A stretch of DNA of 64,000 nt from [Pseudomonas] carboxydohydrogena. Lineage in GTDB: Bacteria; Pseudomonadota; Alphaproteobacteria; Rhizobiales; Xanthobacteraceae. The translations under genes were made by a program, and so were the position numbers. The stretch covers positions 2,044,501 to 2,108,500 of the forward strand of contig NZ_CP113162.1 in assembly GCF_029030725.1 (NCBI RefSeq), written 5' to 3'. Of the stretch, positions 1 through 64,000 are shown piece by piece. The notes beneath the pieces were generated by a model, which saw nothing but the letters and a program-made list of their open reading frames with translations, did not search any database and was not told the DNA's origin. Position 1 is the stretch's first letter. The number at the start of each line of letters is the position of its first letter.

Positions 1-33
1 GCCGGAAAAACAGGTCTCCGAAGCCAAACTCAT

Positions 34-1812
34 ATGCTGAATCCGCCCGTCCCCCAGATCGCCGCCCTTGGCAGAGTCGTCTCCGTGCGCGGCTCGCAAG
101 CCCGCATCGGCGTGATCGCCAGTCCCGAGATCACGCCCACAACCCTGCGCGCCACCGTCGGCCAGTTCTTCGGTATCCGCAGCGCCAGGGGGACCATCGT
201 CGCGATGATCACCGAGATGTCGCGCGAGAACATCGACATGCGCGACAACCACATCGCCGTCGCGTCGGTGGATCTGCTCGGCGAGATCTCGCACGAAGGC
301 CGCTTCCAGCGCGGCGTGACCTCCTATCCGACCATCGGCGACGCCGTCGATATTCTCACGACCAACGAGTTGCGCACCATCTATACGCCGACGGGCCGCG
401 ATCAGGTCAACATCGGCGCGTTGCAGCAGGATTCGGCGATCTCGGCCTACGTCAATATCGAGGAAATGCTGAGCAAGCATTTTGCCGTGCTCGGCTCCAC
501 CGGCGTCGGCAAATCGACCAGCGTCTCGCTCTTGCTCAACGAGATCCTGCTGGCGCGGCCGAGCCTGCGCGTCTTTCTGCTCGACGTGCACAACGAATAC
601 GGCCGCTGCTTCGGTGCGCGCGCGCAGGTCTTGAACCCGCGCAATCTCAAACTGCCGTTCTGGCTGTTCAACTTCGAGGAGTTCGTCGATGTTCTGTTCG
701 GCGGCCGTCCCGGCGCGCCCGATGAAATGGAAGTCCTCTCCGAAGTGATCCCGATCGCCAAGGCGACCTATCTGCAATACGGCAACTCCGACCGGCACGG
801 CCTGAAGCGCGCCGAACCGCGCGCCTCCGGCTTCACGCCCGACACCCCGGTGCCCTATCGTCTGGTCGACCTGATCTCGCTGATCGACGAGCGCATGGGC
901 AGGCTGGAAAACCGCTCCTCGCGCATTACCTATCACAAGCTGATCCAGCGCATCGAGGTCGTGCGCAACGACGCGCGCTACAGCTTCATGTTCGAGAACG
1001 CCAATGTCGGCGGCGACAGCATGGCCGAAGTCATCAGCCACCTGTTCCGCCTGCCCGCCAACGGCAAACCGATGACGGTGATGCAACTCGCGGGCTTTCC
1101 CGCCGACGTGGTGGATTCCGTCGTCTCGGTGTTGTGCCGCATGGCGTTCGATTTCGGCCTGTGGAGCGACGGCGCCTCGCCGCTGCTGTTCGTCTGCGAG
1201 GAAGCGCATCGCTACGCCTCCGCCGACCGCACTCTCGGTTTCGGTCCGACCCGCAAGGCGGTGTCGCGCATCGCCAAGGAAGGCCGCAAATACGGCGTCT
1301 ATCTCGGCCTCATCACCCAGCGCCCGGCCGAACTCGACGCCACCATCCTGTCCCAGTGCAACACGCTGTTCGCCATGCGGCTCGCCAACGAACGCGACCA
1401 GGGGCTGCTGCGCTCCGCCGTCTCGGACGCCGCCGCCAACCTTTTGTCCTTCGTGCCGTCGCTCGGCACCCGCGAGGTGCTCGCCTTCGGTGAAGGCGTG
1501 GCGCTGCCGACGCGACTGCGCTTCAAGGAAGTACCGCCCCATCAATTGCCCCGCAGCGAAGCGACCATCGCGACCACGCCGGTCTCGGACAACGGGCACG
1601 ACATCAATTTCGTCAACTCGGTGGTCGATCGCTGGCGCGGCTCCACCACGCATCGCGACGCGCCGAGCGATCCGCTCGTCTCGGACCGGTTTGCCGAGCG
1701 CATGGGCGACCGTCCGCTGCAACGGCTCGTCGATTCGCCGATGCTGCAACCGACCTCGCCGCTCGGCCTGGAGCCGGACCGCTACTCGCTGTTGAAGAAG
1801 CCGCTGCGGTAG
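34..1812 (+). CDS. HerA-type DUF87 ATPase
   Basis: This 592-residue protein belongs to the HerA/FtsK-like P-loop ATPases, which form hexameric rings and move along DNA or proteins. The N-terminal ~110 residues look like the HerA beta-barrel (HAS) domain. The Walker A motif GSTGVGKST is at residues 154-162, and the Walker B strand LLFVCEEAH is at about 384-392. The stretch after it, ending ITQRPAELDATILSQCNT, is typical of HerA proteins. The length fits bacterial HerA homologues. No nurA-like nuclease gene, the usual archaeal partner, is next to it; an MgtC gene follows after 6 bases on the same strand. The ATPase fold is secure, but the cellular role is not known from the sequence. Confidence 0.85.
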   Translation: MLNPPVPQIAALGRVVSVRGSQARIGVIASPEITPTTLRATVGQFFGIRSARGTIVAMITEMSRENIDMRDNHIAVASVDLLGEISHEGRFQRGVTSYPTIGDAVDILTTNELRTIYTPTGRDQVNIGALQQDSAISAYVNIEEMLSKHFAVLGSTGVGKSTSVSLLLNEILLARPSLRVFLLDVHNEYGRCFGARAQVLNPRNLKLPFWLFNFEEFVDVLFGGRPGAPDEMEVLSEVIPIAKATYLQYGNSDRHGLKRAEPRASGFTPDTPVPYRLVDLISLIDERMGRLENRSSRITYHKLIQRIEVVRNDARYSFMFENANVGGDSMAEVISHLFRLPANGKPMTVMQLAGFPADVVDSVVSVLCRMAFDFGLWSDGASPLLFVCEEAHRYASADRTLGFGPTRKAVSRIAKEGRKYGVYLGLITQRPAELDATILSQCNTLFAMRLANERDQGLLRSAVSDAAANLLSFVPSLGTREVLAFGEGVALPTRLRFKEVPPHQLPRSEATIATTPVSDNGHDINFVNSVVDRWRGSTTHRDAPSDPLVSDRFAERMGDRPLQRLVDSPMLQPTSPLGLEPDRYSLLKKPLR

Positions 1813-1818
1813 CCAACC

Positions 1819-2277
1819 ATGATCGCCTGGGACGATATCCTGCTGCGGCTTCTGGTTGCGACGCTCGCGAGCGCCGCGATCGGTCTCAACCGCGACCTGC
1901 ACGGCAAACCGATCGGCATGCGCACGCTCGGCCTCGTCGGCCTCGCCTGTGCCGCCGTCGTCATCTTCGCCATGCCGACATCCGGCGAAGCCCGGATTTC
2001 AGATGCAACGAGCCGCGTGATCCAGGGCATCCTCACCGGCATCGGCTTTCTCGGCGCCGGTGTCATCGTCCATGCCGAAGTCGCGGGGCAGCACAAGGTC
2101 CACGGCCTGACGAGCGCCGCCTGCGTCTGGTTCACCGCCTGCATCGGCGTGATCTGCGGCGCGGGCGAATGGCGGCTCGTCGCCGTCGCGCTCGCCGTAG
2201 CGTTCGTTCTCCTGATCGTGGGCGGCCCGCTGGAGCGGACCCTGCATCGGCTGCTCACGGGCGACAAGCAGGACTGA
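1819..2277 (+). CDS. MgtC/SapB family membrane protein, short form
   Basis: This 152-residue protein is a hydrophobic MgtC/SapB-family membrane protein with about four to five transmembrane segments. It carries the family landmarks: an early LNRDLHGKPIGMRT loop, then GIGFLGAGVIVH, then a VHGLTSAACVW segment. It lacks the C-terminal soluble domain found in MgtC proper and in the second family member at 46677-47393. MgtC proteins are linked to magnesium limitation and to inhibition of the F-type ATP synthase in pathogens, but most SapB-like members are uncharacterised. It starts 6 bases after the HerA-type gene, so the two are probably cotranscribed. Confidence 0.85.
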   Translation: MIAWDDILLRLLVATLASAAIGLNRDLHGKPIGMRTLGLVGLACAAVVIFAMPTSGEARISDATSRVIQGILTGIGFLGAGVIVHAEVAGQHKVHGLTSAACVWFTACIGVICGAGEWRLVAVALAVAFVLLIVGGPLERTLHRLLTGDKQD

Positions 2278-2283
2278 GTCCCC

Positions 2284-2907
2284 TCAATCGTCGACCGCCG
2301 GTCCGCACCATCCCGGCAGGTAGATCGCGTCCTTGCTTTTGGCGAGCGCAAGCGCCTTTTCCATCGCCTTCTCGAAATCGCTATCGACGGTCTTGCGCTG
2401 CAATCGCCGCCGCAAAAAATCCGCCCACAGGAATTCGCTGAACGGCGTCGTGTCCTTGGCGAAACCTCCCGCGCGCCGAAGCTCGCCGGCAAGGCTGCGG
2501 AACGGATCGTCCTTCAGCTTGCCGACATTCTTCGGCAAATCCTTGTAAGGGTGCCGCTCTCCATCCTCGTCGTAGGGATAGACCCAGCGGTGATTGTCGA
2601 GCACGACCCAGAACGCCTTCGGGTCCACCATGGTCAGGTCCGCGATCACGCTGACCAGCACATCCCGCTCGCCTTCTTCATGAAGCGCCCGCGCCAGGTG
2701 ATGGTGATCAATCACATAATTCAGTTTGTCGGGCCCGACCACGACAGGGATCTGATGCCTGCCGAGCAGTTTCGCGCGCTTCTTGTCGTCATGTTCGCGC
2801 CAGCGCTTCCGCTTTTCCTTTACCTCCCGCATCCCGACCGTCATCTGGGTCGGGCGTAACGACATGATCGGCACCGGCTGAAGCACCGGTTCGCGCTTGA
2901 TGACCAT
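2284..2907 (-). CDS. stand-alone ParB-like nuclease-fold protein
   Basis: This 207-residue protein resembles the ParBc_2 type of ParB/sulfiredoxin-fold proteins. Features include an N-terminal TQMTVGMREVKEK segment, a conserved YVIDHHHLARAL motif containing three histidines, and a C-terminal part rich in basic and aromatic residues. It is not a chromosome-partitioning ParB: there is no helix-turn-helix region and no parA beside it. Proteins of this type are widespread in proteobacteria and uncharacterised. It converges on the MgtC gene with 6 bases between the stop codons. The family call is fairly sure; the function is unknown. Confidence 0.75.
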   Translation of the reverse strand: MVIKREPVLQPVPIMSLRPTQMTVGMREVKEKRKRWREHDDKKRAKLLGRHQIPVVVGPDKLNYVIDHHHLARALHEEGERDVLVSVIADLTMVDPKAFWVVLDNHRWVYPYDEDGERHPYKDLPKNVGKLKDDPFRSLAGELRRAGGFAKDTTPFSEFLWADFLRRRLQRKTVDSDFEKAMEKALALAKSKDAIYLPGWCGPAVDD

Positions 2908-3120
2908 CCTGATTCTCCTTCGGCTCGTCCGTCGCGGGCGATGGATCGCAATGTTGCCAGTTCATCCACTTTGTGAGGAGCGACCGGCGGATCACTTGTG
3001 CGGCACCGGACAATTGCATGCATCCTCCGAATGGGCCGCCACGGTGTCTTGTCCCGATGGTGATGCAGACCTATCCTGAATGGGAGACGCAACCGAGCCG
3101 CAAGCCGAGAATTTAAAGAC

Positions 3121-3405
3121 ATGGCGCGCCCGCCTGACATTCCCGAGAGCGACGGCCGCGTGGTGAAATTCAGCCCGCGACCGGCCAAGCCCGCGCCTTC
3201 CTCCGCCCAGCGATCCCCTGCACCGGAACCGGTGGATTATCGCCAGCGGATGTGGGCGAATCTCGCCGCGACCGTGTTTGCCGTCGTGCTGGTCGCGGTC
3301 GGCGTGTGGCTCGTCACCAGCCTCAATCACATGCGCCAGACCCAGGACTGCATCATGATGGGCCTGCGCAATTGCGGGGAAATCGACACATCGCCCCATA
3401 GCTAG
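3121..3405 (+). CDS. small single-pass membrane protein, hypothetical
   Basis: This 94-residue protein has a Pro/Ser-rich N-terminal tail of about 45 residues, one transmembrane segment (about residues 47-67, centred on LAATVFAVVLVAVGVWLV) and a short C-terminal tail with two cysteines (DCIMMGLRNC). The tail would be periplasmic if the positive N-terminus stays inside. I recognise no domain. The start ATG follows a weak GAG-type ribosome site. It lies between the divergent ParB-like gene and acpXL, 173 bases upstream of the latter. Confidence 0.6.
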   Translation: MARPPDIPESDGRVVKFSPRPAKPAPSSAQRSPAPEPVDYRQRMWANLAATVFAVVLVAVGVWLVTSLNHMRQTQDCIMMGLRNCGEIDTSPHS

Positions 3406-3578
3406 CCGCACAATCCCTTCCGGAACCGCCCGGGAGGACCGTCTCGCCGCCATTGAACTCGCCGCCCCGCTCCGTTATACGGACAACTGCTTCGGGCGTG
3501 CCGGTCGGGGCGCGGTCACCGAGCCGTCTTCCCTTTGCGCCGATCGGCGTTTACCGAGAATAATCAAAGGCTTAATGA

Positions 3579-3860
3579 ATGTCCTCAACGTTCGATCAGG
3601 TCGCCACGATCATTGCTGAAACCTGCGATATCCCGCGCGACACCATCACGCCGGAAAGCCACGCGATCGATGATCTCGGCATCGACAGCCTCGACTTCCT
3701 CGATATCGCCTTCGCCATCGACAAGGCGTTCGGCATCAAGCTGCCGCTGGAGAAGTGGACGCAGGAAGTCAACGACGGCAAGGCGACGACGGAACAGTAT
3801 TTCGTCCTGAAAAACCTCAGCGCGCGCATCGACGAGTTGGTCGCCGCCAAGGGCACCTGA
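3579..3860 (+). CDS. acpXL: acyl carrier protein AcpXL
   Basis: This 93-residue acyl carrier protein carries the phosphopantetheine attachment motif GIDSLDF with the modified serine at position 37. It is longer than housekeeping AcpP (about 78 residues), and its C-terminal half ([20 protein letters not shown]) matches AcpXL of rhizobia. AcpXL holds the very long hydroxylated chain (27-hydroxyoctacosanoate in rhizobia) that is attached to lipid A. It is the first gene of a compact operon running to 8899, in the gene order known for acpXL-lpxXL loci. An AAAGG ribosome site lies shortly before the start. Confidence 0.93.
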
Positions 3861-3871
3861 CGCGCACGCCC

Positions 3872-4339
3872 ATGCGTCTCGAATATTTCCAGATGGTCGA
3901 TCGCATCGCCGATCTCGATGTCGGCGAGCGCCGCATTACCGTCTCCGCGCAGGTGCCGCAGCAAAGCTCGATCTTCGAAGGCCACTTCCCCGGCTATCCG
4001 CTGATGCCGGGCGTGCTGCTGATCGAGACCATGGCGCAGACGTCGGGCTGGCTCTTGATCGCGCTGTTGAAGTTCGAACGCATGCCGTTCCTCGCCTCCG
4101 TCAAGGAAGCCAAGATGCGCGATTTCATCAAGCCGGGCGAACCGCTCACCGTGGACGCACATGTCGTCCATGATGGCTCGGGTTTCGCCGTCACCGATGC
4201 CAGGATCAGCGTCGATGGCAAGTTGAAGTGCAACGCGACCCTCACCTTCCGCCACACTCCGTTTCCCAACGCGGATCTGCGCGGCCATATGCAACAGATG
4301 GCGCAACAGATCGGCTTTCCCGCGCAGGCGATGTCATGA
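3872..4339 (+). CDS. fabZ: FabZ-type 3-hydroxyacyl-ACP dehydratase (very-long-chain set)
   Basis: This 155-residue hotdog-fold dehydratase should remove water from 3-hydroxyacyl-ACP during chain extension on AcpXL. The catalytic histidine is H38 in GHFPGYPLMPG and the catalytic acid is E52, the same 14-residue spacing as in E. coli FabZ. I chose the ATG at 3872, 11 bases after the acpXL stop, because the homology starts there (MRLEYFQMVDRI). The last bases overlap the next start codon (ATGA), which indicates translational coupling with the ketosynthase-like gene. It is probably a dedicated copy; the housekeeping fabZ normally lies with lpx genes elsewhere. Confidence 0.88.
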   Translation: MRLEYFQMVDRIADLDVGERRITVSAQVPQQSSIFEGHFPGYPLMPGVLLIETMAQTSGWLLIALLKFERMPFLASVKEAKMRDFIKPGEPLTVDAHVVHDGSGFAVTDARISVDGKLKCNATLTFRHTPFPNADLRGHMQQMAQQIGFPAQAMS

Positions 4340-5535
4340 GCAATACCTCTCCGACCCGCGAGGTCTGGATTACCGGCATCGGTCTCGCCACATCATTGGG
4401 CGAAGGTCTCGACCAGCATTGGGACGCGTTGCAGGCGCGCAAGGTCAATGTCGATGAGACGACTTTCGCGCCCTACCCGGTGCATCCGATCGTCAAGCTG
4501 ACATACGACGCGCAGATTCCGAAAAAAGGCGACCAGCGTCAGATGGAAGCCTGGCAGCGGATCGGCACTTACGCCGCCGGTCTCGCGCTCGACAGCGCTG
4601 GCCTCAAGGGCAACACCGACATTCTCTCGCGCACGGATATGATCGTCGCCGCGGGCGGCGGCGAACGCGACCTCGCGGTCGATGCCTCGGTGCTCAACGA
4701 TCAGGCGCAGGGCAACGCCGCGCCCGGCTCGCTGAACGAGCGGCTGATGAGCGATCTGCGCCCGACGCTGTTTCTGGCACAATTGTCCAACCTGCTCGCG
4801 GGCAACATCTCGATCGTGCACGGTGTCACCGGCTCCTCCCGCACCTTCATGGGCGAGGAAGCGGCGGGCACCGACGCTTTCAGGATCGCGCTCGCGCGCA
4901 TCGTCTCGGGGCAAAGCGACATCGCACTGGTCGGCGCCGCGCATAATGGCGAGCGCAAGGACCTGTTGATGCTTTACGAGTTCGGCGACTTCGCGCTGAA
5001 AAACAAGTTCGCGCCGGTCTGGGCGCGCGGTGCGGACCACTCCGGCTTCGCGCTCGGTTCGGGCGGCGTTTTTCTCGTCATCGAATCCAGGGAGCATGCG
5101 CAGGCGCGCGGCGCGAAACCGTTCGCGCGGCTCACGAGCGTCGTCGCGGATCATGCCCGCCGCGCAACGCCTGGCGACATCACCGCCGTGCTCGACGGCC
5201 TGTGGGCCAAACTTGACGCAAACGCCGATGCGCCGATCCTCACCGCCGCGACAGGCGCGGCTCCGGCGACAGACGAGGAGCGTGCGTTTTTGAAGAAACA
5301 TGCGAGCGCGCCGGTGCGCGCGCTCGGCACGTCGTTCGGCCATCTCATCGAAGCCCAGTTTCCGCTCGGGCTCGCGCTGGCGGCATTGTCGATTTCCAAA
5401 GGGAAACTGTTCGCCGCCAACGATACGGCCGGCCTTGAGGTTGAAACGTCTGCTTCACCTTCCCAGATTGTCGTGGTCAACACCGGACATTGGCGGGGCG
5501 AAGGCATGGCGCTGGTCGAATCTGTTCCGGCCTGA
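4336..5535 (+). CDS. ketosynthase-like protein lacking catalytic Cys and His (FabF2XL-like)
   Basis: This 399-residue protein has the thiolase-like fold of beta-ketoacyl-ACP synthases: an N-terminal WITGIGLATSLGEG and a C-terminal SFGHLIEAQFPLG followed by VVNTGHWRGEG. The nucleophile region reads HGVTGSSRTFMGEE, so serines 167/168 stand where KAS enzymes have cysteine. The usual HGTGT histidine motif is replaced by a TAATGAAPA stretch; only the histidine of the third motif (SFGH) remains. It therefore cannot condense by the normal Cys-His-His mechanism. It is coupled by ATGA overlap to fabZ and sits 15 bases before an intact KAS II, as in rhizobial acpXL operons. It may act as a chain-length or partner subunit, by analogy with polyketide KS-beta; that role is inferred. 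Confidence 0.85.
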   Translation: MSNTSPTREVWITGIGLATSLGEGLDQHWDALQARKVNVDETTFAPYPVHPIVKLTYDAQIPKKGDQRQMEAWQRIGTYAAGLALDSAGLKGNTDILSRTDMIVAAGGGERDLAVDASVLNDQAQGNAAPGSLNERLMSDLRPTLFLAQLSNLLAGNISIVHGVTGSSRTFMGEEAAGTDAFRIALARIVSGQSDIALVGAAHNGERKDLLMLYEFGDFALKNKFAPVWARGADHSGFALGSGGVFLVIESREHAQARGAKPFARLTSVVADHARRATPGDITAVLDGLWAKLDANADAPILTAATGAAPATDEERAFLKKHASAPVRALGTSFGHLIEAQFPLGLALAALSISKGKLFAANDTAGLEVETSASPSQIVVVNTGHWRGEGMALVESVPA

Positions 5536-5550
5536 GATCGGAGAACCCGC

Positions 5551-6831
5551 ATGACCGCCGCGAAAGACAAGTTCGGCCGCCCCACCGTCGTCGTCACTGG
5601 CATGGGCGTCGTCACCTCGCTCGGCGCGGGCAAGGCGGAGAACTGGAAGAAACTCACGGCGGGCGAATCCGGCATCCGCACCATCACGCGCTTTCCGACC
5701 GACGGGTTGCGCACCACCATGGCCGGCACCGTCGATTTCATTCCGGTCGAACCCTTCATCTCCACCACGCTGTCCGACAAGCTCGCCGATCTCGCCGCCG
5801 AGGAAGCGGTGACGCAGGCCGCTATCGGCAGCAAGGGCGACTTCCCCGGTCCGCTGTTTCTCGCCGTCGCTCCCGTCGAGGTCGAATGGCTTGCACGCGA
5901 GCAAGCCGCGCGCGCCACCGGCGCCACCTCCGGTATCGATTACGACGCCATGCTCAAGGTGAGCGGCGGCGGCAAGTTCGCGAAATTCCATCAGCGATTC
6001 CTGTTCGGCTCCGTCGCCGATCATCTGGTCGATCGCTTCGGCACCAAGGGTTCGCCGATCTCGCTCTCCACCGCCTGCGCATCGGGCGCGACCGCAATCC
6101 AGCTCGGCGTCGAGGCGATCCGCCGCGGCGAGGCCGATGCCGCGCTGTGCGTTGCGACCGATGGCTCGGTCAATCCCGAAGCCCTGATCCGCTTCTCGCT
6201 GCTCTCGGCGCTGTCCACCAACAACGATTCGCCGCAGGCGGCCGTGCGCCCCTTCGCCAAGAACCGCGACGGCTTCGTGATGGCGGAAGGCGCAGGCGCG
6301 CTGGTGCTGGAAAGCTACGAGGCCGCGACCGCGCGCGGCGCGACCATTCTCGGCGTGCTGGCAGGCTGCGGCGAACTTGCCGATTCCTTCCACCGCACCC
6401 GCTCGAGCCCGGACGGCAAGCCGATCATCGGCTGCGTGCGCAAGGCGCTCGACGATGCGGGCATGGGTGTCGAACAGATCGACTACATCAACGCCCACGG
6501 CACCGGCACGCCGGAAAACGACAAGATGGAATATCTCGGCATCTCCACCGTGTTCGGCGAACGCGCCACGCAGGTGCCGGTCTCCTCCAACAAGTCGATG
6601 GTCGGGCATACGCTATCCGCGGCTGGCGCGGTCGAGGCGGTGTTCTCGCTGCTCACGCTCGAACACCAGCGCATTCCGCCGACGATCAATTACGACATCC
6701 CCGACCCCGCGATCCCCTTCGACGTGGTGCCGAACACGGCCCGCGACGCCAGGGTCACGGCGGTGATGTCGAATTCATTCGGCTTCGGCGGCCAGAACGC
6801 GGTGCTGATCCTTACCCGCGAGCCGGTTTAA
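5551..6831 (+). CDS. fabF: beta-ketoacyl-ACP synthase II of the AcpXL operon
   Basis: This 426-residue ketosynthase has an intact catalytic set: C177 in STACASGATA, H316 in NAHGTGTP and H353 in NKSMVGHTLSAAG. It should carry out decarboxylative condensation of malonyl-ACP with the growing chain on AcpXL. It resembles the FabF1XL type, somewhat longer than housekeeping FabF because of an insertion around residues 120-150 (MLKVSGGGKFAKFHQRF). It lies 15 bases after the inactive paralogue, and the two probably form a pair. The alcohol dehydrogenase gene follows after 112 bases. Confidence 0.92.
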   Translation: MTAAKDKFGRPTVVVTGMGVVTSLGAGKAENWKKLTAGESGIRTITRFPTDGLRTTMAGTVDFIPVEPFISTTLSDKLADLAAEEAVTQAAIGSKGDFPGPLFLAVAPVEVEWLAREQAARATGATSGIDYDAMLKVSGGGKFAKFHQRFLFGSVADHLVDRFGTKGSPISLSTACASGATAIQLGVEAIRRGEADAALCVATDGSVNPEALIRFSLLSALSTNNDSPQAAVRPFAKNRDGFVMAEGAGALVLESYEAATARGATILGVLAGCGELADSFHRTRSSPDGKPIIGCVRKALDDAGMGVEQIDYINAHGTGTPENDKMEYLGISTVFGERATQVPVSSNKSMVGHTLSAAGAVEAVFSLLTLEHQRIPPTINYDIPDPAIPFDVVPNTARDARVTAVMSNSFGFGGQNAVLILTREPV

Positions 6832-6943
6832 GTCTCTGGCGTATAAAGTCTTTCTGACCGGTTGACGCGACCGCGCCAAGCGGCGATACCTCGTTCATTC
6901 CCAAGGCTTATTGCTCCGGCCGATTTCTTCCAGGACGCCTCCC

Positions 6944-7966
6944 ATGCGCGCGCTTACCCTCGTTGCCGACCGCCAGTTGACGGTGGCCGAACTGCCTCCG
7001 CCGCCGCCCCCGGCGGAGAACGAAGTGCAGATTCGCGTCCGCGCGGTCGCGCTCAATCACATCGACGTCTGGGGTTATCGCGGCATGGCCTTCGCCAAGC
7101 GCAAGATGCCGCTCGTGGTCGGCGCGGAAGCCTCCGGCGAGATCGTCGCGACCGGTGCGAACGCCACGCGTTTCAAGCCCGGCCAGAAAGTCGTGATGTA
7201 TGGCGCGCTGACCTGCGGCACCTGCAAGGCCTGTCAGGAGGGCCGCGACAATCTCTGCGAAAACGTCGCGGGCATCATGGGCTTCCATGTCGATGGCTTC
7301 GCGCGCGAACTGATGAATCTCGACGAGCGCCTCGTCATTCCGGTGCCGGACAACGTCAGCCTGCGCGACGCGGCCTGCGCGCCCATCGCCTTCTCCACCG
7401 TGCAGCACATGCTGTTCGACAACGCCAAACTGCAACCGGGCGAGACCGTCCTCGTTCATGCGGGCGGATCGGGCATCGGCACGGTCGCGATCATGATGGC
7501 GAAAGCCATCGGCTGCACCGTCATCACCACGGTCGGCAGCGACGCCAAGATCGAGGGCGTGAAGGCGCTCGGTGCGGATTACGTCATCAACTATCGCAAG
7601 GACCGCTTCGAGGGCGAGACGCGCAAGATCACCAAGAAGAAAGGCGTCGATGTCGTGTTCGAGCATGTCGGCGCGGACACCTTCAACGGCTCGCTGCTCT
7701 GCCTCAAGCGCGGCGGCCGCCTCGTCACCTGCGGCTCGACTTCCGGTCCCACCACCACGATCAACCTGATGCAACTGTTCCAGCAGCAGTACCGCATCAT
7801 CGGCTCGTTCGGCGCGAGCATGCGCAACATCGCCGAAAGCCTCGACAAGATGGCGGGCGGCATCAAGCCCGTGATCGACACCGAAGTCCCCGTCGAGAAC
7901 GTCGAGAAAGCACTGGAGCGGATGGAAAGCCGCCAGGTGTTCGGCAAGATCATCGTTACGCTGTAA
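6944..7966 (+). CDS. zinc-binding alcohol dehydrogenase of the AcpXL operon
   Basis: This 340-residue medium-chain dehydrogenase/reductase has the NAD(P)-binding glycine motif HAGGSGIGTVAIMMAK and a structural zinc lobe with four cysteines (CGTCKACQEGRDNLC). In rhizobial acpXL loci a gene of this family sits at the same place and is thought to act on very-long-chain acyl intermediates; the exact reaction is not established here. I start it at 6944 (MRALTLVADR), where family homology begins, although an in-frame codon lies at 6911. Its stop codon abuts the ATG of lpxXL with no gap. Confidence 0.82.
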   Translation: MRALTLVADRQLTVAELPPPPPPAENEVQIRVRAVALNHIDVWGYRGMAFAKRKMPLVVGAEASGEIVATGANATRFKPGQKVVMYGALTCGTCKACQEGRDNLCENVAGIMGFHVDGFARELMNLDERLVIPVPDNVSLRDAACAPIAFSTVQHMLFDNAKLQPGETVLVHAGGSGIGTVAIMMAKAIGCTVITTVGSDAKIEGVKALGADYVINYRKDRFEGETRKITKKKGVDVVFEHVGADTFNGSLLCLKRGGRLVTCGSTSGPTTTINLMQLFQQQYRIIGSFGASMRNIAESLDKMAGGIKPVIDTEVPVENVEKALERMESRQVFGKIIVTL

Positions 7967-8899
7967 ATGGCGCACCTCGTCCTCCGCTCGAAGATCATTC
8001 TCCGCAACAAATTCGTCGCGGCGAAAAATGCCGCCGTCGGCGCGGCGGCGGTGGGCCTGCTGCGCGCCACAAGGCATTTCGATGCCGTGAAGACCGGCGA
8101 CGTTTTCGCGAAAATCACGCGCACCATCGGTCCGTGGTGGCCGGAGCATCGTGTCGCGCACGCCAATCTCGTCGCGGCGTTTCCGGAAAAGTCGCCGAAG
8201 GAGATCGACGCGATCCTCGCCGGCGTGTGGGACAATCTCGGCCGCATCGGCGCGGAATTCGCCCATCTCGATCACATCTGGAAATACGATGACGCCACGC
8301 CCGACAAGAACACTGTCGAGTTCGGCCCCGGCACGCAGGAACGCTTCGCCGAACTGAAGAACGACGGCAAGGGCGCGCTGATCTTCGCAAGCCACCTCGG
8401 CAACTGGGAGCTTCCGGCACTTGCCGCCGCGACCCACGGCCTCGATTCCGCCGTGCTGTTCCGCCGCCCCAACATCGCCGCCGCCGACCGCGCGATCCAG
8501 TCGATCCGCGCCGTCAACATGGGCGAGATGATCGCGAACACGCACGACGCGCCGGTTCGCATTGCCGGGATGCTCGAACGCGGCATTCACATCGGCATGC
8601 TGGTGGACCAGCATTTCGGACGCGGCGTCGATGTCATGTTCTTCGGACGGAAAGTGAAAGCCAATCCCCTGCTCGCCCGCCTCGTCCGCAGGGTCGATTG
8701 TCCGATCCACGGCGTGCGCGTGGTGCGGCTGCCGGACCGGCGCTTCCGCGTCGATCTCACCGAGCAAATCGAGCCCGCGCGCGACGCTTCAGGCGAAGTC
8801 GATATTCAGGGCACCATGCAGCGCGTGACCTCGGTGGTCGAGGGCTGGGTCCGCGAATATCCCGAACAATGGCTGTGGCTGCACCGCCGCTGGCGGTAA
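7967..8899 (+). CDS. lpxXL: lipid A acyltransferase LpxXL
   Basis: This 310-residue member of the LpxL/HtrB lysophospholipid acyltransferase family has the catalytic HX4E motif at H143-E148 (HLGNWE). In this gene order it should transfer the very long chain from AcpXL to the lipid A precursor in the inner membrane. The start codon directly follows the stop of the dehydrogenase gene. It is the last gene of the operon and converges on the binding-protein gene with 3 bases between the stops. Assignment to LpxXL rather than to the laurate/myristate paralogues rests on its position. Confidence 0.85.
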   Translation: MAHLVLRSKIILRNKFVAAKNAAVGAAAVGLLRATRHFDAVKTGDVFAKITRTIGPWWPEHRVAHANLVAAFPEKSPKEIDAILAGVWDNLGRIGAEFAHLDHIWKYDDATPDKNTVEFGPGTQERFAELKNDGKGALIFASHLGNWELPALAAATHGLDSAVLFRRPNIAAADRAIQSIRAVNMGEMIANTHDAPVRIAGMLERGIHIGMLVDQHFGRGVDVMFFGRKVKANPLLARLVRRVDCPIHGVRVVRLPDRRFRVDLTEQIEPARDASGEVDIQGTMQRVTSVVEGWVREYPEQWLWLHRRWR

Positions 8900-8902
8900 C
8901 GA

Positions 8903-9994
8903 TCACCGCCCGGTCTTCACCTTCGTCCATAGCCGGTTGATGGCGCGCTGCATCGCGGGCGCGCGCGCGGTGATGATGAACAGCCGCCTCAATGTCGCCT
9001 CGTCCGGGTACACGCCGCGATCGTTCAACACTTTCGGATCGACGAGTTTCTGCGCGGCGAGATTGCCGCTGGCATAGCCGAGAAAGCTCGAATTCTTCGC
9101 CGCGACCTCCGGGCGGTACAGGTAATCGATCAGCGCGTAGGCTTCGTCGACATTCTTCGCATCGGATGGAATGGCGAGATTGTCGAAGAACATCTGCGCG
9201 CCCTCCTTCGGGATCGCATAGGCGATCTCGACACCGTTGTTCGATTCCGCCGCCCGCTTCTGCGCCTGCTTGATGTCGCCGGACCAGCCGACCGCGAGGC
9301 AGATTTCACCGGTGGCGAGCGCGCTGAGATATTCGGACGAATGGAATTTGCGGACATAGGGACGGATTTTCGCGACCGCCTCCGCCGCCTTTTCCAGATC
9401 CTCGCGCCGCGTCGAATTCGGATCGAGGCCGAGCCAGTTCAGCGCCGCCGGGAGAATGTCGTCGGCGGAATCCAGCATGTGGATGCCGCAATCCTTGAAC
9501 TTCGCGATCTTGTCGGGATTGAAGATCGTGTCCCAACTGTCGATCACCGCACCTGGACCGAGGATTTTACGCACCGCGCCCACATTGTAACCGATGCCTG
9601 TCGTACCCCACATGTAATTGGCGGCGTACAGATTGCCGGGGTCGTATTGCGCGAGATGGTTCGTCACCTCGGGCCAGGCATTGACGAGATTCGGCAACTT
9701 CGCCTTGTCGAGCTTCTGGAACACGCCGGCGACGATCTGGCGTTGCAGGAAATACGCCGTCGGCACCACGAGATCGTAGCCGGATTTCCCCGCGAGCAGC
9801 CGCGTCTCCAGCGTCTCGTTGGCGTCGAACGTGTCGTAGACCACCTTGATGCCGGTCTCTTTCGTGAAATCCTCCAGCACGCCGGGCGCCATGTAGCTCG
9901 ACCAGTTGTAGAAATTCACCACGCGCTCGGCCGCCTGCGCGGACGACACGACCAGTACTGTCGCAAGCATCAGGAAGGATTTTGGAATCTTCAT
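8903..9994 (-). CDS. PotF/PotD-like polyamine ABC transporter binding protein
   Basis: This 363-residue periplasmic protein begins with a Sec signal peptide ending near AQA (residues 20-22), followed by VVNFYNWSSYMAPGVLEDF, the typical start of PotF-type spermidine/putrescine binding proteins. A conserved MWGTTGIGYN segment and a PEVAAKNSSFLGYASGN segment near the C-terminus also match. No permease or ATPase genes lie next to it, so it must use a transporter encoded elsewhere, or the rest has been lost. It starts 3 bases after the aminotransferase gene on the same strand, so the two are cotranscribed. Confidence 0.85.
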   Translation of the reverse strand: MKIPKSFLMLATVLVVSSAQAAERVVNFYNWSSYMAPGVLEDFTKETGIKVVYDTFDANETLETRLLAGKSGYDLVVPTAYFLQRQIVAGVFQKLDKAKLPNLVNAWPEVTNHLAQYDPGNLYAANYMWGTTGIGYNVGAVRKILGPGAVIDSWDTIFNPDKIAKFKDCGIHMLDSADDILPAALNWLGLDPNSTRREDLEKAAEAVAKIRPYVRKFHSSEYLSALATGEICLAVGWSGDIKQAQKRAAESNNGVEIAYAIPKEGAQMFFDNLAIPSDAKNVDEAYALIDYLYRPEVAAKNSSFLGYASGNLAAQKLVDPKVLNDRGVYPDEATLRRLFIITARAPAMQRAINRLWTKVKTGR

Positions 9995-9997
9995 GCC

Positions 9998-11149
9998 CTA
10001 ACCCCGCAGCACGCGTGACAGCCGCTCAAGTGCGGTGTCGATGGTCGCATCCGATTTGGCGAAGCAAAGCCGCACCACCGAGCGTACCGGATTGTCCTCA
10101 TAGAACGGCGACACCGGAATCGACGCGACCTTGTGCTCCACCACAATGCGCTTGCAGAAATCCTCGTCGACCTCGTTGAGCTTGAGCGGCGCGAGATCGA
10201 TGTTGAGGAAATACGTTCCCTGCGACTCCAGTACCGGGAAACCGATGGACTTCAGGCCATCCGTCAGACGGTCGCGGCTGCGTTGCAGATCGCGCCGCAT
10301 CTCGTCGAAGAAGGCGTCCGGCTTGGACAAACCGTAAGCGACCGCCACCTGCAAGTTCGGCGCGGTGGTGAAGGCGAGAAACTGGTGCGCCTTGGCCAAC
10401 ACGCGCAGCAAATCCGGCGCGGCGCAGACAAACCCGACCTTCCAGCCGGTCAGCGCGAAGATCTTGCCCGCCGAGCCGATCTTCACCGTGCGCTCGCGCA
10501 TGCCGGGGATCGCGATCAGCGGAATGTGCGCGCGGCCGTCGAACACGACGTGCTCCCAGACCTCGTCGCAGATCGCGGCCGCATCGAATTCCTGACAAAA
10601 GCGCGCCAGCAATTCGAGGTCCTCGCGCGGATACACCACGGCGGCGGGGTTGAGCGGGTTGTTGAAGATCACGAATTTCGTCTTCGGCGTGAAGGCGGCA
10701 CGCAGCGCCTCCTCCGTCAATCGCCAGTGCGGCGGCTCCAGCCGCACGAAGCGCGGAATGCCGCCCGCGCGCCGGATCAGCGGCACATAGGCGTCGTAGA
10801 ACGGCTGGAACACCACGACCTCGTCGCCCTCACCAATGAGGCCGAGGATCGCGCCCGCCAGCGCCTCGGTCGCGCCGGAGGTCACCATCACCTCGGTCAT
10901 GGGGTCGAAGGCGACGCCGTGCCAATGCGCGTAGTGCGCGGAGATCGCGGCCCGCAGCTCCGGCAGGCCCATCATGGAGGGATACTGGTTGTAGCCATGC
11001 AATACTGCATCGGCGGCCTTGCGGCGGATGTCCTCCGGGCCCGCCGCTTCGGGAAAGCCCTGCCCGAGATTGATGGCGTCGTGATCGCGGGCGAGCTGCG
11101 ACATCACCTCGAAAATCGTCACCGGCAAATCAGAGAAAATCGTGCTCAT
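9998..11149 (-). CDS. class I/II PLP-dependent aminotransferase
   Basis: This 383-residue fold-type I aminotransferase carries the Schiff-base lysine K229 in KIGSAGKIFALTGWK. Other landmarks are the NNPLNPAA loop (about 163-170) and the PLP-contacting aspartate D195 in ICDEVWEH. It resembles the group annotated as methionine/aromatic (YbdL-like) or N-succinyldiaminopimelate aminotransferases; the amino donor cannot be decided from the sequence. It is followed after 3 bases by the polyamine-type binding protein and preceded by a rhodanese gene 45 bases upstream. Confidence 0.87.
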   Translation of the reverse strand: MSTIFSDLPVTIFEVMSQLARDHDAINLGQGFPEAAGPEDIRRKAADAVLHGYNQYPSMMGLPELRAAISAHYAHWHGVAFDPMTEVMVTSGATEALAGAILGLIGEGDEVVVFQPFYDAYVPLIRRAGGIPRFVRLEPPHWRLTEEALRAAFTPKTKFVIFNNPLNPAAVVYPREDLELLARFCQEFDAAAICDEVWEHVVFDGRAHIPLIAIPGMRERTVKIGSAGKIFALTGWKVGFVCAAPDLLRVLAKAHQFLAFTTAPNLQVAVAYGLSKPDAFFDEMRRDLQRSRDRLTDGLKSIGFPVLESQGTYFLNIDLAPLKLNEVDEDFCKRIVVEHKVASIPVSPFYEDNPVRSVVRLCFAKSDATIDTALERLSRVLRG

Positions 11150-11194
11150 ATCGCCCGCAAAAAGAGAACGATGGCCTCACGCGCAAGCGCGCCG

Positions 11195-11527
11195 CTAACC
11201 GCCAGTTTTGGTGGGGAGGCCCGCCGCTTTCCAGCCGATCATTCCGCCCATGAGGTGCATATTATAAGGCTTGCCGGCCGCCTGCGCGGCCAGAGAAGCC
11301 GCCACCGAGCGTTTCCCGGACCGGCAGGCGAACACAATGGTCTTGCCTGCGGGATCGGGCAGCGCGGAGGGATCGAAGCACGACAGCGGCATCGTCGCGC
11401 CCTCGGGATAGGCTTCCGCCGCGGTCTCGTTCGGCTCGCGCACGTCGATCAGCAGATAGCGCCCCTCGATAAGGCCCCTGGCCACCTCTTCGGGGGGCAA
11501 GTCGTGCACTGTGCTGGTATTGGGCAA
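11195..11527 (-). CDS. rhodanese-like sulfurtransferase domain protein
   Basis: This is a single rhodanese domain of 110 residues with the active-site loop CRSGKR, cysteine at position 68. Such proteins carry a persulfide on that cysteine and pass sulfur or help redox chemistry. I start it at a TTG (11527) because a GGAGG ribosome site lies five bases before it and because an in-frame extension upstream would run into the kup gene. A GTG at codon 7 is an alternative. It lies 86 bases after kup and 45 bases before the aminotransferase, all on the same strand. Confidence 0.78.
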   Translation of the reverse strand: MPNTSTVHDLPPEEVARGLIEGRYLLIDVREPNETAAEAYPEGATMPLSCFDPSALPDPAGKTIVFACRSGKRSVAASLAAQAAGKPYNMHLMGGMIGWKAAGLPTKTGG

Positions 11528-11613
11528 GGAGGCCTCCGCTGCGAAACAAGCCCGCGCAAACTCCTCTTTTGCAGCCTCAAAATCAAGACCGTCCAGCCGG
11601 AGTTTACCCCGGC

Positions 11614-13536
11614 TCAGATGGCGACCTGCGTTCCGATCTCGACCACGCGACCGGTCGGGATCTGGAAATGGTCGGTGGCGTCGTTGGCCGAACGGCTCAT
11701 CGCGATGAACAGCCGGTCCTGCCACAGCGGCATGCTGGATTGCGCGGCCGGTTTCAGCAGGCGCCGCGACAGGAAGAACGAGGTCGCCATGATGTCGAAC
11801 TGCCAGCCGAGCTTGCGCGCGATCCCAAGCGCCTTCGGAATATTCGGCGATTCCATGAACCCGAAACGCAACGTGACGCGGGCGAAGGTTTCTCCCACCT
11901 TGTCTATCCGCACGCGCTCGTCGGGGTGAACACGCGGCATACGCGCCACCTCGACCGTCAGAATGACGTTCTTCTCGTGCAGCACCTTGTAGTGCTTGAG
12001 GCTATGCATCAGCGCGGTTGGTGCCAGCGCCGCATTGCTGGTCAGAAACACCGCCGTGCCGGGAACGCGCTGCGGCGGCTTTTTCTCCAGCATCCCCACG
12101 AGGTCTTCCAGCGGGATTTCCTGCTTGTGGGATTTCTCGAACAGGATCTTGCTGCCCCTGCGCCACGTATACATCAGCAGCATCACGACGCCACCGATCG
12201 CCAGCGGCACCCAGCCGCCCTCGAACACCTTGAGCATGTTCGCGGCGAGGAAGGTGAGGTCGAACAGCAGGAAAGGCGCCATCAAAAGAGCGGCCGCGAA
12301 CGGGCTCCATTTCCACACCCGCCAGATCACGATGAAGCCCATCATGCCGGTCACGACCATGGTGCCCGTCACCGCGATGCCGTAGGCGGACGCCAGGGCG
12401 CTCGACGAGCGGAACAGCATCACCAGCAGCAGCACGGCGATGAACAACAGGCGATTGAGGCGCGGGATATAAATCTGCCCGGCATGGCTCGCCGAGGTAT
12501 GGCGAATCTCGAACCGCGGCAGCAGCCCGAGTTGCACCGCCTGCTGGGTCAGCGAATACGCGCCGGTAATCACGGCCTGGCTCGCGATCACCGTCGCCAC
12601 CGTCGCCAGCACCACCATCGGCACCAGCGCCCAGTCCGGAAACATCAGGAAGAACGGATTCTGCACGGCGGCCGGATTGCTCATCACCATCGCCGCCTGC
12701 CCGAGATAGTTCAGCGCCAGCGACGGCAGCACGATCGCAAGCCATGTGATCCGGATCGGCGATTTGCCGAAATGGCCGAGATCCGCGTAAAGCGCTTCCG
12801 CGCCCGTCACGGCGAGAAACACCGCGCCGAGCGTGACAAGGCCGATGACGCCATGCTCCAGCAGGAATTCGAGCGCGAGCAGCGGATTGAGCGCCAGAAA
12901 CACCTGCGGCGCTTTCGCAATCGGCGGGATCGCGGCAATGCCGATCACCGCGAACCACAGGCACATCAGGGGGCCGAAAAATGCGGCGACCCGCGCGGTG
13001 CCGCGCGACTGCACCGCGAATAGTGCTGCGAGAATGATGACGGTGAGCGGCACGATATAGGGGTCGAGTGCTTCGGTCGCGAGCTTCATGCCTTCGATGG
13101 CGGAAAGGACCGACAGCGCGGGCGTGATGACGGCATCGCCATAGAACAGCGCGCCGCTGATAATGCCGAGCAGGATCAGCCCCCCGCCCGCCGTGCCGAG
13201 CGCGCGTTGCGCCAACGCCATCAGCGCGAGCGTGCCGCCCTCCCCGTTGTTGTCGGCGCGCAGCAGGATAACGACGTATTTCAGCGTCACCACCACGATC
13301 AGCGTCCAGAGGATCAGCGACAGAACGCCCAGCACGATACCGGGCTGGATGGAGCCGGTCCCGGCGGCGGCATTGATCGCCTCGCGGAAGGCGTACAGCG
13401 GCGAGGTGCCGATGTCGCCGTAGACGACGCCGATGGAACCCAGCATCAGCGCCTTGTATGACGCCGTGGAGTGCGCCTGCCCATAGCCTTCCACCGCCGG
13501 CGTTTCCGCGGCGGAGACCGATATGTCACTTGTCAT
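11614..13536 (-). CDS. kup: Kup potassium uptake transporter, downstream copy
   Basis: This 640-residue K+/H+ symporter of the Kup/HAK/KT family has about twelve transmembrane segments and a soluble C-terminal third. The N-terminal signature [20 protein letters not shown] and the later [14 protein letters not shown] segment are typical. It lies 130 bases downstream of a second kup gene (13667-15568). The two proteins align over nearly their whole length, including the same C-terminus ([15 protein letters not shown]), so this is a tandem duplication or a very old pair kept together. Confidence 0.93.
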
Positions 13537-13666
13537 GAAAGGGGTGCCTCAACGCCGAGCAGCAGCGAAAACGGCCAGCGCTATACGCCTCGGCCATGGG
13601 GATAGCAAGTCGTCCCGATGGCAAAAAAAGCGGCAAACGCAATAATATTATATCGTGACTTCGGCC

Positions 13667-15568
13667 CTAGATCGTGACTTGCGTTCCGACCTCGACCACG
13701 CGGCCGGTCGGAATCTGGAAATAGTCGGTCGCGTCGTTGGCCGACTTGCTCATCGCGATGAACAGGTGATCCTGCCACAGCGGCATGCTGGATTGCGCGG
13801 CTGGTTTCAGCGAGCGGCGCGACACGAAGAACGATGTCGCCATGATGTCGAACTGCCAGCCGAGCTTGCGGGCGATCGCCAGCGCCTTCGGCACGTTCGG
13901 CGTTTCCATGAAACCGAAATTCAGCCGCACGATGGAGAATTTTTCGCTGATGCCCTCGTACTCGACGCGGTCGATCGGATCGACGCGCGGGGTCGTGGCG
14001 GTGCGGATGGTGAGGATGACGTTGTGTTCGTGCAGCACCTTGTTGTGCTTCAGATTATGCAGAAGCGCCGTCGGCACGAACTCCGGATCGCTGGTGAGGA
14101 ATACGGCCGTTCCTTTCACGATATACGGCGGGCGCTTCTCGAGACTCTTGATGAGATCGCGTAACGGCACTTCGGTGCGGCGGGTCTTGTTCAACAGGAT
14201 TGCGGTGCCGCGCCGCCAGGTCCAGATCATCGCGACAAGGCAGAGGCCGAACAAAAGCGGCACCCACGCGCCTTCAAACAGCTTCAACAGATTGGCGATG
14301 AAAAAGCTGGTGTCCACGAACACGAGCGGAGCGATCAGCGCCGCCGCCATTGCCGCGCGCCAGTTCCACAGCTTCCACACCACGATGAAGCCCATGATGC
14401 CGTCCGCGACCATGGTGGTGGACACGGCGATGCCGTAGGCCGAGGCCAACCCGCTCGACGTGCGGAACAGGCCGACCAGCAACAGCACGCCGATCAGCAG
14501 CAGCGTGTTGACGCGCGGCAGATAGATCTGCCCGGCATGCGTCTCCGACGTATAGCGAACCTCGAAGCGCGGCAGCAGGCCGAGCTGGATCGCCTGCCGG
14601 GTCAGCGAGAACGCGCCGGTGATGACGGCCTGGCTGGCGATCACGGTCGCCGCGGTCGCCAGGATAATCACGGGCACCAGCAAGAACGGCGGCACCATGC
14701 GGTAGAAGGTGTTGTCGATGGTCTCGGGATGCGCGAGCAGCATCGCGCCCTGCCCGAAATAATTGATCAGCAGCGCGGGCAGCACGAAGAACAGCCATGC
14801 CGACTGAATCGACTTGCGCCCGAAATGGCCGAGGTCGGCATACAGCGCTTCGCCGCCCGTGACGCAGAGGAACACGGCGCCAAGCGTCACGAGGCTGATC
14901 TCGCCATGCGTGAGCATGAACGACACCGCGTAATAAGGATTGATCGCGGCGAGCACCGTCAGATCGTCGGCGATGTGGTACGCGCCGAGCAGCGCCAGCG
15001 AGGCAAACCACACCATCATCACCGGGCCGAACGCCGCCGCGATCCGCTGCGTGCCGCTGCTCTGCACCGCAAACAGGACCACGAGGATCAGCACCGTCAG
15101 CGGCACCACGTAATGCTCGAATTCGGGCGCGGCGAGTTTCAGACCTTCGACAGCCGACAGCACCGAGATCGCCGGCGTGATCATCGAATCGCCGAGGAAC
15201 ATCGCGGCTCCGACCACGCCCAGCGCGAGCAGCACCCAGGTCTGGCGGCCGAGCGCGCGCTGCCCGAGCGCCATCAGCGACAGTGTGCCGCCCTCGCCGT
15301 TGTTGTCGGCGCGCAGCAGCAGCAGCACGTACTTCGCCGTCACCACGATGAACAGCGCCCAGAGAACCAGCGACAGCACGCCCAGCACGATCGGCCGGGT
15401 AATCATCCCTGCGCCGGCCGCATTATGCGCGGCTTCGCGAAACGCATAGAGCGGCGAGGTGCCGATGTCGCCGAACACCACCCCGATGCTGCCGAGGGTC
15501 AAGCGCCAGGAGCCGTCAGGGGGAGCGGCCTCGTGAGGGAGGTCGGTGGGCGGTTCGATAGAAGTCAT
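13667..15568 (-). CDS. kup: Kup potassium uptake transporter, upstream copy
   Basis: This is the second Kup-family transporter, 633 residues, with the family start [20 protein letters not shown] and the conserved [18 protein letters not shown] segment. Like its neighbour it has about twelve membrane segments and a C-terminal cytoplasmic domain. The two differ mainly in the N-terminal tail and in loops. The promoter probably lies in 15569-15729, which is AT-richer than its surroundings. Two Kup copies could allow different affinities or expression; nothing in the sequence decides this. Confidence 0.93.
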
Positions 15569-15729
15569 GAAGTGAGAAAAACGCCTTGATGATCATTCGC
15601 CGCGGGCGGCCTGGATGGGCGATCAGCGGCGACCGTATAACACCGCTCTGCCTCCCTGCCCAAGGCATGAAGCAGGGAACTCACACCAAGGTAATATGGT
15701 AGCTAATTAAACTTTAGTTGCATCAGCCG

Positions 15730-16557
15730 TCAGGGCTTCAAATCCGGCGGCAGAGGCGGATCTTCCCGCATCAGGGTGATGGTTACGCGGCGGTTGGCGG
15801 CCAGCGAGGGATCGTCCGGAAACAGCGGCTCACTGTCCGCCTTGCCGGAGACCGAGAAGATATGGGTGCCTGGCAGCCCCGCCCGCTCCAGAATCTGGCG
15901 CACCGCATTGGCGCGGTCGGCGGAGAGATCGAAGGCATCATAGCCGGGGCGCGGCGAGGTGAAATCCGACGAGGTGTGGCCGACGATCGCCACCCGCAGC
16001 GGCGACTGCCGCAGCGGCGCCGCCAGCTTGCGGATCAGCATGCGCGTGCGTTCATACGGCTCGCGCGAGCCTTCCGCGAACATCGAGCGGCCATCCTGAT
16101 CGACGATTTCGAGGTTGAGGCCCTGCTTGGTCTCCTCGAACATGATGTGCTTGGACAGCTCCGTCATCTCCGGCATGTCCTGCAAGGCCTGCCGCAACGA
16201 GGCCGACGCCAGCGCGAACTCGCGGTCGGTCTTGATGCGGACGCCGTAAAGCTTGGCCTGTTCCTTCTCATCCGGCGACGGCGTATTGGACGCCTCCTCC
16301 GGCGGAATGTGATCGATATTCTTCAGCTTGGGCCGCGTCGGCAGGCCGTCGGTTTCGATCACCCCCGAATAGCGCGCGTTGGCCACGCCGAAAGCCTCGC
16401 GCATCGAGCCCGCGACGATCTTCAGCTTGGTCTGGTCCTGATTGGAAAACGCGACCAGCATGACGAAGAAGCTCATCATCAGGCCCATCAGGTCGGCGAA
16501 GGTCACGAACCAGCCGTGTCCTCCCCCATGGGCCTCGCCGCGTTTTTTCTTGGCCAT
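15730..16557 (-). CDS. motB: MotB-type stator protein
   Basis: This 275-residue protein has one N-terminal transmembrane helix with the ion-carrying aspartate D22 (FVTFADLMGLMMSFFVML) and a C-terminal OmpA/MotB peptidoglycan-binding domain (VGHTSSDFTSPRPGYDAFDLSAD split by conserved positions). It anchors a stator unit to the cell wall. The basic N-terminus MAKKKRG is typical of MotB. It follows motA after 30 bases on the same strand. No other flagellar gene is in this window, so its partner rotor is encoded elsewhere or the pair powers another device. Confidence 0.87.
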   Translation of the reverse strand: MAKKKRGEAHGGGHGWFVTFADLMGLMMSFFVMLVAFSNQDQTKLKIVAGSMREAFGVANARYSGVIETDGLPTRPKLKNIDHIPPEEASNTPSPDEKEQAKLYGVRIKTDREFALASASLRQALQDMPEMTELSKHIMFEETKQGLNLEIVDQDGRSMFAEGSREPYERTRMLIRKLAAPLRQSPLRVAIVGHTSSDFTSPRPGYDAFDLSADRANAVRQILERAGLPGTHIFSVSGKADSEPLFPDDPSLAANRRVTITLMREDPPLPPDLKP

Positions 16558-16587
16558 GGTGCTGCCCCTGCCCCGTGCGGGCGCCGC

Positions 16588-17361
16588 TTACGCGGGCACC
16601 GGCTCGCCGGCTTCGTGCCGATGCTTTTCCGGCAGGTAAGCGAGCAGCATTTCGCGCACCAGAGTCGGGCTCTTGGCGTCGCGGATCATCAGGATGCCGT
16701 CGATGATGATGGTGCGGTTGGTTTCCTCATCCAGCAGCTTGCCGTGCAACTTGTCGGCGATCGGCAAGCAGAACAGGTTAGCGATCACCGCGCCGTACAG
16801 CGTCGCGAGCAACGCGGTCGCCATGTAGGGCCCGAGTTTGGAAGGATCGGTCATGTTGGCGAACATCTGCACCATGCCGATCAGCGTGCCGACCATGCCG
16901 AACGCGGGCGCGCAATCGCCCACTGCGCGATAGATCTTGCTGCCCTCGTCGAGATGCATCAGGAAATTGTCGCGATCCCGCTCGAGGTTGTCGCGAATGA
17001 AATCCATGTCGTAACCGTCGGCCACGTAGCGAATGCCCTTGGCCAGGAACGCGTCCGGCGTCTCCACCTTCTCGAGGCCGACCGGACCCTGCTTGCGTGC
17101 GATCTCGGCAACGCCGGCGAGTTCATCGACCAGACCGCGCGCGGTGGTGCGGCTCATGGTGAAAGCGTATTTCGCGCCGAGCGGCAGACCGTGCAGAATG
17201 GAGACCAGCGGAAAGCGGATCAGCGTCGCGGAAATCGAACCACCGAAAATGATGATCATGGCATGTTCGCTGATGAACATGTGCAGATCGCCGCCAGTCA
17301 ATATCAGCGCGACAATGACAATGCTGCCGGCGACGAGGCCGATGCTGGTGGTAATATCCAT
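16588..17361 (-). CDS. motA: MotA-type stator protein
   Basis: This 257-residue proton- or sodium-channel subunit has about four transmembrane segments and resembles the MotA/PomA family. I place the start at 17361 (MDITTSIGLVAG) because a GGAG ribosome site lies six bases before it; a GTG seven codons upstream is less likely. The conserved GMVGTLIGMVQMF segment and the ATALLATLYGAVIANLF segment form the membrane helices that line the channel with MotB. It is the first gene of the motA-motB pair. Confidence 0.87.
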   Translation of the reverse strand: MDITTSIGLVAGSIVIVALILTGGDLHMFISEHAMIIIFGGSISATLIRFPLVSILHGLPLGAKYAFTMSRTTARGLVDELAGVAEIARKQGPVGLEKVETPDAFLAKGIRYVADGYDMDFIRDNLERDRDNFLMHLDEGSKIYRAVGDCAPAFGMVGTLIGMVQMFANMTDPSKLGPYMATALLATLYGAVIANLFCLPIADKLHGKLLDEETNRTIIIDGILMIRDAKSPTLVREMLLAYLPEKHRHEAGEPVPA

Positions 17362-17577
17362 GAAGTACTCCGACGCGCACAACGGCCATTCTGAGCCGCG
17401 TTTGCAAACCGTAGCGTCGGCGCGATTAAATTCGCGTAAAACTTACGAAACATCGGGAGCAAAAGACCTCACGCTCCGCGCGAGAGGCCGCCATACGCGG
17501 CGGCTCGCGCCATCGTGGTTAATAATTTGAAAAGATCGCCGGTGTAATCTTTGAAGGATCAACCGCCGAGAACTGAA

Positions 17578-17790
17578 ATGACTGCGATCAGCAATTCCAT
17601 TTCCTCGCAGGCCACCCTGGCTCAGGCCCAGGCCAAGCTTGCCGCGGACCAGGCCGCCAAGGCCGATGAAGCCACGATCAAGGCCGATCAGAAGGCCGTC
17701 GACGAAGCCCAGCAGGCTTCCCAACAGACCGCCACCTCGTCGCAAGGCGGCGGCGCAGCCCCGGCGGGCGGTGTGAATATCACCGCCTGA
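17578..17790 (+). CDS. small Ala/Gln/Lys-rich protein, hypothetical
   Basis: This 70-residue protein is almost entirely alanine, glutamine, lysine, aspartate and serine. The central part (residues 15-45, LAQAQAKLAADQAAKADEAT and following) should be a long amphipathic helix or coiled coil, followed by a Gly/Ala-rich tail. It has no signal peptide, membrane segment or cysteine. I use the ATG at 17578 rather than an upstream TTG. It resembles short coiled-coil proteins seen in other Rhizobiales but I know no function. It converges on pssA. Confidence 0.55.
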   Translation: MTAISNSISSQATLAQAQAKLAADQAAKADEATIKADQKAVDEAQQASQQTATSSQGGGAAPAGGVNITA

Positions 17791-17806
17791 CAGTCATCTG
17801 GCGAAA

Positions 17807-18691
17807 TCAGTTCAGCCGCGTCGGCCGGTCGGAGGTTTCCGAATCCGATGGCGGCGCGAACGCCGGCTCCGGCCCAGTGGCGGAAGCAACGCCCTGCCCC
17901 GCGCCCTGCTGCGCGCGGAAGGCCCGTTCCTGCTTGCGGAAAGCAGCCCAGCTGATCGGCAGCGCGGCGAGGTAGATCAGCGATCCGACACTCAGCACGT
18001 ACCACGGGTAGCTGATGAGCACGGCGATAAACAACACCGCGAAGATCACCAGCGGCACGGCCCCTTCCGGCGACACCCGCGCGCCGAGCTTCTTGCCGGA
18101 ATAGACCGGCAGCCGCGACACCATCAGGAACGCCATGGTCAGCGTGAAGATCAGGATGATCGTCGTCGGCAGTTGCGGCAGCCCGATCAGCACCAGATAC
18201 ATCGGCAAAAGGACACAGAGCGCGCCAAGGGGCGCCGGCACGCCGGTGAAATAATTCGCCGCGAACGGCAGATCGCTCGGCTGGTCGATCTGCGTGTTGA
18301 AGCGTGCGAGCCGCAGGCAGCTACTGATCGCGAAGATGATCGCGGCGATCCAGCCGACATTGTTGAAGTCGTGCAACTGCCAGAAATACAAGATCAGCGC
18401 CGGGGTGACGCCGAAATTCACGAAATCGGCGAGACTGTCGAGTTCGGCTCCGAAGCGCGACTGCCCCTTGATCATCCGCGCCACGCGGCCGTCGATGCCG
18501 TCGAGAATGGCCGCGAACACGATCGCGCCGAGCGCCAGCTCGTTGCGTCCCTCGATCGACATGCGAATGGCGGACAGGCCCGCGCACAGCGCCAGAAGCG
18601 TGATGACGTTTGGCACCAGCACCCGCACCGGAATGGAGCCGAACCGGCGGCGTTGCATATCGGGCTGGTCGGAATGGGGAAACATGCTCAT
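17807..18691 (-). CDS. pssA: CDP-diacylglycerol-serine O-phosphatidyltransferase
   Basis: This 294-residue membrane enzyme makes phosphatidylserine from CDP-diacylglycerol and serine. It carries the complete CDP-alcohol phosphatidyltransferase motif: DG, two residues, AR, eight residues, G, three residues, D, three residues, D (in DGRVARMIKGQSRFGAELDS and the next residues). About eight hydrophobic segments follow, and the C-terminal tail is a Pro/Ser-rich extension. It is encoded 91 bases downstream of psd on the same strand, so the two steps to phosphatidylethanolamine are made together. Confidence 0.92.
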   Translation of the reverse strand: MSMFPHSDQPDMQRRRFGSIPVRVLVPNVITLLALCAGLSAIRMSIEGRNELALGAIVFAAILDGIDGRVARMIKGQSRFGAELDSLADFVNFGVTPALILYFWQLHDFNNVGWIAAIIFAISSCLRLARFNTQIDQPSDLPFAANYFTGVPAPLGALCVLLPMYLVLIGLPQLPTTIILIFTLTMAFLMVSRLPVYSGKKLGARVSPEGAVPLVIFAVLFIAVLISYPWYVLSVGSLIYLAALPISWAAFRKQERAFRAQQGAGQGVASATGPEPAFAPPSDSETSDRPTRLN

Positions 18692-18782
18692 GGCCCTTTA
18701 TATGGGGAATACCCCACCCCGCCAACATAACTTGAAGCCATGCGTGAGGCTGCGGCTCTCCCGCAATCGCATGGCGACAAGG

Positions 18783-19481
18783 TTAATCCGTCCGGTAAAC
18801 GCGGCCGCCATCGCCGATCTGGAAATCGGCCAGCACGGTCTCTCCCGCCACCGCCGTCTGCCCCACCGCCACCAGCGGCTTGGCTCCATCGGGGAGGAAA
18901 ACATCGAGGCGCGAGCCGAACCGGATCAGGCCGAAGCGTTGTCCCGCCGCGAGGCTCTCGCCTTCGCGCACGAAGGAGACGATGCGGCGCGCGACAAGCC
19001 CCGCGATCTGGATGACGCCGATGCGCCCCGCAGGCGTCGCGATCACCAGCGAATTGCGCTCGTTGTCCTCGCTCGCCTTGTCGAGTTCGGCGTTGATGAA
19101 CTTGCCGGGGCGGTAGGCGATGCGCTCGATCCGGCCCGCCACGGGGCTGCGGTTCACATGGCAATTGAACACGCTCATGAAGATGGAAATCCGCATCAGC
19201 GGCTTGTCGCCGAGGCCAAGCTCGGCAGGCGGCACCACCGGCTGCACCATCGACACCCGGCCGTCGGCGGGCGCCACGACAAGCCCTTCCCGCACCGGCG
19301 TGGTGCGGACGGGATCGCGGAAGAACAGCGCGCACCAGACCGTCAGCACGACGCCGATCCAGCCGAGCGGCGTCCACAGCCAGAACAGGATCAGGCTCGC
19401 CAGCGCGAAGCCGCCGATGAAAGGATATCCCTCCTGATGGATCGGCGGGATCTGCGCACGAATGGAATTGGCGATCGACAT
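18783..19481 (-). CDS. psd: phosphatidylserine decarboxylase proenzyme
   Basis: This 232-residue proenzyme of the short (archaeal/alphaproteobacterial) PSD type should cleave itself between G189 and S190 in the [12 protein letters not shown] motif, turning the serine into the pyruvoyl cofactor. The N-terminus has two hydrophobic segments (about residues 20-55) that tether it to the inner membrane. The [16 protein letters not shown] motif carries conserved histidine and asparagine. It converts phosphatidylserine to phosphatidylethanolamine. It is the first gene of a two-gene unit with pssA. Confidence 0.93.
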
Positions 19482-19541
19482 GGGACTCCGAAAGATATCT
19501 GCTTTACAGCGATGGAAATGAGTGGTCCGGCAACTGCCGTT

Positions 19542-19567
19542 TTCCCGTTTCGGCGAGAGAACGGGAA
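19542..19567. terminator. possible hairpin downstream of the ABC exporter gene
   Basis: Eight-base arms TTCCCGTT and AACGGGAA enclose a 10-base loop. It lies 71 bases beyond the stop of the exporter gene and upstream of psd. No T-run follows on either strand, so a role in termination is weakly supported. Confidence 0.35.
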
Positions 19568-19638
19568 TCTTTGCCTATTCTAGGGCGCACGCCGCAAAAA
19601 GTCTCGGAAAAGCGCCTGCCGTCAGAGCCCGATATCTC

Positions 19639-21576
19639 TTACTCCGCGGCATCGCGCGCAGGCGAAACATCCCCGGCCTGTCCGTCCTTCCCGGCCAGTT
19701 CGTCGTCGCCGAACTGGGCGAGCTTCTCGCGTGCCTCGTCGGCCTCGCGCTGCCTGTTCCACATGCTGGCGTAGAGGCCGTTCATCGCCAGAAGCTGCAT
19801 ATGCGTGCCGCGCTCCGCGATACGCCCGCGTTCCAGCACGATGATCTCGTCGGCACTGACGATGGTGGACAGGCGGTGCGCGATCACCAGCGAGGTACGA
19901 TTGCGCGAGACCTTTTCCAGTTCGTCCTGGATTTCCCGCTCGGTATGGCTGTCGAGCGCGGATGTCGCCTCGTCCAGCACGAGGATCGGCGGCCCCTTGA
20001 GAATGGTGCGAGCGATGGCGACGCGCTGCTTCTCGCCACCCGAGAGTTTCAGCCCGCGTTCGCCGACTTCGGTCTCGTAACCCTGCGGCGACATGCGGAT
20101 GAAACCGTCGATCTGCGCCATCTGCGCCGCAGCCTCGACATCGGCATCGCTCGCATCCCAGCGGCCATAGCGGATGTTGTAGCGGATGGTGTCGTTGAAC
20201 AGCACGGTGTCCTGCGGCACCATGCCGATGGCCGCGCGCAGCGATGTCTGCTGCACATCGCGAATATCCTGACCGTCGATGGTGATGCGTCCGCTGCTCA
20301 GATCGTAGAGGCGAAACAGCAGCCGCGAGATCGTCGACTTGCCAGCGCCCGAAGGCCCGACGATGGCGACGGTCTTCCCCGCCGGCACCTCGAACGAAAT
20401 GCCCTTGAGAATCTCGCGGTCGGGATCGTAATGGAAATGCACGTCCTCGAAACGCACCGTGCCGGATGTGACCTGTAGCGGCTTCGCGCCGGGCCTGTCC
20501 TTCACTTCCGGGTTGCGGCTGAGAACGCCGAACATCATCTCGATGTCGATGATCGCCTGCTTGATCTCGCGATAGACGAACCCCATGAAATTCAGCGGCT
20601 GGTAAAGCTGGATCATCATGGCGTTGATCATGACGAAATCGCCGACGCTCTGGGTACCGTTGCGGATGCCGATGGCGCACATCACCATCGTCGCGGTAAT
20701 GCCGAACGAGAAAATCACCGCCTGCCCGGTGTTGAGCCACGCGAGCGACGTATAAGTGTTGACGCTGGCGCGCTCGTAACGCTCCATCGAAACGTCGTAG
20801 CGTTTCGCCTCGCGCGTCTCCGCGCCGAAATACTTCACCGTCTCGTAGTTGAGCAGCGAATCGATGGCCTTGGTGTTGGCCTCGGTGTCGGACTCGTTCA
20901 TGCGGCGGCGAATATCGATCCGCCACTCGGTCGCAACATAGGTGAACCACATATAGGCCAACACGGTGCCCACCGTGACCAGCACGTAGCGCCAGTCGAA
21001 CTGATACAGCAGCACGACCATCATCATCGTCAACTCGACGACGGTCGGCGCCAGTTGCTGCACGGCAAGCCGCACGATGGTCTCGATGCCGGTGCGGCCG
21101 CGCTCCAGAACGCGCGTCAGGCCGCCGGTCTTGCGCTGGAGATGAAAGCGCAGCGACAGTTCGTGCATGTGCACGAAGGTGAGATACGCGAGCTTGCGCA
21201 CCGCATGCATCGCCACCCTGGCGAAGATGCCGTCGCGCCATTGCGTGAACACCGCCATCAGAATGCGGGTGGCGCCGTAACTCACTGTCAGGATGATCGG
21301 CGAGGCGAGCAGCCACATCATCCAGTCCGACGGCGCGACCGGCGCGCTCCCCTGCCCGTTCAGCGCATCGATCGCCCATTTGAAGGTGAACGGCACGATC
21401 ATGGTGAGCGCCTTGGCGATCACCAGCAGCACCATCGACCAGACCACCCGCATTTTCAGGTCGGCCCGCTCTCCCGGCCAGATATACGGCCAGAGCTGCA
21501 CCAGCGTCGCGGTCAGCGAGGCATTCCCCACCGCGCGGGCGGGACGATTTTGATCGGGCGTATCAGAGACGGTCAT
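19639..21576 (-). CDS. Atm1/HMT-type ABC exporter, fused permease and ATPase
   Basis: This 645-residue half-transporter has six transmembrane helices (about residues 45-350) followed by an ABC ATPase domain. Visible motifs are Walker A GPSGAGKST, the signature LSGGEKQR and Walker B with LDEATSALD. The YETVKYFGAE motif and the NTGQAVIFS segment are typical of the Atm1/HMT1 subfamily, whose alphaproteobacterial members export glutathione conjugates or glutathione-metal complexes. The substrate here is inferred. It works as a homodimer. It is transcribed away from the LOG gene across a 197-base gap. Confidence 0.88.
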   Translation of the reverse strand: MTVSDTPDQNRPARAVGNASLTATLVQLWPYIWPGERADLKMRVVWSMVLLVIAKALTMIVPFTFKWAIDALNGQGSAPVAPSDWMMWLLASPIILTVSYGATRILMAVFTQWRDGIFARVAMHAVRKLAYLTFVHMHELSLRFHLQRKTGGLTRVLERGRTGIETIVRLAVQQLAPTVVELTMMMVVLLYQFDWRYVLVTVGTVLAYMWFTYVATEWRIDIRRRMNESDTEANTKAIDSLLNYETVKYFGAETREAKRYDVSMERYERASVNTYTSLAWLNTGQAVIFSFGITATMVMCAIGIRNGTQSVGDFVMINAMMIQLYQPLNFMGFVYREIKQAIIDIEMMFGVLSRNPEVKDRPGAKPLQVTSGTVRFEDVHFHYDPDREILKGISFEVPAGKTVAIVGPSGAGKSTISRLLFRLYDLSSGRITIDGQDIRDVQQTSLRAAIGMVPQDTVLFNDTIRYNIRYGRWDASDADVEAAAQMAQIDGFIRMSPQGYETEVGERGLKLSGGEKQRVAIARTILKGPPILVLDEATSALDSHTEREIQDELEKVSRNRTSLVIAHRLSTIVSADEIIVLERGRIAERGTHMQLLAMNGLYASMWNRQREADEAREKLAQFGDDELAGKDGQAGDVSPARDAAE

Positions 21577-21773
21577 TCACAATCCTGCGGCCTCGGGACA
21601 AAACGCCCCGCGCCGGGCTTCGATTCGGCAACATAGACCTGTCATATAGGATGGCACAGCCGGTTCCGCATCCGGCCAAGGCGATTTTCTGCCTTCCGGA
21701 CAGTTGCAGGATAGCCTTTCGTGAAGCCCCGGCTCGTCTTGACGGCGTCATGAGGCAATGCCACATCGAGTCG

Positions 21774-22385
21774 ATGACCAAGACCAATACTATCAAGACT
21801 GTCTGCGTTTATTGCGGTTCCGGCCCAGGTACAGACCCCCAGTTCATGCAAGCCGCGAGCGCCCTCGGCAAAGCCTTTGCCGAGGAAGGCATCGGCCTTG
21901 TCTATGGCGGCGGCTCCATCGGCCTGATGGGCGCGGTCGCCAATGGCGTTCTCGACCATGGCGGCAAGGTCACCGGCATCATCCCGGATTTTCTCACCGC
22001 GCGCGAGAATGCGCTGGACCGCGCGCAGGAACTGATCGTCACCAAGAACATGCATGAGCGCAAGCAGCTCATGTTCGAGTACTCGGATGCCTTCGTCGCC
22101 CTGCCCGGCGGCATCGGCACGCTGGAGGAACTGGTCGAGCAGATGACATGGGCGCAGCTCGGCCGCCACGCCAAGCCGGTGCTGCTGGCCAACATCGGCA
22201 ACTTCTGGGAGCCGCTGCTGTCGCTGCTTGCGCACATGCGCCAGACGGAATTCATCCGTCAGGGACTGGCGGTGAATTTCCTTACCGCCAACCGTGTCGA
22301 GGACATCGTGCCGAAGCTGCGGGCGGCGGCACCGGACGGCCCGGCTGTCCTCCAACCGGCGGAAGCCGTTACGGCGCAGATGTGA
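21774..22385 (+). CDS. LOG/TIGR00730 family Rossmann-fold protein
   Basis: This 203-residue protein is of the lysine-decarboxylase-like LOG family. It carries the signature PGGIGTLEE and the upstream YGGGSIGLMGAVAN. LOG enzymes release cytokinin bases or, more generally, ribose 5-phosphate from nucleoside monophosphates; the substrate in free-living bacteria is unclear. I start at 21774 (MTKTNTIKTVCVYCGSG), where homology begins, not at the upstream in-frame ATG codons. Its stop codon overlaps the GTG start of the next gene (GTGA). Confidence 0.88.
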   Translation: MTKTNTIKTVCVYCGSGPGTDPQFMQAASALGKAFAEEGIGLVYGGGSIGLMGAVANGVLDHGGKVTGIIPDFLTARENALDRAQELIVTKNMHERKQLMFEYSDAFVALPGGIGTLEELVEQMTWAQLGRHAKPVLLANIGNFWEPLLSLLAHMRQTEFIRQGLAVNFLTANRVEDIVPKLRAAAPDGPAVLQPAEAVTAQM

Positions 22386-23167
22386 ATTCGCAATCCCCGC
22401 CGCGCGACTCCTTGCACTGCTGGTTCCGGCTCGCCGGGATCGCGGGCATTATCGGCGCGCTGTTCTGGATCGCGGGTGACGCGATGATCATCGGCGCGAA
22501 AGCGCAACTCTCCGACTATCCGCTGCTGCTGCAAACCTACGCAGGCCGTATCGGCTTCGGCGCGCTGGACATGATGCTGCCCTCCTCCGAGGCGCGGCTT
22601 GCCGCCGGTGCGCTGGTCGCGAATGTCGGCATCGTGTTTTATCTCGCAGGGAGCTGGCACCTGTTTCGCGCGCTGCGGCCGGCGGGGCCGAAACTGGCGT
22701 GGGCCACTTTTATTCTGCTGATGTGCGGCAACGCATGGTCGCCGCTCGGCCATGCCGCCTTCTATTACGTCGGCATGGTCTACAAGACCGTGCTTGAGGT
22801 GCCGGAAGCCGCGCATGGCGCGCTGCTCGCGCTCGGCGAGCATTTCCATCGCGTGCTGATGATTGCGTGGCTCCTGCCGGTCGTCACGCTTGGGCTGGCG
22901 TTGCTCCTGCTCGCGATTGCCATCGCGCGCGGCGGTACACTCTATCCGCGCTGGATCGCCCTGCTGTTCAACCCCGTGACATTCCTCGCCATCGGCATCG
23001 GTGTGCCGCATTTGCTGCCGCAGCCGCTCCACACATGGTTTGAGGGCGCGGGATTCAACATCGGCTGGCTGTTCGTCTACGGCCTTTCGACCGCGCTATT
23101 GTGGCGCGGCCCCGCTACGAGTGCAGCCGAGCGTCAGGCGGGCGCGCCGGACTTCACCAGCTTGTAG
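22382..23167 (+). CDS. multi-pass membrane protein, uncharacterised
   Basis: This 261-residue protein starts at a GTG overlapping the stop of the LOG gene. It has about six to seven hydrophobic segments, starting with AGIAGIIGALFWIAGDAMII. Several histidines lie in or near membrane segments (GHAAFYY, GEHFHRVL, VPHLLPQPLHTW), which recalls metal or heme sites but may be coincidental. I recognise no family with certainty. Its 3' end overlaps the 3' end of the convergent cimA gene by 34 bases. Confidence 0.65.
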   Translation: MNSQSPPRDSLHCWFRLAGIAGIIGALFWIAGDAMIIGAKAQLSDYPLLLQTYAGRIGFGALDMMLPSSEARLAAGALVANVGIVFYLAGSWHLFRALRPAGPKLAWATFILLMCGNAWSPLGHAAFYYVGMVYKTVLEVPEAAHGALLALGEHFHRVLMIAWLLPVVTLGLALLLLAIAIARGGTLYPRWIALLFNPVTFLAIGIGVPHLLPQPLHTWFEGAGFNIGWLFVYGLSTALLWRGPATSAAERQAGAPDFTSL

Positions 23168-24729
23168 GTGAGCGAATCCATCAGCGCCTGGAACGAGGCG
23201 TCGATGACGTTGGACGACACGCCGATGGTGGTCCAGCGCGCGCCGTTCTCGTCCTCGCTCTCGATCAGCACGCGCGTCACCGCCTCGGTGCCGCCGTTGA
23301 GGATACGCACGCGGTAGTCGGTGAGCTTCAGGCCGTCGATGTATTTCTGGTACTTGCCGAGATCCTTGCGCAGCGCGACGTCGAGTGCGTTGACGGGACC
23401 GTTGCCTTCCGCCGCCGAGATCAGCACCTCGCCCGCGACCTCGACCTTCACCACCGCCAGAGCGACGGTCTGTGGACCCTTCCCGTTGGTGCGCTGCTCG
23501 ACATTGACGTCGAACTGCACGACGCGGAAATAATCCGGCACATGGCCGAGCGTGCGACGCGCCAGCAATTCGAACGACGCATCGGCGGACTCGTAGGCAT
23601 AGCCGCCCGCTTCCCGCTCCTTCATCTCCTCGACAAGGCGCGTGACCTTCGGATCGTTCTTGTCAAACGCGATGCCCGCGCGTTCCAGCGCCGCGAGCAC
23701 GTTCGAGCGCCCGGCCTGATCGGACACCAGCACCTGACGGCGGTTGCCGACGGCTTCCGGCGCGATGTGCTCGTAGGTGTGCGGGTCCTTCATCAGCGCC
23801 GAGGCATGGATGCCGGTCTTGGTGACGAATGCGTTTTCGCCCACATACGGCGCGTGCCTGTCAGGTACGCGGTTCAGGATGTCGTCGAGCGCGCGCGACA
23901 CATGCGTCAGCGTCGCGAGCTTCGCATCCGACACGCCGATCTCGAACTGATCCGCGAACGGCTGTTTCAGTTTCAGCGTCGGGATCAGCGAACACAGATT
24001 GGCGTTGCCGCATCGCTCGCCGAGACCGTTCAGCGTGCCCTGAATTTGCCGCACGCCCGCGCGCACCGCCGCCAGCGAGTTCGCCACCGCCTGCCCGGTG
24101 TCGTCATGCGCATGGATGCCGAGATGCGTGCCGGGGATGTGCTTTGTCACCTCACCGATGATCTTGGTGATTTCCTCTGGCATGGTGCCGCCATTGGTGT
24201 CGCACAGCACCACCCAGCGCGCACCGGACTCATACGCAGCCTTCGCGCAGGCCAGCGCGAATTCCGGATCTTCCTTGTACCCGTCGAAGAAATGCTCGCA
24301 ATCGAGCATCGCTTCGCCGCCTTTTTTCGCCGCCGCGCCGATGCTGTCGCGGATCGCCGCGATGTTCTCTTCCTTCGTCGTCTCCAGCGCGACGCGCACC
24401 TGATAGGCGGAGGATTTCGCGACGAGGCAGAAGGCATCGGCCTTGGCTTCCAGCACGCCGACGAAACCGGGATCGTTCGACGCCGAACGGCCAGCACGGC
24501 GCACCATGCCGAACGCGGTGAACTTCGCGCGGGCGAATTTCGGGTGCGTGCTGAAGAACTCGCTGTCAGCCGGGTTCGCACCCGGATAGCCGCCCTCGAC
24601 ATAATCCAGACCGAGATCGTCGAGCATCTGCGCAATCACACGCTTGTCGTGCAGCGTGAAGTCCACGCCGCTGGTCTGCGCGCCGTCGCGCAGCGTCGTG
24701 TCGAAAAGATAAAGTCGTTCGCGGCTCAT
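23134..24729 (-). CDS. cimA: citramalate synthase
   Basis: This 531-residue member of the HMGL/isopropylmalate-synthase superfamily matches the CimA type. The metal-binding start is DTTLRDGAQTSGVDF, where arginine and aspartate are catalytic, and LGIHAHDDTGQAVANSLAAV carries the metal-binding histidines. The C-terminal third is a LeuA-type regulatory domain. It condenses pyruvate with acetyl-CoA to (R)-citramalate, a threonine-independent entry to isoleucine. A role as a specialised homologue of 2-isopropylmalate synthase is possible but less likely at this length. Its start overlaps the stop of the GNAT gene (ATGA). Confidence 0.9.
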   Translation of the reverse strand: MSRERLYLFDTTLRDGAQTSGVDFTLHDKRVIAQMLDDLGLDYVEGGYPGANPADSEFFSTHPKFARAKFTAFGMVRRAGRSASNDPGFVGVLEAKADAFCLVAKSSAYQVRVALETTKEENIAAIRDSIGAAAKKGGEAMLDCEHFFDGYKEDPEFALACAKAAYESGARWVVLCDTNGGTMPEEITKIIGEVTKHIPGTHLGIHAHDDTGQAVANSLAAVRAGVRQIQGTLNGLGERCGNANLCSLIPTLKLKQPFADQFEIGVSDAKLATLTHVSRALDDILNRVPDRHAPYVGENAFVTKTGIHASALMKDPHTYEHIAPEAVGNRRQVLVSDQAGRSNVLAALERAGIAFDKNDPKVTRLVEEMKEREAGGYAYESADASFELLARRTLGHVPDYFRVVQFDVNVEQRTNGKGPQTVALAVVKVEVAGEVLISAAEGNGPVNALDVALRKDLGKYQKYIDGLKLTDYRVRILNGGTEAVTRVLIESEDENGARWTTIGVSSNVIDASFQALMDSLTYKLVKSGAPA

Positions 24730-25247
24730 GATGCCAACCCTGGATTATCATTGGACGGCGTATCGCCGAGTGCCTTGGTCATGGTGGTGTTGGCGAGCCA
24801 TTCGTCGCCGATGGAAATCGAATTGCGCCGCTGGCCGAGATAGCCGCGACCCGCGAAAAACTCCTGCGCGGAATCGCTGGCATCGACACTGATGCGCGCG
24901 GCACCTCGCGCCGCCGCGAGTTTCTCGATCGCATCGCACAGCGTGCTTGCCACACCCTGCCGCACCGCGCCCGGATGCACGAACAGCATGTCGAGATGGT
25001 CGGCGCCCCTCAGCGAGGCAAAGCCGACCGGCGATCCCTGCACCGTCGCGACCAGTGTCAGTTGCGCGCCGAGTTTCTTGCCGAACGCCGCCTCATCCTC
25101 GGCGCGCGAGGCCCATGCCTCGCGCTGCGCCTCGGAATAGCTATCCTCGGTCAACTCCTCGATGCTGGCGATGAAGATCGCGGCGAGAATCGAGGTGTCG
25201 GCCGGCAGGAACGGCCGCAATCCCACTTTCCGAAGCGCCTGTGCCAT
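24726..25247 (-). CDS. GNAT family N-acetyltransferase
   Basis: This 173-residue protein has the GNAT fold. The acetyl-CoA loop appears as VHPGAVRQGVASTLCDAI (the R/Q-x-x-G-x-A type), followed by a VDASDSAQEFFAGRGY segment typical of family C-termini. The substrate is unknown. I start at 25247, where the ATG shares a base with the stop of the preceding 37-codon gene. Its stop overlaps the cimA start. The position in a coupled run after cysS says it is expressed with these housekeeping genes. Confidence 0.82.
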   Translation of the reverse strand: MAQALRKVGLRPFLPADTSILAAIFIASIEELTEDSYSEAQREAWASRAEDEAAFGKKLGAQLTLVATVQGSPVGFASLRGADHLDMLFVHPGAVRQGVASTLCDAIEKLAAARGAARISVDASDSAQEFFAGRGYLGQRRNSISIGDEWLANTTMTKALGDTPSNDNPGLAS

Positions 25248-25356
25248 CACCAATATCCGAAATACTTGAGTGCGAGCGCGGCCGCGCCTGCGATCACGCA
25301 CCATTTCAATACGATGTAATATTTCCAGCGACGCGGAAAAGGCGTTTCCGGCGGTT

Positions 25357-25360
<4 letters not shown>
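25247..25360 (-). CDS. 37-residue single-pass membrane protein between cysS and the GNAT gene
   Basis: This short reading frame encodes 37 residues: a Pro/Arg-rich N-terminus ([15 protein letters not shown]), one hydrophobic helix of about 18 residues (from [16 protein letters not shown]) and a short aromatic end (KYFGYW). Its ATG overlaps the cysS stop (ATGA), and its own TGA overlaps the ATG of the acetyltransferase gene (TGATG). Overlaps at both ends make chance unlikely and explain the otherwise empty 110 bases between two tightly coupled genes. The positive-inside rule puts the N-terminus in the cytoplasm. I know no function; it could be a small membrane partner. Confidence 0.7.
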
Positions 25361-26751
<1,391 letters not shown>

Positions 26752-27030
26752 AGACAAACCGTCCGGTTGGGCCGGGGGCGTCCACTACTCTCGATGTGAG
26801 AAAAGACGGCTCCAGCCAGCGAATCGCTAGCTAATAATCTCGCGGCAAATGCCGAAAAACGAGGAAGAACCGTTCATGGCCGGCACAATGGCCAGCGGAG
26901 GTCGCCCCGTCAAGAGGCAGCCCGGAGCCTTGGTCAATGGCGGCGCAATTCCGCCAAAACGGCCGAGTTAATGATTTTTAACATTTTGGCCTTATCCGTG
27001 TCGGTCTCGTGATTCCCGGCTGGTGCTTCC

Positions 27031-27330
27031 ATGCGATTGAGTTCCGCGGCTGCGTTATGCGCCGTTCTCCTGACGACCTCCCCTGTTTTTGCCGACAGCC
27101 GGGTTTTCATCGTGGCCAACCAGCCGGACGGCTATGGCATCGACGAATGCCTTGCCAATGGCGCGAGTTGCGGCGCTTCCGCGGCGCGGATGTATTGCGA
27201 ATCCCATCAATTCGCGCGGGCGAGTTCCTATCACCGCGTCGATACCGACGACATCACCGGCGCCATCCCGGCCTCCACCCGCCCAGCTTCGCGCGCCGAC
27301 ACTTACGTCGCCATCACCTGCCAGCGGTAA
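27031..27330 (+). CDS. small secreted cysteine-containing protein, hypothetical
   Basis: This 99-residue protein has a clear Sec signal peptide (residues 1-21, MRLSSAAALCAVLLTTSPVF with cleavage after the following Ala). The mature part of about 78 residues contains four cysteines (DECLANGASCG, MYCES, ITCQR), which could form two disulfides in the periplasm. I recognise no family, though similar short proteins occur in related genera. It lies in its own unit, 151 bases before the DUF2865 gene. Confidence 0.65.
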   Translation: MRLSSAAALCAVLLTTSPVFADSRVFIVANQPDGYGIDECLANGASCGASAARMYCESHQFARASSYHRVDTDDITGAIPASTRPASRADTYVAITCQR

Positions 27331-27480
27331 ATCGCGGCCTCGCCGGCCTGCGTTATTCACCGGAACGCCCGGCGCTGCCTTGAGAGCGCCCAGAAATCGG
27401 CGTGACCTTGCCCCCTGAAACGGCTATGCAAACCCGCATTGGCCGCCCCTGCGGCTGCTTTCCCGGATAAGTACTTGGCG

Positions 27481-28542
27481 ATGCTCCCCCGATCCCTGCC
27501 GATGCTGGCTGTCCTCGCTGTCGCGGGACTGTCGGCCCCCGCTTTTGCGCAGAATTTCGCCCCGGGCGGCGGCCAGGGCAGCCCGATGTGCCAGCGCCTC
27601 GAAGGCCAGTTGGCCGCCATCGACCGCAGCCAGGGCGGGGGCGATGCCGGCAAGGCTGACCAGATCCGGCGCTACGAAGATGCGGCGAACCGCCAGCAGG
27701 CTGAACTGGAGCGCGTTCAGGCCCGCGCCCGCGATCAGGGCTGCGACAGCTCCGGGTTCTTCTCGCTGTTCAACGGCCGCTCGGCGCAATGCGGACCGAT
27801 CAACAATCAGATCCAGCAGATGCGCCAGAACCTCGACCAGATCACCTCCAATCTGGAGCGGCTGCGCGCGGGTTCTGCCAACGGCGCCGACGACCCGCAG
27901 CGCCGTTCGGTGATCCTCGCGCTGGCGCAGAACAATTGCGGCCCGCAATACGCCAACATGGCGCGCTCCGGAAACTTCCTGAGCAATTTGTTCGGCGGCG
28001 GCCCCTCCGACAACAATGGCGCGGTCGATCCGAACGCGCCGCAATCGGGCACCTACCGGACCGTCTGCGTCAAAAGCTGCGACGGCTCTTACTTCCCGAT
28101 TTCATTCGCGACCGTGCCGAGCCGCTTCGCGGACGACGAGCGCACCTGCAAGAGCCTGTGCCCGAATGCGCAGGTCACGCTCTACACCTATCACAATCCG
28201 GGCGAGGACATCGCGCAGGCCGTCTCGATCAACGGCCAGCCCTACTCGCAATCGCCGAACGCCTTCCACTTCCGCACCCAATACGACAAGACATGCAGTT
28301 GCCGCGCGCCGGGCCAGAGCTGGGCCGATGCGCTGAAAAATGTCGATACGTCGAGCGGAGCGGAGCAAGGCGACATCACCGTGACCGAGGACCGCGCCAG
28401 GCGGATGTCGCAGCCGCCGCGCACCGCGCCGGTCAGGCAAACCGGAGCGCCGCAGACGGCGGCACCCGCCGCACCGGAGGCGAACACCGATCCGGGCAAG
28501 ATCCGCTCGGTCGGACCGACCTTCATTCCGAACAATCGCTGA
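27481..28542 (+). CDS. DUF2865 family secreted protein
   Basis: This 353-residue protein begins with a signal peptide ending near PAFAQ and continues with a coiled-coil part rich in Gln/Arg (residues about 50-150). It then has the conserved block YRTVCVKSCDGSYFPISFAT, followed by RTCKSLCPNAQVTLYTYHNP and a CSCRAPG segment. This cysteine pattern is what I know as DUF2865, restricted to alphaproteobacteria. The C-terminal 60 residues are Pro/Ala-rich. It probably sits in the periplasm or cell envelope; the function is unknown. I use ATG 27481, at the start of the signal peptide. Confidence 0.75.
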   Translation: MLPRSLPMLAVLAVAGLSAPAFAQNFAPGGGQGSPMCQRLEGQLAAIDRSQGGGDAGKADQIRRYEDAANRQQAELERVQARARDQGCDSSGFFSLFNGRSAQCGPINNQIQQMRQNLDQITSNLERLRAGSANGADDPQRRSVILALAQNNCGPQYANMARSGNFLSNLFGGGPSDNNGAVDPNAPQSGTYRTVCVKSCDGSYFPISFATVPSRFADDERTCKSLCPNAQVTLYTYHNPGEDIAQAVSINGQPYSQSPNAFHFRTQYDKTCSCRAPGQSWADALKNVDTSSGAEQGDITVTEDRARRMSQPPRTAPVRQTGAPQTAAPAAPEANTDPGKIRSVGPTFIPNNR

Positions 28543-28554
28543 GGCGAGCGTCGC

Positions 28555-30309
28555 TCAGCCGTCGAAAACCTCGGTCGAGTCCCGGCGCGAGCGGGTCACC
28601 AGCGCGTGGTCGGGCTCGGGATCGCGGTCGCCATTGTCGCGAAAGCGGTTGGTGATCGGGTAGCGGCGGTCGCGGCCGAAGTTCTTGCGCGTCACTTTCA
28701 CACCCGGCGCGGCCTGCCTGCGCTTGTATTCCGCGAGGTTGAGCAGCCGGTCGATGCGCAGCACGGTGTCGCGCTCGAAGCCCTCCCCCACGATCTCGGC
28801 GACCGACATGTCGCGTTCGACGAGCCGCTCCAGAATGCCGTCGAGAATGTCGTAAGGCGGCAGCGAGTCCTGATCGGTCTGGTTCTCGCGCAACTCCGCC
28901 GTCGGCGGGCGCGCGATGATGCTGACCGGAATGACCTTGCCGGACGGGCCGAGCGCGCCTTCCGGCTTCCACGAATTGCGCAGCGAGGACAGGCGAAACA
29001 CTTCGGTCTTGTAGATATCCTTGATCGGGTTGAAGCCGCCGTTCATGTCGCCGTACAGCGTCGCGTAGCCGACCGACATTTCGGATTTGTTGCCGGTCGT
29101 CACCAGCATGTCGCCGAACTTGTTGGAGATCGCCATCAGCAGCACGCCGCGGGTGCGCGCCTGCAAATTCTCCTCGGTCACGTCGCGCGGTTTGCCCTTG
29201 AAAACATCCTTCAGGATGCCCTCGAAGCCATTCACGGCGGCGGCGATCGGCAGCACGTCATAACGGATGCCGAGACCGCGCGCGATCCGCGCCGCATCGT
29301 CGATCGACTCCTGCGCGGTGAAGCGGAACGGCAGCATCACGCCGCGTACGCGCTCGACGCCGATGGCATCGACCGCGATGGCAAGGCACAGCGCTGAATC
29401 GATGCCGCCGGAAACGCCGAGCAGCACGCCGGGAAAACCGTTCTTGCCGACATAGTCGCGCAATCCCAGAACGCAGGCGGCGTAGTCGGCGCGGTCGCCC
29501 TCGATCGGCGGCGCGGCCGGCCCCTTGCAGACCCATCCCTTCTCGCCCTTCGCCCACGTCAGCGTCGTGATGGCTTCCTCGAAACAGGGCAGCTGCGCCG
29601 CGAGCGAACGGTCGGCATTGAGCGCGAACGACGCGCCGTCGAACACCAGTTCGTCCTGACCGCCGACCTGATTGAGATAGACGAACGGCAGGCCGCTTTC
29701 GGTGATGCGCGCCACCGCCATCGACAGGCGGATGTCGTTCTTGCCGCGCGCGTAAGGCGAGCCGTTCGGCACGATCAGGATTTCGGCGCCGGTCTCGGCG
29801 AGGCATTCGACGACGTTCTCGTACTCCGCCGACTCCTCCATCCACGTGTCTTCGCAGATCGGCACGCCGACGCGCACGCCGCGAATGGTGAGCGGCCCCG
29901 CCGCAGGCCCCCGCGCGAAGATGCGCTTCTCGTCGAACACGCCGTAGTTCGGCAGGTTGGCCTTGAAGCGCAGACCGGCGATGCGCCCGCCATCCAAAAG
30001 CGCAACCGCGTTGTAGAGCTTGCCCTCCTCGACCCACGGCGTGCCGATCAGCACCGCCGGACCGCCATCGGAAGTCTCGCGCGCGAGCGTCTCGATCTCG
30101 GCGCGGCATCGCGCCTGAAACGAGGGCTTGAGGACGATGTCTTCCGGCGGATAGCCGCACAGGAAAAGCTCGGACAGCACCACGAGGGCGGCGCCATCCG
30201 CCGCCGCCTTCGCACGCGCGTCCCGCGCCCTGGCGGCGTTTCCGGCGATGTCTCCCACCGTCGGATTGAGCTGCGCCAGCGTTACTACGAATTTTGCGGA
30301 TTCAGTCAT
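28555..30309 (-). CDS. nadE: glutamine-dependent NAD+ synthetase
   Basis: This 584-residue two-domain enzyme has an N-terminal carbon-nitrogen hydrolase (nitrilase-like) glutaminase and a C-terminal NAD synthetase. In the first domain the acid is in LSELFLCGY and the nucleophile is the cysteine of VPICEDTW. The second domain has the PP-loop GVSGGIDSALCLAIA and the YNLAEYKRRQ-like C-terminal segment (LLNLAEYKRRQAAPG). It makes NAD+ from deamido-NAD+ using ammonia from glutamine. I start at 30309 (MTESAKFVV). It is transcribed after dgkA with a 61-base gap. Confidence 0.94.
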   Translation of the reverse strand: MTESAKFVVTLAQLNPTVGDIAGNAARARDARAKAAADGAALVVLSELFLCGYPPEDIVLKPSFQARCRAEIETLARETSDGGPAVLIGTPWVEEGKLYNAVALLDGGRIAGLRFKANLPNYGVFDEKRIFARGPAAGPLTIRGVRVGVPICEDTWMEESAEYENVVECLAETGAEILIVPNGSPYARGKNDIRLSMAVARITESGLPFVYLNQVGGQDELVFDGASFALNADRSLAAQLPCFEEAITTLTWAKGEKGWVCKGPAAPPIEGDRADYAACVLGLRDYVGKNGFPGVLLGVSGGIDSALCLAIAVDAIGVERVRGVMLPFRFTAQESIDDAARIARGLGIRYDVLPIAAAVNGFEGILKDVFKGKPRDVTEENLQARTRGVLLMAISNKFGDMLVTTGNKSEMSVGYATLYGDMNGGFNPIKDIYKTEVFRLSSLRNSWKPEGALGPSGKVIPVSIIARPPTAELRENQTDQDSLPPYDILDGILERLVERDMSVAEIVGEGFERDTVLRIDRLLNLAEYKRRQAAPGVKVTRKNFGRDRRYPITNRFRDNGDRDPEPDHALVTRSRRDSTEVFDG

Positions 30310-30370
30310 GGGCCTGTTGTAGCCCGCACCGCGCGGCTTCCGCAATTGCGGGCTTTGCGGCGCATGTCAA

Positions 30371-30724
30371 TCAGATGACCCCGATCCGCTCGGCGATGGC
30401 GAACAGCCACGTCAAACCGGCGATGGCGAGCATGACGCCGACCGCGGCCGATCCCATGTCCTTGACCCGGCCGATCTGCGGGTCGTGATCCAGCGTCAGA
30501 CGATCGGCCAGCTTCTCGATCGCGGTGTTGAGGAGCTCCACCACAAGCACGAGGAGGACGACAACCACCAATTCCACCTTGCGCGCGGACGTGACCCCGA
30601 CCAGCCACGACAAGGGAAACGATGCGACCAGCGCGACAACCTCCTCGCGGATCGCCTGTTCGGAGCGAAACGCGAAGAGAAGCCCGTTAAGGCTGTTGAT
30701 GGTCGCGCGCCAGACGCGCAGCAC
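30371..30724 (-). CDS. dgkA: diacylglycerol kinase
   Basis: This 117-residue integral membrane kinase has three transmembrane helices and the catalytic core typical of DgkA: ELLNTAIEKLADR with the acidic/asparagine site, and the KDMGSAAVGVML segment. It phosphorylates diacylglycerol to phosphatidate, recycling the by-product of membrane-derived glycan or lipid modification. It starts one base after the aroG stop, so it is cotranscribed with the DAHP synthase gene; the pairing has no obvious metabolic sense. Confidence 0.92.
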   Translation of the reverse strand: MLRVWRATINSLNGLLFAFRSEQAIREEVVALVASFPLSWLVGVTSARKVELVVVVLLVLVVELLNTAIEKLADRLTLDHDPQIGRVKDMGSAAVGVMLAIAGLTWLFAIAERIGVI

Positions 30725-30725
30725 G

Positions 30726-32114
30726 TCAGAGGCCAGCCACCGCAGGCAGCGGTTGCGCCTTGCGCTCCCGGCCCTGCTTGAGGAATTCCGCGATCAGGAA
30801 TGCCATGTCGATGGACTGTTCGGCATTCAGGCGCGGATCGCAGACCGTGTGGTAACGGTCGTTGAGATCCTCGTCGGTGATGGCGCGCGCGCCGCCGATG
30901 CACTCGGTGACGTCCTGACCGGTCATCTCCAGATGCACGCCGCCGGCATGGGTGCCTTCCGCCGCGTGAACCTCGAAGAACGACTTCAGTTCGGACAGGA
31001 TGCGGTCGAACGGCCGCGTCTTGTAGCCACTGGTCGAGGTGATGGTGTTGCCGTGCATCGGATCGCACGACCATACCACCGCCTTGCCTTCGCGCTGCAC
31101 CGCGCGGATGAAGTGCGGCAGCGTGTCGCCGACCTTGTCCGCGCCCGAGCGGTTGATGAGCGTCAGGCGGCCCGGCTCGTTATCCGGGTTGAGGATGTCG
31201 ATCAGCTTCAGGAGTTCGTCCGGCTTCAGCGACGGGCCGCACTTCAGGCCGATCGGATTCTTGATGCCACGGAAATACTCGACATGCCCGTGGTCGAGCT
31301 GGCGTGTGCGGTCGCCGACCCAGAGCATGTGCCCGGAGGTCGCGTACCAGTCGCCGGTGGTGGAATCGACGCGCGTCAACGCCTGCTCGTAGCCGAGCAG
31401 CAGCGCCTCGTGGCTGGTGTAGAACTCGGTCGCGCGCAATTCCGGATGGCTCTCGAGATTGAGGCCGCAGGCGCGCATGAAGTTCAGCGCGTCGGAAATG
31501 CGGTCCGCCAATTCCTTGTAGCGGCGCGACTGCTGCGAATCTTTCACGAAGCCGAGCATCCACTGATGCACGCTGCCAAGATTGGCGAAGCCGCCGGTCG
31601 CGAACGCGCGCAGCAGGTTGAGCGTCGCCGCCGACTGCCGGTAGGCCGCAAGCTGACGGCGCGGATCGGGCACCCGCGCTTCCGCCGTGAAGGCGATGTC
31701 GTTGACGATGTCGCCGCGATAGCTCGGCAGCTCAACGCCGTTGATCTTCTCGGTCGGCGAGGAACGCGGCTTGGCGAACTGACCGGCGATACGGCCGACC
31801 TTCACCACCGGCAGCGCACCGGCATAGGTCAGCACCACCGCCATTTGCAGGAAGACGCGGAAGAAGTCGCGGATGTTGTTGGCGCCATGCTCGGCGAAGC
31901 TCTCGGCGCAATCGCCGCCCTGCAACAGGAAGGCTTCGCCGGCGGCCACGCGGGCCAGCGACTTCTTCAGGTTGCGCGCCTCGCCCGCAAAAACCAGAGG
32001 CGGAAAGGTCGCAAGCTGCCCCTCGACATCCGCCAACGCCTTCGCGTCCGGATATTCCGGCACCTGCAACACCGGTTTCTTGCGCCAGCTATCGGGCGTC
32101 CACCGCTCAGCCAT
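30726..32114 (-). CDS. aroG: class II 3-deoxy-7-phosphoheptulonate synthase
   Basis: This 462-residue plant-type (class II) DAHP synthase makes the first intermediate of the shikimate pathway from phosphoenolpyruvate and erythrose 4-phosphate. Characteristic segments are the N-terminal [19 protein letters not shown], the metal cysteine in [11 protein letters not shown], and the later [11 protein letters not shown]. It shares no similarity with the class I enzymes of E. coli. Many Rhizobiales rely on this type alone. It is the first gene of a unit with dgkA. Confidence 0.94.
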
Positions 32115-32311
32115 AATCGAAAACTCCTGCCTGATCGTCCCATGATCGGCCGGGGCTTATATACACAGCCCATGGTCCGCTTTCCACCCGCAATTCGTCC
32201 TGTCTGGTCAACCAGTTAAGCGGGGGTCCGCGCCCTGCCCGGTCTTGAGCGGAATCCTGGCGCGAAAAGGCCGCCGCCAGTTAGGGACCGGCGGCGGCCT
32301 TGCGATCACCT

Positions 32312-32400
32312 GTCATTCCGGGAGGCGGCAAAGCCGCAGACCCGGAATCCAGAACGTCCGGATTCCGGGATCGCTCGCTTTGCTCGCGCCCCGGAATGAC
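32312..32400. repeat. structured intergenic repeat element
   Basis: This 89-base element is bounded by an 11-bp perfect inverted repeat (GTCATTCCGGG at 32312-32322, CCCGGAATGAC at 32390-32400). Inside are two hairpins: GCGGC/GCCGC (32325-32337) and CCCGGAATCC/GGATTCCGGG (32341-32369). The outline is a three-branched fold. Elements starting with GTCATTCCGGG are common between genes in Bradyrhizobium-type genomes, as I recall. It lies six bases after the stop of the propeller gene and could end its transcript. Only one copy is in this window. Confidence 0.75.
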
Positions 32401-32406
32401 TCGTCG

Positions 32407-33564
32407 TCAGTCGGCGATGCGGATGCCCGCCGGACCGTTCACCTTCAGCGAGGCGCTCTTTTTCAGCTTCTTGCCGTCGAAGTCGAACACCATGATCTCG
32501 TTCTCGATCATGCACTGGACCAGCACCTTCCTGGCATCCTTGTTGAAGGTCACGCCCTGGCACCAGTGGCCGACATTCGTCTGCGTCACGAAGGACAGCT
32601 TCTTGTCCTTGAGGCGATAGATCTTCAGGAAGCCGTGGTCATTATAGATCGGCGCGGACCTGGACTTGTTCGAGCCGTTCATGACCGCAAGCGCAAGATA
32701 CTGCCCGTCGCGCGAAAGCGTCATCCCCTCGGGCGTCGGGCCGACGGTAACCGCATCGATGGTGCGCGGCGGATTGGCCTTCACGTCGATGATGCTCACC
32801 GTGTCGTCATCGCCGTTGCCGTTGTTGAGGCCGAGATCGGCCACCACCGCCACGTCGCCCTTCGGCGACATGTTGATGCCGTAGGGCCGCAGACCCGCGC
32901 CGACATCGCGTTTGGTGTATTCGACCTTGTCGCCGTCGATCTTCAGCACCGACACCTTGTTGTCGCCGTCGCGGGTGACGAAAGCGAGCTTGCCGTCCGG
33001 GGTGAACGCCACCGCGCAGGGACCGGATTTCGGCGCGCCGAAATCGACCTTGCCGGCGGGCGTCAGCGTCTTGCCGCTGATCTTGAAGATCGAGACGGTG
33101 CCATCATTGCGATTGGCGACGAGCGCCAGATTTCCCGCGGGATTGATGGTGACGCCCGCAGCACCCGGACCTGCTTCCAGCGTCGCGGTCACGACCGGCG
33201 GCTTCGCCTTGAGGTCGATCACCGAGAGCCTGTTATCGGGCACGACCTTCTTGCTCTCGGCATCGACCTTCATCGCGCCGGTGACAAGCGCGATCGATTC
33301 ATCCCTGGCGATGGCGACGCTGGTCGGCGGTCCCACCGCGCTGGCGGGCGCGGCCACCTCGCCGATGATCTTCGGCGGCGTCTGGTTGAGATCGATGATG
33401 GACACGGAATCCGCCACGAGCGGATTGCGCATCTCGGGCTTGCCGTCATTCAGCGCCGATTTGCCGTCATTGGCGGACACGGCGATCTGGGCCGTCGCCG
33501 CCACCGGCGTCAGCAACGCAAGCGCCACGACGAGGGCGCAGGTCTGCGGTACTCGATGAACCAT
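32407..33564 (-). CDS. secreted YncE/YVTN beta-propeller protein
   Basis: This 385-residue protein has a signal peptide (residues 1-27, with LALLTPVAATAQ) followed by a set of repeated blades of about 45-50 residues. The blades carry motifs such as PDGKLAFVTRDGDNKVSVLKI and GDVAVVADLGLNNGN..DTVSIIDV, typical of YVTN/YncE propellers. The start ATG at 33564 precedes the signal. Such proteins bind ligands or DNA in the periplasm or act as dehydrogenase-like scaffolds; no catalytic motif is visible. It ends six bases upstream of the structured repeat at 32312-32400. Confidence 0.82.
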   Translation of the reverse strand: MVHRVPQTCALVVALALLTPVAATAQIAVSANDGKSALNDGKPEMRNPLVADSVSIIDLNQTPPKIIGEVAAPASAVGPPTSVAIARDESIALVTGAMKVDAESKKVVPDNRLSVIDLKAKPPVVTATLEAGPGAAGVTINPAGNLALVANRNDGTVSIFKISGKTLTPAGKVDFGAPKSGPCAVAFTPDGKLAFVTRDGDNKVSVLKIDGDKVEYTKRDVGAGLRPYGINMSPKGDVAVVADLGLNNGNGDDDTVSIIDVKANPPRTIDAVTVGPTPEGMTLSRDGQYLALAVMNGSNKSRSAPIYNDHGFLKIYRLKDKKLSFVTQTNVGHWCQGVTFNKDARKVLVQCMIENEIMVFDFDGKKLKKSASLKVNGPAGIRIAD

Positions 33565-33679
33565 GGATGTTCTCTCCCCCCGGTGTTTTTTGAGCAAGCC
33601 GGTACCCGGGCAGCCCCGGCCTGACAATGCAGCTAACACCGTCGCGGGTAAATTCGTCCACTACGAAGTTGGTCGGGAG

Positions 33680-35065
33680 TTATTCCGCCGCTTGCCGCAC
33701 ATGCCGCGCCGTGGGCGTGCGCATGGTGACGAGTTCTTCGGCGCTCGTCGGATGCAAGGCCATGGTGGCGTCGAAGTCGGCCTTGGTCGCCTTCATCCTG
33801 ATGGCGATGGCCACCACCTGCGTCAATTCGGCAGCTTCGGGGCCGACGATATGGCAGCCGAGAACGCGATCCGTGGAGCCATCGACAATAAGCTTCATCA
33901 GCACGCGGCTTTCGCTGCCGGACATCGTCGCCTTGATCGGGCGGAAATCGACCTTGTAGATATCGACGCGGTCATACCGCGCCCGTGCCGCCTCTTCGGT
34001 GAGCCCCACCGTGCCGACCTGCGGCTGCGAGAACACCGCGGTCGGAATGCTGTCGTGATCGACCACGACCGGCTTGTGGCCGAACACCGTGTCGGCGAAG
34101 GCGTGCCCTTCCCTGATCGCCACCGGCGTCAGGTTGATGCGATGGGTGACGTCTCCCACCGCATAGATGTGCGCAACATTGGTGCGCGAATGCTCATCGA
34201 CAGCGATGCCGCCGTTGGCGGGGTTGAGCGAAACGCCGGCCTTTTCCAGCCCCAGCCCGTTGACGCAAGGATGACGGCCGATGGCGAACATCACCTGATC
34301 GGCGGCGACGCTGGAACCGTTCGACAGATGCGCGGTGAAAGTGTCGCCGTGGCGTTCCACGCGATCGACCGTGCAGGAGGTCAGAAGCGTGACGCCCGCC
34401 TTCTCCATCTCGCCACGGACATGCCTGCGCACATCTTCGTCGAAGCCGCGCAGGATGTTGTCGCCGCGATAGATCAGCGTCACGTCCACGCCGAGGCCGT
34501 TGAAGATCGAGGCGAACTCGAGCGCGATATAGCCGCCGCCCTGGATGACGATGCGTTCGGGGAATTTCTCCAGATGGAAAACCTCGTTCGAGGAAATCAC
34601 ATGCTCGATGCCGGGAATCGCCGCGCCATGATTGGGCATGCCGCCGGTCGCGATCAGGACGTGTTCGGCTGTGACCTTTTCGCCGGTCGAGAGCCGCAGC
34701 GTGTGCGGGTCCTCGAACACCGCGCGCGCCTTCACCGTCCGCGCCCCGGCCTTTTCCAGATTGGTCGCATAGATGCCTTCGAGGCGCGCGATTTCCTTAT
34801 CCTTGTTGGCGATCAGGGTGGTCCAGTCAAAATTCGCTTCGGGAATGGTCCAGCCAAACCCGGCGGCGTCCTTCACCTCGGTCGAGACCAGCGAGGCCAG
34901 CATCATCAGCTTCTTCGGCACGCAGCCGCGGATCACGCAGGTGCCGCCGAAGCGATATTCCTCGGCGATCATGACACGCGCGCCATAACCGGCGGCGATG
35001 CGGGCCGCGCGGACGCCGCCGGAGCCGCCCCCGATCACAAACAGATCGACGTCGAAGTTTGTCAT
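33680..35065 (-). CDS. gor: glutathione-disulfide reductase
   Basis: This 461-residue flavoenzyme reduces glutathione disulfide with NADPH. The redox-active disulfide is C43/C48 in GGTCVIRGCVPKKL. The FAD site is LFVIGGGSGGVRAARIAA, and the NADPH site is IQGGGYIALEFASIFNGLG. The C-terminal active-site histidine is in LHPTSAEELVT. I start at 35065 (MTNFDVDLF), where homology begins. Together with rpiA upstream on the same strand it fits an NADPH and pentose-phosphate theme. Confidence 0.94.
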   Translation of the reverse strand: MTNFDVDLFVIGGGSGGVRAARIAAGYGARVMIAEEYRFGGTCVIRGCVPKKLMMLASLVSTEVKDAAGFGWTIPEANFDWTTLIANKDKEIARLEGIYATNLEKAGARTVKARAVFEDPHTLRLSTGEKVTAEHVLIATGGMPNHGAAIPGIEHVISSNEVFHLEKFPERIVIQGGGYIALEFASIFNGLGVDVTLIYRGDNILRGFDEDVRRHVRGEMEKAGVTLLTSCTVDRVERHGDTFTAHLSNGSSVAADQVMFAIGRHPCVNGLGLEKAGVSLNPANGGIAVDEHSRTNVAHIYAVGDVTHRINLTPVAIREGHAFADTVFGHKPVVVDHDSIPTAVFSQPQVGTVGLTEEAARARYDRVDIYKVDFRPIKATMSGSESRVLMKLIVDGSTDRVLGCHIVGPEAAELTQVVAIAIRMKATKADFDATMALHPTSAEELVTMRTPTARHVRQAAE

Positions 35066-35128
35066 GTCCTGCCCGCGCGCCCGAAGCCGGTCATTCGCGG
35101 GCATGCCGCGATGACCGGTATATTGGCG

Positions 35129-35632
35129 TCAGATGGCCTTGCCGCGCGCCTTCATCTCGGCGCGGAACTTGTCGATGATCTTCTGGGAGAAAGTCTGCGC
35201 CCACTGATCCATGAAATTGCGCGAGGCTGCGAAGATCTGCGGCTCCTGCTCGATCACTTTCTTGCCGAGTGGCGACTTGTACCAGGCGGCGATATCCTTC
35301 AACTCCTGTTCGGAGAAGCGGGAGGCATAGATTTTTGCGATCTCGTCGCCGATCTCCTTCTCGCCACCGACGAGATCCTTCGCCACCTTGGGCGCGAGTT
35401 CGTTGAGATCCTTCTGATAGTTGAGGTTGCTCGATACGAGCGTCCCCTTGGCGCGCTCGACAAGGCTCGGCACGGCCTCCTTGTAGAGTTCCTCGATATG
35501 CTTGTCGGCAAGGATCTGCCTGGCGGTCGCAATCGCCGCCGGCGACGGGTTGGGATTCGACTGCGCGAGAGCCGGGCCTGCCATCACGCCGACAAAGCCA
35601 GCCGCCAGAAGGGCGTAAATCGTCTTCTTCAT
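35129..35632 (-). CDS. DUF2059 family secreted protein
   Basis: This 167-residue protein has a Sec signal peptide (MKKTIYALLAAGFVGVMAGP, cleaved near ALAQ) and a helical DUF2059 domain. The latter is recognised by the segment FSEQELKDIAAWYKSPLGKK and the following VIEQEP. Proteins of this family are periplasmic and uncharacterised. It lies 11 bases after rpiA and 63 bases before gor, all on the minus strand, so the three are probably one unit. Confidence 0.83.
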   Translation of the reverse strand: MKKTIYALLAAGFVGVMAGPALAQSNPNPSPAAIATARQILADKHIEELYKEAVPSLVERAKGTLVSSNLNYQKDLNELAPKVAKDLVGGEKEIGDEIAKIYASRFSEQELKDIAAWYKSPLGKKVIEQEPQIFAASRNFMDQWAQTFSQKIIDKFRAEMKARGKAI

Positions 35633-35643
35633 TTCAAAGCTCC

Positions 35644-36354
35644 TCAAACCCGGCCTGCCGGCCGATCAACGATACGAAGCCCCTGCGATCCGGCCAGAAT
35701 AACCGTCTTCGCAAGGCCGATGAACAATCCATGCTCCACCACACCGGGAATGGCGCTGAGCAGCGATGCAAGGCGCGGCGGGTCCGGGATGCGTCCCAGA
35801 TGAGCGTCCACGATCCAGTGGCCGCCATCGGTGACAAAAGCATGGCCATCCTTGCCCTGCCGGAGGCTTATTTCGCCCCCGACCCCGGCCTGTGCGAATG
35901 CCGCCGCCAGCGCATGGCGGGTCGCCCCGAGGCCGAACGGGATGACTTCCACCGGCAACGGAAACCGTCCGAGCGTGTCCACCCATTTGCTGTCATCGGA
36001 AATCACCACCATCCGCGCCGAGGCCGCCGCGACGATCTTCTCGCGCAAAAGCGCGCCGCCGCCGCCCTTGATGAGATTGAGCGAGGGGTCGATTTCGTCG
36101 GCGCCATCGACGGTCAGATCAAGATGGTCGATCTCGTCGAGCGTCGTCAGCGGCACGCCGCAGCGTTCGGCATCGGCCCGCGTCACCTCGGAAGTCGGCA
36201 CCCCGATCACGCGCAGGCCGTCACGCACGCGCTCGCCCAGCAATTCCACGAAATGCTTCGCCGTCGAGCCGGTGCCAAGGCCGAGTTGCATGCCGTTTTC
36301 GACATACGCCAGCGCCTGCGCGGCCGCGGCCCGTTTCAGTTCTTCCTTCGACAT
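35644..36354 (-). CDS. rpiA: ribose-5-phosphate isomerase A
   Basis: This 236-residue enzyme interconverts ribose 5-phosphate and ribulose 5-phosphate. It has the phosphate-binding [11 protein letters not shown], the catalytic DGADEIDP loop and the [12 protein letters not shown] segment with the catalytic glutamate and lysine. I start at 36354 ([11 protein letters not shown]), although an in-frame stretch extends upstream. It is divergent from gph across a 137-base gap, and it is the first gene of a likely rpiA-DUF2059-gor unit. Confidence 0.94.
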
Positions 36355-36491
36355 TGCGCCAGCACCCCCATCACCCGGACGGCGCGGCTTTCTACTCTCG
36401 ATTTGTCCCGAGGAACAGGGTTGCGCCCCCTGAAATCCGCTGATTTTTCCTGCCCCTTGCGCTGGCGGCGGCTGCGCGGTAGCGAACAATT

Positions 36492-37175
36492 ATGAGCAAT
36501 CTCCCCCTCATTGTTTTCGATCTCGACGGCACGCTGGTGGATAGCGCGCCGGACCTCGTGAATGCCCTGAACTTCGTGCTGGAGCGCGAGGGGCTGTCCC
36601 CCGTTCCGCTCGCACCGGCACGGAAAATGATCGGCGCCGGCGCGCGCGCCATGATCGATCGGGCGCTGGAAGCCGAGGGCCGCGTCTGCACACCCGATTA
36701 CGTTTCGAAAATGACCGACGATTTCATCGCGTTCTACGCCGATCACATCTCCGACAATACGCGCCCGTTTGAAGGCACCGAAGCCGCGCTCGACGAACTC
36801 GCACACCGGGGGCACCGGCTCGCCGTCTGCACGAACAAGCTCGAGTGGCTGTCCAACCGGCTGCTCAACAACCTGAACATGAGCGCGCGCTTCGCTGCGA
36901 TCTGCGGCGCGGATACTTTCGGTGTCCAGAAACCCGACCCCGCCATCCTGCGCCAGACCATCGCCCGCGCGGGCGGCACTCCGGCGGCCGCGATCATGGT
37001 CGGCGATTCCGGGGCCGACATCGGCGTCGCCAAACGCGCCGGCGTTCCCGTCATCGCCGTCGATTTCGGCTACACGCCGATCGCGGTGAAGGATCTCGAC
37101 CCCGACCGGCTGATCTCCCACATGCGCGATCTTCCGGCTACGGTGACGGACCTGCTTGTTGCCGCAAGTAATTGA
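36492..37175 (+). CDS. gph: phosphoglycolate phosphatase (HAD superfamily)
   Basis: This 227-residue HAD hydrolase has motif I FDLDGTLVDSAPD with the nucleophilic aspartate, motif II in VCTNK, and motif III/IV in KPDPAIL and MVGDSGADIG. Its cap domain and the family pattern match Gph, which removes 2-phosphoglycolate formed by DNA repair or by Rubisco. Other small phosphate esters are possible substrates. The stop codon lies inside the FixK/FNR-type box at 37172-37185. Confidence 0.87.
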   Translation: MSNLPLIVFDLDGTLVDSAPDLVNALNFVLEREGLSPVPLAPARKMIGAGARAMIDRALEAEGRVCTPDYVSKMTDDFIAFYADHISDNTRPFEGTEAALDELAHRGHRLAVCTNKLEWLSNRLLNNLNMSARFAAICGADTFGVQKPDPAILRQTIARAGGTPAAAIMVGDSGADIGVAKRAGVPVIAVDFGYTPIAVKDLDPDRLISHMRDLPATVTDLLVAASN

Positions 37176-37185
37176 TATAGATCAA
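37172..37185. promoter_or_regulatory. FixK/FNR-type box TTGATATAGATCAA
   Basis: This is a perfect match to the FNR/FixK consensus (TTGAT, four bases, ATCAA), and the symmetry extends to AATTGAT/ATCAATT. It overlaps the gph stop codon and lies 158 bases before the lipoprotein start, so it would place a promoter for the lipoprotein and perhaps for moaA beyond it. It is the only such box found in the window. Confidence 0.65.
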
Positions 37186-37342
37186 TTTTAGGTCGCACCT
37201 TCAGAAGTCGCATTAACCGCGTCTGTTAAGATGCCGCGCCGTCCGGTTGCGCTCATATGCCGCGACCCCTATGCTTGTTGGCGGGGATTGTGTGCTTGGC
37301 CGTGGGGATCGTGTGCCAGCCACATCAAAAACGGATGTATCC

Positions 37343-37786
37343 ATGCGTGTTGTTCTCATCGTTGCGGCAGGGCTCAGCCTTGCAGGCTGCTCCTCCACGG
37401 ATTTGTTCAAATCCACGCCGCCGCAGGTGACCCTGCAACTGGATTCCACGCCTCCAGGGGCCGATGCGACGACATCCGTCGGGCCGGGATGTAAAACACC
37501 CTGTTCCGTACAGGTCCCGGCGGGAGAGAATTTCACCGTGACCTACGCGCTGGCGAAATATCAGCCCGCGACCATGGAGGTCACGGTCGTCAAGCAGTCC
37601 GGCGCCGATCCGATCCTCGACCCGAACCCGGTGGTCGCCGAGCTTCAGCCCGCCACCCCGCCCAAGAAGCCGAAACGCAAGCCGCATCCGAAACCGAAGG
37701 CGGCGGCTCCCGCGGCCCAGCCCGCACCTGCCGCGACCGCTTCACCGCCGCCCGCCGGCCTGTCGCCGTTCCCTCCGGTCCGCTGA
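37343..37786 (+). CDS. PEGA-like lipoprotein
   Basis: This 147-residue protein has a lipoprotein signal peptide with the lipobox LAGC (cysteine about residue 16). It is followed by one PEGA-type module of about 70 residues: QLDSTPPGADATTS, a GCKTPCSVQVPAGEN stretch with two cysteines, and YALAKYQPATMEVTV. The last 45 residues are Pro/Lys/Ala-rich, like a flexible linker that could span peptidoglycan. I start at 37343, just before the signal peptide. A perfect FixK/FNR-type box lies 158 bases upstream. Confidence 0.75.
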   Translation: MRVVLIVAAGLSLAGCSSTDLFKSTPPQVTLQLDSTPPGADATTSVGPGCKTPCSVQVPAGENFTVTYALAKYQPATMEVTVVKQSGADPILDPNPVVAELQPATPPKKPKRKPHPKPKAAAPAAQPAPAATASPPPAGLSPFPPVR

Positions 37787-37902
37787 ACCGTTCGGTCTAA
37801 AAAGCCCCCCTGCGTCGGATCGCCGATTGTGCCAGGCCCTTGCAGCGCCTAAATAAAGCAGGTTGCCCGGCCGTGAGGACGGGCGGCCTATGCTGGCGGA
37901 AC

Positions 37903-38934
<1,032 letters not shown>

Positions 38935-39089
38935 TATACCACCCCGATACCCCGGACATCTCCAAACTTCCAATTGACGCCAGCCTGAGGCGCTGATTGT
39001 GTGCCCCACTATTGTAGTGCCCGCAAGGTTGCCTGCTCCTATTGGAGCATAAGAAGCAACCGGCCGAGAGCATCTGGGGAATTAACAGA

Positions 39090-39626
39090 GTGGATATTCT
39101 TAAACTCACGCGCGCGGTGGATCGCGTCAGCGATGTCGCTGGCTATATCGCGAAGTGGCTGGTGCTGCTCGCCTGCCTCGTCAGCGCCGGCAACGCCGTC
39201 ATCCGTTATCTGTTCAGCTACAGTTCCAACGGCTGGCTCGAAATCCAGTGGTACATGTTCGGCGGCATCGTCCTGCTCGGCGCGGCGCAGACGCTGCGGC
39301 TGAACGAGCATGTCCGCATCGACCTGCTCTACTCCAACGTATCCGACCGGGCCCGGCTGTGGATCGACGTCTTCGGTTTCGTCGTGTTCCTGCTGCCGGT
39401 CATGGCCTATCTGGTCTATCTGACGTGGCCGTTCTTCCTCAATTCATTCCGCTCCGGTGAAGTCTCGATGAACGCCGGCGGCCTGATCCTGTGGCCCGCC
39501 AAGATATTGCTGCCGACCGGCTTCGCGCTGCTGTTCCTGCAAGGCCTCGCCGAACTCGCCAAGCGCATCGCCGCCCTGAAGGGTGCGATCAAAATCGACA
39601 CCCATTACGAAGCTCCGCTTCAATAG
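39090..39626 (+). CDS. dctQ: TRAP transporter small permease (DctQ type)
   Basis: This roughly 178-residue membrane protein has four hydrophobic segments and the DctQ-type pattern, including SNGWLEIQWYMFGGIVLLG and LNEHVRIDLLY. It forms the membrane complex of a tripartite (TRAP) importer with the large permease 15 bases downstream. The start is uncertain: I prefer the GTG at 39090 with a GGGGA site about nine bases upstream, but a TTG at 39042 is also in frame. The solute-binding proteins are encoded on the opposite strand after dctM. The substrate is not evident; the binding proteins recall those for organic acids or keto acids. Confidence 0.82.
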   Translation: MDILKLTRAVDRVSDVAGYIAKWLVLLACLVSAGNAVIRYLFSYSSNGWLEIQWYMFGGIVLLGAAQTLRLNEHVRIDLLYSNVSDRARLWIDVFGFVVFLLPVMAYLVYLTWPFFLNSFRSGEVSMNAGGLILWPAKILLPTGFALLFLQGLAELAKRIAALKGAIKIDTHYEAPLQ

Positions 39627-39641
39627 CCGCGAGAGACGACG

Positions 39642-41054
39642 ATGTTTTCCCACGGCATCATGCCTCCTCTGATGTTCGGCACCATGATCTGCTTCATGGT
39701 GCTCGGCTTCCCCGTTGCGTTCTCGCTGAGCGCGGTCGGCCTGTTCTTCGGCATTATCGGCATCGAGACCGGCCATTTCGATCCGGCCTTCCTGCAAGCC
39801 CTGCCGTTCCGCTTCTACGGCATCATCTCCAACGACCTGCTGCTGTCGATTCCGTTCTTCACCTTCATGGGCGCCATTCTCGAGCGCTGCGGCCTCGCCG
39901 AAGATCTGCTCGAAGGAACCGGCCAGTTGTTCGGCAAGGTTCCGGGCGGTCTTGCCTATGCCGTCATTATCGTGGGCGCGATCCTCGGCGCCATCACCGG
40001 CACCGTCGCGGCATCCGTCATCGCGATGGGCGTGATCTCGCTGCCGATCATGATGCGCTACGGCTACGACATGAAGCTCGCCACCGGCGTGATCGCCGCG
40101 TCCGGCACCATCACCCAGCTCATTCCTCCCTCGCTGGTTCTGATCGTGCTCGCCGACCAGCTCGGCCGTTCGGTCGGCGACATGTATCTCGGCGCGATCG
40201 GCCCTTCGATCCTGCAAGTCCTGATCTTCCTCGGCTACATCGTGCTGCTGTCGATCATGCGGCCCAACGCGATGCCGCCGATTCCGGAATCGGCGCGCGA
40301 GCCGATGAACTGGCGGCTCGTCAGCCGCGTGCTGTGGGGCATGATCCCCTCCATCGTCCTGATCTTCCTCGTGCTCGGCACCATCGGCCTCGGCCTTGCG
40401 ACGCCGACCGAAGCCGGAGCGATGGGCGCTGTCGGCGCGATCCTGCTCGCCGCCATGCATCGCCGCCTCACCTGGCCTCTGGTCGAACAGGCGATGACCT
40501 CGACGATGCGCCTCACCGCGATGGTGGTGTTCATCCTGATCGGCTCGACCTGCTTCAGCCTCGTCTTCCAGGGCATGGACGGCGCGCGCTGGATCGAGCA
40601 CATGCTGACGGGGCTGCCGGGCGGCGTGGTCGGCTTCCTGATCTTCGTCAACATCTTCGTCTTCTTCCTGGCGTTCTTCCTCGACTTCTTCGAGATCGCC
40701 TTCATCATCATCCCCCTGCTCGCGCCCGTCGCGAGCAAGCTCGGCATCGACCTTGTCTGGTTCGGCGTGCTGCTCTGCGTGAACATGCAGACCTCGTTCA
40801 TGCACCCGCCGTTCGGGTTCGCGCTGTTCTACCTGCGCGGCATCGCACCGCCGGAAGTGAAGAGCTCCGACATCTATTGGGGCGCGATGCCATGGGTGTT
40901 CATGCAGGTCATCCTGGTGATCGTCGTGATCTACTGGCCAGGCGCGGTGACCTACTGGATCGACACCAGCAAGGTCGATACCACCAACGTCAAGATCGAG
41001 ATTCCGCAAATCGAAATGCCGAAACTCGATCTCGGAATACCCAACTTCAAGTAG
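39642..41054 (+). CDS. dctM: TRAP transporter large permease (DctM type)
   Basis: This 470-residue permease has about twelve transmembrane segments and the DctM family pattern. Landmarks are SIPFFTFMGAILERCGLAED, the GAITGTVAASVIAMG loop and SGTITQLIPPSL. It is the secondary active transporter of a TRAP system, driven by an ion gradient and fed by a periplasmic binding protein. The C-terminus is extended by about 40 residues relative to many DctM proteins (VDTTNVKIEIPQIEMPKLDL). A strong hairpin follows the stop. Confidence 0.92.
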   Translation: MFSHGIMPPLMFGTMICFMVLGFPVAFSLSAVGLFFGIIGIETGHFDPAFLQALPFRFYGIISNDLLLSIPFFTFMGAILERCGLAEDLLEGTGQLFGKVPGGLAYAVIIVGAILGAITGTVAASVIAMGVISLPIMMRYGYDMKLATGVIAASGTITQLIPPSLVLIVLADQLGRSVGDMYLGAIGPSILQVLIFLGYIVLLSIMRPNAMPPIPESAREPMNWRLVSRVLWGMIPSIVLIFLVLGTIGLGLATPTEAGAMGAVGAILLAAMHRRLTWPLVEQAMTSTMRLTAMVVFILIGSTCFSLVFQGMDGARWIEHMLTGLPGGVVGFLIFVNIFVFFLAFFLDFFEIAFIIIPLLAPVASKLGIDLVWFGVLLCVNMQTSFMHPPFGFALFYLRGIAPPEVKSSDIYWGAMPWVFMQVILVIVVIYWPGAVTYWIDTSKVDTTNVKIEIPQIEMPKLDLGIPNFK

Positions 41055-41087
41055 CCGGCTATTCTGGAAAATTGATTTGAAAATGCG

Positions 41088-41114
41088 AAAGCCCGGCCTC
41101 ACAGGCCGGGCTTT
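41088..41114. terminator. bidirectional hairpin terminator between dctM and dctP
   Basis: The 12-bp stem AAAGCCCGGCCT pairs with AGGCCGGGCTTT around the loop CAC (41100-41102). A T-run follows on the plus strand, and the A-run at the left gives a T-run on the minus strand. It lies 33 bases after the dctM stop and 26 bases beyond the convergent dctP stop, so it can end both transcripts. Confidence 0.85.
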
Positions 41115-41139
41115 TACACGCCGTCAGACGTTTCCCGCA

Positions 41140-42228
41140 TCAGCCGCGGCTTCGAGAGCGTATCTGGAAACTATCGAACGTCAGTTCGGCGACCTGCCAC
41201 CACAGATACTCATCGTTGCGATAGGCCTGCATCGCATCGATCGACTGCTTGAAGCTCGGATTCTTGGCGGACAGGTCCGCCCACAATTCGTTCGTCGCCT
41301 TGAGCGCCTCTTCCAGAATGTCCTTGTTAAAGGGACGCAGCATCGTGCCGCTCGCGACAAGGCGCTTCAAGGCCGCCGGATTCTGCTCGTCATAACGCGC
41401 CGCCATATAGATGTTGGCGTTCGCCATCGCATTGGCGACGATCGCCTGATAGTTTTTCGGCAGCGAATTCCACTTCGCCAGATTGGTGAAGACATGGATC
41501 ATCGGGCCGCCTTCCCAGAAGCCGGGATAATAATAGAACGGCGCGACCTTCTGGAATCCGAGCTTTTCGTCGTCGTAAGGCCCAACCCATTCGGCCGCGT
41601 CGATGGTGCCCTTTTCCAGCGCCGGATAGATGTCGCTGCCCGCGAGTTGCTGCGGCACGACGCCGAGCTTCGCCATCACCTGCCCGGCGATGCCGCCGAT
41701 GCGCATCTTCAGGCCGCGCAGATCGGCGAGCGTCTTGATCTCCTTGCGAAACCAGCCACCCATCTGGGTGTTGGTGTTGCCGCACGGATGCGCGATCACG
41801 CCATACTTCTGGAAGAAGGCGTTGCCGAGCTGTTCGCCGCCGCCCTGGTACCACCATGAATTCTGCATCCGCGCGTTCAGCCCGAACGGCACGCAGGAAT
41901 AGATCGCGAAGGTCGGGTCCTTGCCGACATAGTAGTAAGCCACGCTGTGGCTCATCTCGACGGTGCCGTTCGCGGCCGCGTCGAGTGCCTGCAAACCGGG
42001 AACGAGTTCGCCCGCGGCGAACACCTCGATCTGGAATTTGTTGTCGGTCATTTCGGCGACCTGCTTCGCCATCATCACGCCCGCGCCGAAAAGCGTATCG
42101 AGCGATTTCGGGAAGCTCGACGTCATCCGCCACTTGATGACGGGCATCGACTGCGCGATGGCCGGGGATGCAATGGATGCGCCTGCGGCACCCGCTGCCG
42201 ACACTTTCAGAAAATCGCGACGCTTCAT
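41140..42228 (-). CDS. dctP: TRAP transporter solute-binding protein, copy 1
   Basis: This 362-residue protein starts with a twin-arginine signal peptide (MKRRDFLKVSAAGAAGASIA, cut near the AQ of AIAQ). The mature part has the DctP pattern: MTSSFPKSLDTLFGAG, WWYQGGGEQLGNAFFQKYGV and IGGIAGQVMAKLGVVPQQL. Copy 2 lies upstream on the same strand, aligned end to end without gaps and with most residues identical. Both face the DctQM genes convergently. The pattern suggests keto-acid or dicarboxylate binding, but the ligand is not proven. Confidence 0.87.
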   Translation of the reverse strand: MKRRDFLKVSAAGAAGASIASPAIAQSMPVIKWRMTSSFPKSLDTLFGAGVMMAKQVAEMTDNKFQIEVFAAGELVPGLQALDAAANGTVEMSHSVAYYYVGKDPTFAIYSCVPFGLNARMQNSWWYQGGGEQLGNAFFQKYGVIAHPCGNTNTQMGGWFRKEIKTLADLRGLKMRIGGIAGQVMAKLGVVPQQLAGSDIYPALEKGTIDAAEWVGPYDDEKLGFQKVAPFYYYPGFWEGGPMIHVFTNLAKWNSLPKNYQAIVANAMANANIYMAARYDEQNPAALKRLVASGTMLRPFNKDILEEALKATNELWADLSAKNPSFKQSIDAMQAYRNDEYLWWQVAELTFDSFQIRSRSRG

Positions 42229-42352
42229 GAATATCCCCCGGACTATGCTGGAACCGGGTCTATCGGAATTACGCGCGCCAAAAAAGGATTATCGCCGGGC
42301 TCCCGCACGGGAGTGTCCCTGTGCAACGCAACAGAATATTCCGCGCAGCAAA

Positions 42353-42377
42353 AAGCCCGGCCTGAAAGGCCGGGCTT
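42353..42377 (-). terminator. hairpin terminator of dctP copy 2
   Basis: An 11-bp stem AAGCCCGGCCT / AGGCCGGGCTT encloses the loop GAA (42364-42366). On the minus strand a run of Ts follows, because the plus strand has AAAA before the stem. It lies 24 bases after the stop of dctP copy 2 and so separates the two binding-protein genes. The stem is almost the same sequence as at 41088-41114, as expected from duplication. Confidence 0.8.
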
Positions 42378-42400
42378 CGATTGGCTTTGCCGTGGACCGA

Positions 42401-43489
42401 TCAGCCGCGGGTGCGCGAGCGGATCTGGAAGCTGTCGAAGGTGTATTCGGCGACCTGCCACCACAGATATTCGTCGCCGCGATACGCCTGCATCGCATCG
42501 ATCGACTTCTTGAAATCCGCATTCTTCGCCGAGATTTCAGCCCACAGGGTGTTGGTGGCCTTCAGGGCCGCCTCCAGCACTTCATTGCTGAACGGGCGAA
42601 GCTGCGTGCCGCCCGCGACCAGACGCTTCAGCGCGCCGGGGTTTTGCAGATCGTAACGCGCGGCCATGAGCGTATTGGCGTTGGCGTTCGCGTTGGCCAG
42701 AATGGCCTGATAGTGCTTCGGCAGCGCATTCCACTTCTCAAGATTGGTGAGCGAGTGGACCATCAGGCCGCCTTCCCAGAAGCCGGGATAGTAGTAGTAC
42801 GGCGCGACCTTGTTGAAGCCGAGCTTCTCGTCGTCATACGGACCGATCCACTCGGCCGCGTCGATGGTGCCCTTTTCCAGCGAGGGGTAGATGTCGCCGC
42901 CCGCAAGCTGCTGCGGCACGACGCCGAGCTTCGCCAGCACCTGCCCGGCAATGCCGCCGATGCGCATCTTCAGGCCAGAGAGATCGGCAACGGTCTTGAT
43001 CTCCTTGCGGAACCAGCCGCCCATCTGGGTGCCGGTGTTGCCGCAGGGATGTGCGATCACGCCATGCTTCTTGAAGAAATCGTTGGCGAGCTGTTCGCCG
43101 CCGCCCTGATACCACCAGGAGTTCTGCATGCGCGCATTGAGGCCGAACGGGACAGCCGCATAGATCGCGAAGGTCGGGTCCTTGCCGACATAATAATAGG
43201 TTGCCGTATGGCACATTTCGACGGTGCCGTTCGAGGTGGCATCGAGCGCTTGCAGACCCGGCACGACTTCGCCAGCGGCGAAGACCTGGATCTGAAACTT
43301 GTTATCGGTCATTTCGGCGACCTGCTTCGCCATCAGCTCGGCCGCGCCATAAATCGTATCCAGCGACTTGGGGAAGCTGGACGTCAGCCGCCATTTGACC
43401 TCAGGCGACGATTGAGCAATCGCCGGCGAGGCGACGGCCGCCGTTGCTGCGCCCGCAGCCGTGACTTTGAGAAAATCGCGACGCTTCAT
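42401..43489 (-). CDS. dctP: TRAP transporter solute-binding protein, copy 2
   Basis: This 362-residue paralogue of the downstream dctP also has a twin-arginine signal (MKRRDFLKVTAAGAATAAVA, then PAIAQ) and the same length with no gap against copy 1. Differences fall in the mature ligand-binding region (for instance EMCHTATYYYVGKD versus EMSHSVAYYYVGKD) and near the N-terminus, which suggests two similar but not identical ligands. A terminator separates the two genes, so each probably has its own promoter. Confidence 0.87.
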   Translation of the reverse strand: MKRRDFLKVTAAGAATAAVASPAIAQSSPEVKWRLTSSFPKSLDTIYGAAELMAKQVAEMTDNKFQIQVFAAGEVVPGLQALDATSNGTVEMCHTATYYYVGKDPTFAIYAAVPFGLNARMQNSWWYQGGGEQLANDFFKKHGVIAHPCGNTGTQMGGWFRKEIKTVADLSGLKMRIGGIAGQVLAKLGVVPQQLAGGDIYPSLEKGTIDAAEWIGPYDDEKLGFNKVAPYYYYPGFWEGGLMVHSLTNLEKWNALPKHYQAILANANANANTLMAARYDLQNPGALKRLVAGGTQLRPFSNEVLEAALKATNTLWAEISAKNADFKKSIDAMQAYRGDEYLWWQVAEYTFDSFQIRSRTRG

Positions 43490-43630
43490 ATACTCCTACC
43501 TCCCTATGGCAGACCTTCGAGTCCGCTAAACTTGCCGTCTAGCACGGAACTTTCAAGTTCAAAACGCGACAAGTCGTGCAGCGATGCTAAACACAAGGTC
43601 GCATAAGAGCGGGCCTCGAAATTCTGCCGC

Positions 43631-44740
43631 TCAGGCAGCGGCCGTTTGCAACCGCAATCCGTTTTTGATCTTTTCGGCGATGGCACGATAGATTTCCGCA
43701 TACTTGCCGGACGGATCGCTCTCCAGTACCGGGCGGCCCTCATCCGAGCCCTCGCGAATGGCGATATCGAGGGGTATTTCGCCCAGGAACGGAACGCCGA
43801 GCCGCTCCGCTTCATGCCGCGCCCCGCCATGCCCGAAGATATCGGACCTCGTATTGCAGTGCGGGCACAGGAAATAGCTCATGTTCTCGATAATGCCGAG
43901 GGTCGGAACGTCGACCTTCTTGAACATCGTGATTCCGCGCCGCGCGTCGATCAGGGCAAGATCCTGCGGCGTCGAGACGATGACCGCGCCCGCCAGCGGC
44001 ACATGCTGGGCGAGCGAAAGCTGGACGTCGCCAGTCCCCGGCGGCATATCGACCACCAGCACGTCGAGTTCTCCCCAGGCGACATCCTGCAACATCTGCT
44101 TGACCGCCGACTGGATCATCGGCCCGCGCCAAATCATCGCGGTTTCTTCCGCCACCAGGAATCCGATCGACATCAGCGTCAGGCCGAAGCGCTGCAACGG
44201 GATCATCTTCTTGTCGTCGGTGAGCTTCGGCATCTCCTTGAGGCCCGTCAGCCTCGGCACCGACGGTCCGTAGATATCGGCGTCGAGCAGCCCGGTTTTC
44301 AGCCCGAGGTCACGCAGGCCGAGCGCGAGATTGAGGGCCGTTGTCGATTTGCCGACCCCGCCCTTGCCTGAAGCCACCGCGATGATGGTCTTGATGCCGG
44401 GAATGGCCTTCTGCCTGCCCATCGGCGAATCCCCGCCCGCGCCGTGATGATGCGAGGCCGCCGGCTTTACGCCACCTGCCGGCCCGGAGCCCGGGCGCCG
44501 CTCGGCCGTCAGCGCGACCATCACCGTCTTGATCCCCGGAAGGGCGCGTACCGCCGCCTCCGCCTGGGCCCTGATCGCTTCCCAGGCGCGGGCTTCCGCC
44601 GCATCCACCGTCAGGGAGAAAAACACCTTGCCGTCGATTGCCGTGATCTCGGACAAGACCTTCGCGGCCGGGAGCGGCACCCCCTGGGGGGTCTGAATCC
44701 TGGCTAAACTGCTCAAAACGTCGTCTTTGGTCACGCTCAC
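43631..44740 (-). CDS. apbC: Mrp/ApbC iron-sulfur carrier ATPase
   Basis: This 369-residue P-loop protein has an N-terminal DUF59/FSCA domain and a C-terminal Mrp ATPase with the deviant Walker A SGKGGVGKSTT. A CPHC motif in LCPHCNTRSDIFGHGGA is the likely Fe-S bridging site in the dimer. It delivers iron-sulfur clusters to target enzymes. I start at the GTG at 44740 because an AGGAG ribosome site lies eight bases upstream; the GTG six bases later has too long a spacing. The two-domain length is usual for alphaproteobacteria. Confidence 0.92.
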   Translation of the reverse strand: MSVTKDDVLSSLARIQTPQGVPLPAAKVLSEITAIDGKVFFSLTVDAAEARAWEAIRAQAEAAVRALPGIKTVMVALTAERRPGSGPAGGVKPAASHHHGAGGDSPMGRQKAIPGIKTIIAVASGKGGVGKSTTALNLALGLRDLGLKTGLLDADIYGPSVPRLTGLKEMPKLTDDKKMIPLQRFGLTLMSIGFLVAEETAMIWRGPMIQSAVKQMLQDVAWGELDVLVVDMPPGTGDVQLSLAQHVPLAGAVIVSTPQDLALIDARRGITMFKKVDVPTLGIIENMSYFLCPHCNTRSDIFGHGGARHEAERLGVPFLGEIPLDIAIREGSDEGRPVLESDPSGKYAEIYRAIAEKIKNGLRLQTAAA

Positions 44741-44994
44741 GTCGGGGTCTCCTGCCAGCCGGATCGCGGGGTCTTTTCCCCCATGGCGGGCCTCCCCGTC
44801 TTCGCGATCGGAATCGTCATACCACCACGACACCGGCGGTACCACCGCTGCCCCGGCGGCATTTTTTCAGTCCAACCGGCCCAGAATTGATCCTCCTTAA
44901 AGCGGTGGATGAAGATTTTTGACGCGGAAAATTCTGCGACACGCAACAAAAATGACATAAAAGGTTCACACGAAGCGGTAGCGGGGATACATTC

Positions 44995-45636
44995 ATGCGG
45001 TGGTTCAAGGCATTGATGCCAAAGGAACATTCGTTCTTTGAGCTATTTGCCAGACACTCCCGGACGCTCGTCGAGGGAGCGGAATCCCTCCAGGGCATGC
45101 TCCGGGGCGGGGCCGAAATCGAATTCTACTGCGACAAGATCAGCCAGTATGAGAACGAAGCCGACAACATCACCCGCGAGGTGATGATGGCGATCCGGCG
45201 CTCCTTCATCACGCCCTTCGACCGCGGCGACATCAAGAACCTCATCGCCGCGATGGACGACGCCATCGACCAGATGCAGCAGACCGCGAAAACGGTGCGG
45301 CTGTTCGAGGTCAAGGAATTCGACCAGCCGATGCAGGAGATGGGCGCCATTATCCAGCATTGCGCCGAACTCGTGGTGCGCGCCATCCCGCTCCTGCAAT
45401 CGATCGGCGCCAACGTCGGCACGCTCTCCTCCATCACCGAGGAGTTGACACGGCTCGAAGGCAAGGTGGACGACCTGCACGATCTTGGCCTGAAGAAACT
45501 TTTCCTCAAGCACCGCAGCGGCAACGCCATGGACTACATCGTCGGCTCCGAAATCTACGATCATCTCGAGAAAGTCGCGGACCGTTTCGACGACGTCGCC
45601 AACGAGATCAACAGCATCGTGATTGAACAGGTCTGA
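44995..45636 (+). CDS. DUF47 phosphate transport regulator
   Basis: This 213-residue all-helical protein belongs to the PhoU-like DUF47 family (sometimes called Pit accessory protein). Recognisable features are EVMMAIRRSFITPFDRGDI and the C-terminal IYDHLEKVADRFDDVANEI, where acidic residues can bind metal ions. It is encoded 12 bases before a Pit-type phosphate transporter, which is the usual pairing. It probably controls or gates that transporter. Confidence 0.9.
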   Translation: MRWFKALMPKEHSFFELFARHSRTLVEGAESLQGMLRGGAEIEFYCDKISQYENEADNITREVMMAIRRSFITPFDRGDIKNLIAAMDDAIDQMQQTAKTVRLFEVKEFDQPMQEMGAIIQHCAELVVRAIPLLQSIGANVGTLSSITEELTRLEGKVDDLHDLGLKKLFLKHRSGNAMDYIVGSEIYDHLEKVADRFDDVANEINSIVIEQV

Positions 45637-45648
45637 CCGGACAATCTC

Positions 45649-46653
45649 GTGACCGCTTCACTCACGCCCCAGTTCCTGATCGGCCTGATCGCGGTCGCGC
45701 TGCTGTTCGACTTTCTCAACGGCCTGCACGATGCAGCGAATTCGATCGCAACCATCGTTTCCACGCGCGTTCTCAAGCCGCAATATGCGGTGCTGTGGGC
45801 GGCCTTCTTCAATTTCATCGCGTTCCTGTTTTTCGGCCTCCACGTCGCCGAGACGCTGGGGACCGGCATCATCGATCCCGGCATCGTCGATCCGCATGTG
45901 ATCTTCGCAGCCCTGATGGGCGCGATCAGCTGGAATCTCATCACCTGGTGGGCGGGTATTCCCTCCTCCAGCTCCCATGCGTTGATCGGCGGGCTGGTCG
46001 GCGCGGGATTCGCCAAGGCCGGCATCGCCGCCATGGAATGGTCGGGACTCACCAAAGCCATTGTTGCGATCTTCCTGTCTCCGATGGTTGGATTCGTGCT
46101 CGCGCTCATCCTGATGGTGGTCGTGGCGTGGTGCTCCGCGCGCTCCACGCCTTTCATGGTGGACAGCGCCTTCCGCATCCTGCAATTCGGCTCCGCATCG
46201 CTCTATTCGCTCGGCCATGGCGGCAACGATGCGCAAAAGACCATGGGCATCATCGCGATCCTGCTGTTCTCGCAGGGCTATGGCGGCGACCATTTTCATG
46301 TCCCGCTCTGGGTCGTTCTGGCCTGCCAGACGGCGATGGCGCTCGGCACCCTGATGGGCGGCTGGCGGATCGTGCGCACCATGGGCAGCCGCATCACCCA
46401 CCTCAATCCGATGCAGGGCTTCTGCGCCGAAACAGGCGGCGCGCTGACGCTGTTTGCGGCGACCGCGCTCGGCGTTCCGGTTTCGACCACCCACACCATC
46501 ACCGGCGCCATTGTCGGCGTCGGCTCGGCGCGACGGCTCTCCGCCGTCCGCTGGAACATCGCAAGCTCCATCGTGGTGGCGTGGATCATCACCATTCCCG
46601 CCGCCGCCACCGTCGCGGCTCTTGTGTATTGGCTCGTTCCGATCTTTCATTAG
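45649..46653 (+). CDS. pit: PiT-type inorganic phosphate transporter
   Basis: This 334-residue membrane protein of the PiT (PF01384) family takes up phosphate, often as a metal-phosphate complex, by ion symport. It has two copies of the family signature: FLNGLHDAANSIATIVSTRV near the N-terminus and GHGGNDAQKTMGII in the middle. A GVPVSTTHTITGAI segment lies near the C-terminus. The start is a GTG. The DUF47 gene precedes it by 12 bases, and an MgtC gene follows after 23 bases. Confidence 0.93.
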   Translation: MTASLTPQFLIGLIAVALLFDFLNGLHDAANSIATIVSTRVLKPQYAVLWAAFFNFIAFLFFGLHVAETLGTGIIDPGIVDPHVIFAALMGAISWNLITWWAGIPSSSSHALIGGLVGAGFAKAGIAAMEWSGLTKAIVAIFLSPMVGFVLALILMVVVAWCSARSTPFMVDSAFRILQFGSASLYSLGHGGNDAQKTMGIIAILLFSQGYGGDHFHVPLWVVLACQTAMALGTLMGGWRIVRTMGSRITHLNPMQGFCAETGGALTLFAATALGVPVSTTHTITGAIVGVGSARRLSAVRWNIASSIVVAWIITIPAAATVAALVYWLVPIFH

Positions 46654-46676
46654 CTCCCCCGCGAGATGGAGCGCCG

Positions 46677-47393
46677 ATGATCAGCAACATCAGCAACGTC
46701 GAAATCCTTCTTCGGCTGGCCGCCGCCGCCGCTCTGGGCAGCATGGTCGGCTTCGAACGCGAACGCCTGCTCTGGGCCGCCGGCATCCGCACCCACATGC
46801 TGGTGTGCGTCGGCTCCTGTCTGATCATGATCGTGTCGGCCTATGGATTCGCGGGCGTACTCGACCAGCAGCACACCGTGCTGGACCCTTCCCGCATCGC
46901 AGCCCAGGTGGTCTCCGGCATCGGCTTTCTCGGCGCGGGTTCGATCCTCGCGCGCGGCGAGATCATCAAGGGGCTGACCACGGCGGCCAGCATCTGGACC
47001 GTCGCGGCGATCGGACTCGCCATCGGCGGCGGCCTTTACTTCGCCGGCACCGCCTCCACCATCCTGATCCTGATCATTCTGGCCGGTGTGAAGCCGCTGG
47101 AGGAGGCCTATCGGGCCCGCAACCAGACCGTCCATTTCAAGATCTCGGCGGAGCGCGGCGCGCTGACCCCGGAGGAATTGCGTCAGACACTGTCGCTGCG
47201 GGTCAGCCAGATCAAACGCTTCGTGGTGGAAAATCGCAGCGGAGACGAGGGTAACGACGAAATCCTCGTCCTTTTGAACAAGGTCTCCTCGCAGGATATC
47301 GCGGATTTCAAAAACAGGTTGAACGAGGTTCCGGCGATCCGCCGGGTCGACCTCATCAGCCGCTCGGCTGCCGACAACTCGTCCGCCACCTGA
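46677..47393 (+). CDS. MgtC/SapB family protein with C-terminal domain
   Basis: This 238-residue MgtC-family protein has five N-terminal transmembrane segments with the landmarks GFERERLLWAAGIRTHMLVC and QVVSGIGFLGAGSILARGE. These are followed by a soluble domain of about 80 residues (VHFKISAERGALTPEELRQT onward) of the ACT-like type found in true MgtC. I place the start at 46677 (MISNISNVE), 23 bases after pit; longer in-frame stretches upstream overlap pit and are not real. The grouping with DUF47 and Pit suggests magnesium and phosphate are handled together. Confidence 0.88.
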   Translation: MISNISNVEILLRLAAAAALGSMVGFERERLLWAAGIRTHMLVCVGSCLIMIVSAYGFAGVLDQQHTVLDPSRIAAQVVSGIGFLGAGSILARGEIIKGLTTAASIWTVAAIGLAIGGGLYFAGTASTILILIILAGVKPLEEAYRARNQTVHFKISAERGALTPEELRQTLSLRVSQIKRFVVENRSGDEGNDEILVLLNKVSSQDIADFKNRLNEVPAIRRVDLISRSAADNSSAT

Positions 47394-47562
47394 TCCCGTT
47401 CGGCTCATACCGAAAAGGCACGGCCGCATGGCGGCGGCACGCCGCAAATTTACTTTTCATTAACCTGATTAAATCTGTCTTTAAGGCCCCTCTTAAGAAT
47501 TTCCCGCCAGAAATGGAGGCGGGAAAATCCGTGCCCTGCGCGTACCGGGAATTTGTTTGTAA

Positions 47563-49140
47563 ATGAGTGATCTCGTGCCCTCTCCGGCCGATAGCGTGGC
47601 CGCTGCGCCTGCCAGGACGCGGCGCGTGGCCGCCCAGCGTGTGAGGGAAGCGCGCGACCGCCTGACCTCGTCGAGCGGCACCCGGCCCGCATTCGATCAC
47701 GAACTGCTGCGTCAATATGCCCAGACGCGCATGTCCGCCTCGCTCGTGGTGATCCTGCTCGTCGTCGCGACGGGAGCGCTCACCAGCCTCTGGTTGCCGG
47801 CGCTGTATGCGGGCATCTGGACCTGCGGGATTCTGGCGATTCATGCCGTCGTCATCCGCCTCTGCTCGATATTCCTGAACCTGCCGCCGTCGCCCGCGAC
47901 CACGCGCAAATGGCGGCTCCGTTTCGTGGCGCTCGACCTGCTCTACGGTCTCGGCTGGACGCTGATCCTGGTTCATCCCTCCGGCATCGACGCGGTGTCG
48001 AACACGTTGATGCTGTTCCTGATGCTGCTCGTCGTCGCGGTGTCGAGCATGCTCGCGGCAAGCCTGCCGATCGCGGCCTTCGCCTCGACCATTCCGGTGA
48101 CGGCGGCGATCGCGCTGAATTTCGTGCTTCGCGGAACGCTCGACGCCTACATTCTCGCGGCGCTTGCGGTCGCGGCAGAATGCTATTTCGCCCTGCTCGC
48201 CCACCGCCTGCACTCGACCACGCTGGCCACGCTGGAAGCGCGCGCCGAAAAGGACGCGCTGATCGGCGAGCTTGAACAGGCCAAGGCCATCTCGGATGAA
48301 GCGCGGCACCGTGCCGAGGCCGCCAACGTCTCGAAGTCGCGTTTTCTCGCGCAGATGAGTCACGAACTGCGCACGCCGCTCAACGCCATTCTCGGCTTTT
48401 CCGAGGTAATGAAGAGCGAGATTTTCGGCCCGCATGAAGTCGCCGTCTACAAGGACTATTCCGCCGACATCCATAATTCAGGCGTGCACCTTCTCAATCT
48501 CATCAACGAGATCCTCGATCTGTCGCGCATCGAGGCCGGCCGCTACGAGCTGAACGAGGAGCCGTTCTCGCTCGTCCATGTCGTCGCCGATTGTCACCAC
48601 CTTCTGAAGCTGCGCGCATCGAGCCGGGGCATCACCATCCACGAAGTCTTCGAGGATGAAATGCCCAAGCTGTGGGGCGACGAGCGCGCCACGCGCCAGA
48701 TCGTGCTGAATCTTTTGTCCAACGCCATCAAGTTCACCCCGCAGGGCGGCGAGATCTGGCTGAAATCAGGCTGGACCGCATCCGGCGGGCAGTACCTCAG
48801 CGTCAAGGACACCGGCTCCGGCATTCCCGAGGATGAAATCCCGATCGTGCTGGCATCCTTCGGGCAAGGCTCGAACTCGATCAAGTCGGCCGAGCAAGGC
48901 GCGGGCCTCGGCCTGCCGATCGCCAAGAACCTGATCGACATGCACGGCGGCACCTTCACGCTGAAATCGAAGCTGCGCATCGGCACCGAGGTCATTATCA
49001 CCTTCCCGCCCGAGCGGGTGATGGCGGCGCTGGCCCCGATGCCGGAGGGCCCGCCGCTGCAACCGGACCAGTCCGACATGACCGACGAACGGCACCGGCC
49101 GCGCGGACGCCCCATCATGAATGCGGGAACGGGACTCTGA
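47563..49140 (+). CDS. membrane sensor histidine kinase, PleC/PdhS-like
   Basis: This 525-residue histidine kinase has an N-terminal membrane domain of about six hydrophobic segments (residues 55-215), a short linker helix, and the transmitter. The phosphorylated histidine is H267 in AQMSHELRTPLNAILGF. The ATPase domain has the N-box NLLSNAIKFTPQ, G1 DTGSGIPEDEI and G2 GAGLGLPIAKNL. The IFGP segment after the H-box is typical of the PleC/DivJ/PdhS group that controls the alphaproteobacterial cell cycle, but the membrane sensor differs from DivJ and PleC. No response-regulator gene is next to it. Confidence 0.87.
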   Translation: MSDLVPSPADSVAAAPARTRRVAAQRVREARDRLTSSSGTRPAFDHELLRQYAQTRMSASLVVILLVVATGALTSLWLPALYAGIWTCGILAIHAVVIRLCSIFLNLPPSPATTRKWRLRFVALDLLYGLGWTLILVHPSGIDAVSNTLMLFLMLLVVAVSSMLAASLPIAAFASTIPVTAAIALNFVLRGTLDAYILAALAVAAECYFALLAHRLHSTTLATLEARAEKDALIGELEQAKAISDEARHRAEAANVSKSRFLAQMSHELRTPLNAILGFSEVMKSEIFGPHEVAVYKDYSADIHNSGVHLLNLINEILDLSRIEAGRYELNEEPFSLVHVVADCHHLLKLRASSRGITIHEVFEDEMPKLWGDERATRQIVLNLLSNAIKFTPQGGEIWLKSGWTASGGQYLSVKDTGSGIPEDEIPIVLASFGQGSNSIKSAEQGAGLGLPIAKNLIDMHGGTFTLKSKLRIGTEVIITFPPERVMAALAPMPEGPPLQPDQSDMTDERHRPRGRPIMNAGTGL

Positions 49141-49198
49141 GCCATGGCGGCGACACGCACGGCTTGCGCCGAGACATTGGGGGGCCTTTATAGGAGGC

Positions 49199-49414
49199 AT
49201 GAGCTACGAGTCGCCGTGCATCTCCGTCTGCGTGATGAGCCCCGAGACCGGGCTATGTCTGGGCTGCGGCCGGACGATATCGGAGATTTCAGACTGGGCC
49301 GCTCTCACGCCCGAGGAGCGAGCCGCGATCATGGTCACATTGGTACGGCGCATGGCCGATGCCGGCATGAACGTGCCGCCCGCGCTGGTGCGCTGGCTCG
49401 AGGTCAGTTGCTGA
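49199..49414 (+). CDS. DUF1289 family small cysteine protein
   Basis: This 71-residue protein has the DUF1289 pattern: SPCISVCVMSPETGLCLGCG, four cysteines in a compact block that may bind zinc or an Fe-S cluster, then an EISDWAALTPEERAAIM helix. It is often encoded near Dus or oxidoreductase genes, as here. The start is odd: an AGGAGG sequence ends only one base before the ATG, which is too close for a normal ribosome site; an in-frame extension to 49121 inside the kinase gene is the alternative. I keep 49199 because family homology starts there. Confidence 0.8.
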   Translation: MSYESPCISVCVMSPETGLCLGCGRTISEISDWAALTPEERAAIMVTLVRRMADAGMNVPPALVRWLEVSC

Positions 49415-49457
49415 TCTCCAACAGCGCCAAGGCAGACGGCATCATGGCGGGCGCATC

Positions 49458-49970
49458 ATGATCCGGCTTCTAACGGTCATCATCGTCCTGCTCGGCACCG
49501 CCGGCTCGATCTACGCCGTGCAGAATCCGAGCGGCTTCGAGAGCGCCAAGCGCACCGCGCTGAACGCAGTCAGCCATTACACCCGCGGCAATACCCGCGC
49601 GGTGGAAATTTCCCGCACCCATAGCGGTGAATTCGCGCTCCGCGCCAGGATCAATGGTGTCAAGACGCCGATGGTGATCGACACCGGTGCGACATCGGTC
49701 GTGCTCACTTACGAGACCGCGAAAGCCGCGGGCCTGCCGCTCGATCTCGCGACCTATGATGTCGAGGTCGAGACCGCGGGTGGTCACGTCCGCGCGGCGC
49801 GCGTCACGCTCGACCGGCTGGCGGTCGGAAAACTTGTCGAACTGTCGGTGCCTGCGCTCGTGGTGCCGCGCGGCCGGCTGAAAACCAACCTGCTCGGCAT
49901 GAGCTTCCTCAACAGGCTTGAAAGCTGGGAAGTCCGCCCCGACAGGCTGCTGCTGCGCGGCTATCCCTAA
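49458..49970 (+). CDS. TIGR02281-type retropepsin-like aspartic protease
   Basis: This 170-residue protein has an N-terminal membrane anchor (residues 1-22) and a single retropepsin-type domain with the active-site motif DTGATS, aspartate D75 (MVIDTGATSVVLT). The second conserved part is NLLGMSFLNRLESWEV. One-domain proteases of this kind act as homodimers facing the periplasm in alphaproteobacteria; substrates are mostly unknown. It ends immediately before the stop of dusA on the other strand, with no spacer. Confidence 0.86.
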   Translation: MIRLLTVIIVLLGTAGSIYAVQNPSGFESAKRTALNAVSHYTRGNTRAVEISRTHSGEFALRARINGVKTPMVIDTGATSVVLTYETAKAAGLPLDLATYDVEVETAGGHVRAARVTLDRLAVGKLVELSVPALVVPRGRLKTNLLGMSFLNRLESWEVRPDRLLLRGYP

Positions 49971-50969
49971 TCAGGCAGCGGCGCCTTCAGTCTCGGCGGG
50001 TGCAATCAGTTTCAAAGCGTTGCGCAACTGCTCAACGCCTGCATCGGCCTTCACGCAATTTTCCGCCAGCGCGCGGCGGAATGCCCGCGCACCGGCCACG
50101 CCATGAAACGCGCCGACCATGTGGCGGGTAATCGCGTGCAACCGCGTGCCGCGCGTGCGCTCCCGCTCGATATAGGGATACATCGACTCGATGGCTTCAT
50201 GCATCGAGGCGTGGGGCGCTGACGCACCAAACAGGTCGGGATCGACAGCGAGCAACCGCCACGGTTCATGATAGGCGGCGCGGCCGAGCATGACCCCATC
50301 GACGTGCCTGAGATGATCCTTCGCCTGCGCGATCGATGCGATGCCGCCGTTGATCGAGATCGTCACGTCCGGCATCGCCGCCTTCAGCCGATAGACCCGA
50401 CCATAATCGAGCGGCGGAATGTCCCTGTTCTGCTTCGGCGACAATCCATCGAGCCACGCCTTGCGGGCGTGCACGATCAAGACATCGGCGCCTGCCGCCA
50501 CCACGCTTCGCGCAAGCACGTCGAGCGCCTGTTCCGGGTCCTGATTGTCGACGCCGATGCGGCACTTCACCGTGACCGGCACGCGGACCGCAGCCTTCAT
50601 CGCCGCCACGCAATCGCCGACCAGTTGCGGCACCATCATCAGGCAGGCGCCGAAGCGGCCATCCTGCACGCGGTCCGAGGGACAGCCGACATTGAGATTG
50701 ATCTCGTCGTAACCAAAACTTTCGCCGATCTTCGCACTCTCCGCGAGATCGCGCGGATTGGACCCGCCCAGTTGCAGCGCCACCGGATGCTCGCAGGCAT
50801 CAAAACCCAGCAGCCGCTCGCGGTCGCCGCGGATCACCGCGCCCGTCGTCAGCATCTCGGTATACACCAGCGCCCTGCGCGTCAGCGCACGATGGAAGAC
50901 GCGGCAATGCCGGTCGGTCCAGTCCATCATTGGGGCCACAGAAAAAGTCGTGGGCGAGAGACGATTCAT
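49971..50969 (-). CDS. dusA: tRNA-dihydrouridine synthase A
   Basis: This 332-residue flavoprotein reduces uridines in the D-loop of tRNA. DusA landmarks are the N-terminal FSVAPMMDWTDRHCR, YTEMLTTGAVIRGDRERLL, and the catalytic cysteine C96 in NVGCPSDRVQDG. The FMN-binding TIM-barrel strands continue to GRAAYHEPW. It converges on the protease gene with the two stop codons adjacent. Confidence 0.93.
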   Translation of the reverse strand: MNRLSPTTFSVAPMMDWTDRHCRVFHRALTRRALVYTEMLTTGAVIRGDRERLLGFDACEHPVALQLGGSNPRDLAESAKIGESFGYDEINLNVGCPSDRVQDGRFGACLMMVPQLVGDCVAAMKAAVRVPVTVKCRIGVDNQDPEQALDVLARSVVAAGADVLIVHARKAWLDGLSPKQNRDIPPLDYGRVYRLKAAMPDVTISINGGIASIAQAKDHLRHVDGVMLGRAAYHEPWRLLAVDPDLFGASAPHASMHEAIESMYPYIERERTRGTRLHAITRHMVGAFHGVAGARAFRRALAENCVKADAGVEQLRNALKLIAPAETEGAAA

Positions 50970-51078
50970 GCCCCTCTTTTGTCCAATCTGCCGCTCCGGG
51001 TAAAGGGCGATCGACCCGGGCAGACCGCCCTTGCGCCGCCCGCGTCCTCAGGTTCCGTGCCCGGCGATACAAGCCGCG

Positions 51079-51543
51079 CTATTTGCCTCCGAACCACACC
51101 GGCGCGACAGATGCCTTGGGTGCCGCCACCAGCATCAGTTCGACCGGGCCGTTTCCGGTGCGGGCGAAGTGCTTGGGGTCGGTATCGCGCAGGACGATGA
51201 CGCCGCCCGGCGCAACCGTTTTCAGGCCGGCTTCATCGAATTTGTCGCCAAGGCCGACCTGGAAATCGCCGGACAGGACCACAACGATGGCGACCTTCCC
51301 GGCCGGATGCGGATGCGGGGCGATATCGCTGTTGGCCGGCAACGAGACGCGGGCGGAAACGACATCGCCGCCCTGTTGCAGGAACGGCCGAACGATTGAT
51401 TTACCGGGCGTCGTCTTGCCCGGTAGCGCATTGAGCGCCGCCGCATCGAAGGTGAGCAAATTTTCAGCGCCCGCGACACCCGTCATCGCAAGCAACGCAG
51501 CAATCCCGAATGATACGGACACGGCTTTGAGCATTTTCCGCAT
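51079..51543 (-). CDS. secreted cupin-domain protein
   Basis: This 154-residue protein has a signal peptide (MRKMLKAVSVSFGIAALLAM up to about VAGAE) and a single cupin fold with the metal-binding motif PHPHPAGKVAIVVVLSGDF. Proteins of this kind sit in the periplasm and are mostly uncharacterised; a small-molecule binding or oxygenase role is possible. I start at 51543, where the signal begins. A 13-bp palindrome at 51588-51600 lies just upstream of it and could be its operator. Confidence 0.75.
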   Translation of the reverse strand: MRKMLKAVSVSFGIAALLAMTGVAGAENLLTFDAAALNALPGKTTPGKSIVRPFLQQGGDVVSARVSLPANSDIAPHPHPAGKVAIVVVLSGDFQVGLGDKFDEAGLKTVAPGGVIVLRDTDPKHFARTGNGPVELMLVAAPKASVAPVWFGGK

Positions 51544-51587
51544 GTTTCTCTTTCTCCGCATGGAACAGACCAATGACGCTTTTTAAA

Positions 51588-51600
51588 ATGTATTCTACAT
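51588..51600. promoter_or_regulatory. inverted repeat ATGTA-TTC-TACAT upstream of the cupin gene
   Basis: A perfect 13-bp palindrome (five-base arms, three-base centre) lies 45 bases upstream of the cupin start in an AT-rich patch. Its position fits an operator for the cupin gene or for the divergent DUF454 gene. The arms are short and could arise by chance in AT-rich sequence. Confidence 0.35.
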
Positions 51601-51760
51601 ATATCTTATAGGGCGTATCGATGCCGGACAAGACGCGCATTCCCAGAATTGCCATCCACGCGTTTAGAGACCCTCCAGCCTATTGCTTTTGAGAAAGCCA
51701 CCGCCCTGTGCCATTCTGCCGGTTCGGATCACACCAAGGCAGTCGGCACAGCCATCTCCA

Positions 51761-52117
51761 ATGCGCGTTATCTATCTTATTCTCGGTCTGGCGTGCGTTG
51801 CCCTTGGATTCATCGGCGCATTCCTGCCCGTGCTTCCGACGACACCATTCCTCATCCTCGCCGCAGCCTGCTTTGCGCGTTCATCGCCACGGCTGGAAAA
51901 CTGGCTGCTCTCGCATCCGCTCTTCGGGCCGATGCTGCGCGCATGGCGCGAACGCGGTGCAATTCCACGCAAGGCGAAGCTCATGGCGCTCGCTGGCATG
52001 AGCGTCGGCTTTATCGCGTTCTGGATGGGCAGCCACCCCGGCCCGCTGCTGATGGCGGGCGTCGGGATCATCATGCTTTCAGGCCTCGCGTACGTTTTCA
52101 GCAGGCCGTCGGCGTGA
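51761..52117 (+). CDS. DUF454 (YbaN-type) membrane protein
   Basis: This 118-residue inner-membrane protein matches the YbaN/DUF454 family: N-terminal YLILGLACVALGFIGAFLPV, the invariant LPTTPFLILAAACFARSSPR, then LLSHPLFGPMLRAWRERGAIP. It has three to four hydrophobic segments. The function is unknown. I start at 51761 (MRVIYLIL), where homology begins. Confidence 0.88.
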   Translation: MRVIYLILGLACVALGFIGAFLPVLPTTPFLILAAACFARSSPRLENWLLSHPLFGPMLRAWRERGAIPRKAKLMALAGMSVGFIAFWMGSHPGPLLMAGVGIIMLSGLAYVFSRPSA

Positions 52118-52275
52118 TTGAGCTCGGGGCTTAAAGCGACCGGGCACGGCCGCCGCTTTCGCCTTTGGATGATAGCATCCATTTTCCGGCCGATTTCCTT
52201 TCCACCAACACCAAGGCGAGCGGCCGGGGAGCCGGAATCCGCTTCGCCGGACATTTCAGGATTCCACATTGACTC

Positions 52276-52292
52276 AATTAGGAGTCCTAATT
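52276..52292. promoter_or_regulatory. palindromic operator AATTAGGAGTCCTAATT upstream of the MarR-type gene
   Basis: This 17-bp sequence is a perfect palindrome (eight-base arms, one central G), 28 bases before the GTG of the MarR-family gene at 52321. MarR proteins bind palindromes of this size as dimers and often repress their own gene, so this is probably its own operator. No second copy was seen elsewhere in the window. Confidence 0.65.
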
Positions 52293-52320
52293 ATTGTCCG
52301 GCCATCCTGGAGCATTGGCC

Positions 52321-53013
52321 GTGAGCAAACAGCCGCCCTTCGATTTCGAAGCCGCCAGCCAGCCGGTCGCAACCCGCGCGGGCGCCGGGCTCGCCAAGAT
52401 CGGCATTGCCCTCAAACATCACGCATGGCGCGATGGAAGCCCTGAGCGCCTCACGCCGACGCAAGGCCAGACGGTTGTCATCCTCAAAAACGCACGGCGC
52501 GGTTTACGTCTTGACGAAATCGCCGCGGCGCTCGGCGTCACCGCCCCGACCGCGAGCGAGGCGGTCAAATCGCTGGTGCAGAAGAAATTCGCGGCGCGAC
52601 GAAGCTGCAAGGACGATGGCCGGGCCGTATCCGTGACGCTGACGGCGCGTGGCGAAGAACTCGCGGATCGTGTCGCCAACTGGCCGGACTTCCTGCTGCG
52701 CGCCCTCGACACGCTCGACGCGGCCGAGCAGACCGCCTTTCTACGCTCGCTGATGAAGATCATCCGCGGGTTGCAGGACGCTGGCGATATTCCCATCCAG
52801 CGCATGTGCATCGGTTGCCGCTACTTCAACCCGCATTCGCACGCCGATCCAGTGCGGCCGCATCATTGCGCGTTCGTCGATGCGCCGTTCGGCGACCGGC
52901 ATTTGCGCCTCGATTGCAATGAATACGAAGCCGCCGCACCGAACGCAGCCCGCTCGAACTGGGGTGCATGGAGCGGCAATGCACCGGCGTCCGGCATCGA
53001 AGGAGCGATATGA
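52321..53013 (+). CDS. MarR-family regulator with four-cysteine C-terminal extension
   Basis: This 230-residue protein has a winged helix of the MarR type in its first 150 residues (LTPTQGQTVVILKNARRGLR, LDEIAAALGVTAPTASEAVK). A C-terminal extension of about 70 residues follows, with cysteines C163, C166, C183 and C199 plus the pair H181/H182 (RMCIGCRYFN ... RPHHCAF ... LDCNEYE). MarR proteins are usually 140-160 residues, so the extension is extra and looks like a zinc or iron-sulfur site that could sense redox or metal. I start at the GTG at 52321. A palindrome lies just upstream, and an AhpD-like gene follows after 124 bases. Confidence 0.8.
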   Translation: MSKQPPFDFEAASQPVATRAGAGLAKIGIALKHHAWRDGSPERLTPTQGQTVVILKNARRGLRLDEIAAALGVTAPTASEAVKSLVQKKFAARRSCKDDGRAVSVTLTARGEELADRVANWPDFLLRALDTLDAAEQTAFLRSLMKIIRGLQDAGDIPIQRMCIGCRYFNPHSHADPVRPHHCAFVDAPFGDRHLRLDCNEYEAAAPNAARSNWGAWSGNAPASGIEGAI

Positions 53014-53137
53014 GCTTTCCGTGAGCTTCCCCGGCAGATCGACCACAAATCATCTGCCGGTTGAAGAAGTGCGACCGCCGACTGGCATCGGCGGCCGCGT
53101 ATGAAAACCACCCTACCGCAAAGCAAGGAGAGTCTTC

Positions 53138-53683
53138 ATGACCCGAGTAAATCTCGTCGATCCCGCGTCCGCAAGTGGGGCCGCGGCCCCCCTTCTCAAG
53201 GACATCACCGGCGCCTTCGGCGTCACGCCCAACATGTTTCGCGCCGTCGCGAACTCCCCCGCCGCTCTCAAGAGCATGTGGGGATCGTTCGGAGCCCTCG
53301 GCAGCGGAAAGATCGGGGCCAAGCTGGGCGAGCAGATCGCTGTCGCCATCGCCAACCGTAATGCCTGCCAATATTGCCTGTCGGCTCATACCGTGCTTGG
53401 CCAGAAGGCCGGCGCAACAGCGGAGCAGATGGCGAATGCGCAGGCCGGGCGTTCGTCCGATCCCAGGACCGCGGCGGCACTCACCTTCGCTCTCAAGGTG
53501 GTCGAACACCGCGCCCATATCAGTGATGAAGACGTTCAGGCGTTGCGCGCGGCCAGCTTCGGCGACGAGGAGATCGTCGAAATCCTCGCCCACGTCGCGC
53601 TCAATCTGTTCACTAATTACGTCAACGTCGCCTTCGACGTGCCGCTGGATTTCCCGGCGGTGGCGTTTCGCAAGGTCGCCTGA
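53138..53683 (+). CDS. AhpD-like carboxymuconolactone decarboxylase family protein
   Basis: This 181-residue protein has the complete alkylhydroperoxidase core: E65, eleven residues, C77, two residues, C80, three residues, H84 (in the stretch RNACQYCLSAHT). These residues form a thiol redox site, so it probably reduces peroxides or serves a thiol exchange. It follows the four-cysteine MarR gene in the same direction; that regulator would fit as its control. The start at 53138 follows an AAGGAG ribosome site. Confidence 0.87.
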   Translation: MTRVNLVDPASASGAAAPLLKDITGAFGVTPNMFRAVANSPAALKSMWGSFGALGSGKIGAKLGEQIAVAIANRNACQYCLSAHTVLGQKAGATAEQMANAQAGRSSDPRTAAALTFALKVVEHRAHISDEDVQALRAASFGDEEIVEILAHVALNLFTNYVNVAFDVPLDFPAVAFRKVA

Positions 53684-53701
53684 CGCAGCCCACAAACAAA
53701 A

Positions 53702-53725
53702 CTGCCGCCATGAATATGGCGGCAG
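53702..53725. terminator. hairpin terminator between the AhpD-like gene and livF
   Basis: A 10-bp perfect stem CTGCCGCCAT / ATGGCGGCAG closes the loop GAAT. It lies between two convergent genes, 18 bases after the AhpD-like stop and 30 bases beyond the livF stop. A short T-rich stretch follows on the plus side and an A-rich one precedes it. Confidence 0.75.
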
Positions 53726-53755
53726 GCTTTGTGCGATCATGGACGGGGCCGCGAG

Positions 53756-54493
53756 CTAGAGCCCGAGATACGCCTTGCGCACCTGCGGATCGTCGATCAG
53801 GTCCTTGGCCGTGCCACTATGGACGATGCGCCCCGTCTCCATGACGTAGCCGCGATCCGCGCCCGACAGAGCCAGATGGATGTCCTGCTCGACAAGCAGC
53901 ACGGTCACACCGTCATTGCGGATCGAGGCCAGCACGTCCATCAACTGCTCGGCGATCACCGGCGCGAGGCCGAGGCTCATCTCGTCGATCATCAGCAGTT
54001 TCGGCGCCGCCATCAGGCCGCGCGCCATCGCGCACATCTGCTGCTCGCCGCCGGACATGCTGCCGGCGAGTTGACGGCGACGCTCCGACAATTTCGGAAA
54101 CAGCGTGTACATCTTGTCGAGGTCGCGCGTGACACCCGCCTTGTCCTTGCGCTGGAACGCGCCCATCAGGAGGTTGTCCTGCACCGTCATGCGGTCGAAC
54201 AACTGCCGCCCTTCCGGCACCTGCACGAGGCCGACACCGAATGCCTGGTCCGAGGTCATCGGCACGAGGTTCTTGCCGTCGAGAATGATCTCACCCGTGC
54301 AGGCCAGAACGCGCGACAGCGCGCGCAGCAATGTCGTCTTGCCCGCGCCGTTGCTGCCGACCAGCGCCACGATCTCCGCCGGATAGACGTCGAGCGACAC
54401 ATCGTTGAGCACCGGCATGCCGCCATAGCCGCCGCTGACGCCGCGCAAGCTCAACATCGCATCTGTCTTGTTCGCAACCGCCGCCATCGTCAT
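53756..54493 (-). CDS. livF: branched-chain amino acid-type ABC transporter ATPase LivF
   Basis: This 245-residue ATPase has Walker A GSNGAGKTT, the signature MSGGEQQMCAMARGLM, Walker B LLMIDEMSLGLAPVI and the LivF C-terminus (HSGTAKDLIDDPQVRKAYLG). It starts with an ATG overlapping the livG stop (ATGA) and is the last gene of the five-gene liv unit. The substrate of such transporters varies widely (amino acids, amides, urea, aromatic acids). Confidence 0.9.
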   Translation of the reverse strand: MTMAAVANKTDAMLSLRGVSGGYGGMPVLNDVSLDVYPAEIVALVGSNGAGKTTLLRALSRVLACTGEIILDGKNLVPMTSDQAFGVGLVQVPEGRQLFDRMTVQDNLLMGAFQRKDKAGVTRDLDKMYTLFPKLSERRRQLAGSMSGGEQQMCAMARGLMAAPKLLMIDEMSLGLAPVIAEQLMDVLASIRNDGVTVLLVEQDIHLALSGADRGYVMETGRIVHSGTAKDLIDDPQVRKAYLGL

Positions 54494-55224
54494 GCGCGCC
54501 TCTTGCCGAGATAGGCTTCGACAACAGCCTGATTGGAAAGAACGGTGTCCGGATCGCCGTCGGCGATCTTCTCGCCGTGATGCAGCACCATGAGCCGGTC
54601 GGACAGGCTCTTGATCGCCTTGATGACATGCTCGATGACGAGAACGCTGATGCCCTCGTCGCGCACCTTGCGGATGACGTCGATCACCTCGTCGATCTCG
54701 ACGTGGTTGAGGCCGGCCATCACCTCGTCGCACAACAGCACCTTCGGCTGCATCGCCAGCGCCTTTGCCAGCTCCAGCCGCTTGCGGCCCGGCCCGCCCA
54801 ACTCATCGGCGCGCTGATCGACGAATGCGCCGAGACCGACGAAATCAAGCTGCGCGCGCGCCATCTCGCGCGCCCGCGACAATTGCGATTCACCACCGCC
54901 ATGGCCGAACAGCGCCCCGACCGCCACGTTGTCGAGTACCGACAGGCCGGGAAACGGCCGCATGATCTGGAAGGTGCGGCCGATGCCGATCCGCGCGCGC
55001 TGGTACGTCTGCAACGCGTTGATCGACTTGCCTTCGAACAGGATGTCGCCGGAGGTCGGCGCGACCGTGCCGCTGATCAGACTGATCAGCGTCGTCTTGC
55101 CCGCGCCGTTCGGGCCGATGATCCCGAGGATCTCCTTCGGCTGCAACGAGAAGCTGACGTTGTTGACGGCGATCAGGCCGGCAAAGCGCCGCGTGACGTT
55201 CTGAACATCGAGAATAGCGCTCAC
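54490..55224 (-). CDS. livG: branched-chain amino acid-type ABC transporter ATPase LivG
   Basis: This 244-residue ATPase has Walker A GPNGAGKTT and a LivG-type C-terminus (DPDTVLSNQAVVEAYLGKRR). The signature region reads ELGGPGRKRLELAKAL and Walker B reads VLLCDEVMAGLN; this is not the standard LSxGQ / LLLDEP form. A related pattern (DEVMAGLT) occurs in a side branch of LivG proteins, as I recall. The start is a GTG overlapping the livM stop (GTGA). Confidence 0.88.
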   Translation of the reverse strand: MSAILDVQNVTRRFAGLIAVNNVSFSLQPKEILGIIGPNGAGKTTLISLISGTVAPTSGDILFEGKSINALQTYQRARIGIGRTFQIMRPFPGLSVLDNVAVGALFGHGGGESQLSRAREMARAQLDFVGLGAFVDQRADELGGPGRKRLELAKALAMQPKVLLCDEVMAGLNHVEIDEVIDVIRKVRDEGISVLVIEHVIKAIKSLSDRLMVLHHGEKIADGDPDTVLSNQAVVEAYLGKRRA

Positions 55225-56168
55225 AGCCGGGTCGCCTTGATGTTTTCGGAGAAATAGCGCCAGCCCGTCTTGCGGAACTGACGGATGATGTCTGCGAGAC
55301 CACGCGGCATCAGCACCACCGCCGCGACCACCACGACGCCGAAGAACAGGCCCGCGATGCTGGTGACTTCGCTGGACAGGACTTCGGAGATGGCGGACAG
55401 CGACAACGCGCCGACGATCGGGCCGAGAACGGTGCCGGGACCGCCGAACACCGCCATGATGATCATCTTGACGTTGAGGCTGATGTCGAACGCGCTTTCC
55501 GGATCGATGAAGGTCACCCAGTAGGCGTGGATGCCGCCCGCGAGCGCGCTGAACACGCCCGACAGCGCGAATGCCATCACCTTGTAGAGCGTCGTGTTGA
55601 CGCCCATCACCGCGGCGCCCTCCTCGTTCTCGCGGATCGCGATCAGGCCGAAACCGAACTTGCTGCGCGACAGCCACCAGATCGTCAGCGTGGCCGCGAC
55701 AAGCAACGCAAGCGCGGATTCATAGAACAGCATGTCGTTGTTCAACGGCGGCAACACGAGGCCGATGTTCTGGCCCGCCAGCTTCACGTTGGAGACGATG
55801 GCGGCCATCACCTGCGCCAGCGCCAGCGTCGCGATCGCGAAATAATGGCCCCTCAACCGCAGCACCGGAAGGCCAAGCAGAATAGCGAACGCGACAGACA
55901 GCAACACGCCGAAGGCGAGGCCGACGCCGAATGGCAGATCCCACTGAACCATGGCGATGCCGACGCCGTAGCTTCCCAGACCGTAGAACGCCGAATTGCC
56001 GAAGGAAGCATAACCGGTGTAACCGCCGATGATGTTCCAGCCCTGCGCCAGCACGGCCAGCAGCAGCGCGTTGATGCCGAACTGCACCAGCACGTCGGAG
56101 CCGAACCACGGCACCGCGATCAGAACAGCCAGCGCGATCAGGATGAGGATGATGCGAAGCGCTTTCAT
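55221..56168 (-). CDS. livM: branched-chain amino acid-type ABC permease LivM
   Basis: This 315-residue permease has about ten transmembrane segments and the LivM pattern (QGWNIIGGYTGYASFGNSAF, the later RENEEGAAVMGVN cytoplasmic loop and ALSGVFSALAGGIHA). Together with LivH it forms the membrane channel. The ATG at 56168 overlaps the livH stop; in-frame residues further upstream overlap livH and are not real. Confidence 0.9.
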   Translation of the reverse strand: MKALRIILILIALAVLIAVPWFGSDVLVQFGINALLLAVLAQGWNIIGGYTGYASFGNSAFYGLGSYGVGIAMVQWDLPFGVGLAFGVLLSVAFAILLGLPVLRLRGHYFAIATLALAQVMAAIVSNVKLAGQNIGLVLPPLNNDMLFYESALALLVAATLTIWWLSRSKFGFGLIAIRENEEGAAVMGVNTTLYKVMAFALSGVFSALAGGIHAYWVTFIDPESAFDISLNVKMIIMAVFGGPGTVLGPIVGALSLSAISEVLSSEVTSIAGLFFGVVVVAAVVLMPRGLADIIRQFRKTGWRYFSENIKATRL

Positions 56169-57028
56169 GCTGTTTTTCCAAGCAGGCCGCTGGGGCGCAC
56201 GATCAGCACCAGCACCAGCACGCCGAAGCTCGCCACGTCGGCGAAGGTCGCGCCGATGTAGAGCACCGCGAGCGATTCGATGATGCCGAGGAACAGGCCG
56301 CCGACGATCACGCCGAGCGGATTGTCGAGACCGCCGATGATGGCGATCGCGAACGATTTGGCCGTCAGCGTCGCGCCGATATAGGGATTGATCTGCGACA
56401 CCGTGCCGTACAGACCGCCCGCCGCACCGGCGAGGCCGATGCCGATGCCGAAGGTCATCGCATAAAGATGGCGGGGCTCGACACCATAGAGGCGCGCGGC
56501 GACGAGATTCTGCGCCGTTGCGCGAATGGCGCGGCCAAGCCGGGTATGAAGAAGAAACAGCCACATCGCGAGCGTCAGGACGATCGCTATGCCGAAAGCG
56601 AGAAGCCGCGCCAGCGGCAGCACGACGGTGCCGACCTGGATGCTGTCACCCGCGTAGGACGGATTGATGGTGCGGAAGTCGGCGGAGAATGCGAGCTGCG
56701 CAAGATAGGTCAGCACGACTTCCAGCCCGAAGGTGATGAGCAGCGTGTTGAACATCGGCGCCTTGACGACGAGGTTCAAAAGCCCCCGTTGCATGACATA
56801 GCCGACCATGAACATCGCCACCGCCGTAATCGGCAGTCCGAGGAAGGGATCGATGCCAAGATACGTATAGAGGTGCCACGACAAATAGGCGCCGAGCATG
56901 ATGAATGCTCCGTGCGCCAGATTGACGATGTTGAGCACACCCCAGACCAATGCAAGGCCCAAGGCCATAACGGCGTACAGCCCTCCGAGCAGTACGCCGT
57001 TGACCAGAATTTGTATCAGCAGATGCAA
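56165..57028 (-). CDS. livH: branched-chain amino acid-type ABC permease LivH
   Basis: This 287-residue permease has about eight transmembrane segments and the LivH landmarks GLYAVMALGLALVWGVLNIVNLAHG, split over the first two helices, and AIIGGLDNPLGVIVGG near the end. It is the first membrane gene after the binding-protein gene, separated by a hairpin, and is coupled to livM by an ATGA overlap. Confidence 0.9.
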   Translation of the reverse strand: MHLLIQILVNGVLLGGLYAVMALGLALVWGVLNIVNLAHGAFIMLGAYLSWHLYTYLGIDPFLGLPITAVAMFMVGYVMQRGLLNLVVKAPMFNTLLITFGLEVVLTYLAQLAFSADFRTINPSYAGDSIQVGTVVLPLARLLAFGIAIVLTLAMWLFLLHTRLGRAIRATAQNLVAARLYGVEPRHLYAMTFGIGIGLAGAAGGLYGTVSQINPYIGATLTAKSFAIAIIGGLDNPLGVIVGGLFLGIIESLAVLYIGATFADVASFGVLVLVLIVRPSGLLGKTA

Positions 57029-57059
57029 GGTACCCCTCCCCTTCAGCTTGGAACAGCGA

Positions 57060-57080
57060 CGCTAAGCCAAGGGCTTAGCG
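57060..57080 (-). other. hairpin at the 3' end of the liv binding-protein gene
   Basis: The arms CGCTAAGCC and GGCTTAGCG (nine bases each) enclose the loop AAG, and the stem contains the stop codon of the binding-protein gene (57075-57077). No T-run follows on the minus strand, so it is more likely an RNA-stabilising or partial-attenuation element between the binding-protein gene and livHMGF than a full terminator. Confidence 0.5.
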
Positions 57081-58298
57081 CGCATTCCAGGCCGGCATCG
57101 GGTACTTCGCCGGGTTGATCGCGCCCTTGGTGCCATGGATCGCGACGAGCTTGTCGCCCTGCACCTGGATCACGGTCTGCGGCAGATCGATCTGGCCGTT
57201 CTCCGCGAACGCGATCGGGCCGTAGATGCTCTCGAACTTCACCTTGGCGAGCGCATCGCGAACCTTGGCGGGATCGGTCGAACCGGCATCCTCGATCGCC
57301 TGAGCCAGCGCCTCGACATCGGCGGCGCCGGAAGCGGCGTGATAGTCCGGCTCATAGTTGAACTTGGCCTTGTATTCGGCCTCGAACTTCGACGCGTCGC
57401 CGAACCAGCGGTCCTTCAGATCGGCCGAAGGCAGCCAGGCCGTCATGCCGAAAGCATAGTCGGCATCCTTGCCGAGCGCCTTGCGGAAATCCTCGCTCGG
57501 CACGCCGACGGTGAACGAATACATCTTCGGCGCAACCGTCAGGCTCTTGGCCTGGCGGACGAAGTTGAGAATCTCGGTCTCGTGACCCGCGACCAGCACC
57601 GCATCGACGTTCTTGCTGCGGATCTGCGACAGCAGCGAGTTGAAGTCGGTCGCGTTGGTGCTGTAGCGCTCGTCCATCACGATATCGAAGCCCGCCGCCT
57701 TCAGCTTCGGCCGGGTGCCGTCACCCACCGACACGTCGAAGGAGTCGTCGGCGTACAACAGCGCCACCGACTTCGGCGCAGGCTTCAGACCCTTCATCAT
57801 CTCGATGGTGGAGCCGAAATAGTTGCTGGCGGGCGCCAGCGTGCCGAAGATGTACTTGAACTTGCGGGCGAAGATCTGGTCCGAAGCGCCGCCGCCCTGC
57901 ACCATCGGAATCTTGTACTTTTCCGACACGGCGGAGTCTGCCAGCGCGAAGTTGCTGGCGAACGGCCCGAGCAGGAAATCAACCTTGTCCTGCGAAACGA
58001 GCTGGGTGTACTGCCGCACGCTCAAATTCACATCGGACTGGTTGTCATAAATCTTGAGGACGACCTTGCGCTTCTCGTTGCCGACCTTCACGCCGCCGGC
58101 TGCATTGATCTTCTCGATCGCAAGCTCATAGGCATCGCGATAGTAGCGGCCCGTGTTGGCGACCGGACCGGTCAACTGCACAGACGCACCGAAAACAATA
58201 TCCTTTGCAACCGCCGGATTGGCGGCAAGCGCCAGCACGGCAGCAGAAGCCGCCGCAATCAAGGTCTTTTTGGAGATCAATCCGTTCGACATGGCCAT
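57075..58298 (-). CDS. Liv-type ABC transporter substrate-binding protein
   Basis: This 407-residue periplasmic protein has a signal peptide (residues 1-28, with [19 protein letters not shown]), then a type I periplasmic-binding fold ([20 protein letters not shown]). It is longer than E. coli LivJ (about 367), as in many alphaproteobacterial relatives. I start at 58298; the ATG two codons later is also possible. It is the first gene of the five-gene liv unit and lies 219 bases after the frc gene. Its ligand is unknown. Confidence 0.85.
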
Positions 58299-58469
58299 CA
58301 CCCGCTCTCTCACGAAAATGCGATATCGTTTGATAAGGCTGCGACAGAAAAACGCAACCGTCGAGGCTTGCCACTATCGTTTAAAGGTGCCGTGGATTTG
58401 CTGCGGCACGGAATCGCTCGTGCGGAAAGCCGCACAATCCTTCATCGCAGAGCGATAGAAATAAAAAAA

Positions 58470-58490
58470 GGCCGGGACTTAGTCCCGGCC
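58470..58490 (-). terminator. hairpin terminator of the oxc-frc unit
   Basis: Nine-base arms GGCCGGGAC and GTCCCGGCC enclose the loop TTA. The plus strand has seven As to the left of the stem, which read as a run of Us after the hairpin on the minus strand. It lies 27 bases after the frc stop. This is the clearest intrinsic terminator in the window. Confidence 0.9.
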
Positions 58491-58517
58491 AGGTCATCCT
58501 CGGGGGAGAGGCTTGAA

Positions 58518-59792
58518 TTACTCAGCGGCGAGCGGAACTTCGCCGAGCGCGCCGGACGAACGGATATCGCCGATCTGGTTTTCGGAGAACTTCAGAACAT
58601 CACGCAGGATTTCGTCGGTGTGTTCACCCAGCAGCGGCGAGCGGACAACATCCGCCGGGCTGTCGGACAGCTTGATCGGATTGCCGACCGAGATGTACTT
58701 GCCACGCACCGGATGATCGACCTCGACGAGAGTGCCGGTCGCATACAGCGACTTGTCCTCGGAAATTTCCTTCATCGACAGGATCGGGCCGCACGGAATA
58801 TCGACCTTGTTGAGGATGTCCATGCACTCGAACTTGGTCTTGGTCATGGTCCACTGTTCGATGCGGCCGAAGATCTCGTTCAGGCGCGGCAGACGGGCGG
58901 CCGGCTTGGCGTAGTTCGGATCGGTCTTCCAGGTGGGCTCGCCGATCACGTCGCAGATCTTCTCCCAGACCGGGGCCTGAGTGATGAAGTAGAGGTAAGC
59001 GTTCGGGTCGGTTTCCCAGCCCTTGCACTTCAGGATGCGGCCGGGCTGGCCGCCACCGGAATCGTTACCAGCGCGCGGGGTGGCTTCGCCGAACGGAATG
59101 CCTTCGCCGAACTGGCTGTATTCCTTGAGCGGACCGTGAGCGAGGCGCTGCTGGTCACGCAGCTTGACGCGGCAAAGGTTGAGCACGCTGTCCTGCATCG
59201 CGACGGTGACGCGCTGGCCCTTGCCCGAGTGGGTACGATGGAACAGAGCGGTGACAATGCCGAGCGCGAGATGCAAGCCGGTGCCGCTGTCGCCGATCTG
59301 GGCGCCGGTCACGAGCGGAAGGCCATCGCGGAAGCCCGTGGTCGAAGCCGAACCGCCGGTGCACTGCGCGACGTTTTCGTAAACCTTGCAATCCTCGAAC
59401 GGGCCGGGACCGAAGCCCTTGATCGAAGCGACGATCAGCTTCGGATTGATCTTCTGGATGTTCTCCCAGGAGAAGCCCATGCGATCGAGCACGCCGGGCG
59501 CGAAGTTCTCGACCATCACGTCGCAGCTCTTCATGAGAGCCGTCAGGACGTCCTTGCCCTTCGGGTTCTTGGCATCGAGGGTGATGGAACGCTTGTTGTG
59601 GTTCAGCATCGTGAAGTACAGGCTGTCCGCGTTCGGAACATCCTGAAGCTGACCGCGGGTAATGTCGCCGGTGCCGGGACGCTCAACCTTGATAACGTCC
59701 GCGCCGAACCACGCGAGAAGCTGAGTGCAAGTCGGTCCTGATTGAACGTGGGTAAAATCGAGAACACGAACTCCGTTGAGCGCCTTCGTCAT
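58518..59792 (-). CDS. frc: formyl-CoA:oxalate CoA-transferase
   Basis: This 424-residue class III CoA-transferase moves CoA from formyl-CoA to oxalate, giving oxalyl-CoA for decarboxylation. The catalytic aspartate is D168 in [12 protein letters not shown], matching D169 of the Oxalobacter enzyme. The N-terminal [20 protein letters not shown] and the long interlocked-ring fold are typical of Frc. It follows oxc in the same transcript; a strong hairpin lies in the 76-base gap between them. Together with oxc and oxlT it forms a complete oxalate pathway. Confidence 0.94.
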
Positions 59793-59825
59793 AGCCTTCC
59801 TCCAGTTGATTCTTTTATTGGCTCT

Positions 59826-59861
59826 CCCCGGCGTTCCTTTCCGAAGAAAGGAGCGCCGGGG
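59826..59861 (-). other. long intercistronic hairpin between oxc and frc
   Basis: Two 16-base arms (CCCCGGCGTTCCTTTC at the left, GAAAGGAGCGCCGGGG at the right) pair almost completely around the four-base loop CGAA; the single non-Watson-Crick pair would be a wobble in one transcript direction. No T-run follows on the minus strand, so transcription probably continues into frc. It may protect the oxc message from 3' decay, giving more Oxc than Frc. Confidence 0.6.
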
Positions 59862-59868
59862 TTGTTAC

Positions 59869-61608
59869 TCATTTCTTCTTCACAACCACGCTCTGCGGGT
59901 TGAGGCTGCCGATGTTGCCGCTCTCGGTACCCGCCGCCGGATCGATCACCGCGTTGATGAGGGTCGGCTTGCCGGAGTCCATCGCGGCGGAAACAGCGCG
60001 CTTGAGTTCATCCGGCGTCGTGACGTGAACGCCGACACCGCCGAACGCTTCCATCATCTTGTCGTAGCGGGCGTCCTTCACGAACACCATCGGCGCGACA
60101 TCCGCCCCGCCCGTCGGATTGACGTCGGTGCCGCGATAGATGCCGTTGTTGTTGAAGATCACGACGCAGACCGGCAGGTTGTAACGGCAGATCGTCTCCA
60201 CCTCCATGCCGGAGAAACCGAAGGCGCTGTCGCCCTCGACAGCCAGAACCGGCTTGCCGGTCTCGACCGCGGCCGCCACGGCGAAGCCCATGCCGATGCC
60301 CATGACACCCCAGGTACCGACATCGAGACGCTTGCGCGGCTGATACATGTCGATGATGCCGCGCGCGAGGTCGAGCGTGTTGGCGCCTTCGTTGACCAGG
60401 ATCGCATCCGGCCGCGCCTTGATGATATCGCGCAACGCGCCGAGCGCGCTGTGGTAGTTCATCGGCGAAGCGTTGTTCATCAGCTTCGGAGCCATCTTGG
60501 CGATGTTGGCTTCCTTCTTGGCGTTGACGGCGCCGGTCCAGTCGGACGGTGCTTTTGCCCACTTGCTGTCCATACCGCCGAGCAGCGCGGACACGCAGGA
60601 GCCGATGTCGCCGACGAGCGGCGCAACGATCTCGACGTTCGAGTCCATTTCCTTCGGCTCGATGTCGATCTGGATGAACTTCTTCGGCTCGGAGCCCCAG
60701 CTCTTGCCCTTGCCGTGCGACAGCAGCCAGTTGAGCCGCGCGCCGATCAGCATGACGACGTCTGAGTCCTTGAGCACGGTCGAGCGCGCAGCGCCCGCCG
60801 ACTGCGGATGCGTATCCGGCAGAATGCCCTTCGCCATCGACATCGGCAGGAACGGAATGCCGGTCTTCTCGATCAGCTCACGGATCTTGTCGTCAACCTG
60901 GGCGTAGGAAGCACCCTTGCCCAGAATAATAAGAGGACGCTTGGCGCTCTTGAGAACATCGAGCGCGCGCTTGACGGCGGACGGCGCGGGAATCTGCTCC
61001 GGCGCGGCGTCGATCACCTTGACGAGCGACTTGTTGCCCTCTTCCGCGGTCATGACCTGCGAGAAGAACTTCGCCGGCAGGTCGAGATAGACGCCGCCGG
61101 GACGGCCAGAGCATGCGGCGCGGATCGCGCGGGCGATGCCGATGCCGACATCCTGCGCGTGAAGCACGCGGAAGGCCGCCTTGCAGAGCGGCTTGGCGAT
61201 CGCGAGCTGATCCATTTCCTCGTAGTCGCCCTGCTGCAAATCGACGATCTCGCGCTCGGACGAGCCGGAGATCAGGATCATCGGGAAGCAGTTGGTGGTG
61301 GCGTTGGCCAGCGCGGTCAGACCGTTGAGGAAGCCGGGAGCCGAAACGGTGAGGCAGATGCCGGGCTTCTTGGTCAGATATCCGGCGATCGCGGCGGCGT
61401 TGCCGGCGTTCTGCTCGTGGCGGAACGAGATGACACGGATGCCTTCGCCCTGCGCCATGCGGCAGAGGTCCGAAATCGGAATCCCCGGCACTGCATAAAT
61501 CGTGTTGATATCGTTCAGCTTGAGCGCGTCGATGACGAGATGGAAACCATCCGTCAATTCCTGCTCCGCCGCGTTGGCATCAATGTTTGCTACTGCTGCT
61601 ACTGACAT
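59869..61608 (-). CDS. oxc: oxalyl-CoA decarboxylase
   Basis: This 579-residue thiamine-diphosphate enzyme decarboxylates oxalyl-CoA to formyl-CoA and CO2. The cofactor-activating glutamate is E65 in [11 protein letters not shown], and the metal/ThDP site is [17 protein letters not shown] followed by NNNGIYRG. The sequence follows the Oxalobacter enzyme type over its whole length. It is the first gene of the oxc-frc unit and is divergent from oxlT across a 658-base gap holding two copies of a 19-bp box. Confidence 0.94.
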
Positions 61609-61916
61609 CAGTACCCTCCCAGGGTTTATTCCGCTTCACGCGGTTTTTGATCGAGGTGACTAGCTCGCGAGGACCGAGCCGTTTGCGTGTTGATGGATCG
61701 TCGTACGTAAAATCATGGCTCAAAGATGAGGTTTTACATCCGCTGTAGACCTATCCAGCCCGTGAACGTGTGGTCGGCTGCCATGGACCGCAACCAATCG
61801 TCACTGCCGAAGCGGTGAAGATATTGGCCGAGGCAGGCGGACTCCACTGATCGCCACAACCAGATTGCATCCGACAGACCGCATATGAAATGCGCCATCG
61901 TTGCTGGGAAAATTCA

Positions 61917-61935
61917 TTGGCATACTAAATACCAA
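61917..61935. promoter_or_regulatory. oxalate-locus box 1, TTGGCATACTAAATACCAA
   Basis: This 19-bp sequence has outer arms TTGG/CCAA with inner CATA/ATA parts, partly palindromic. It lies 309 bases before the oxc start and matches box 2 at 16 of 19 positions. The TTGG...CCAA form resembles operators of GntR/FadR-type regulators, but a LysR-type site cannot be excluded. Confidence 0.6.
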
Positions 61936-62199
61936 CTGTCAACGAGGAAGCGCCACCGCACCCTTCCCTCGCGACAGGCCAAATGTCGCGCGGCAAACAC
62001 GCCTTCCGACACTCTAAGACATGCAGGCCATTCCGTGATGCGGAATCCGCCAAAGCCGTGTCACCAAGCCTCAGAAAGGATCGGAAAAATTTCTTCTTTA
62101 ATTATAGCGTGTAACGCAGACGTCCTTGTCCAAATCTTGAGTTCGCATCTGCGAAAAGGGCGAACAACCAGGCAGTTTTGAACACGACCCTCTTGCCTA

Positions 62200-62218
62200 T
62201 TGGCATATCATATACCAA
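62200..62218. promoter_or_regulatory. oxalate-locus box 2, TTGGCATATCATATACCAA
   Basis: This 19-bp near-palindrome pairs at eight of nine arm positions around a central C. It ends 48 bases before the oxlT start, a typical operator or activator position. It agrees with box 1 at 16 of 19 positions, and its reverse complement TTGGTATATGATATGCCAA resembles the two boxes near 63650. Confidence 0.65.
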
Positions 62219-62266
62219 AATCACCCCACGCACTTCGACTAAAGAAGGTGCTTTGGGAGGAATGTT

Positions 62267-63571
62267 ATGACGGTATCGGCAGGAAATGACGCCACCCGTG
62301 TCAGTGACGGCTATCGCTGGACTCAGCTAGCGATCGGCGTCGGCTGCATGGTGATGATCGCAAATCTTCAATACGGATGGACGTTCTTCGTCCCCGACAT
62401 CCAAAAGCAGTTCGGCTGGGATCGCGCATCGATCCAGTGGGCTTTCACCCTTTTCGTCCTTTTCGAAACCTGGCTCGTGCCGGTTGAAGGCTGGATCGTC
62501 GATAAATACGGCCCGCGCCTCGTCATCATGATGGGCGGCGCCTTCTGCGCCATCGGCTGGGTTATCAATGCTTACGCAACATCGCTGACCGGCTTCTACG
62601 TCGGACAGATCATCGCTGGCGTTGGCGCCGGCGCCGTGTACGGCACCTGCGTCGGTAACGCGCTGAAGTGGTTTCCGGACAAGCGCGGCCTTTGCGCGGG
62701 CATCACCGCTGCGGGCTTCGGTGCAGGCTCCGCATTCACCGTTGCTCCGATCCAGGCCATGATCAGGGATTCCGGCTTCCAGGCCGCCTTCTTCAACTTC
62801 GGCATCGGCCAGGGCGTGATCTGCATGATCCTGGCGATCTTCATCATCGCGCCGAAACCCGGCCAGACGCCGCAGCCTGTGGTGAACACCAACATCCAGC
62901 AGACCCGCCGCGACTATGGTCCGAGCGAAGTCGCCAAGACCGGCGTGTTCTGGCTGATGTATTTCATGTTCGTCATCGTCGGCGCAGGCGGCCTGCTCGT
63001 CACCGCCAACCTGAAGCCCATCGCGGCCGACTGGAATATCGCCAACTCTCCGGTCACGATCGCGGGTCTTACGATGACTGCGGTGACCTTCGCCGCGACC
63101 ATCGACCGTGTCCTGAACGGCCTCACCCGTCCCTTCTTCGGCTGGATCTCCGACAAGATCGGCCGCGAGAGCACCATGTTCATCGCATTCGGTCTGGAAG
63201 GCATCGGCATCGCGGCGCTCTATTTGTGGGGCCACGATCCGCTGTGGTTCGTGATCCTCACCGGCTCGGTGTTCTTTGCCTGGGGCGAGATCTACAGCCT
63301 GTTCCCGGCGGCTTGCACCGACACGTTCGGCTCGAAGTTCGCGACCACCAACGCAGGCATGCTTTACACCGCGAAAGGCTTTGCCGCGCTTCTGGTCCCG
63401 TTCGGCAATTACATGCAGCAGTCCACGGGTAGCTGGGACGGTGTCTTCCTGCTTGCTGCGGGTGCGAACATCCTTGCGGCCCTGCTCGCTGTCTTCGTGT
63501 TGAAGCCCTGGCGGAAGTCTGTTGTTATGAACAGCCAGCTTCCAAACGCCGCAGGTCAGTTAGCCGCTTAA
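62267..63571 (+). CDS. oxlT: oxalate/formate antiporter (OFA family MFS)
   Basis: This 434-residue transporter of the major facilitator OFA family has twelve transmembrane segments. It exchanges external oxalate for internal formate and so feeds the Frc-Oxc cycle. The two charged residues that bind the dicarboxylate in Oxalobacter OxlT (arginine 272 and lysine 355) appear to correspond to R288 in LNGLTRPFFGW and K370 in MLYTAKGFAALL, with nearly the same spacing. A ribosome site GGAGG precedes the ATG. A hairpin terminator follows. Confidence 0.92.
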   Translation: MTVSAGNDATRVSDGYRWTQLAIGVGCMVMIANLQYGWTFFVPDIQKQFGWDRASIQWAFTLFVLFETWLVPVEGWIVDKYGPRLVIMMGGAFCAIGWVINAYATSLTGFYVGQIIAGVGAGAVYGTCVGNALKWFPDKRGLCAGITAAGFGAGSAFTVAPIQAMIRDSGFQAAFFNFGIGQGVICMILAIFIIAPKPGQTPQPVVNTNIQQTRRDYGPSEVAKTGVFWLMYFMFVIVGAGGLLVTANLKPIAADWNIANSPVTIAGLTMTAVTFAATIDRVLNGLTRPFFGWISDKIGRESTMFIAFGLEGIGIAALYLWGHDPLWFVILTGSVFFAWGEIYSLFPAACTDTFGSKFATTNAGMLYTAKGFAALLVPFGNYMQQSTGSWDGVFLLAAGANILAALLAVFVLKPWRKSVVMNSQLPNAAGQLAA

Positions 63572-63588
63572 AACCCTATCAAAATCGA

Positions 63589-63610
63589 GCCCGCCGGGAT
63601 TCCGGCGGGC
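63589..63610 (+). terminator. hairpin terminator after oxlT
   Basis: Nine-base arms GCCCGCCGG and CCGGCGGGC enclose the loop GATT, 17 bases after the oxlT stop. The T-run that follows is short and interrupted (TTCCGCCTTT), so termination may be partial. Confidence 0.7.
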
Positions 63611-63643
63611 TTCCGCCTTTGACAAATCCAACATCAAGCATGT

Positions 63644-63662
63644 CTAATATCTGGTATGCCAC
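63644..63662. promoter_or_regulatory. oxalate-type box 3, CTAATATCTGGTATGCCAC
   Basis: This 19-bp sequence matches the reverse complement of box 1 (TTGGTATTTAGTATGCCAA) at 13 of 19 positions. It is one of two tandem copies; the second begins 21 bases downstream, two turns of the helix away. It lies 233 bases before the start of the edge gene. Confidence 0.45.
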
Positions 63663-63664
63663 GC

Positions 63665-63683
63665 CTGATATTTGGAATGCCAA
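63665..63683. promoter_or_regulatory. oxalate-type box 4, CTGATATTTGGAATGCCAA
   Basis: This 19-bp sequence matches the reverse complement of box 1 at 15 of 19 positions and box 3 at 15 of 19. It has the same orientation as box 3 with a 21-base offset, so two regulator dimers could bind on the same face of the DNA. Confidence 0.5.
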
Positions 63684-63895
63684 AGGGGCAAAAGCATTTG
63701 AAAACAGCTACGCCACCCGGCAAAAGCGGCGGCGACAGGATTACAGGCCGATTGCTCTGACATGGCCGTAGCGGCCATCGGATCAAGCTCGGAAACCAAT
63801 CTGAACGGACGGCAACGTCCCGTTCGATACAAGAAGCAACGCCGGTAGCCACCGGCAGACGCGACGATCAACGTTGAAAACATCGGAGTTCACTT

Positions 63896-64000
63896 ATGGC
63901 AATCGACAAAGCATCCGTCCGCAAGGTTCTTGACAAGGTCAAGGCCGACGGCCGCAACAGCTTGACTGCGCCGGAAGGCAAACTGGTTTGTGACGCCTAT
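63896..64000 (+). CDS. acyl-CoA ligase-like protein, N-terminus only (cut by window edge)
   Basis: Only the first 35 residues are in the window (MAIDKASVRKVLDKVKADGR and on). The pattern of a helix followed by SLTAPEGKLVCDAY recalls the start of the ATP-grasp domain of NDP-forming acyl-CoA ligases, where the next residues are usually a GIPVP loop. Its place beside oxc, frc and oxlT, and the related boxes upstream, suggest a part in CoA activation of oxalate or formate. The family call rests on a short stretch and on context. Confidence 0.55.
   Translation, partial: MAIDKASVRKVLDKVKADGRNSLTAPEGKLVCDAY

Follow-up and report, generated by a model that had tools for sequence, protein, structure and literature searches.

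Background

FadR, LldR, PdhR, UxuR and GlcC combine a GntR winged helix-turn-helix with an FCD domain and recognise half-sites of the TKGT/ACMA type, and the regulator and boxes described here are like them in both respects (PMC4494728, of which a part was accessible to us). According to that part of PMC4494728, the GT and the AC of FadR-subfamily operators normally stand 2-3 nt apart, in some groups further half-sites lie 7-12 nt away from the centre, and NanR and BioR are subfamily members that also depart from the spacing norm. Two further proteins bear on the mode of action: CitO, of the FCD family, senses citrate through a metal, and with both of them it binds to DNA and acts as an activator (PMC4746285, accessible part), and GlcR of Paracoccus denitrificans is a GntR-family, glycolate-responsive repressor at glcDEF (PMC11323563, likewise in part).

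We call "the window" the whole stretch of 64,000 nucleotides analysed here, which carries genes for the use of oxalate. Oxalate is a major plant acid on which oxalotrophs feed in soil and gut, and their pathway leads from oxalate to oxalyl-CoA, formyl-CoA, formate and CO2, together with a conversion of glyoxylate to glycerate. The literature that we searched, with few subscription papers within reach, gave no named transcriptional regulator of oxc-frc, and a search for regulator terms in the accessible parts of PMC10192776 and PMC12927642 gave no named oxalate regulator. We think it quite probable that the boxes described below are operators bound by the GntR/FCD regulator of a neighbouring acl-sucC-sucD-gntR cluster, and that they mark out an oxalate regulon under a repressor whose effector is a metabolite of the pathway.

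Two boxes between divergent oxalate genes

The features needed for the argument are listed here by window position.

58518..59792, minus strand: frc, formyl-CoA transferase (TIGR03253, 723.8 bits, cut-off 504.2)
59869..61608, minus strand: oxc, oxalyl-CoA decarboxylase (TIGR03254, 1023 bits, cut-off 739.4)
61917..61935: box B1, TTGGCATACTAAATACCAA, minus-strand reading TTGGTATTTAGTATGCCAA; candidate operator of the oxc-frc promoter
61937..61942, minus strand: -35-like TTGACA, 1 nt before B1 on the oxc strand, in 6/6 genomes
62193..62198, plus strand: -35-like TTGCCT, 1 nt before B2 on the oxlT strand, with 4/6 letters of TTGACA
62200..62218, plus strand: box B2, TTGGCATATCATATACCAA; candidate operator of oxlT
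62267..63571, plus strand: oxlT, oxalate/formate antiporter (TIGR04259, 635.3 bits, cut-off 335)
63644..63662, minus strand: box B4, degenerate candidate operator copy, 3 mismatches to the palindrome
63665..63683, minus strand: box B3, candidate operator copy, 1 mismatch to the palindrome, 212 bp before the acl ATG
63896..64000, plus strand: 5' end of acl, a 710-aa ADP-forming acyl-CoA synthetase-like protein, running past the window edge
68269-69021 if the window were continued (genome C1:2112769-2113521): GntR/FCD regulator gene, 250 aa, last of acl-sucC-sucD-gntR

The earlier note on this DNA had proposed two boxes between divergent oxalate genes, and a check of the sequence bears it out: the coordinates hold, B1 and B2 are 283 bases apart and identical at 16/19 positions, and protein-family profiles place oxc and frc on the minus strand and oxlT on the plus strand. 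The distance that it gave between B2 and oxlT also agrees with the 48 bases from the end of B2 to the ATG; from the start of B1 to the oxc ATG there are 308. The form common to the boxes is a 19-bp palindrome, TTGGNAT-N5-ATNCCAA, and both match YTGGNATN5ATNCCAR perfectly in the genome pattern search. They make up the sole direct-repeat family reported for 61600-62300 (20 nt, spacing 283, 85%). Searched at up to 3 mismatches, TTGGYATANNNNATACCAA has 5 matches at three places in the window (both palindromic boxes scoring on each strand) against a mean of 0.42, a number reached by 0/100 shuffles.

Both boxes persist in the genus. When six genomes are aligned, B2 has the same 19 bases in all six, 46-49 bp from oxlT, and B1 is kept in all six (in one of them with 1 mismatch), 290-324 bp from oxc. 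The gap as a whole is mostly diverged among these genomes; B1, B2 and the adjoining -35-like elements are retained, and the other conserved blocks are the ribosome-binding sites and a few more. If B1 marks the oxc promoter, the oxc leader would be ~280 nt long (61609-61916, minus strand). A GC-rich hairpin lies directly before the oxc ribosome-binding site and, by eye, can be followed through the aligned relatives, where its letters differ.

The earlier note had also counted four boxes. We take the other two to be B3 and B4, which are present but weaker, with 1 and 3 mismatches, respectively. B4 retains the inner CTGGTATGCCAC and stands in tandem with B3 at 21 bp; in the relatives G157 and G165, B3 is kept at 216 bp and B4 is recognisable, and in the relatives G152, G139 and G106 no box was found before acl. 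At the end of frc (58464-58530, minus strand) there is a sub-gathering Rfam match to the small RNA SorX (28.5 bits against a gathering score of 46.6, E 0.0008), the sole Rfam match found.

A GntR/FCD regulator past the right edge

It was right to say, as the earlier note did, that the window holds no regulator gene for this locus. The regulator that it had supposed to be encoded elsewhere is, on the other hand, encoded locally, where it had suggested looking for a GntR gene: beyond the right edge the gene order is acl, sucC, sucD and then, ~4.3 kb past the edge, a gene with both GntR and FCD domains. Judging from strand and spacing, these four genes probably form one operon. The protein has an N-terminal GntR winged helix (PF00392, 49.5 bits, cut-off 27) and a C-terminal FCD domain (PF07729, 83.2 bits, cut-off 24.3), and is one of five FCD matches in this genome. 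None of the named NCBIfam GntR equivalogs (phnR, LldR, GlcC, PdhR and others) scores over its cut-off, the best being phnR_burk with 98.4 bits against 271.5. The nearest organism-named homologue among the matches listed, that of Afipia carboxidovorans, is 95% identical. Our best reading of this protein is that of an uncharacterised GntR/FCD regulator of the oxalate pathway.

A structure model of the homologue L066 (mean pLDDT 83) matches FCD regulators. Among its top matches are the structures 7u5q, 7xp1, 6za3 and 3sxy (TM0439, PmiR, Atu1419 VanR), which show 23-29% identity and have other ligands and targets. The histidines H173, H217 and H239 (L066 numbering) are invariant in 40/40 regulators, an alignment of 40 non-redundant stop-free GntR stretches from L049-L128, and align with histidines of 7xp0. 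Such a metal-binding triad is common but not universal among FCD proteins and, to judge by the aligned residues, appears to be present in the family of our regulator.

In a quickly made tree, many branches of which are weak (GntR matches of <150 residues left out, three duplicates dropped), the regulator groups with sucCD-linked Bosea and oxc-linked Bradyrhizobium proteins, and the oxc-linked Bosea copies fall in a separate clade. Three Bosea loci (L074, L085, L086) have two paralogous regulators each, one before oxc and one after sucD.

GlcR, which we compare by description, resembles what we propose here in being an alphaproteobacterial GntR-family protein that regulates a neighbouring two-carbon-acid pathway and binds DNA less well in the presence of its substrate (PMC11323563, accessible part). 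It differs in its target, glcDEF, and its effector, glycolate, whereas the regulator here is linked to oxc-frc, acl and sucCD. The adjacency to glcDEF that goes with the GlcR group is not seen for our gene, whose neighbours are sucD and a FAH-family gene.

Perfect and imperfect sites in the genome

The earlier note had reasoned that a box found at many unrelated places would speak against its reading. In the whole 3.27 Mb genome, YTGGNATNNNNNATNCCAR has four perfect places, B1 and B2 among them, and all four are upstream of oxalate or glyoxylate genes; the number expected by chance is 0.38 under an order-3 Markov model, for which 198 kb of the same genome served as training sequence. The third place is 30 bp before the glyoxylate carboligase gene gcl (TIGR01504, 1165.3 bits), and the fourth precedes, by 58 bp, another oxlT-like gene that appears to be shortened. 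This second gene (L131:3050-4018, minus strand) has only 323 codons and its similarity to OxlT ends after ~220 residues, for which reason it may be broken or fused; in G157, the oxlT-like match found at a comparable site is nearly full length.

With up to one mismatch to the palindrome there are 23 places, against 13.4 expected from the Markov model (the reversed pattern gives 3), so that one-mismatch places, which are mostly chance, need other support. There are 19 of them. One is B3, and the surroundings of 9 of the other 18 were read: some are inside open frames, one is before a sensor-kinase gene and one is between mdh and sucA. After this reading we treat the one-mismatch places other than B3 as chance or undecided rather than as operators. 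The one at C1:668609 (L010:8610) is 129 bp before the sensor-kinase-like gene, which is followed by a sigma-54-type response regulator; it may be there by chance.

The box follows the regulator across relatives

From at least 590 confirmed matches we kept the 80 best named loci around oxc, which span Bradyrhizobium, Afipia, Tardiphaga, Bosea, Methylobacterium, Azospirillum and others; the counts across these loci are not independent, because many of them are close relatives. A gntR homologue is directly upstream of oxc in 71/80. In 65/80 the palindrome, with at most one mismatch, occurs no more than 400 bp upstream of gntR or, in the other loci, of oxc. Three of the 15 loci without such a site have a shortened upstream stretch (short stretches kept among the 80 are those of L075 with 23 bp, L128 with 96 and L091 with 220). 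The same arms with spacers of 0-4 or 6-8, and the reversed pattern, are found in 0/80 of these loci, spacers of 9-12 in 1 to 4, and a spacer of 13 in 35.

The possibility that the boxes are chance matches, or a DNA repeat without regulatory role, can be weighed. One-mismatch sites are indeed common, as the expectation of 13.4 says, but the four perfect sites all stand before pathway genes, the boxes are conserved inside a diverged gap and the 5-base spacer is preferred; we give this explanation next to no credence.

The linkage extends beyond these loci. Across 21 genus genomes the pattern has 82 perfect places and its reversal 4, and in 149 family genomes a stricter pattern gives 103 sites in 51 genomes, again against 4 reversed. 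The reversed pattern is a lenient control, since AT is commoner than TA. Of the 103 sites, 65 precede a gntR homologue by at most 400 bp. A stricter-pattern site is present in 37/39 family genomes with the strongest regulator homologues (E <= 1e-80), in 11/82 with weaker homologues, whose sites the pattern may miss, and in 3/28 without a homologue. At E <= 1e-45, a homologue is found in 13/249 genomes drawn from the phylum, all of the same order or nearer.

One could imagine that the boxes belong instead to an IclR-type, glyoxylate-sensing BhcR homologue beside gcl, or to another co-occurring regulator. The gene beside gcl does score as BhcR (372.1 bits, cut-off 350), and the gcl-bhcR gap has a perfect box in this genome and in G157, G165, G106 and G154, in the latter four 23-29 bp before gcl. 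However, in the best 80 named loci the box is mostly upstream of gntR itself, where autoregulators often have a site, and the sites follow the presence of gntR across genomes (the loci being scored for gntR), and we regard an owner other than the GntR/FCD protein as very unlikely.

Promoter geometry and mode of action

No promoter was found in the oxc-oxlT gap by E. coli rules, hence no -10 was recognised. Beside B2, CTCTTGCCTA is present in 5/6 aligned genomes and CGCTTGCGCA in the sixth, with CTTGC in all six. The 252 distinct sites, many of them in genomes that are related to one another, have 504 flanks. In 35 of these flanks a hexamer with at least 5/6 letters of TTGACA ends 1 nt ahead of the box, and in 57 it ends 2 nt ahead; further -35 peaks, of 25, 12, 14 and 11, are seen at offsets 9, 10, 21 and 25. 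The operator starts 1-2 nt after the -35 and would fill the spacer, and for this reason the regulator is most likely a repressor.

The absence of a recognisable -10 from the gap might also be taken as a sign of an activator, with the same operator and the same regulator, that needs its ligand; some activator-dependent promoters likewise have no recognisable -10. CitO provides the precedent within the FCD family, activating with citrate and metal (PMC4746285, accessible part). According to the same part of PMC4746285, however, the stretches that CitO protects, -41 to -65 and -51 to -74, are both on the upstream side of the -35, whereas the box here is just downstream of a -35-like hexamer. GlcR, the analogue from glycolate metabolism, is moreover a repressor (PMC11323563, accessible part). 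We consider activation improbable on this evidence.

In the mechanism that we prefer, that of repression, the GntR/FCD protein would bind the 19-bp palindromes before the oxalate genes and, when bound, would occupy the spacer between -35 and -10 and block RNA polymerase. A metabolite of the pathway, most likely oxalate at the FCD metal site, would then release it, and uptake, activation, decarboxylation and assimilation of oxalate would be placed in one regulon. We observe the sites and their conservation, the place and family of the regulator, its invariant histidines and the -35 geometry, and infer the binding, the repression and the effector; oxalate, a bidentate metal ligand, would be the preferred effector.

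A wide palindrome

The earlier note had likened the boxes to GntR/FadR-type operators. The GntR/FCD gene nearby agrees with this, but the 19-bp palindrome is wide and departs from the usual FadR-subfamily spacing: the norm is GT-N2/3-AC, and the conserved pair here is GT-N9-AC. NanR, an FCD regulator, has TGGTATA half-sites like those of the boxes, but these (TGGTATAW) are direct repeats, whereas the boxes are an inverted repeat (PMC4494728, accessible part).

The sites are of two classes. With at most one mismatch, the inner YTGGNATNCCAR, a 12-mer close to the canonical type, is present in 91/96 of the sites that precede acl, gntR clade II or oxc (many shared acl-gntR gaps being counted for both genes), in 3/48 sites before oxlT, the oxlT paralogue and gntR clade I, and in 1/3 sucC sites, which are outside the 96 and the 48. 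The common denominator of both classes is the wide palindrome. The acl/gntR clade II/oxc class could be read as a core with an additional half-site; the oxlT/paralogue/gntR clade I class is not readable in this way.

Further candidate targets in relatives

We picked by hand 20 regions from partly listed genus sites, perfect or with one mismatch, and 8 recurrent-looking sites from 38 without gntR assignment. A sucC/mtkA-like gene has a site 96-154 bp upstream in G106, G154 and G152, and sucC behind mdh has one in G156 (48 bp), G024 and G122. Paralogues of oxlT are also preceded by sites in relatives, and in G152 a site ends at the first possible start codon of a glycerate-2-kinase-like gene (181 bits, under cut-off). 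In L171 the site is before a CoA-transferase-like frame, a doubtful target.

A NuoF-like gene recurs next to sites (L174, L179, L183). In L174, the next frame has Fer2_4, molybdopterin oxidoreductase Fe4S4 and partial formate dehydrogenase alpha matches, and because of these domains together with the NuoF-like gene we read the pair as a putative NAD-linked formate dehydrogenase, fdsBA-like. Twelve loci, namely the 8 picked sites and 4 perfect B. barranii sites, include 7 before an fdsB-like gene, 2 before sucC, 1 before an oxlT paralogue, 1 at gntR/acl and 1 (L208) without an assigned gene; 1/4 of the perfect B. barranii sites is without an assigned gene, and so are L170, L173 and L177 in relatives. 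In this genome, the stretches searched at the nearest FdsB-like (43%) and mtkA-like genes have no site under 3 mismatches.

Proteomics of arabinose-grown B. diazoefficiens offers an outside comparison: Frc, Gcl, Hyi and tartronate semialdehyde reductase were higher there or seen only there, Oxc was raised in one of two fractions (in the second not significantly), and a NuoF-like protein was likewise more abundant or exclusive (PMC5996035, accessible part). This protein, blr2316, is like fdsB by description only. The boxed gene set, for its part, fits the pathway from oxalate to CO2 and from glyoxylate to glycerate.

A wider reading suggests itself, which we put forward tentatively and would sooner doubt than assert: that one regulator-operator pair might coordinate all of aerobic oxalate metabolism, in the family to which this genome belongs and in related orders, through a new wide operator, GT-N9-AC, with oxalate sensed via the FCD metal centre. 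It would span import by oxlT, activation by acl and sucCD, decarboxylation by frc-oxc, oxidation of the resulting formate by the fds-like genes, assimilation of glyoxylate through gcl and glycerate kinase, and even the succinyl-CoA synthetase of the citric acid cycle. In any case, a concrete protein, an operator and a list of targets make oxalate control testable in Afipia and Bradyrhizobium, and they lead one to expect that formate dehydrogenase and succinyl-CoA synthetase are controlled together with oxalate use. The regulator/operator pair might serve as an oxalate biosensor, and its geometry, at variance with the FadR-subfamily rule, is added to those described.

The mdh-sucA region

The one-mismatch box between mdh and sucA is at C1:3170405 (L136:3406; L211). 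Among 20 genus members in which mdh was found, sucA follows mdh without sucCD in 7, namely this genome and the relatives L212-L216 and L218, 12 have sucC behind mdh and 1 is cut off. The box is kept 161-163 bp before sucA in 5 of the 7, but we do not accept it as an operator, because its flanks are conserved as well (the G154 row was left out of the flank comparison). The sole close sucC of this genome is the copy in the oxalate operon, the two others being only 36-37% identical; here and in G106, sucCD is absent from the mdh-sucA interval and is placed inside the oxalate operon.
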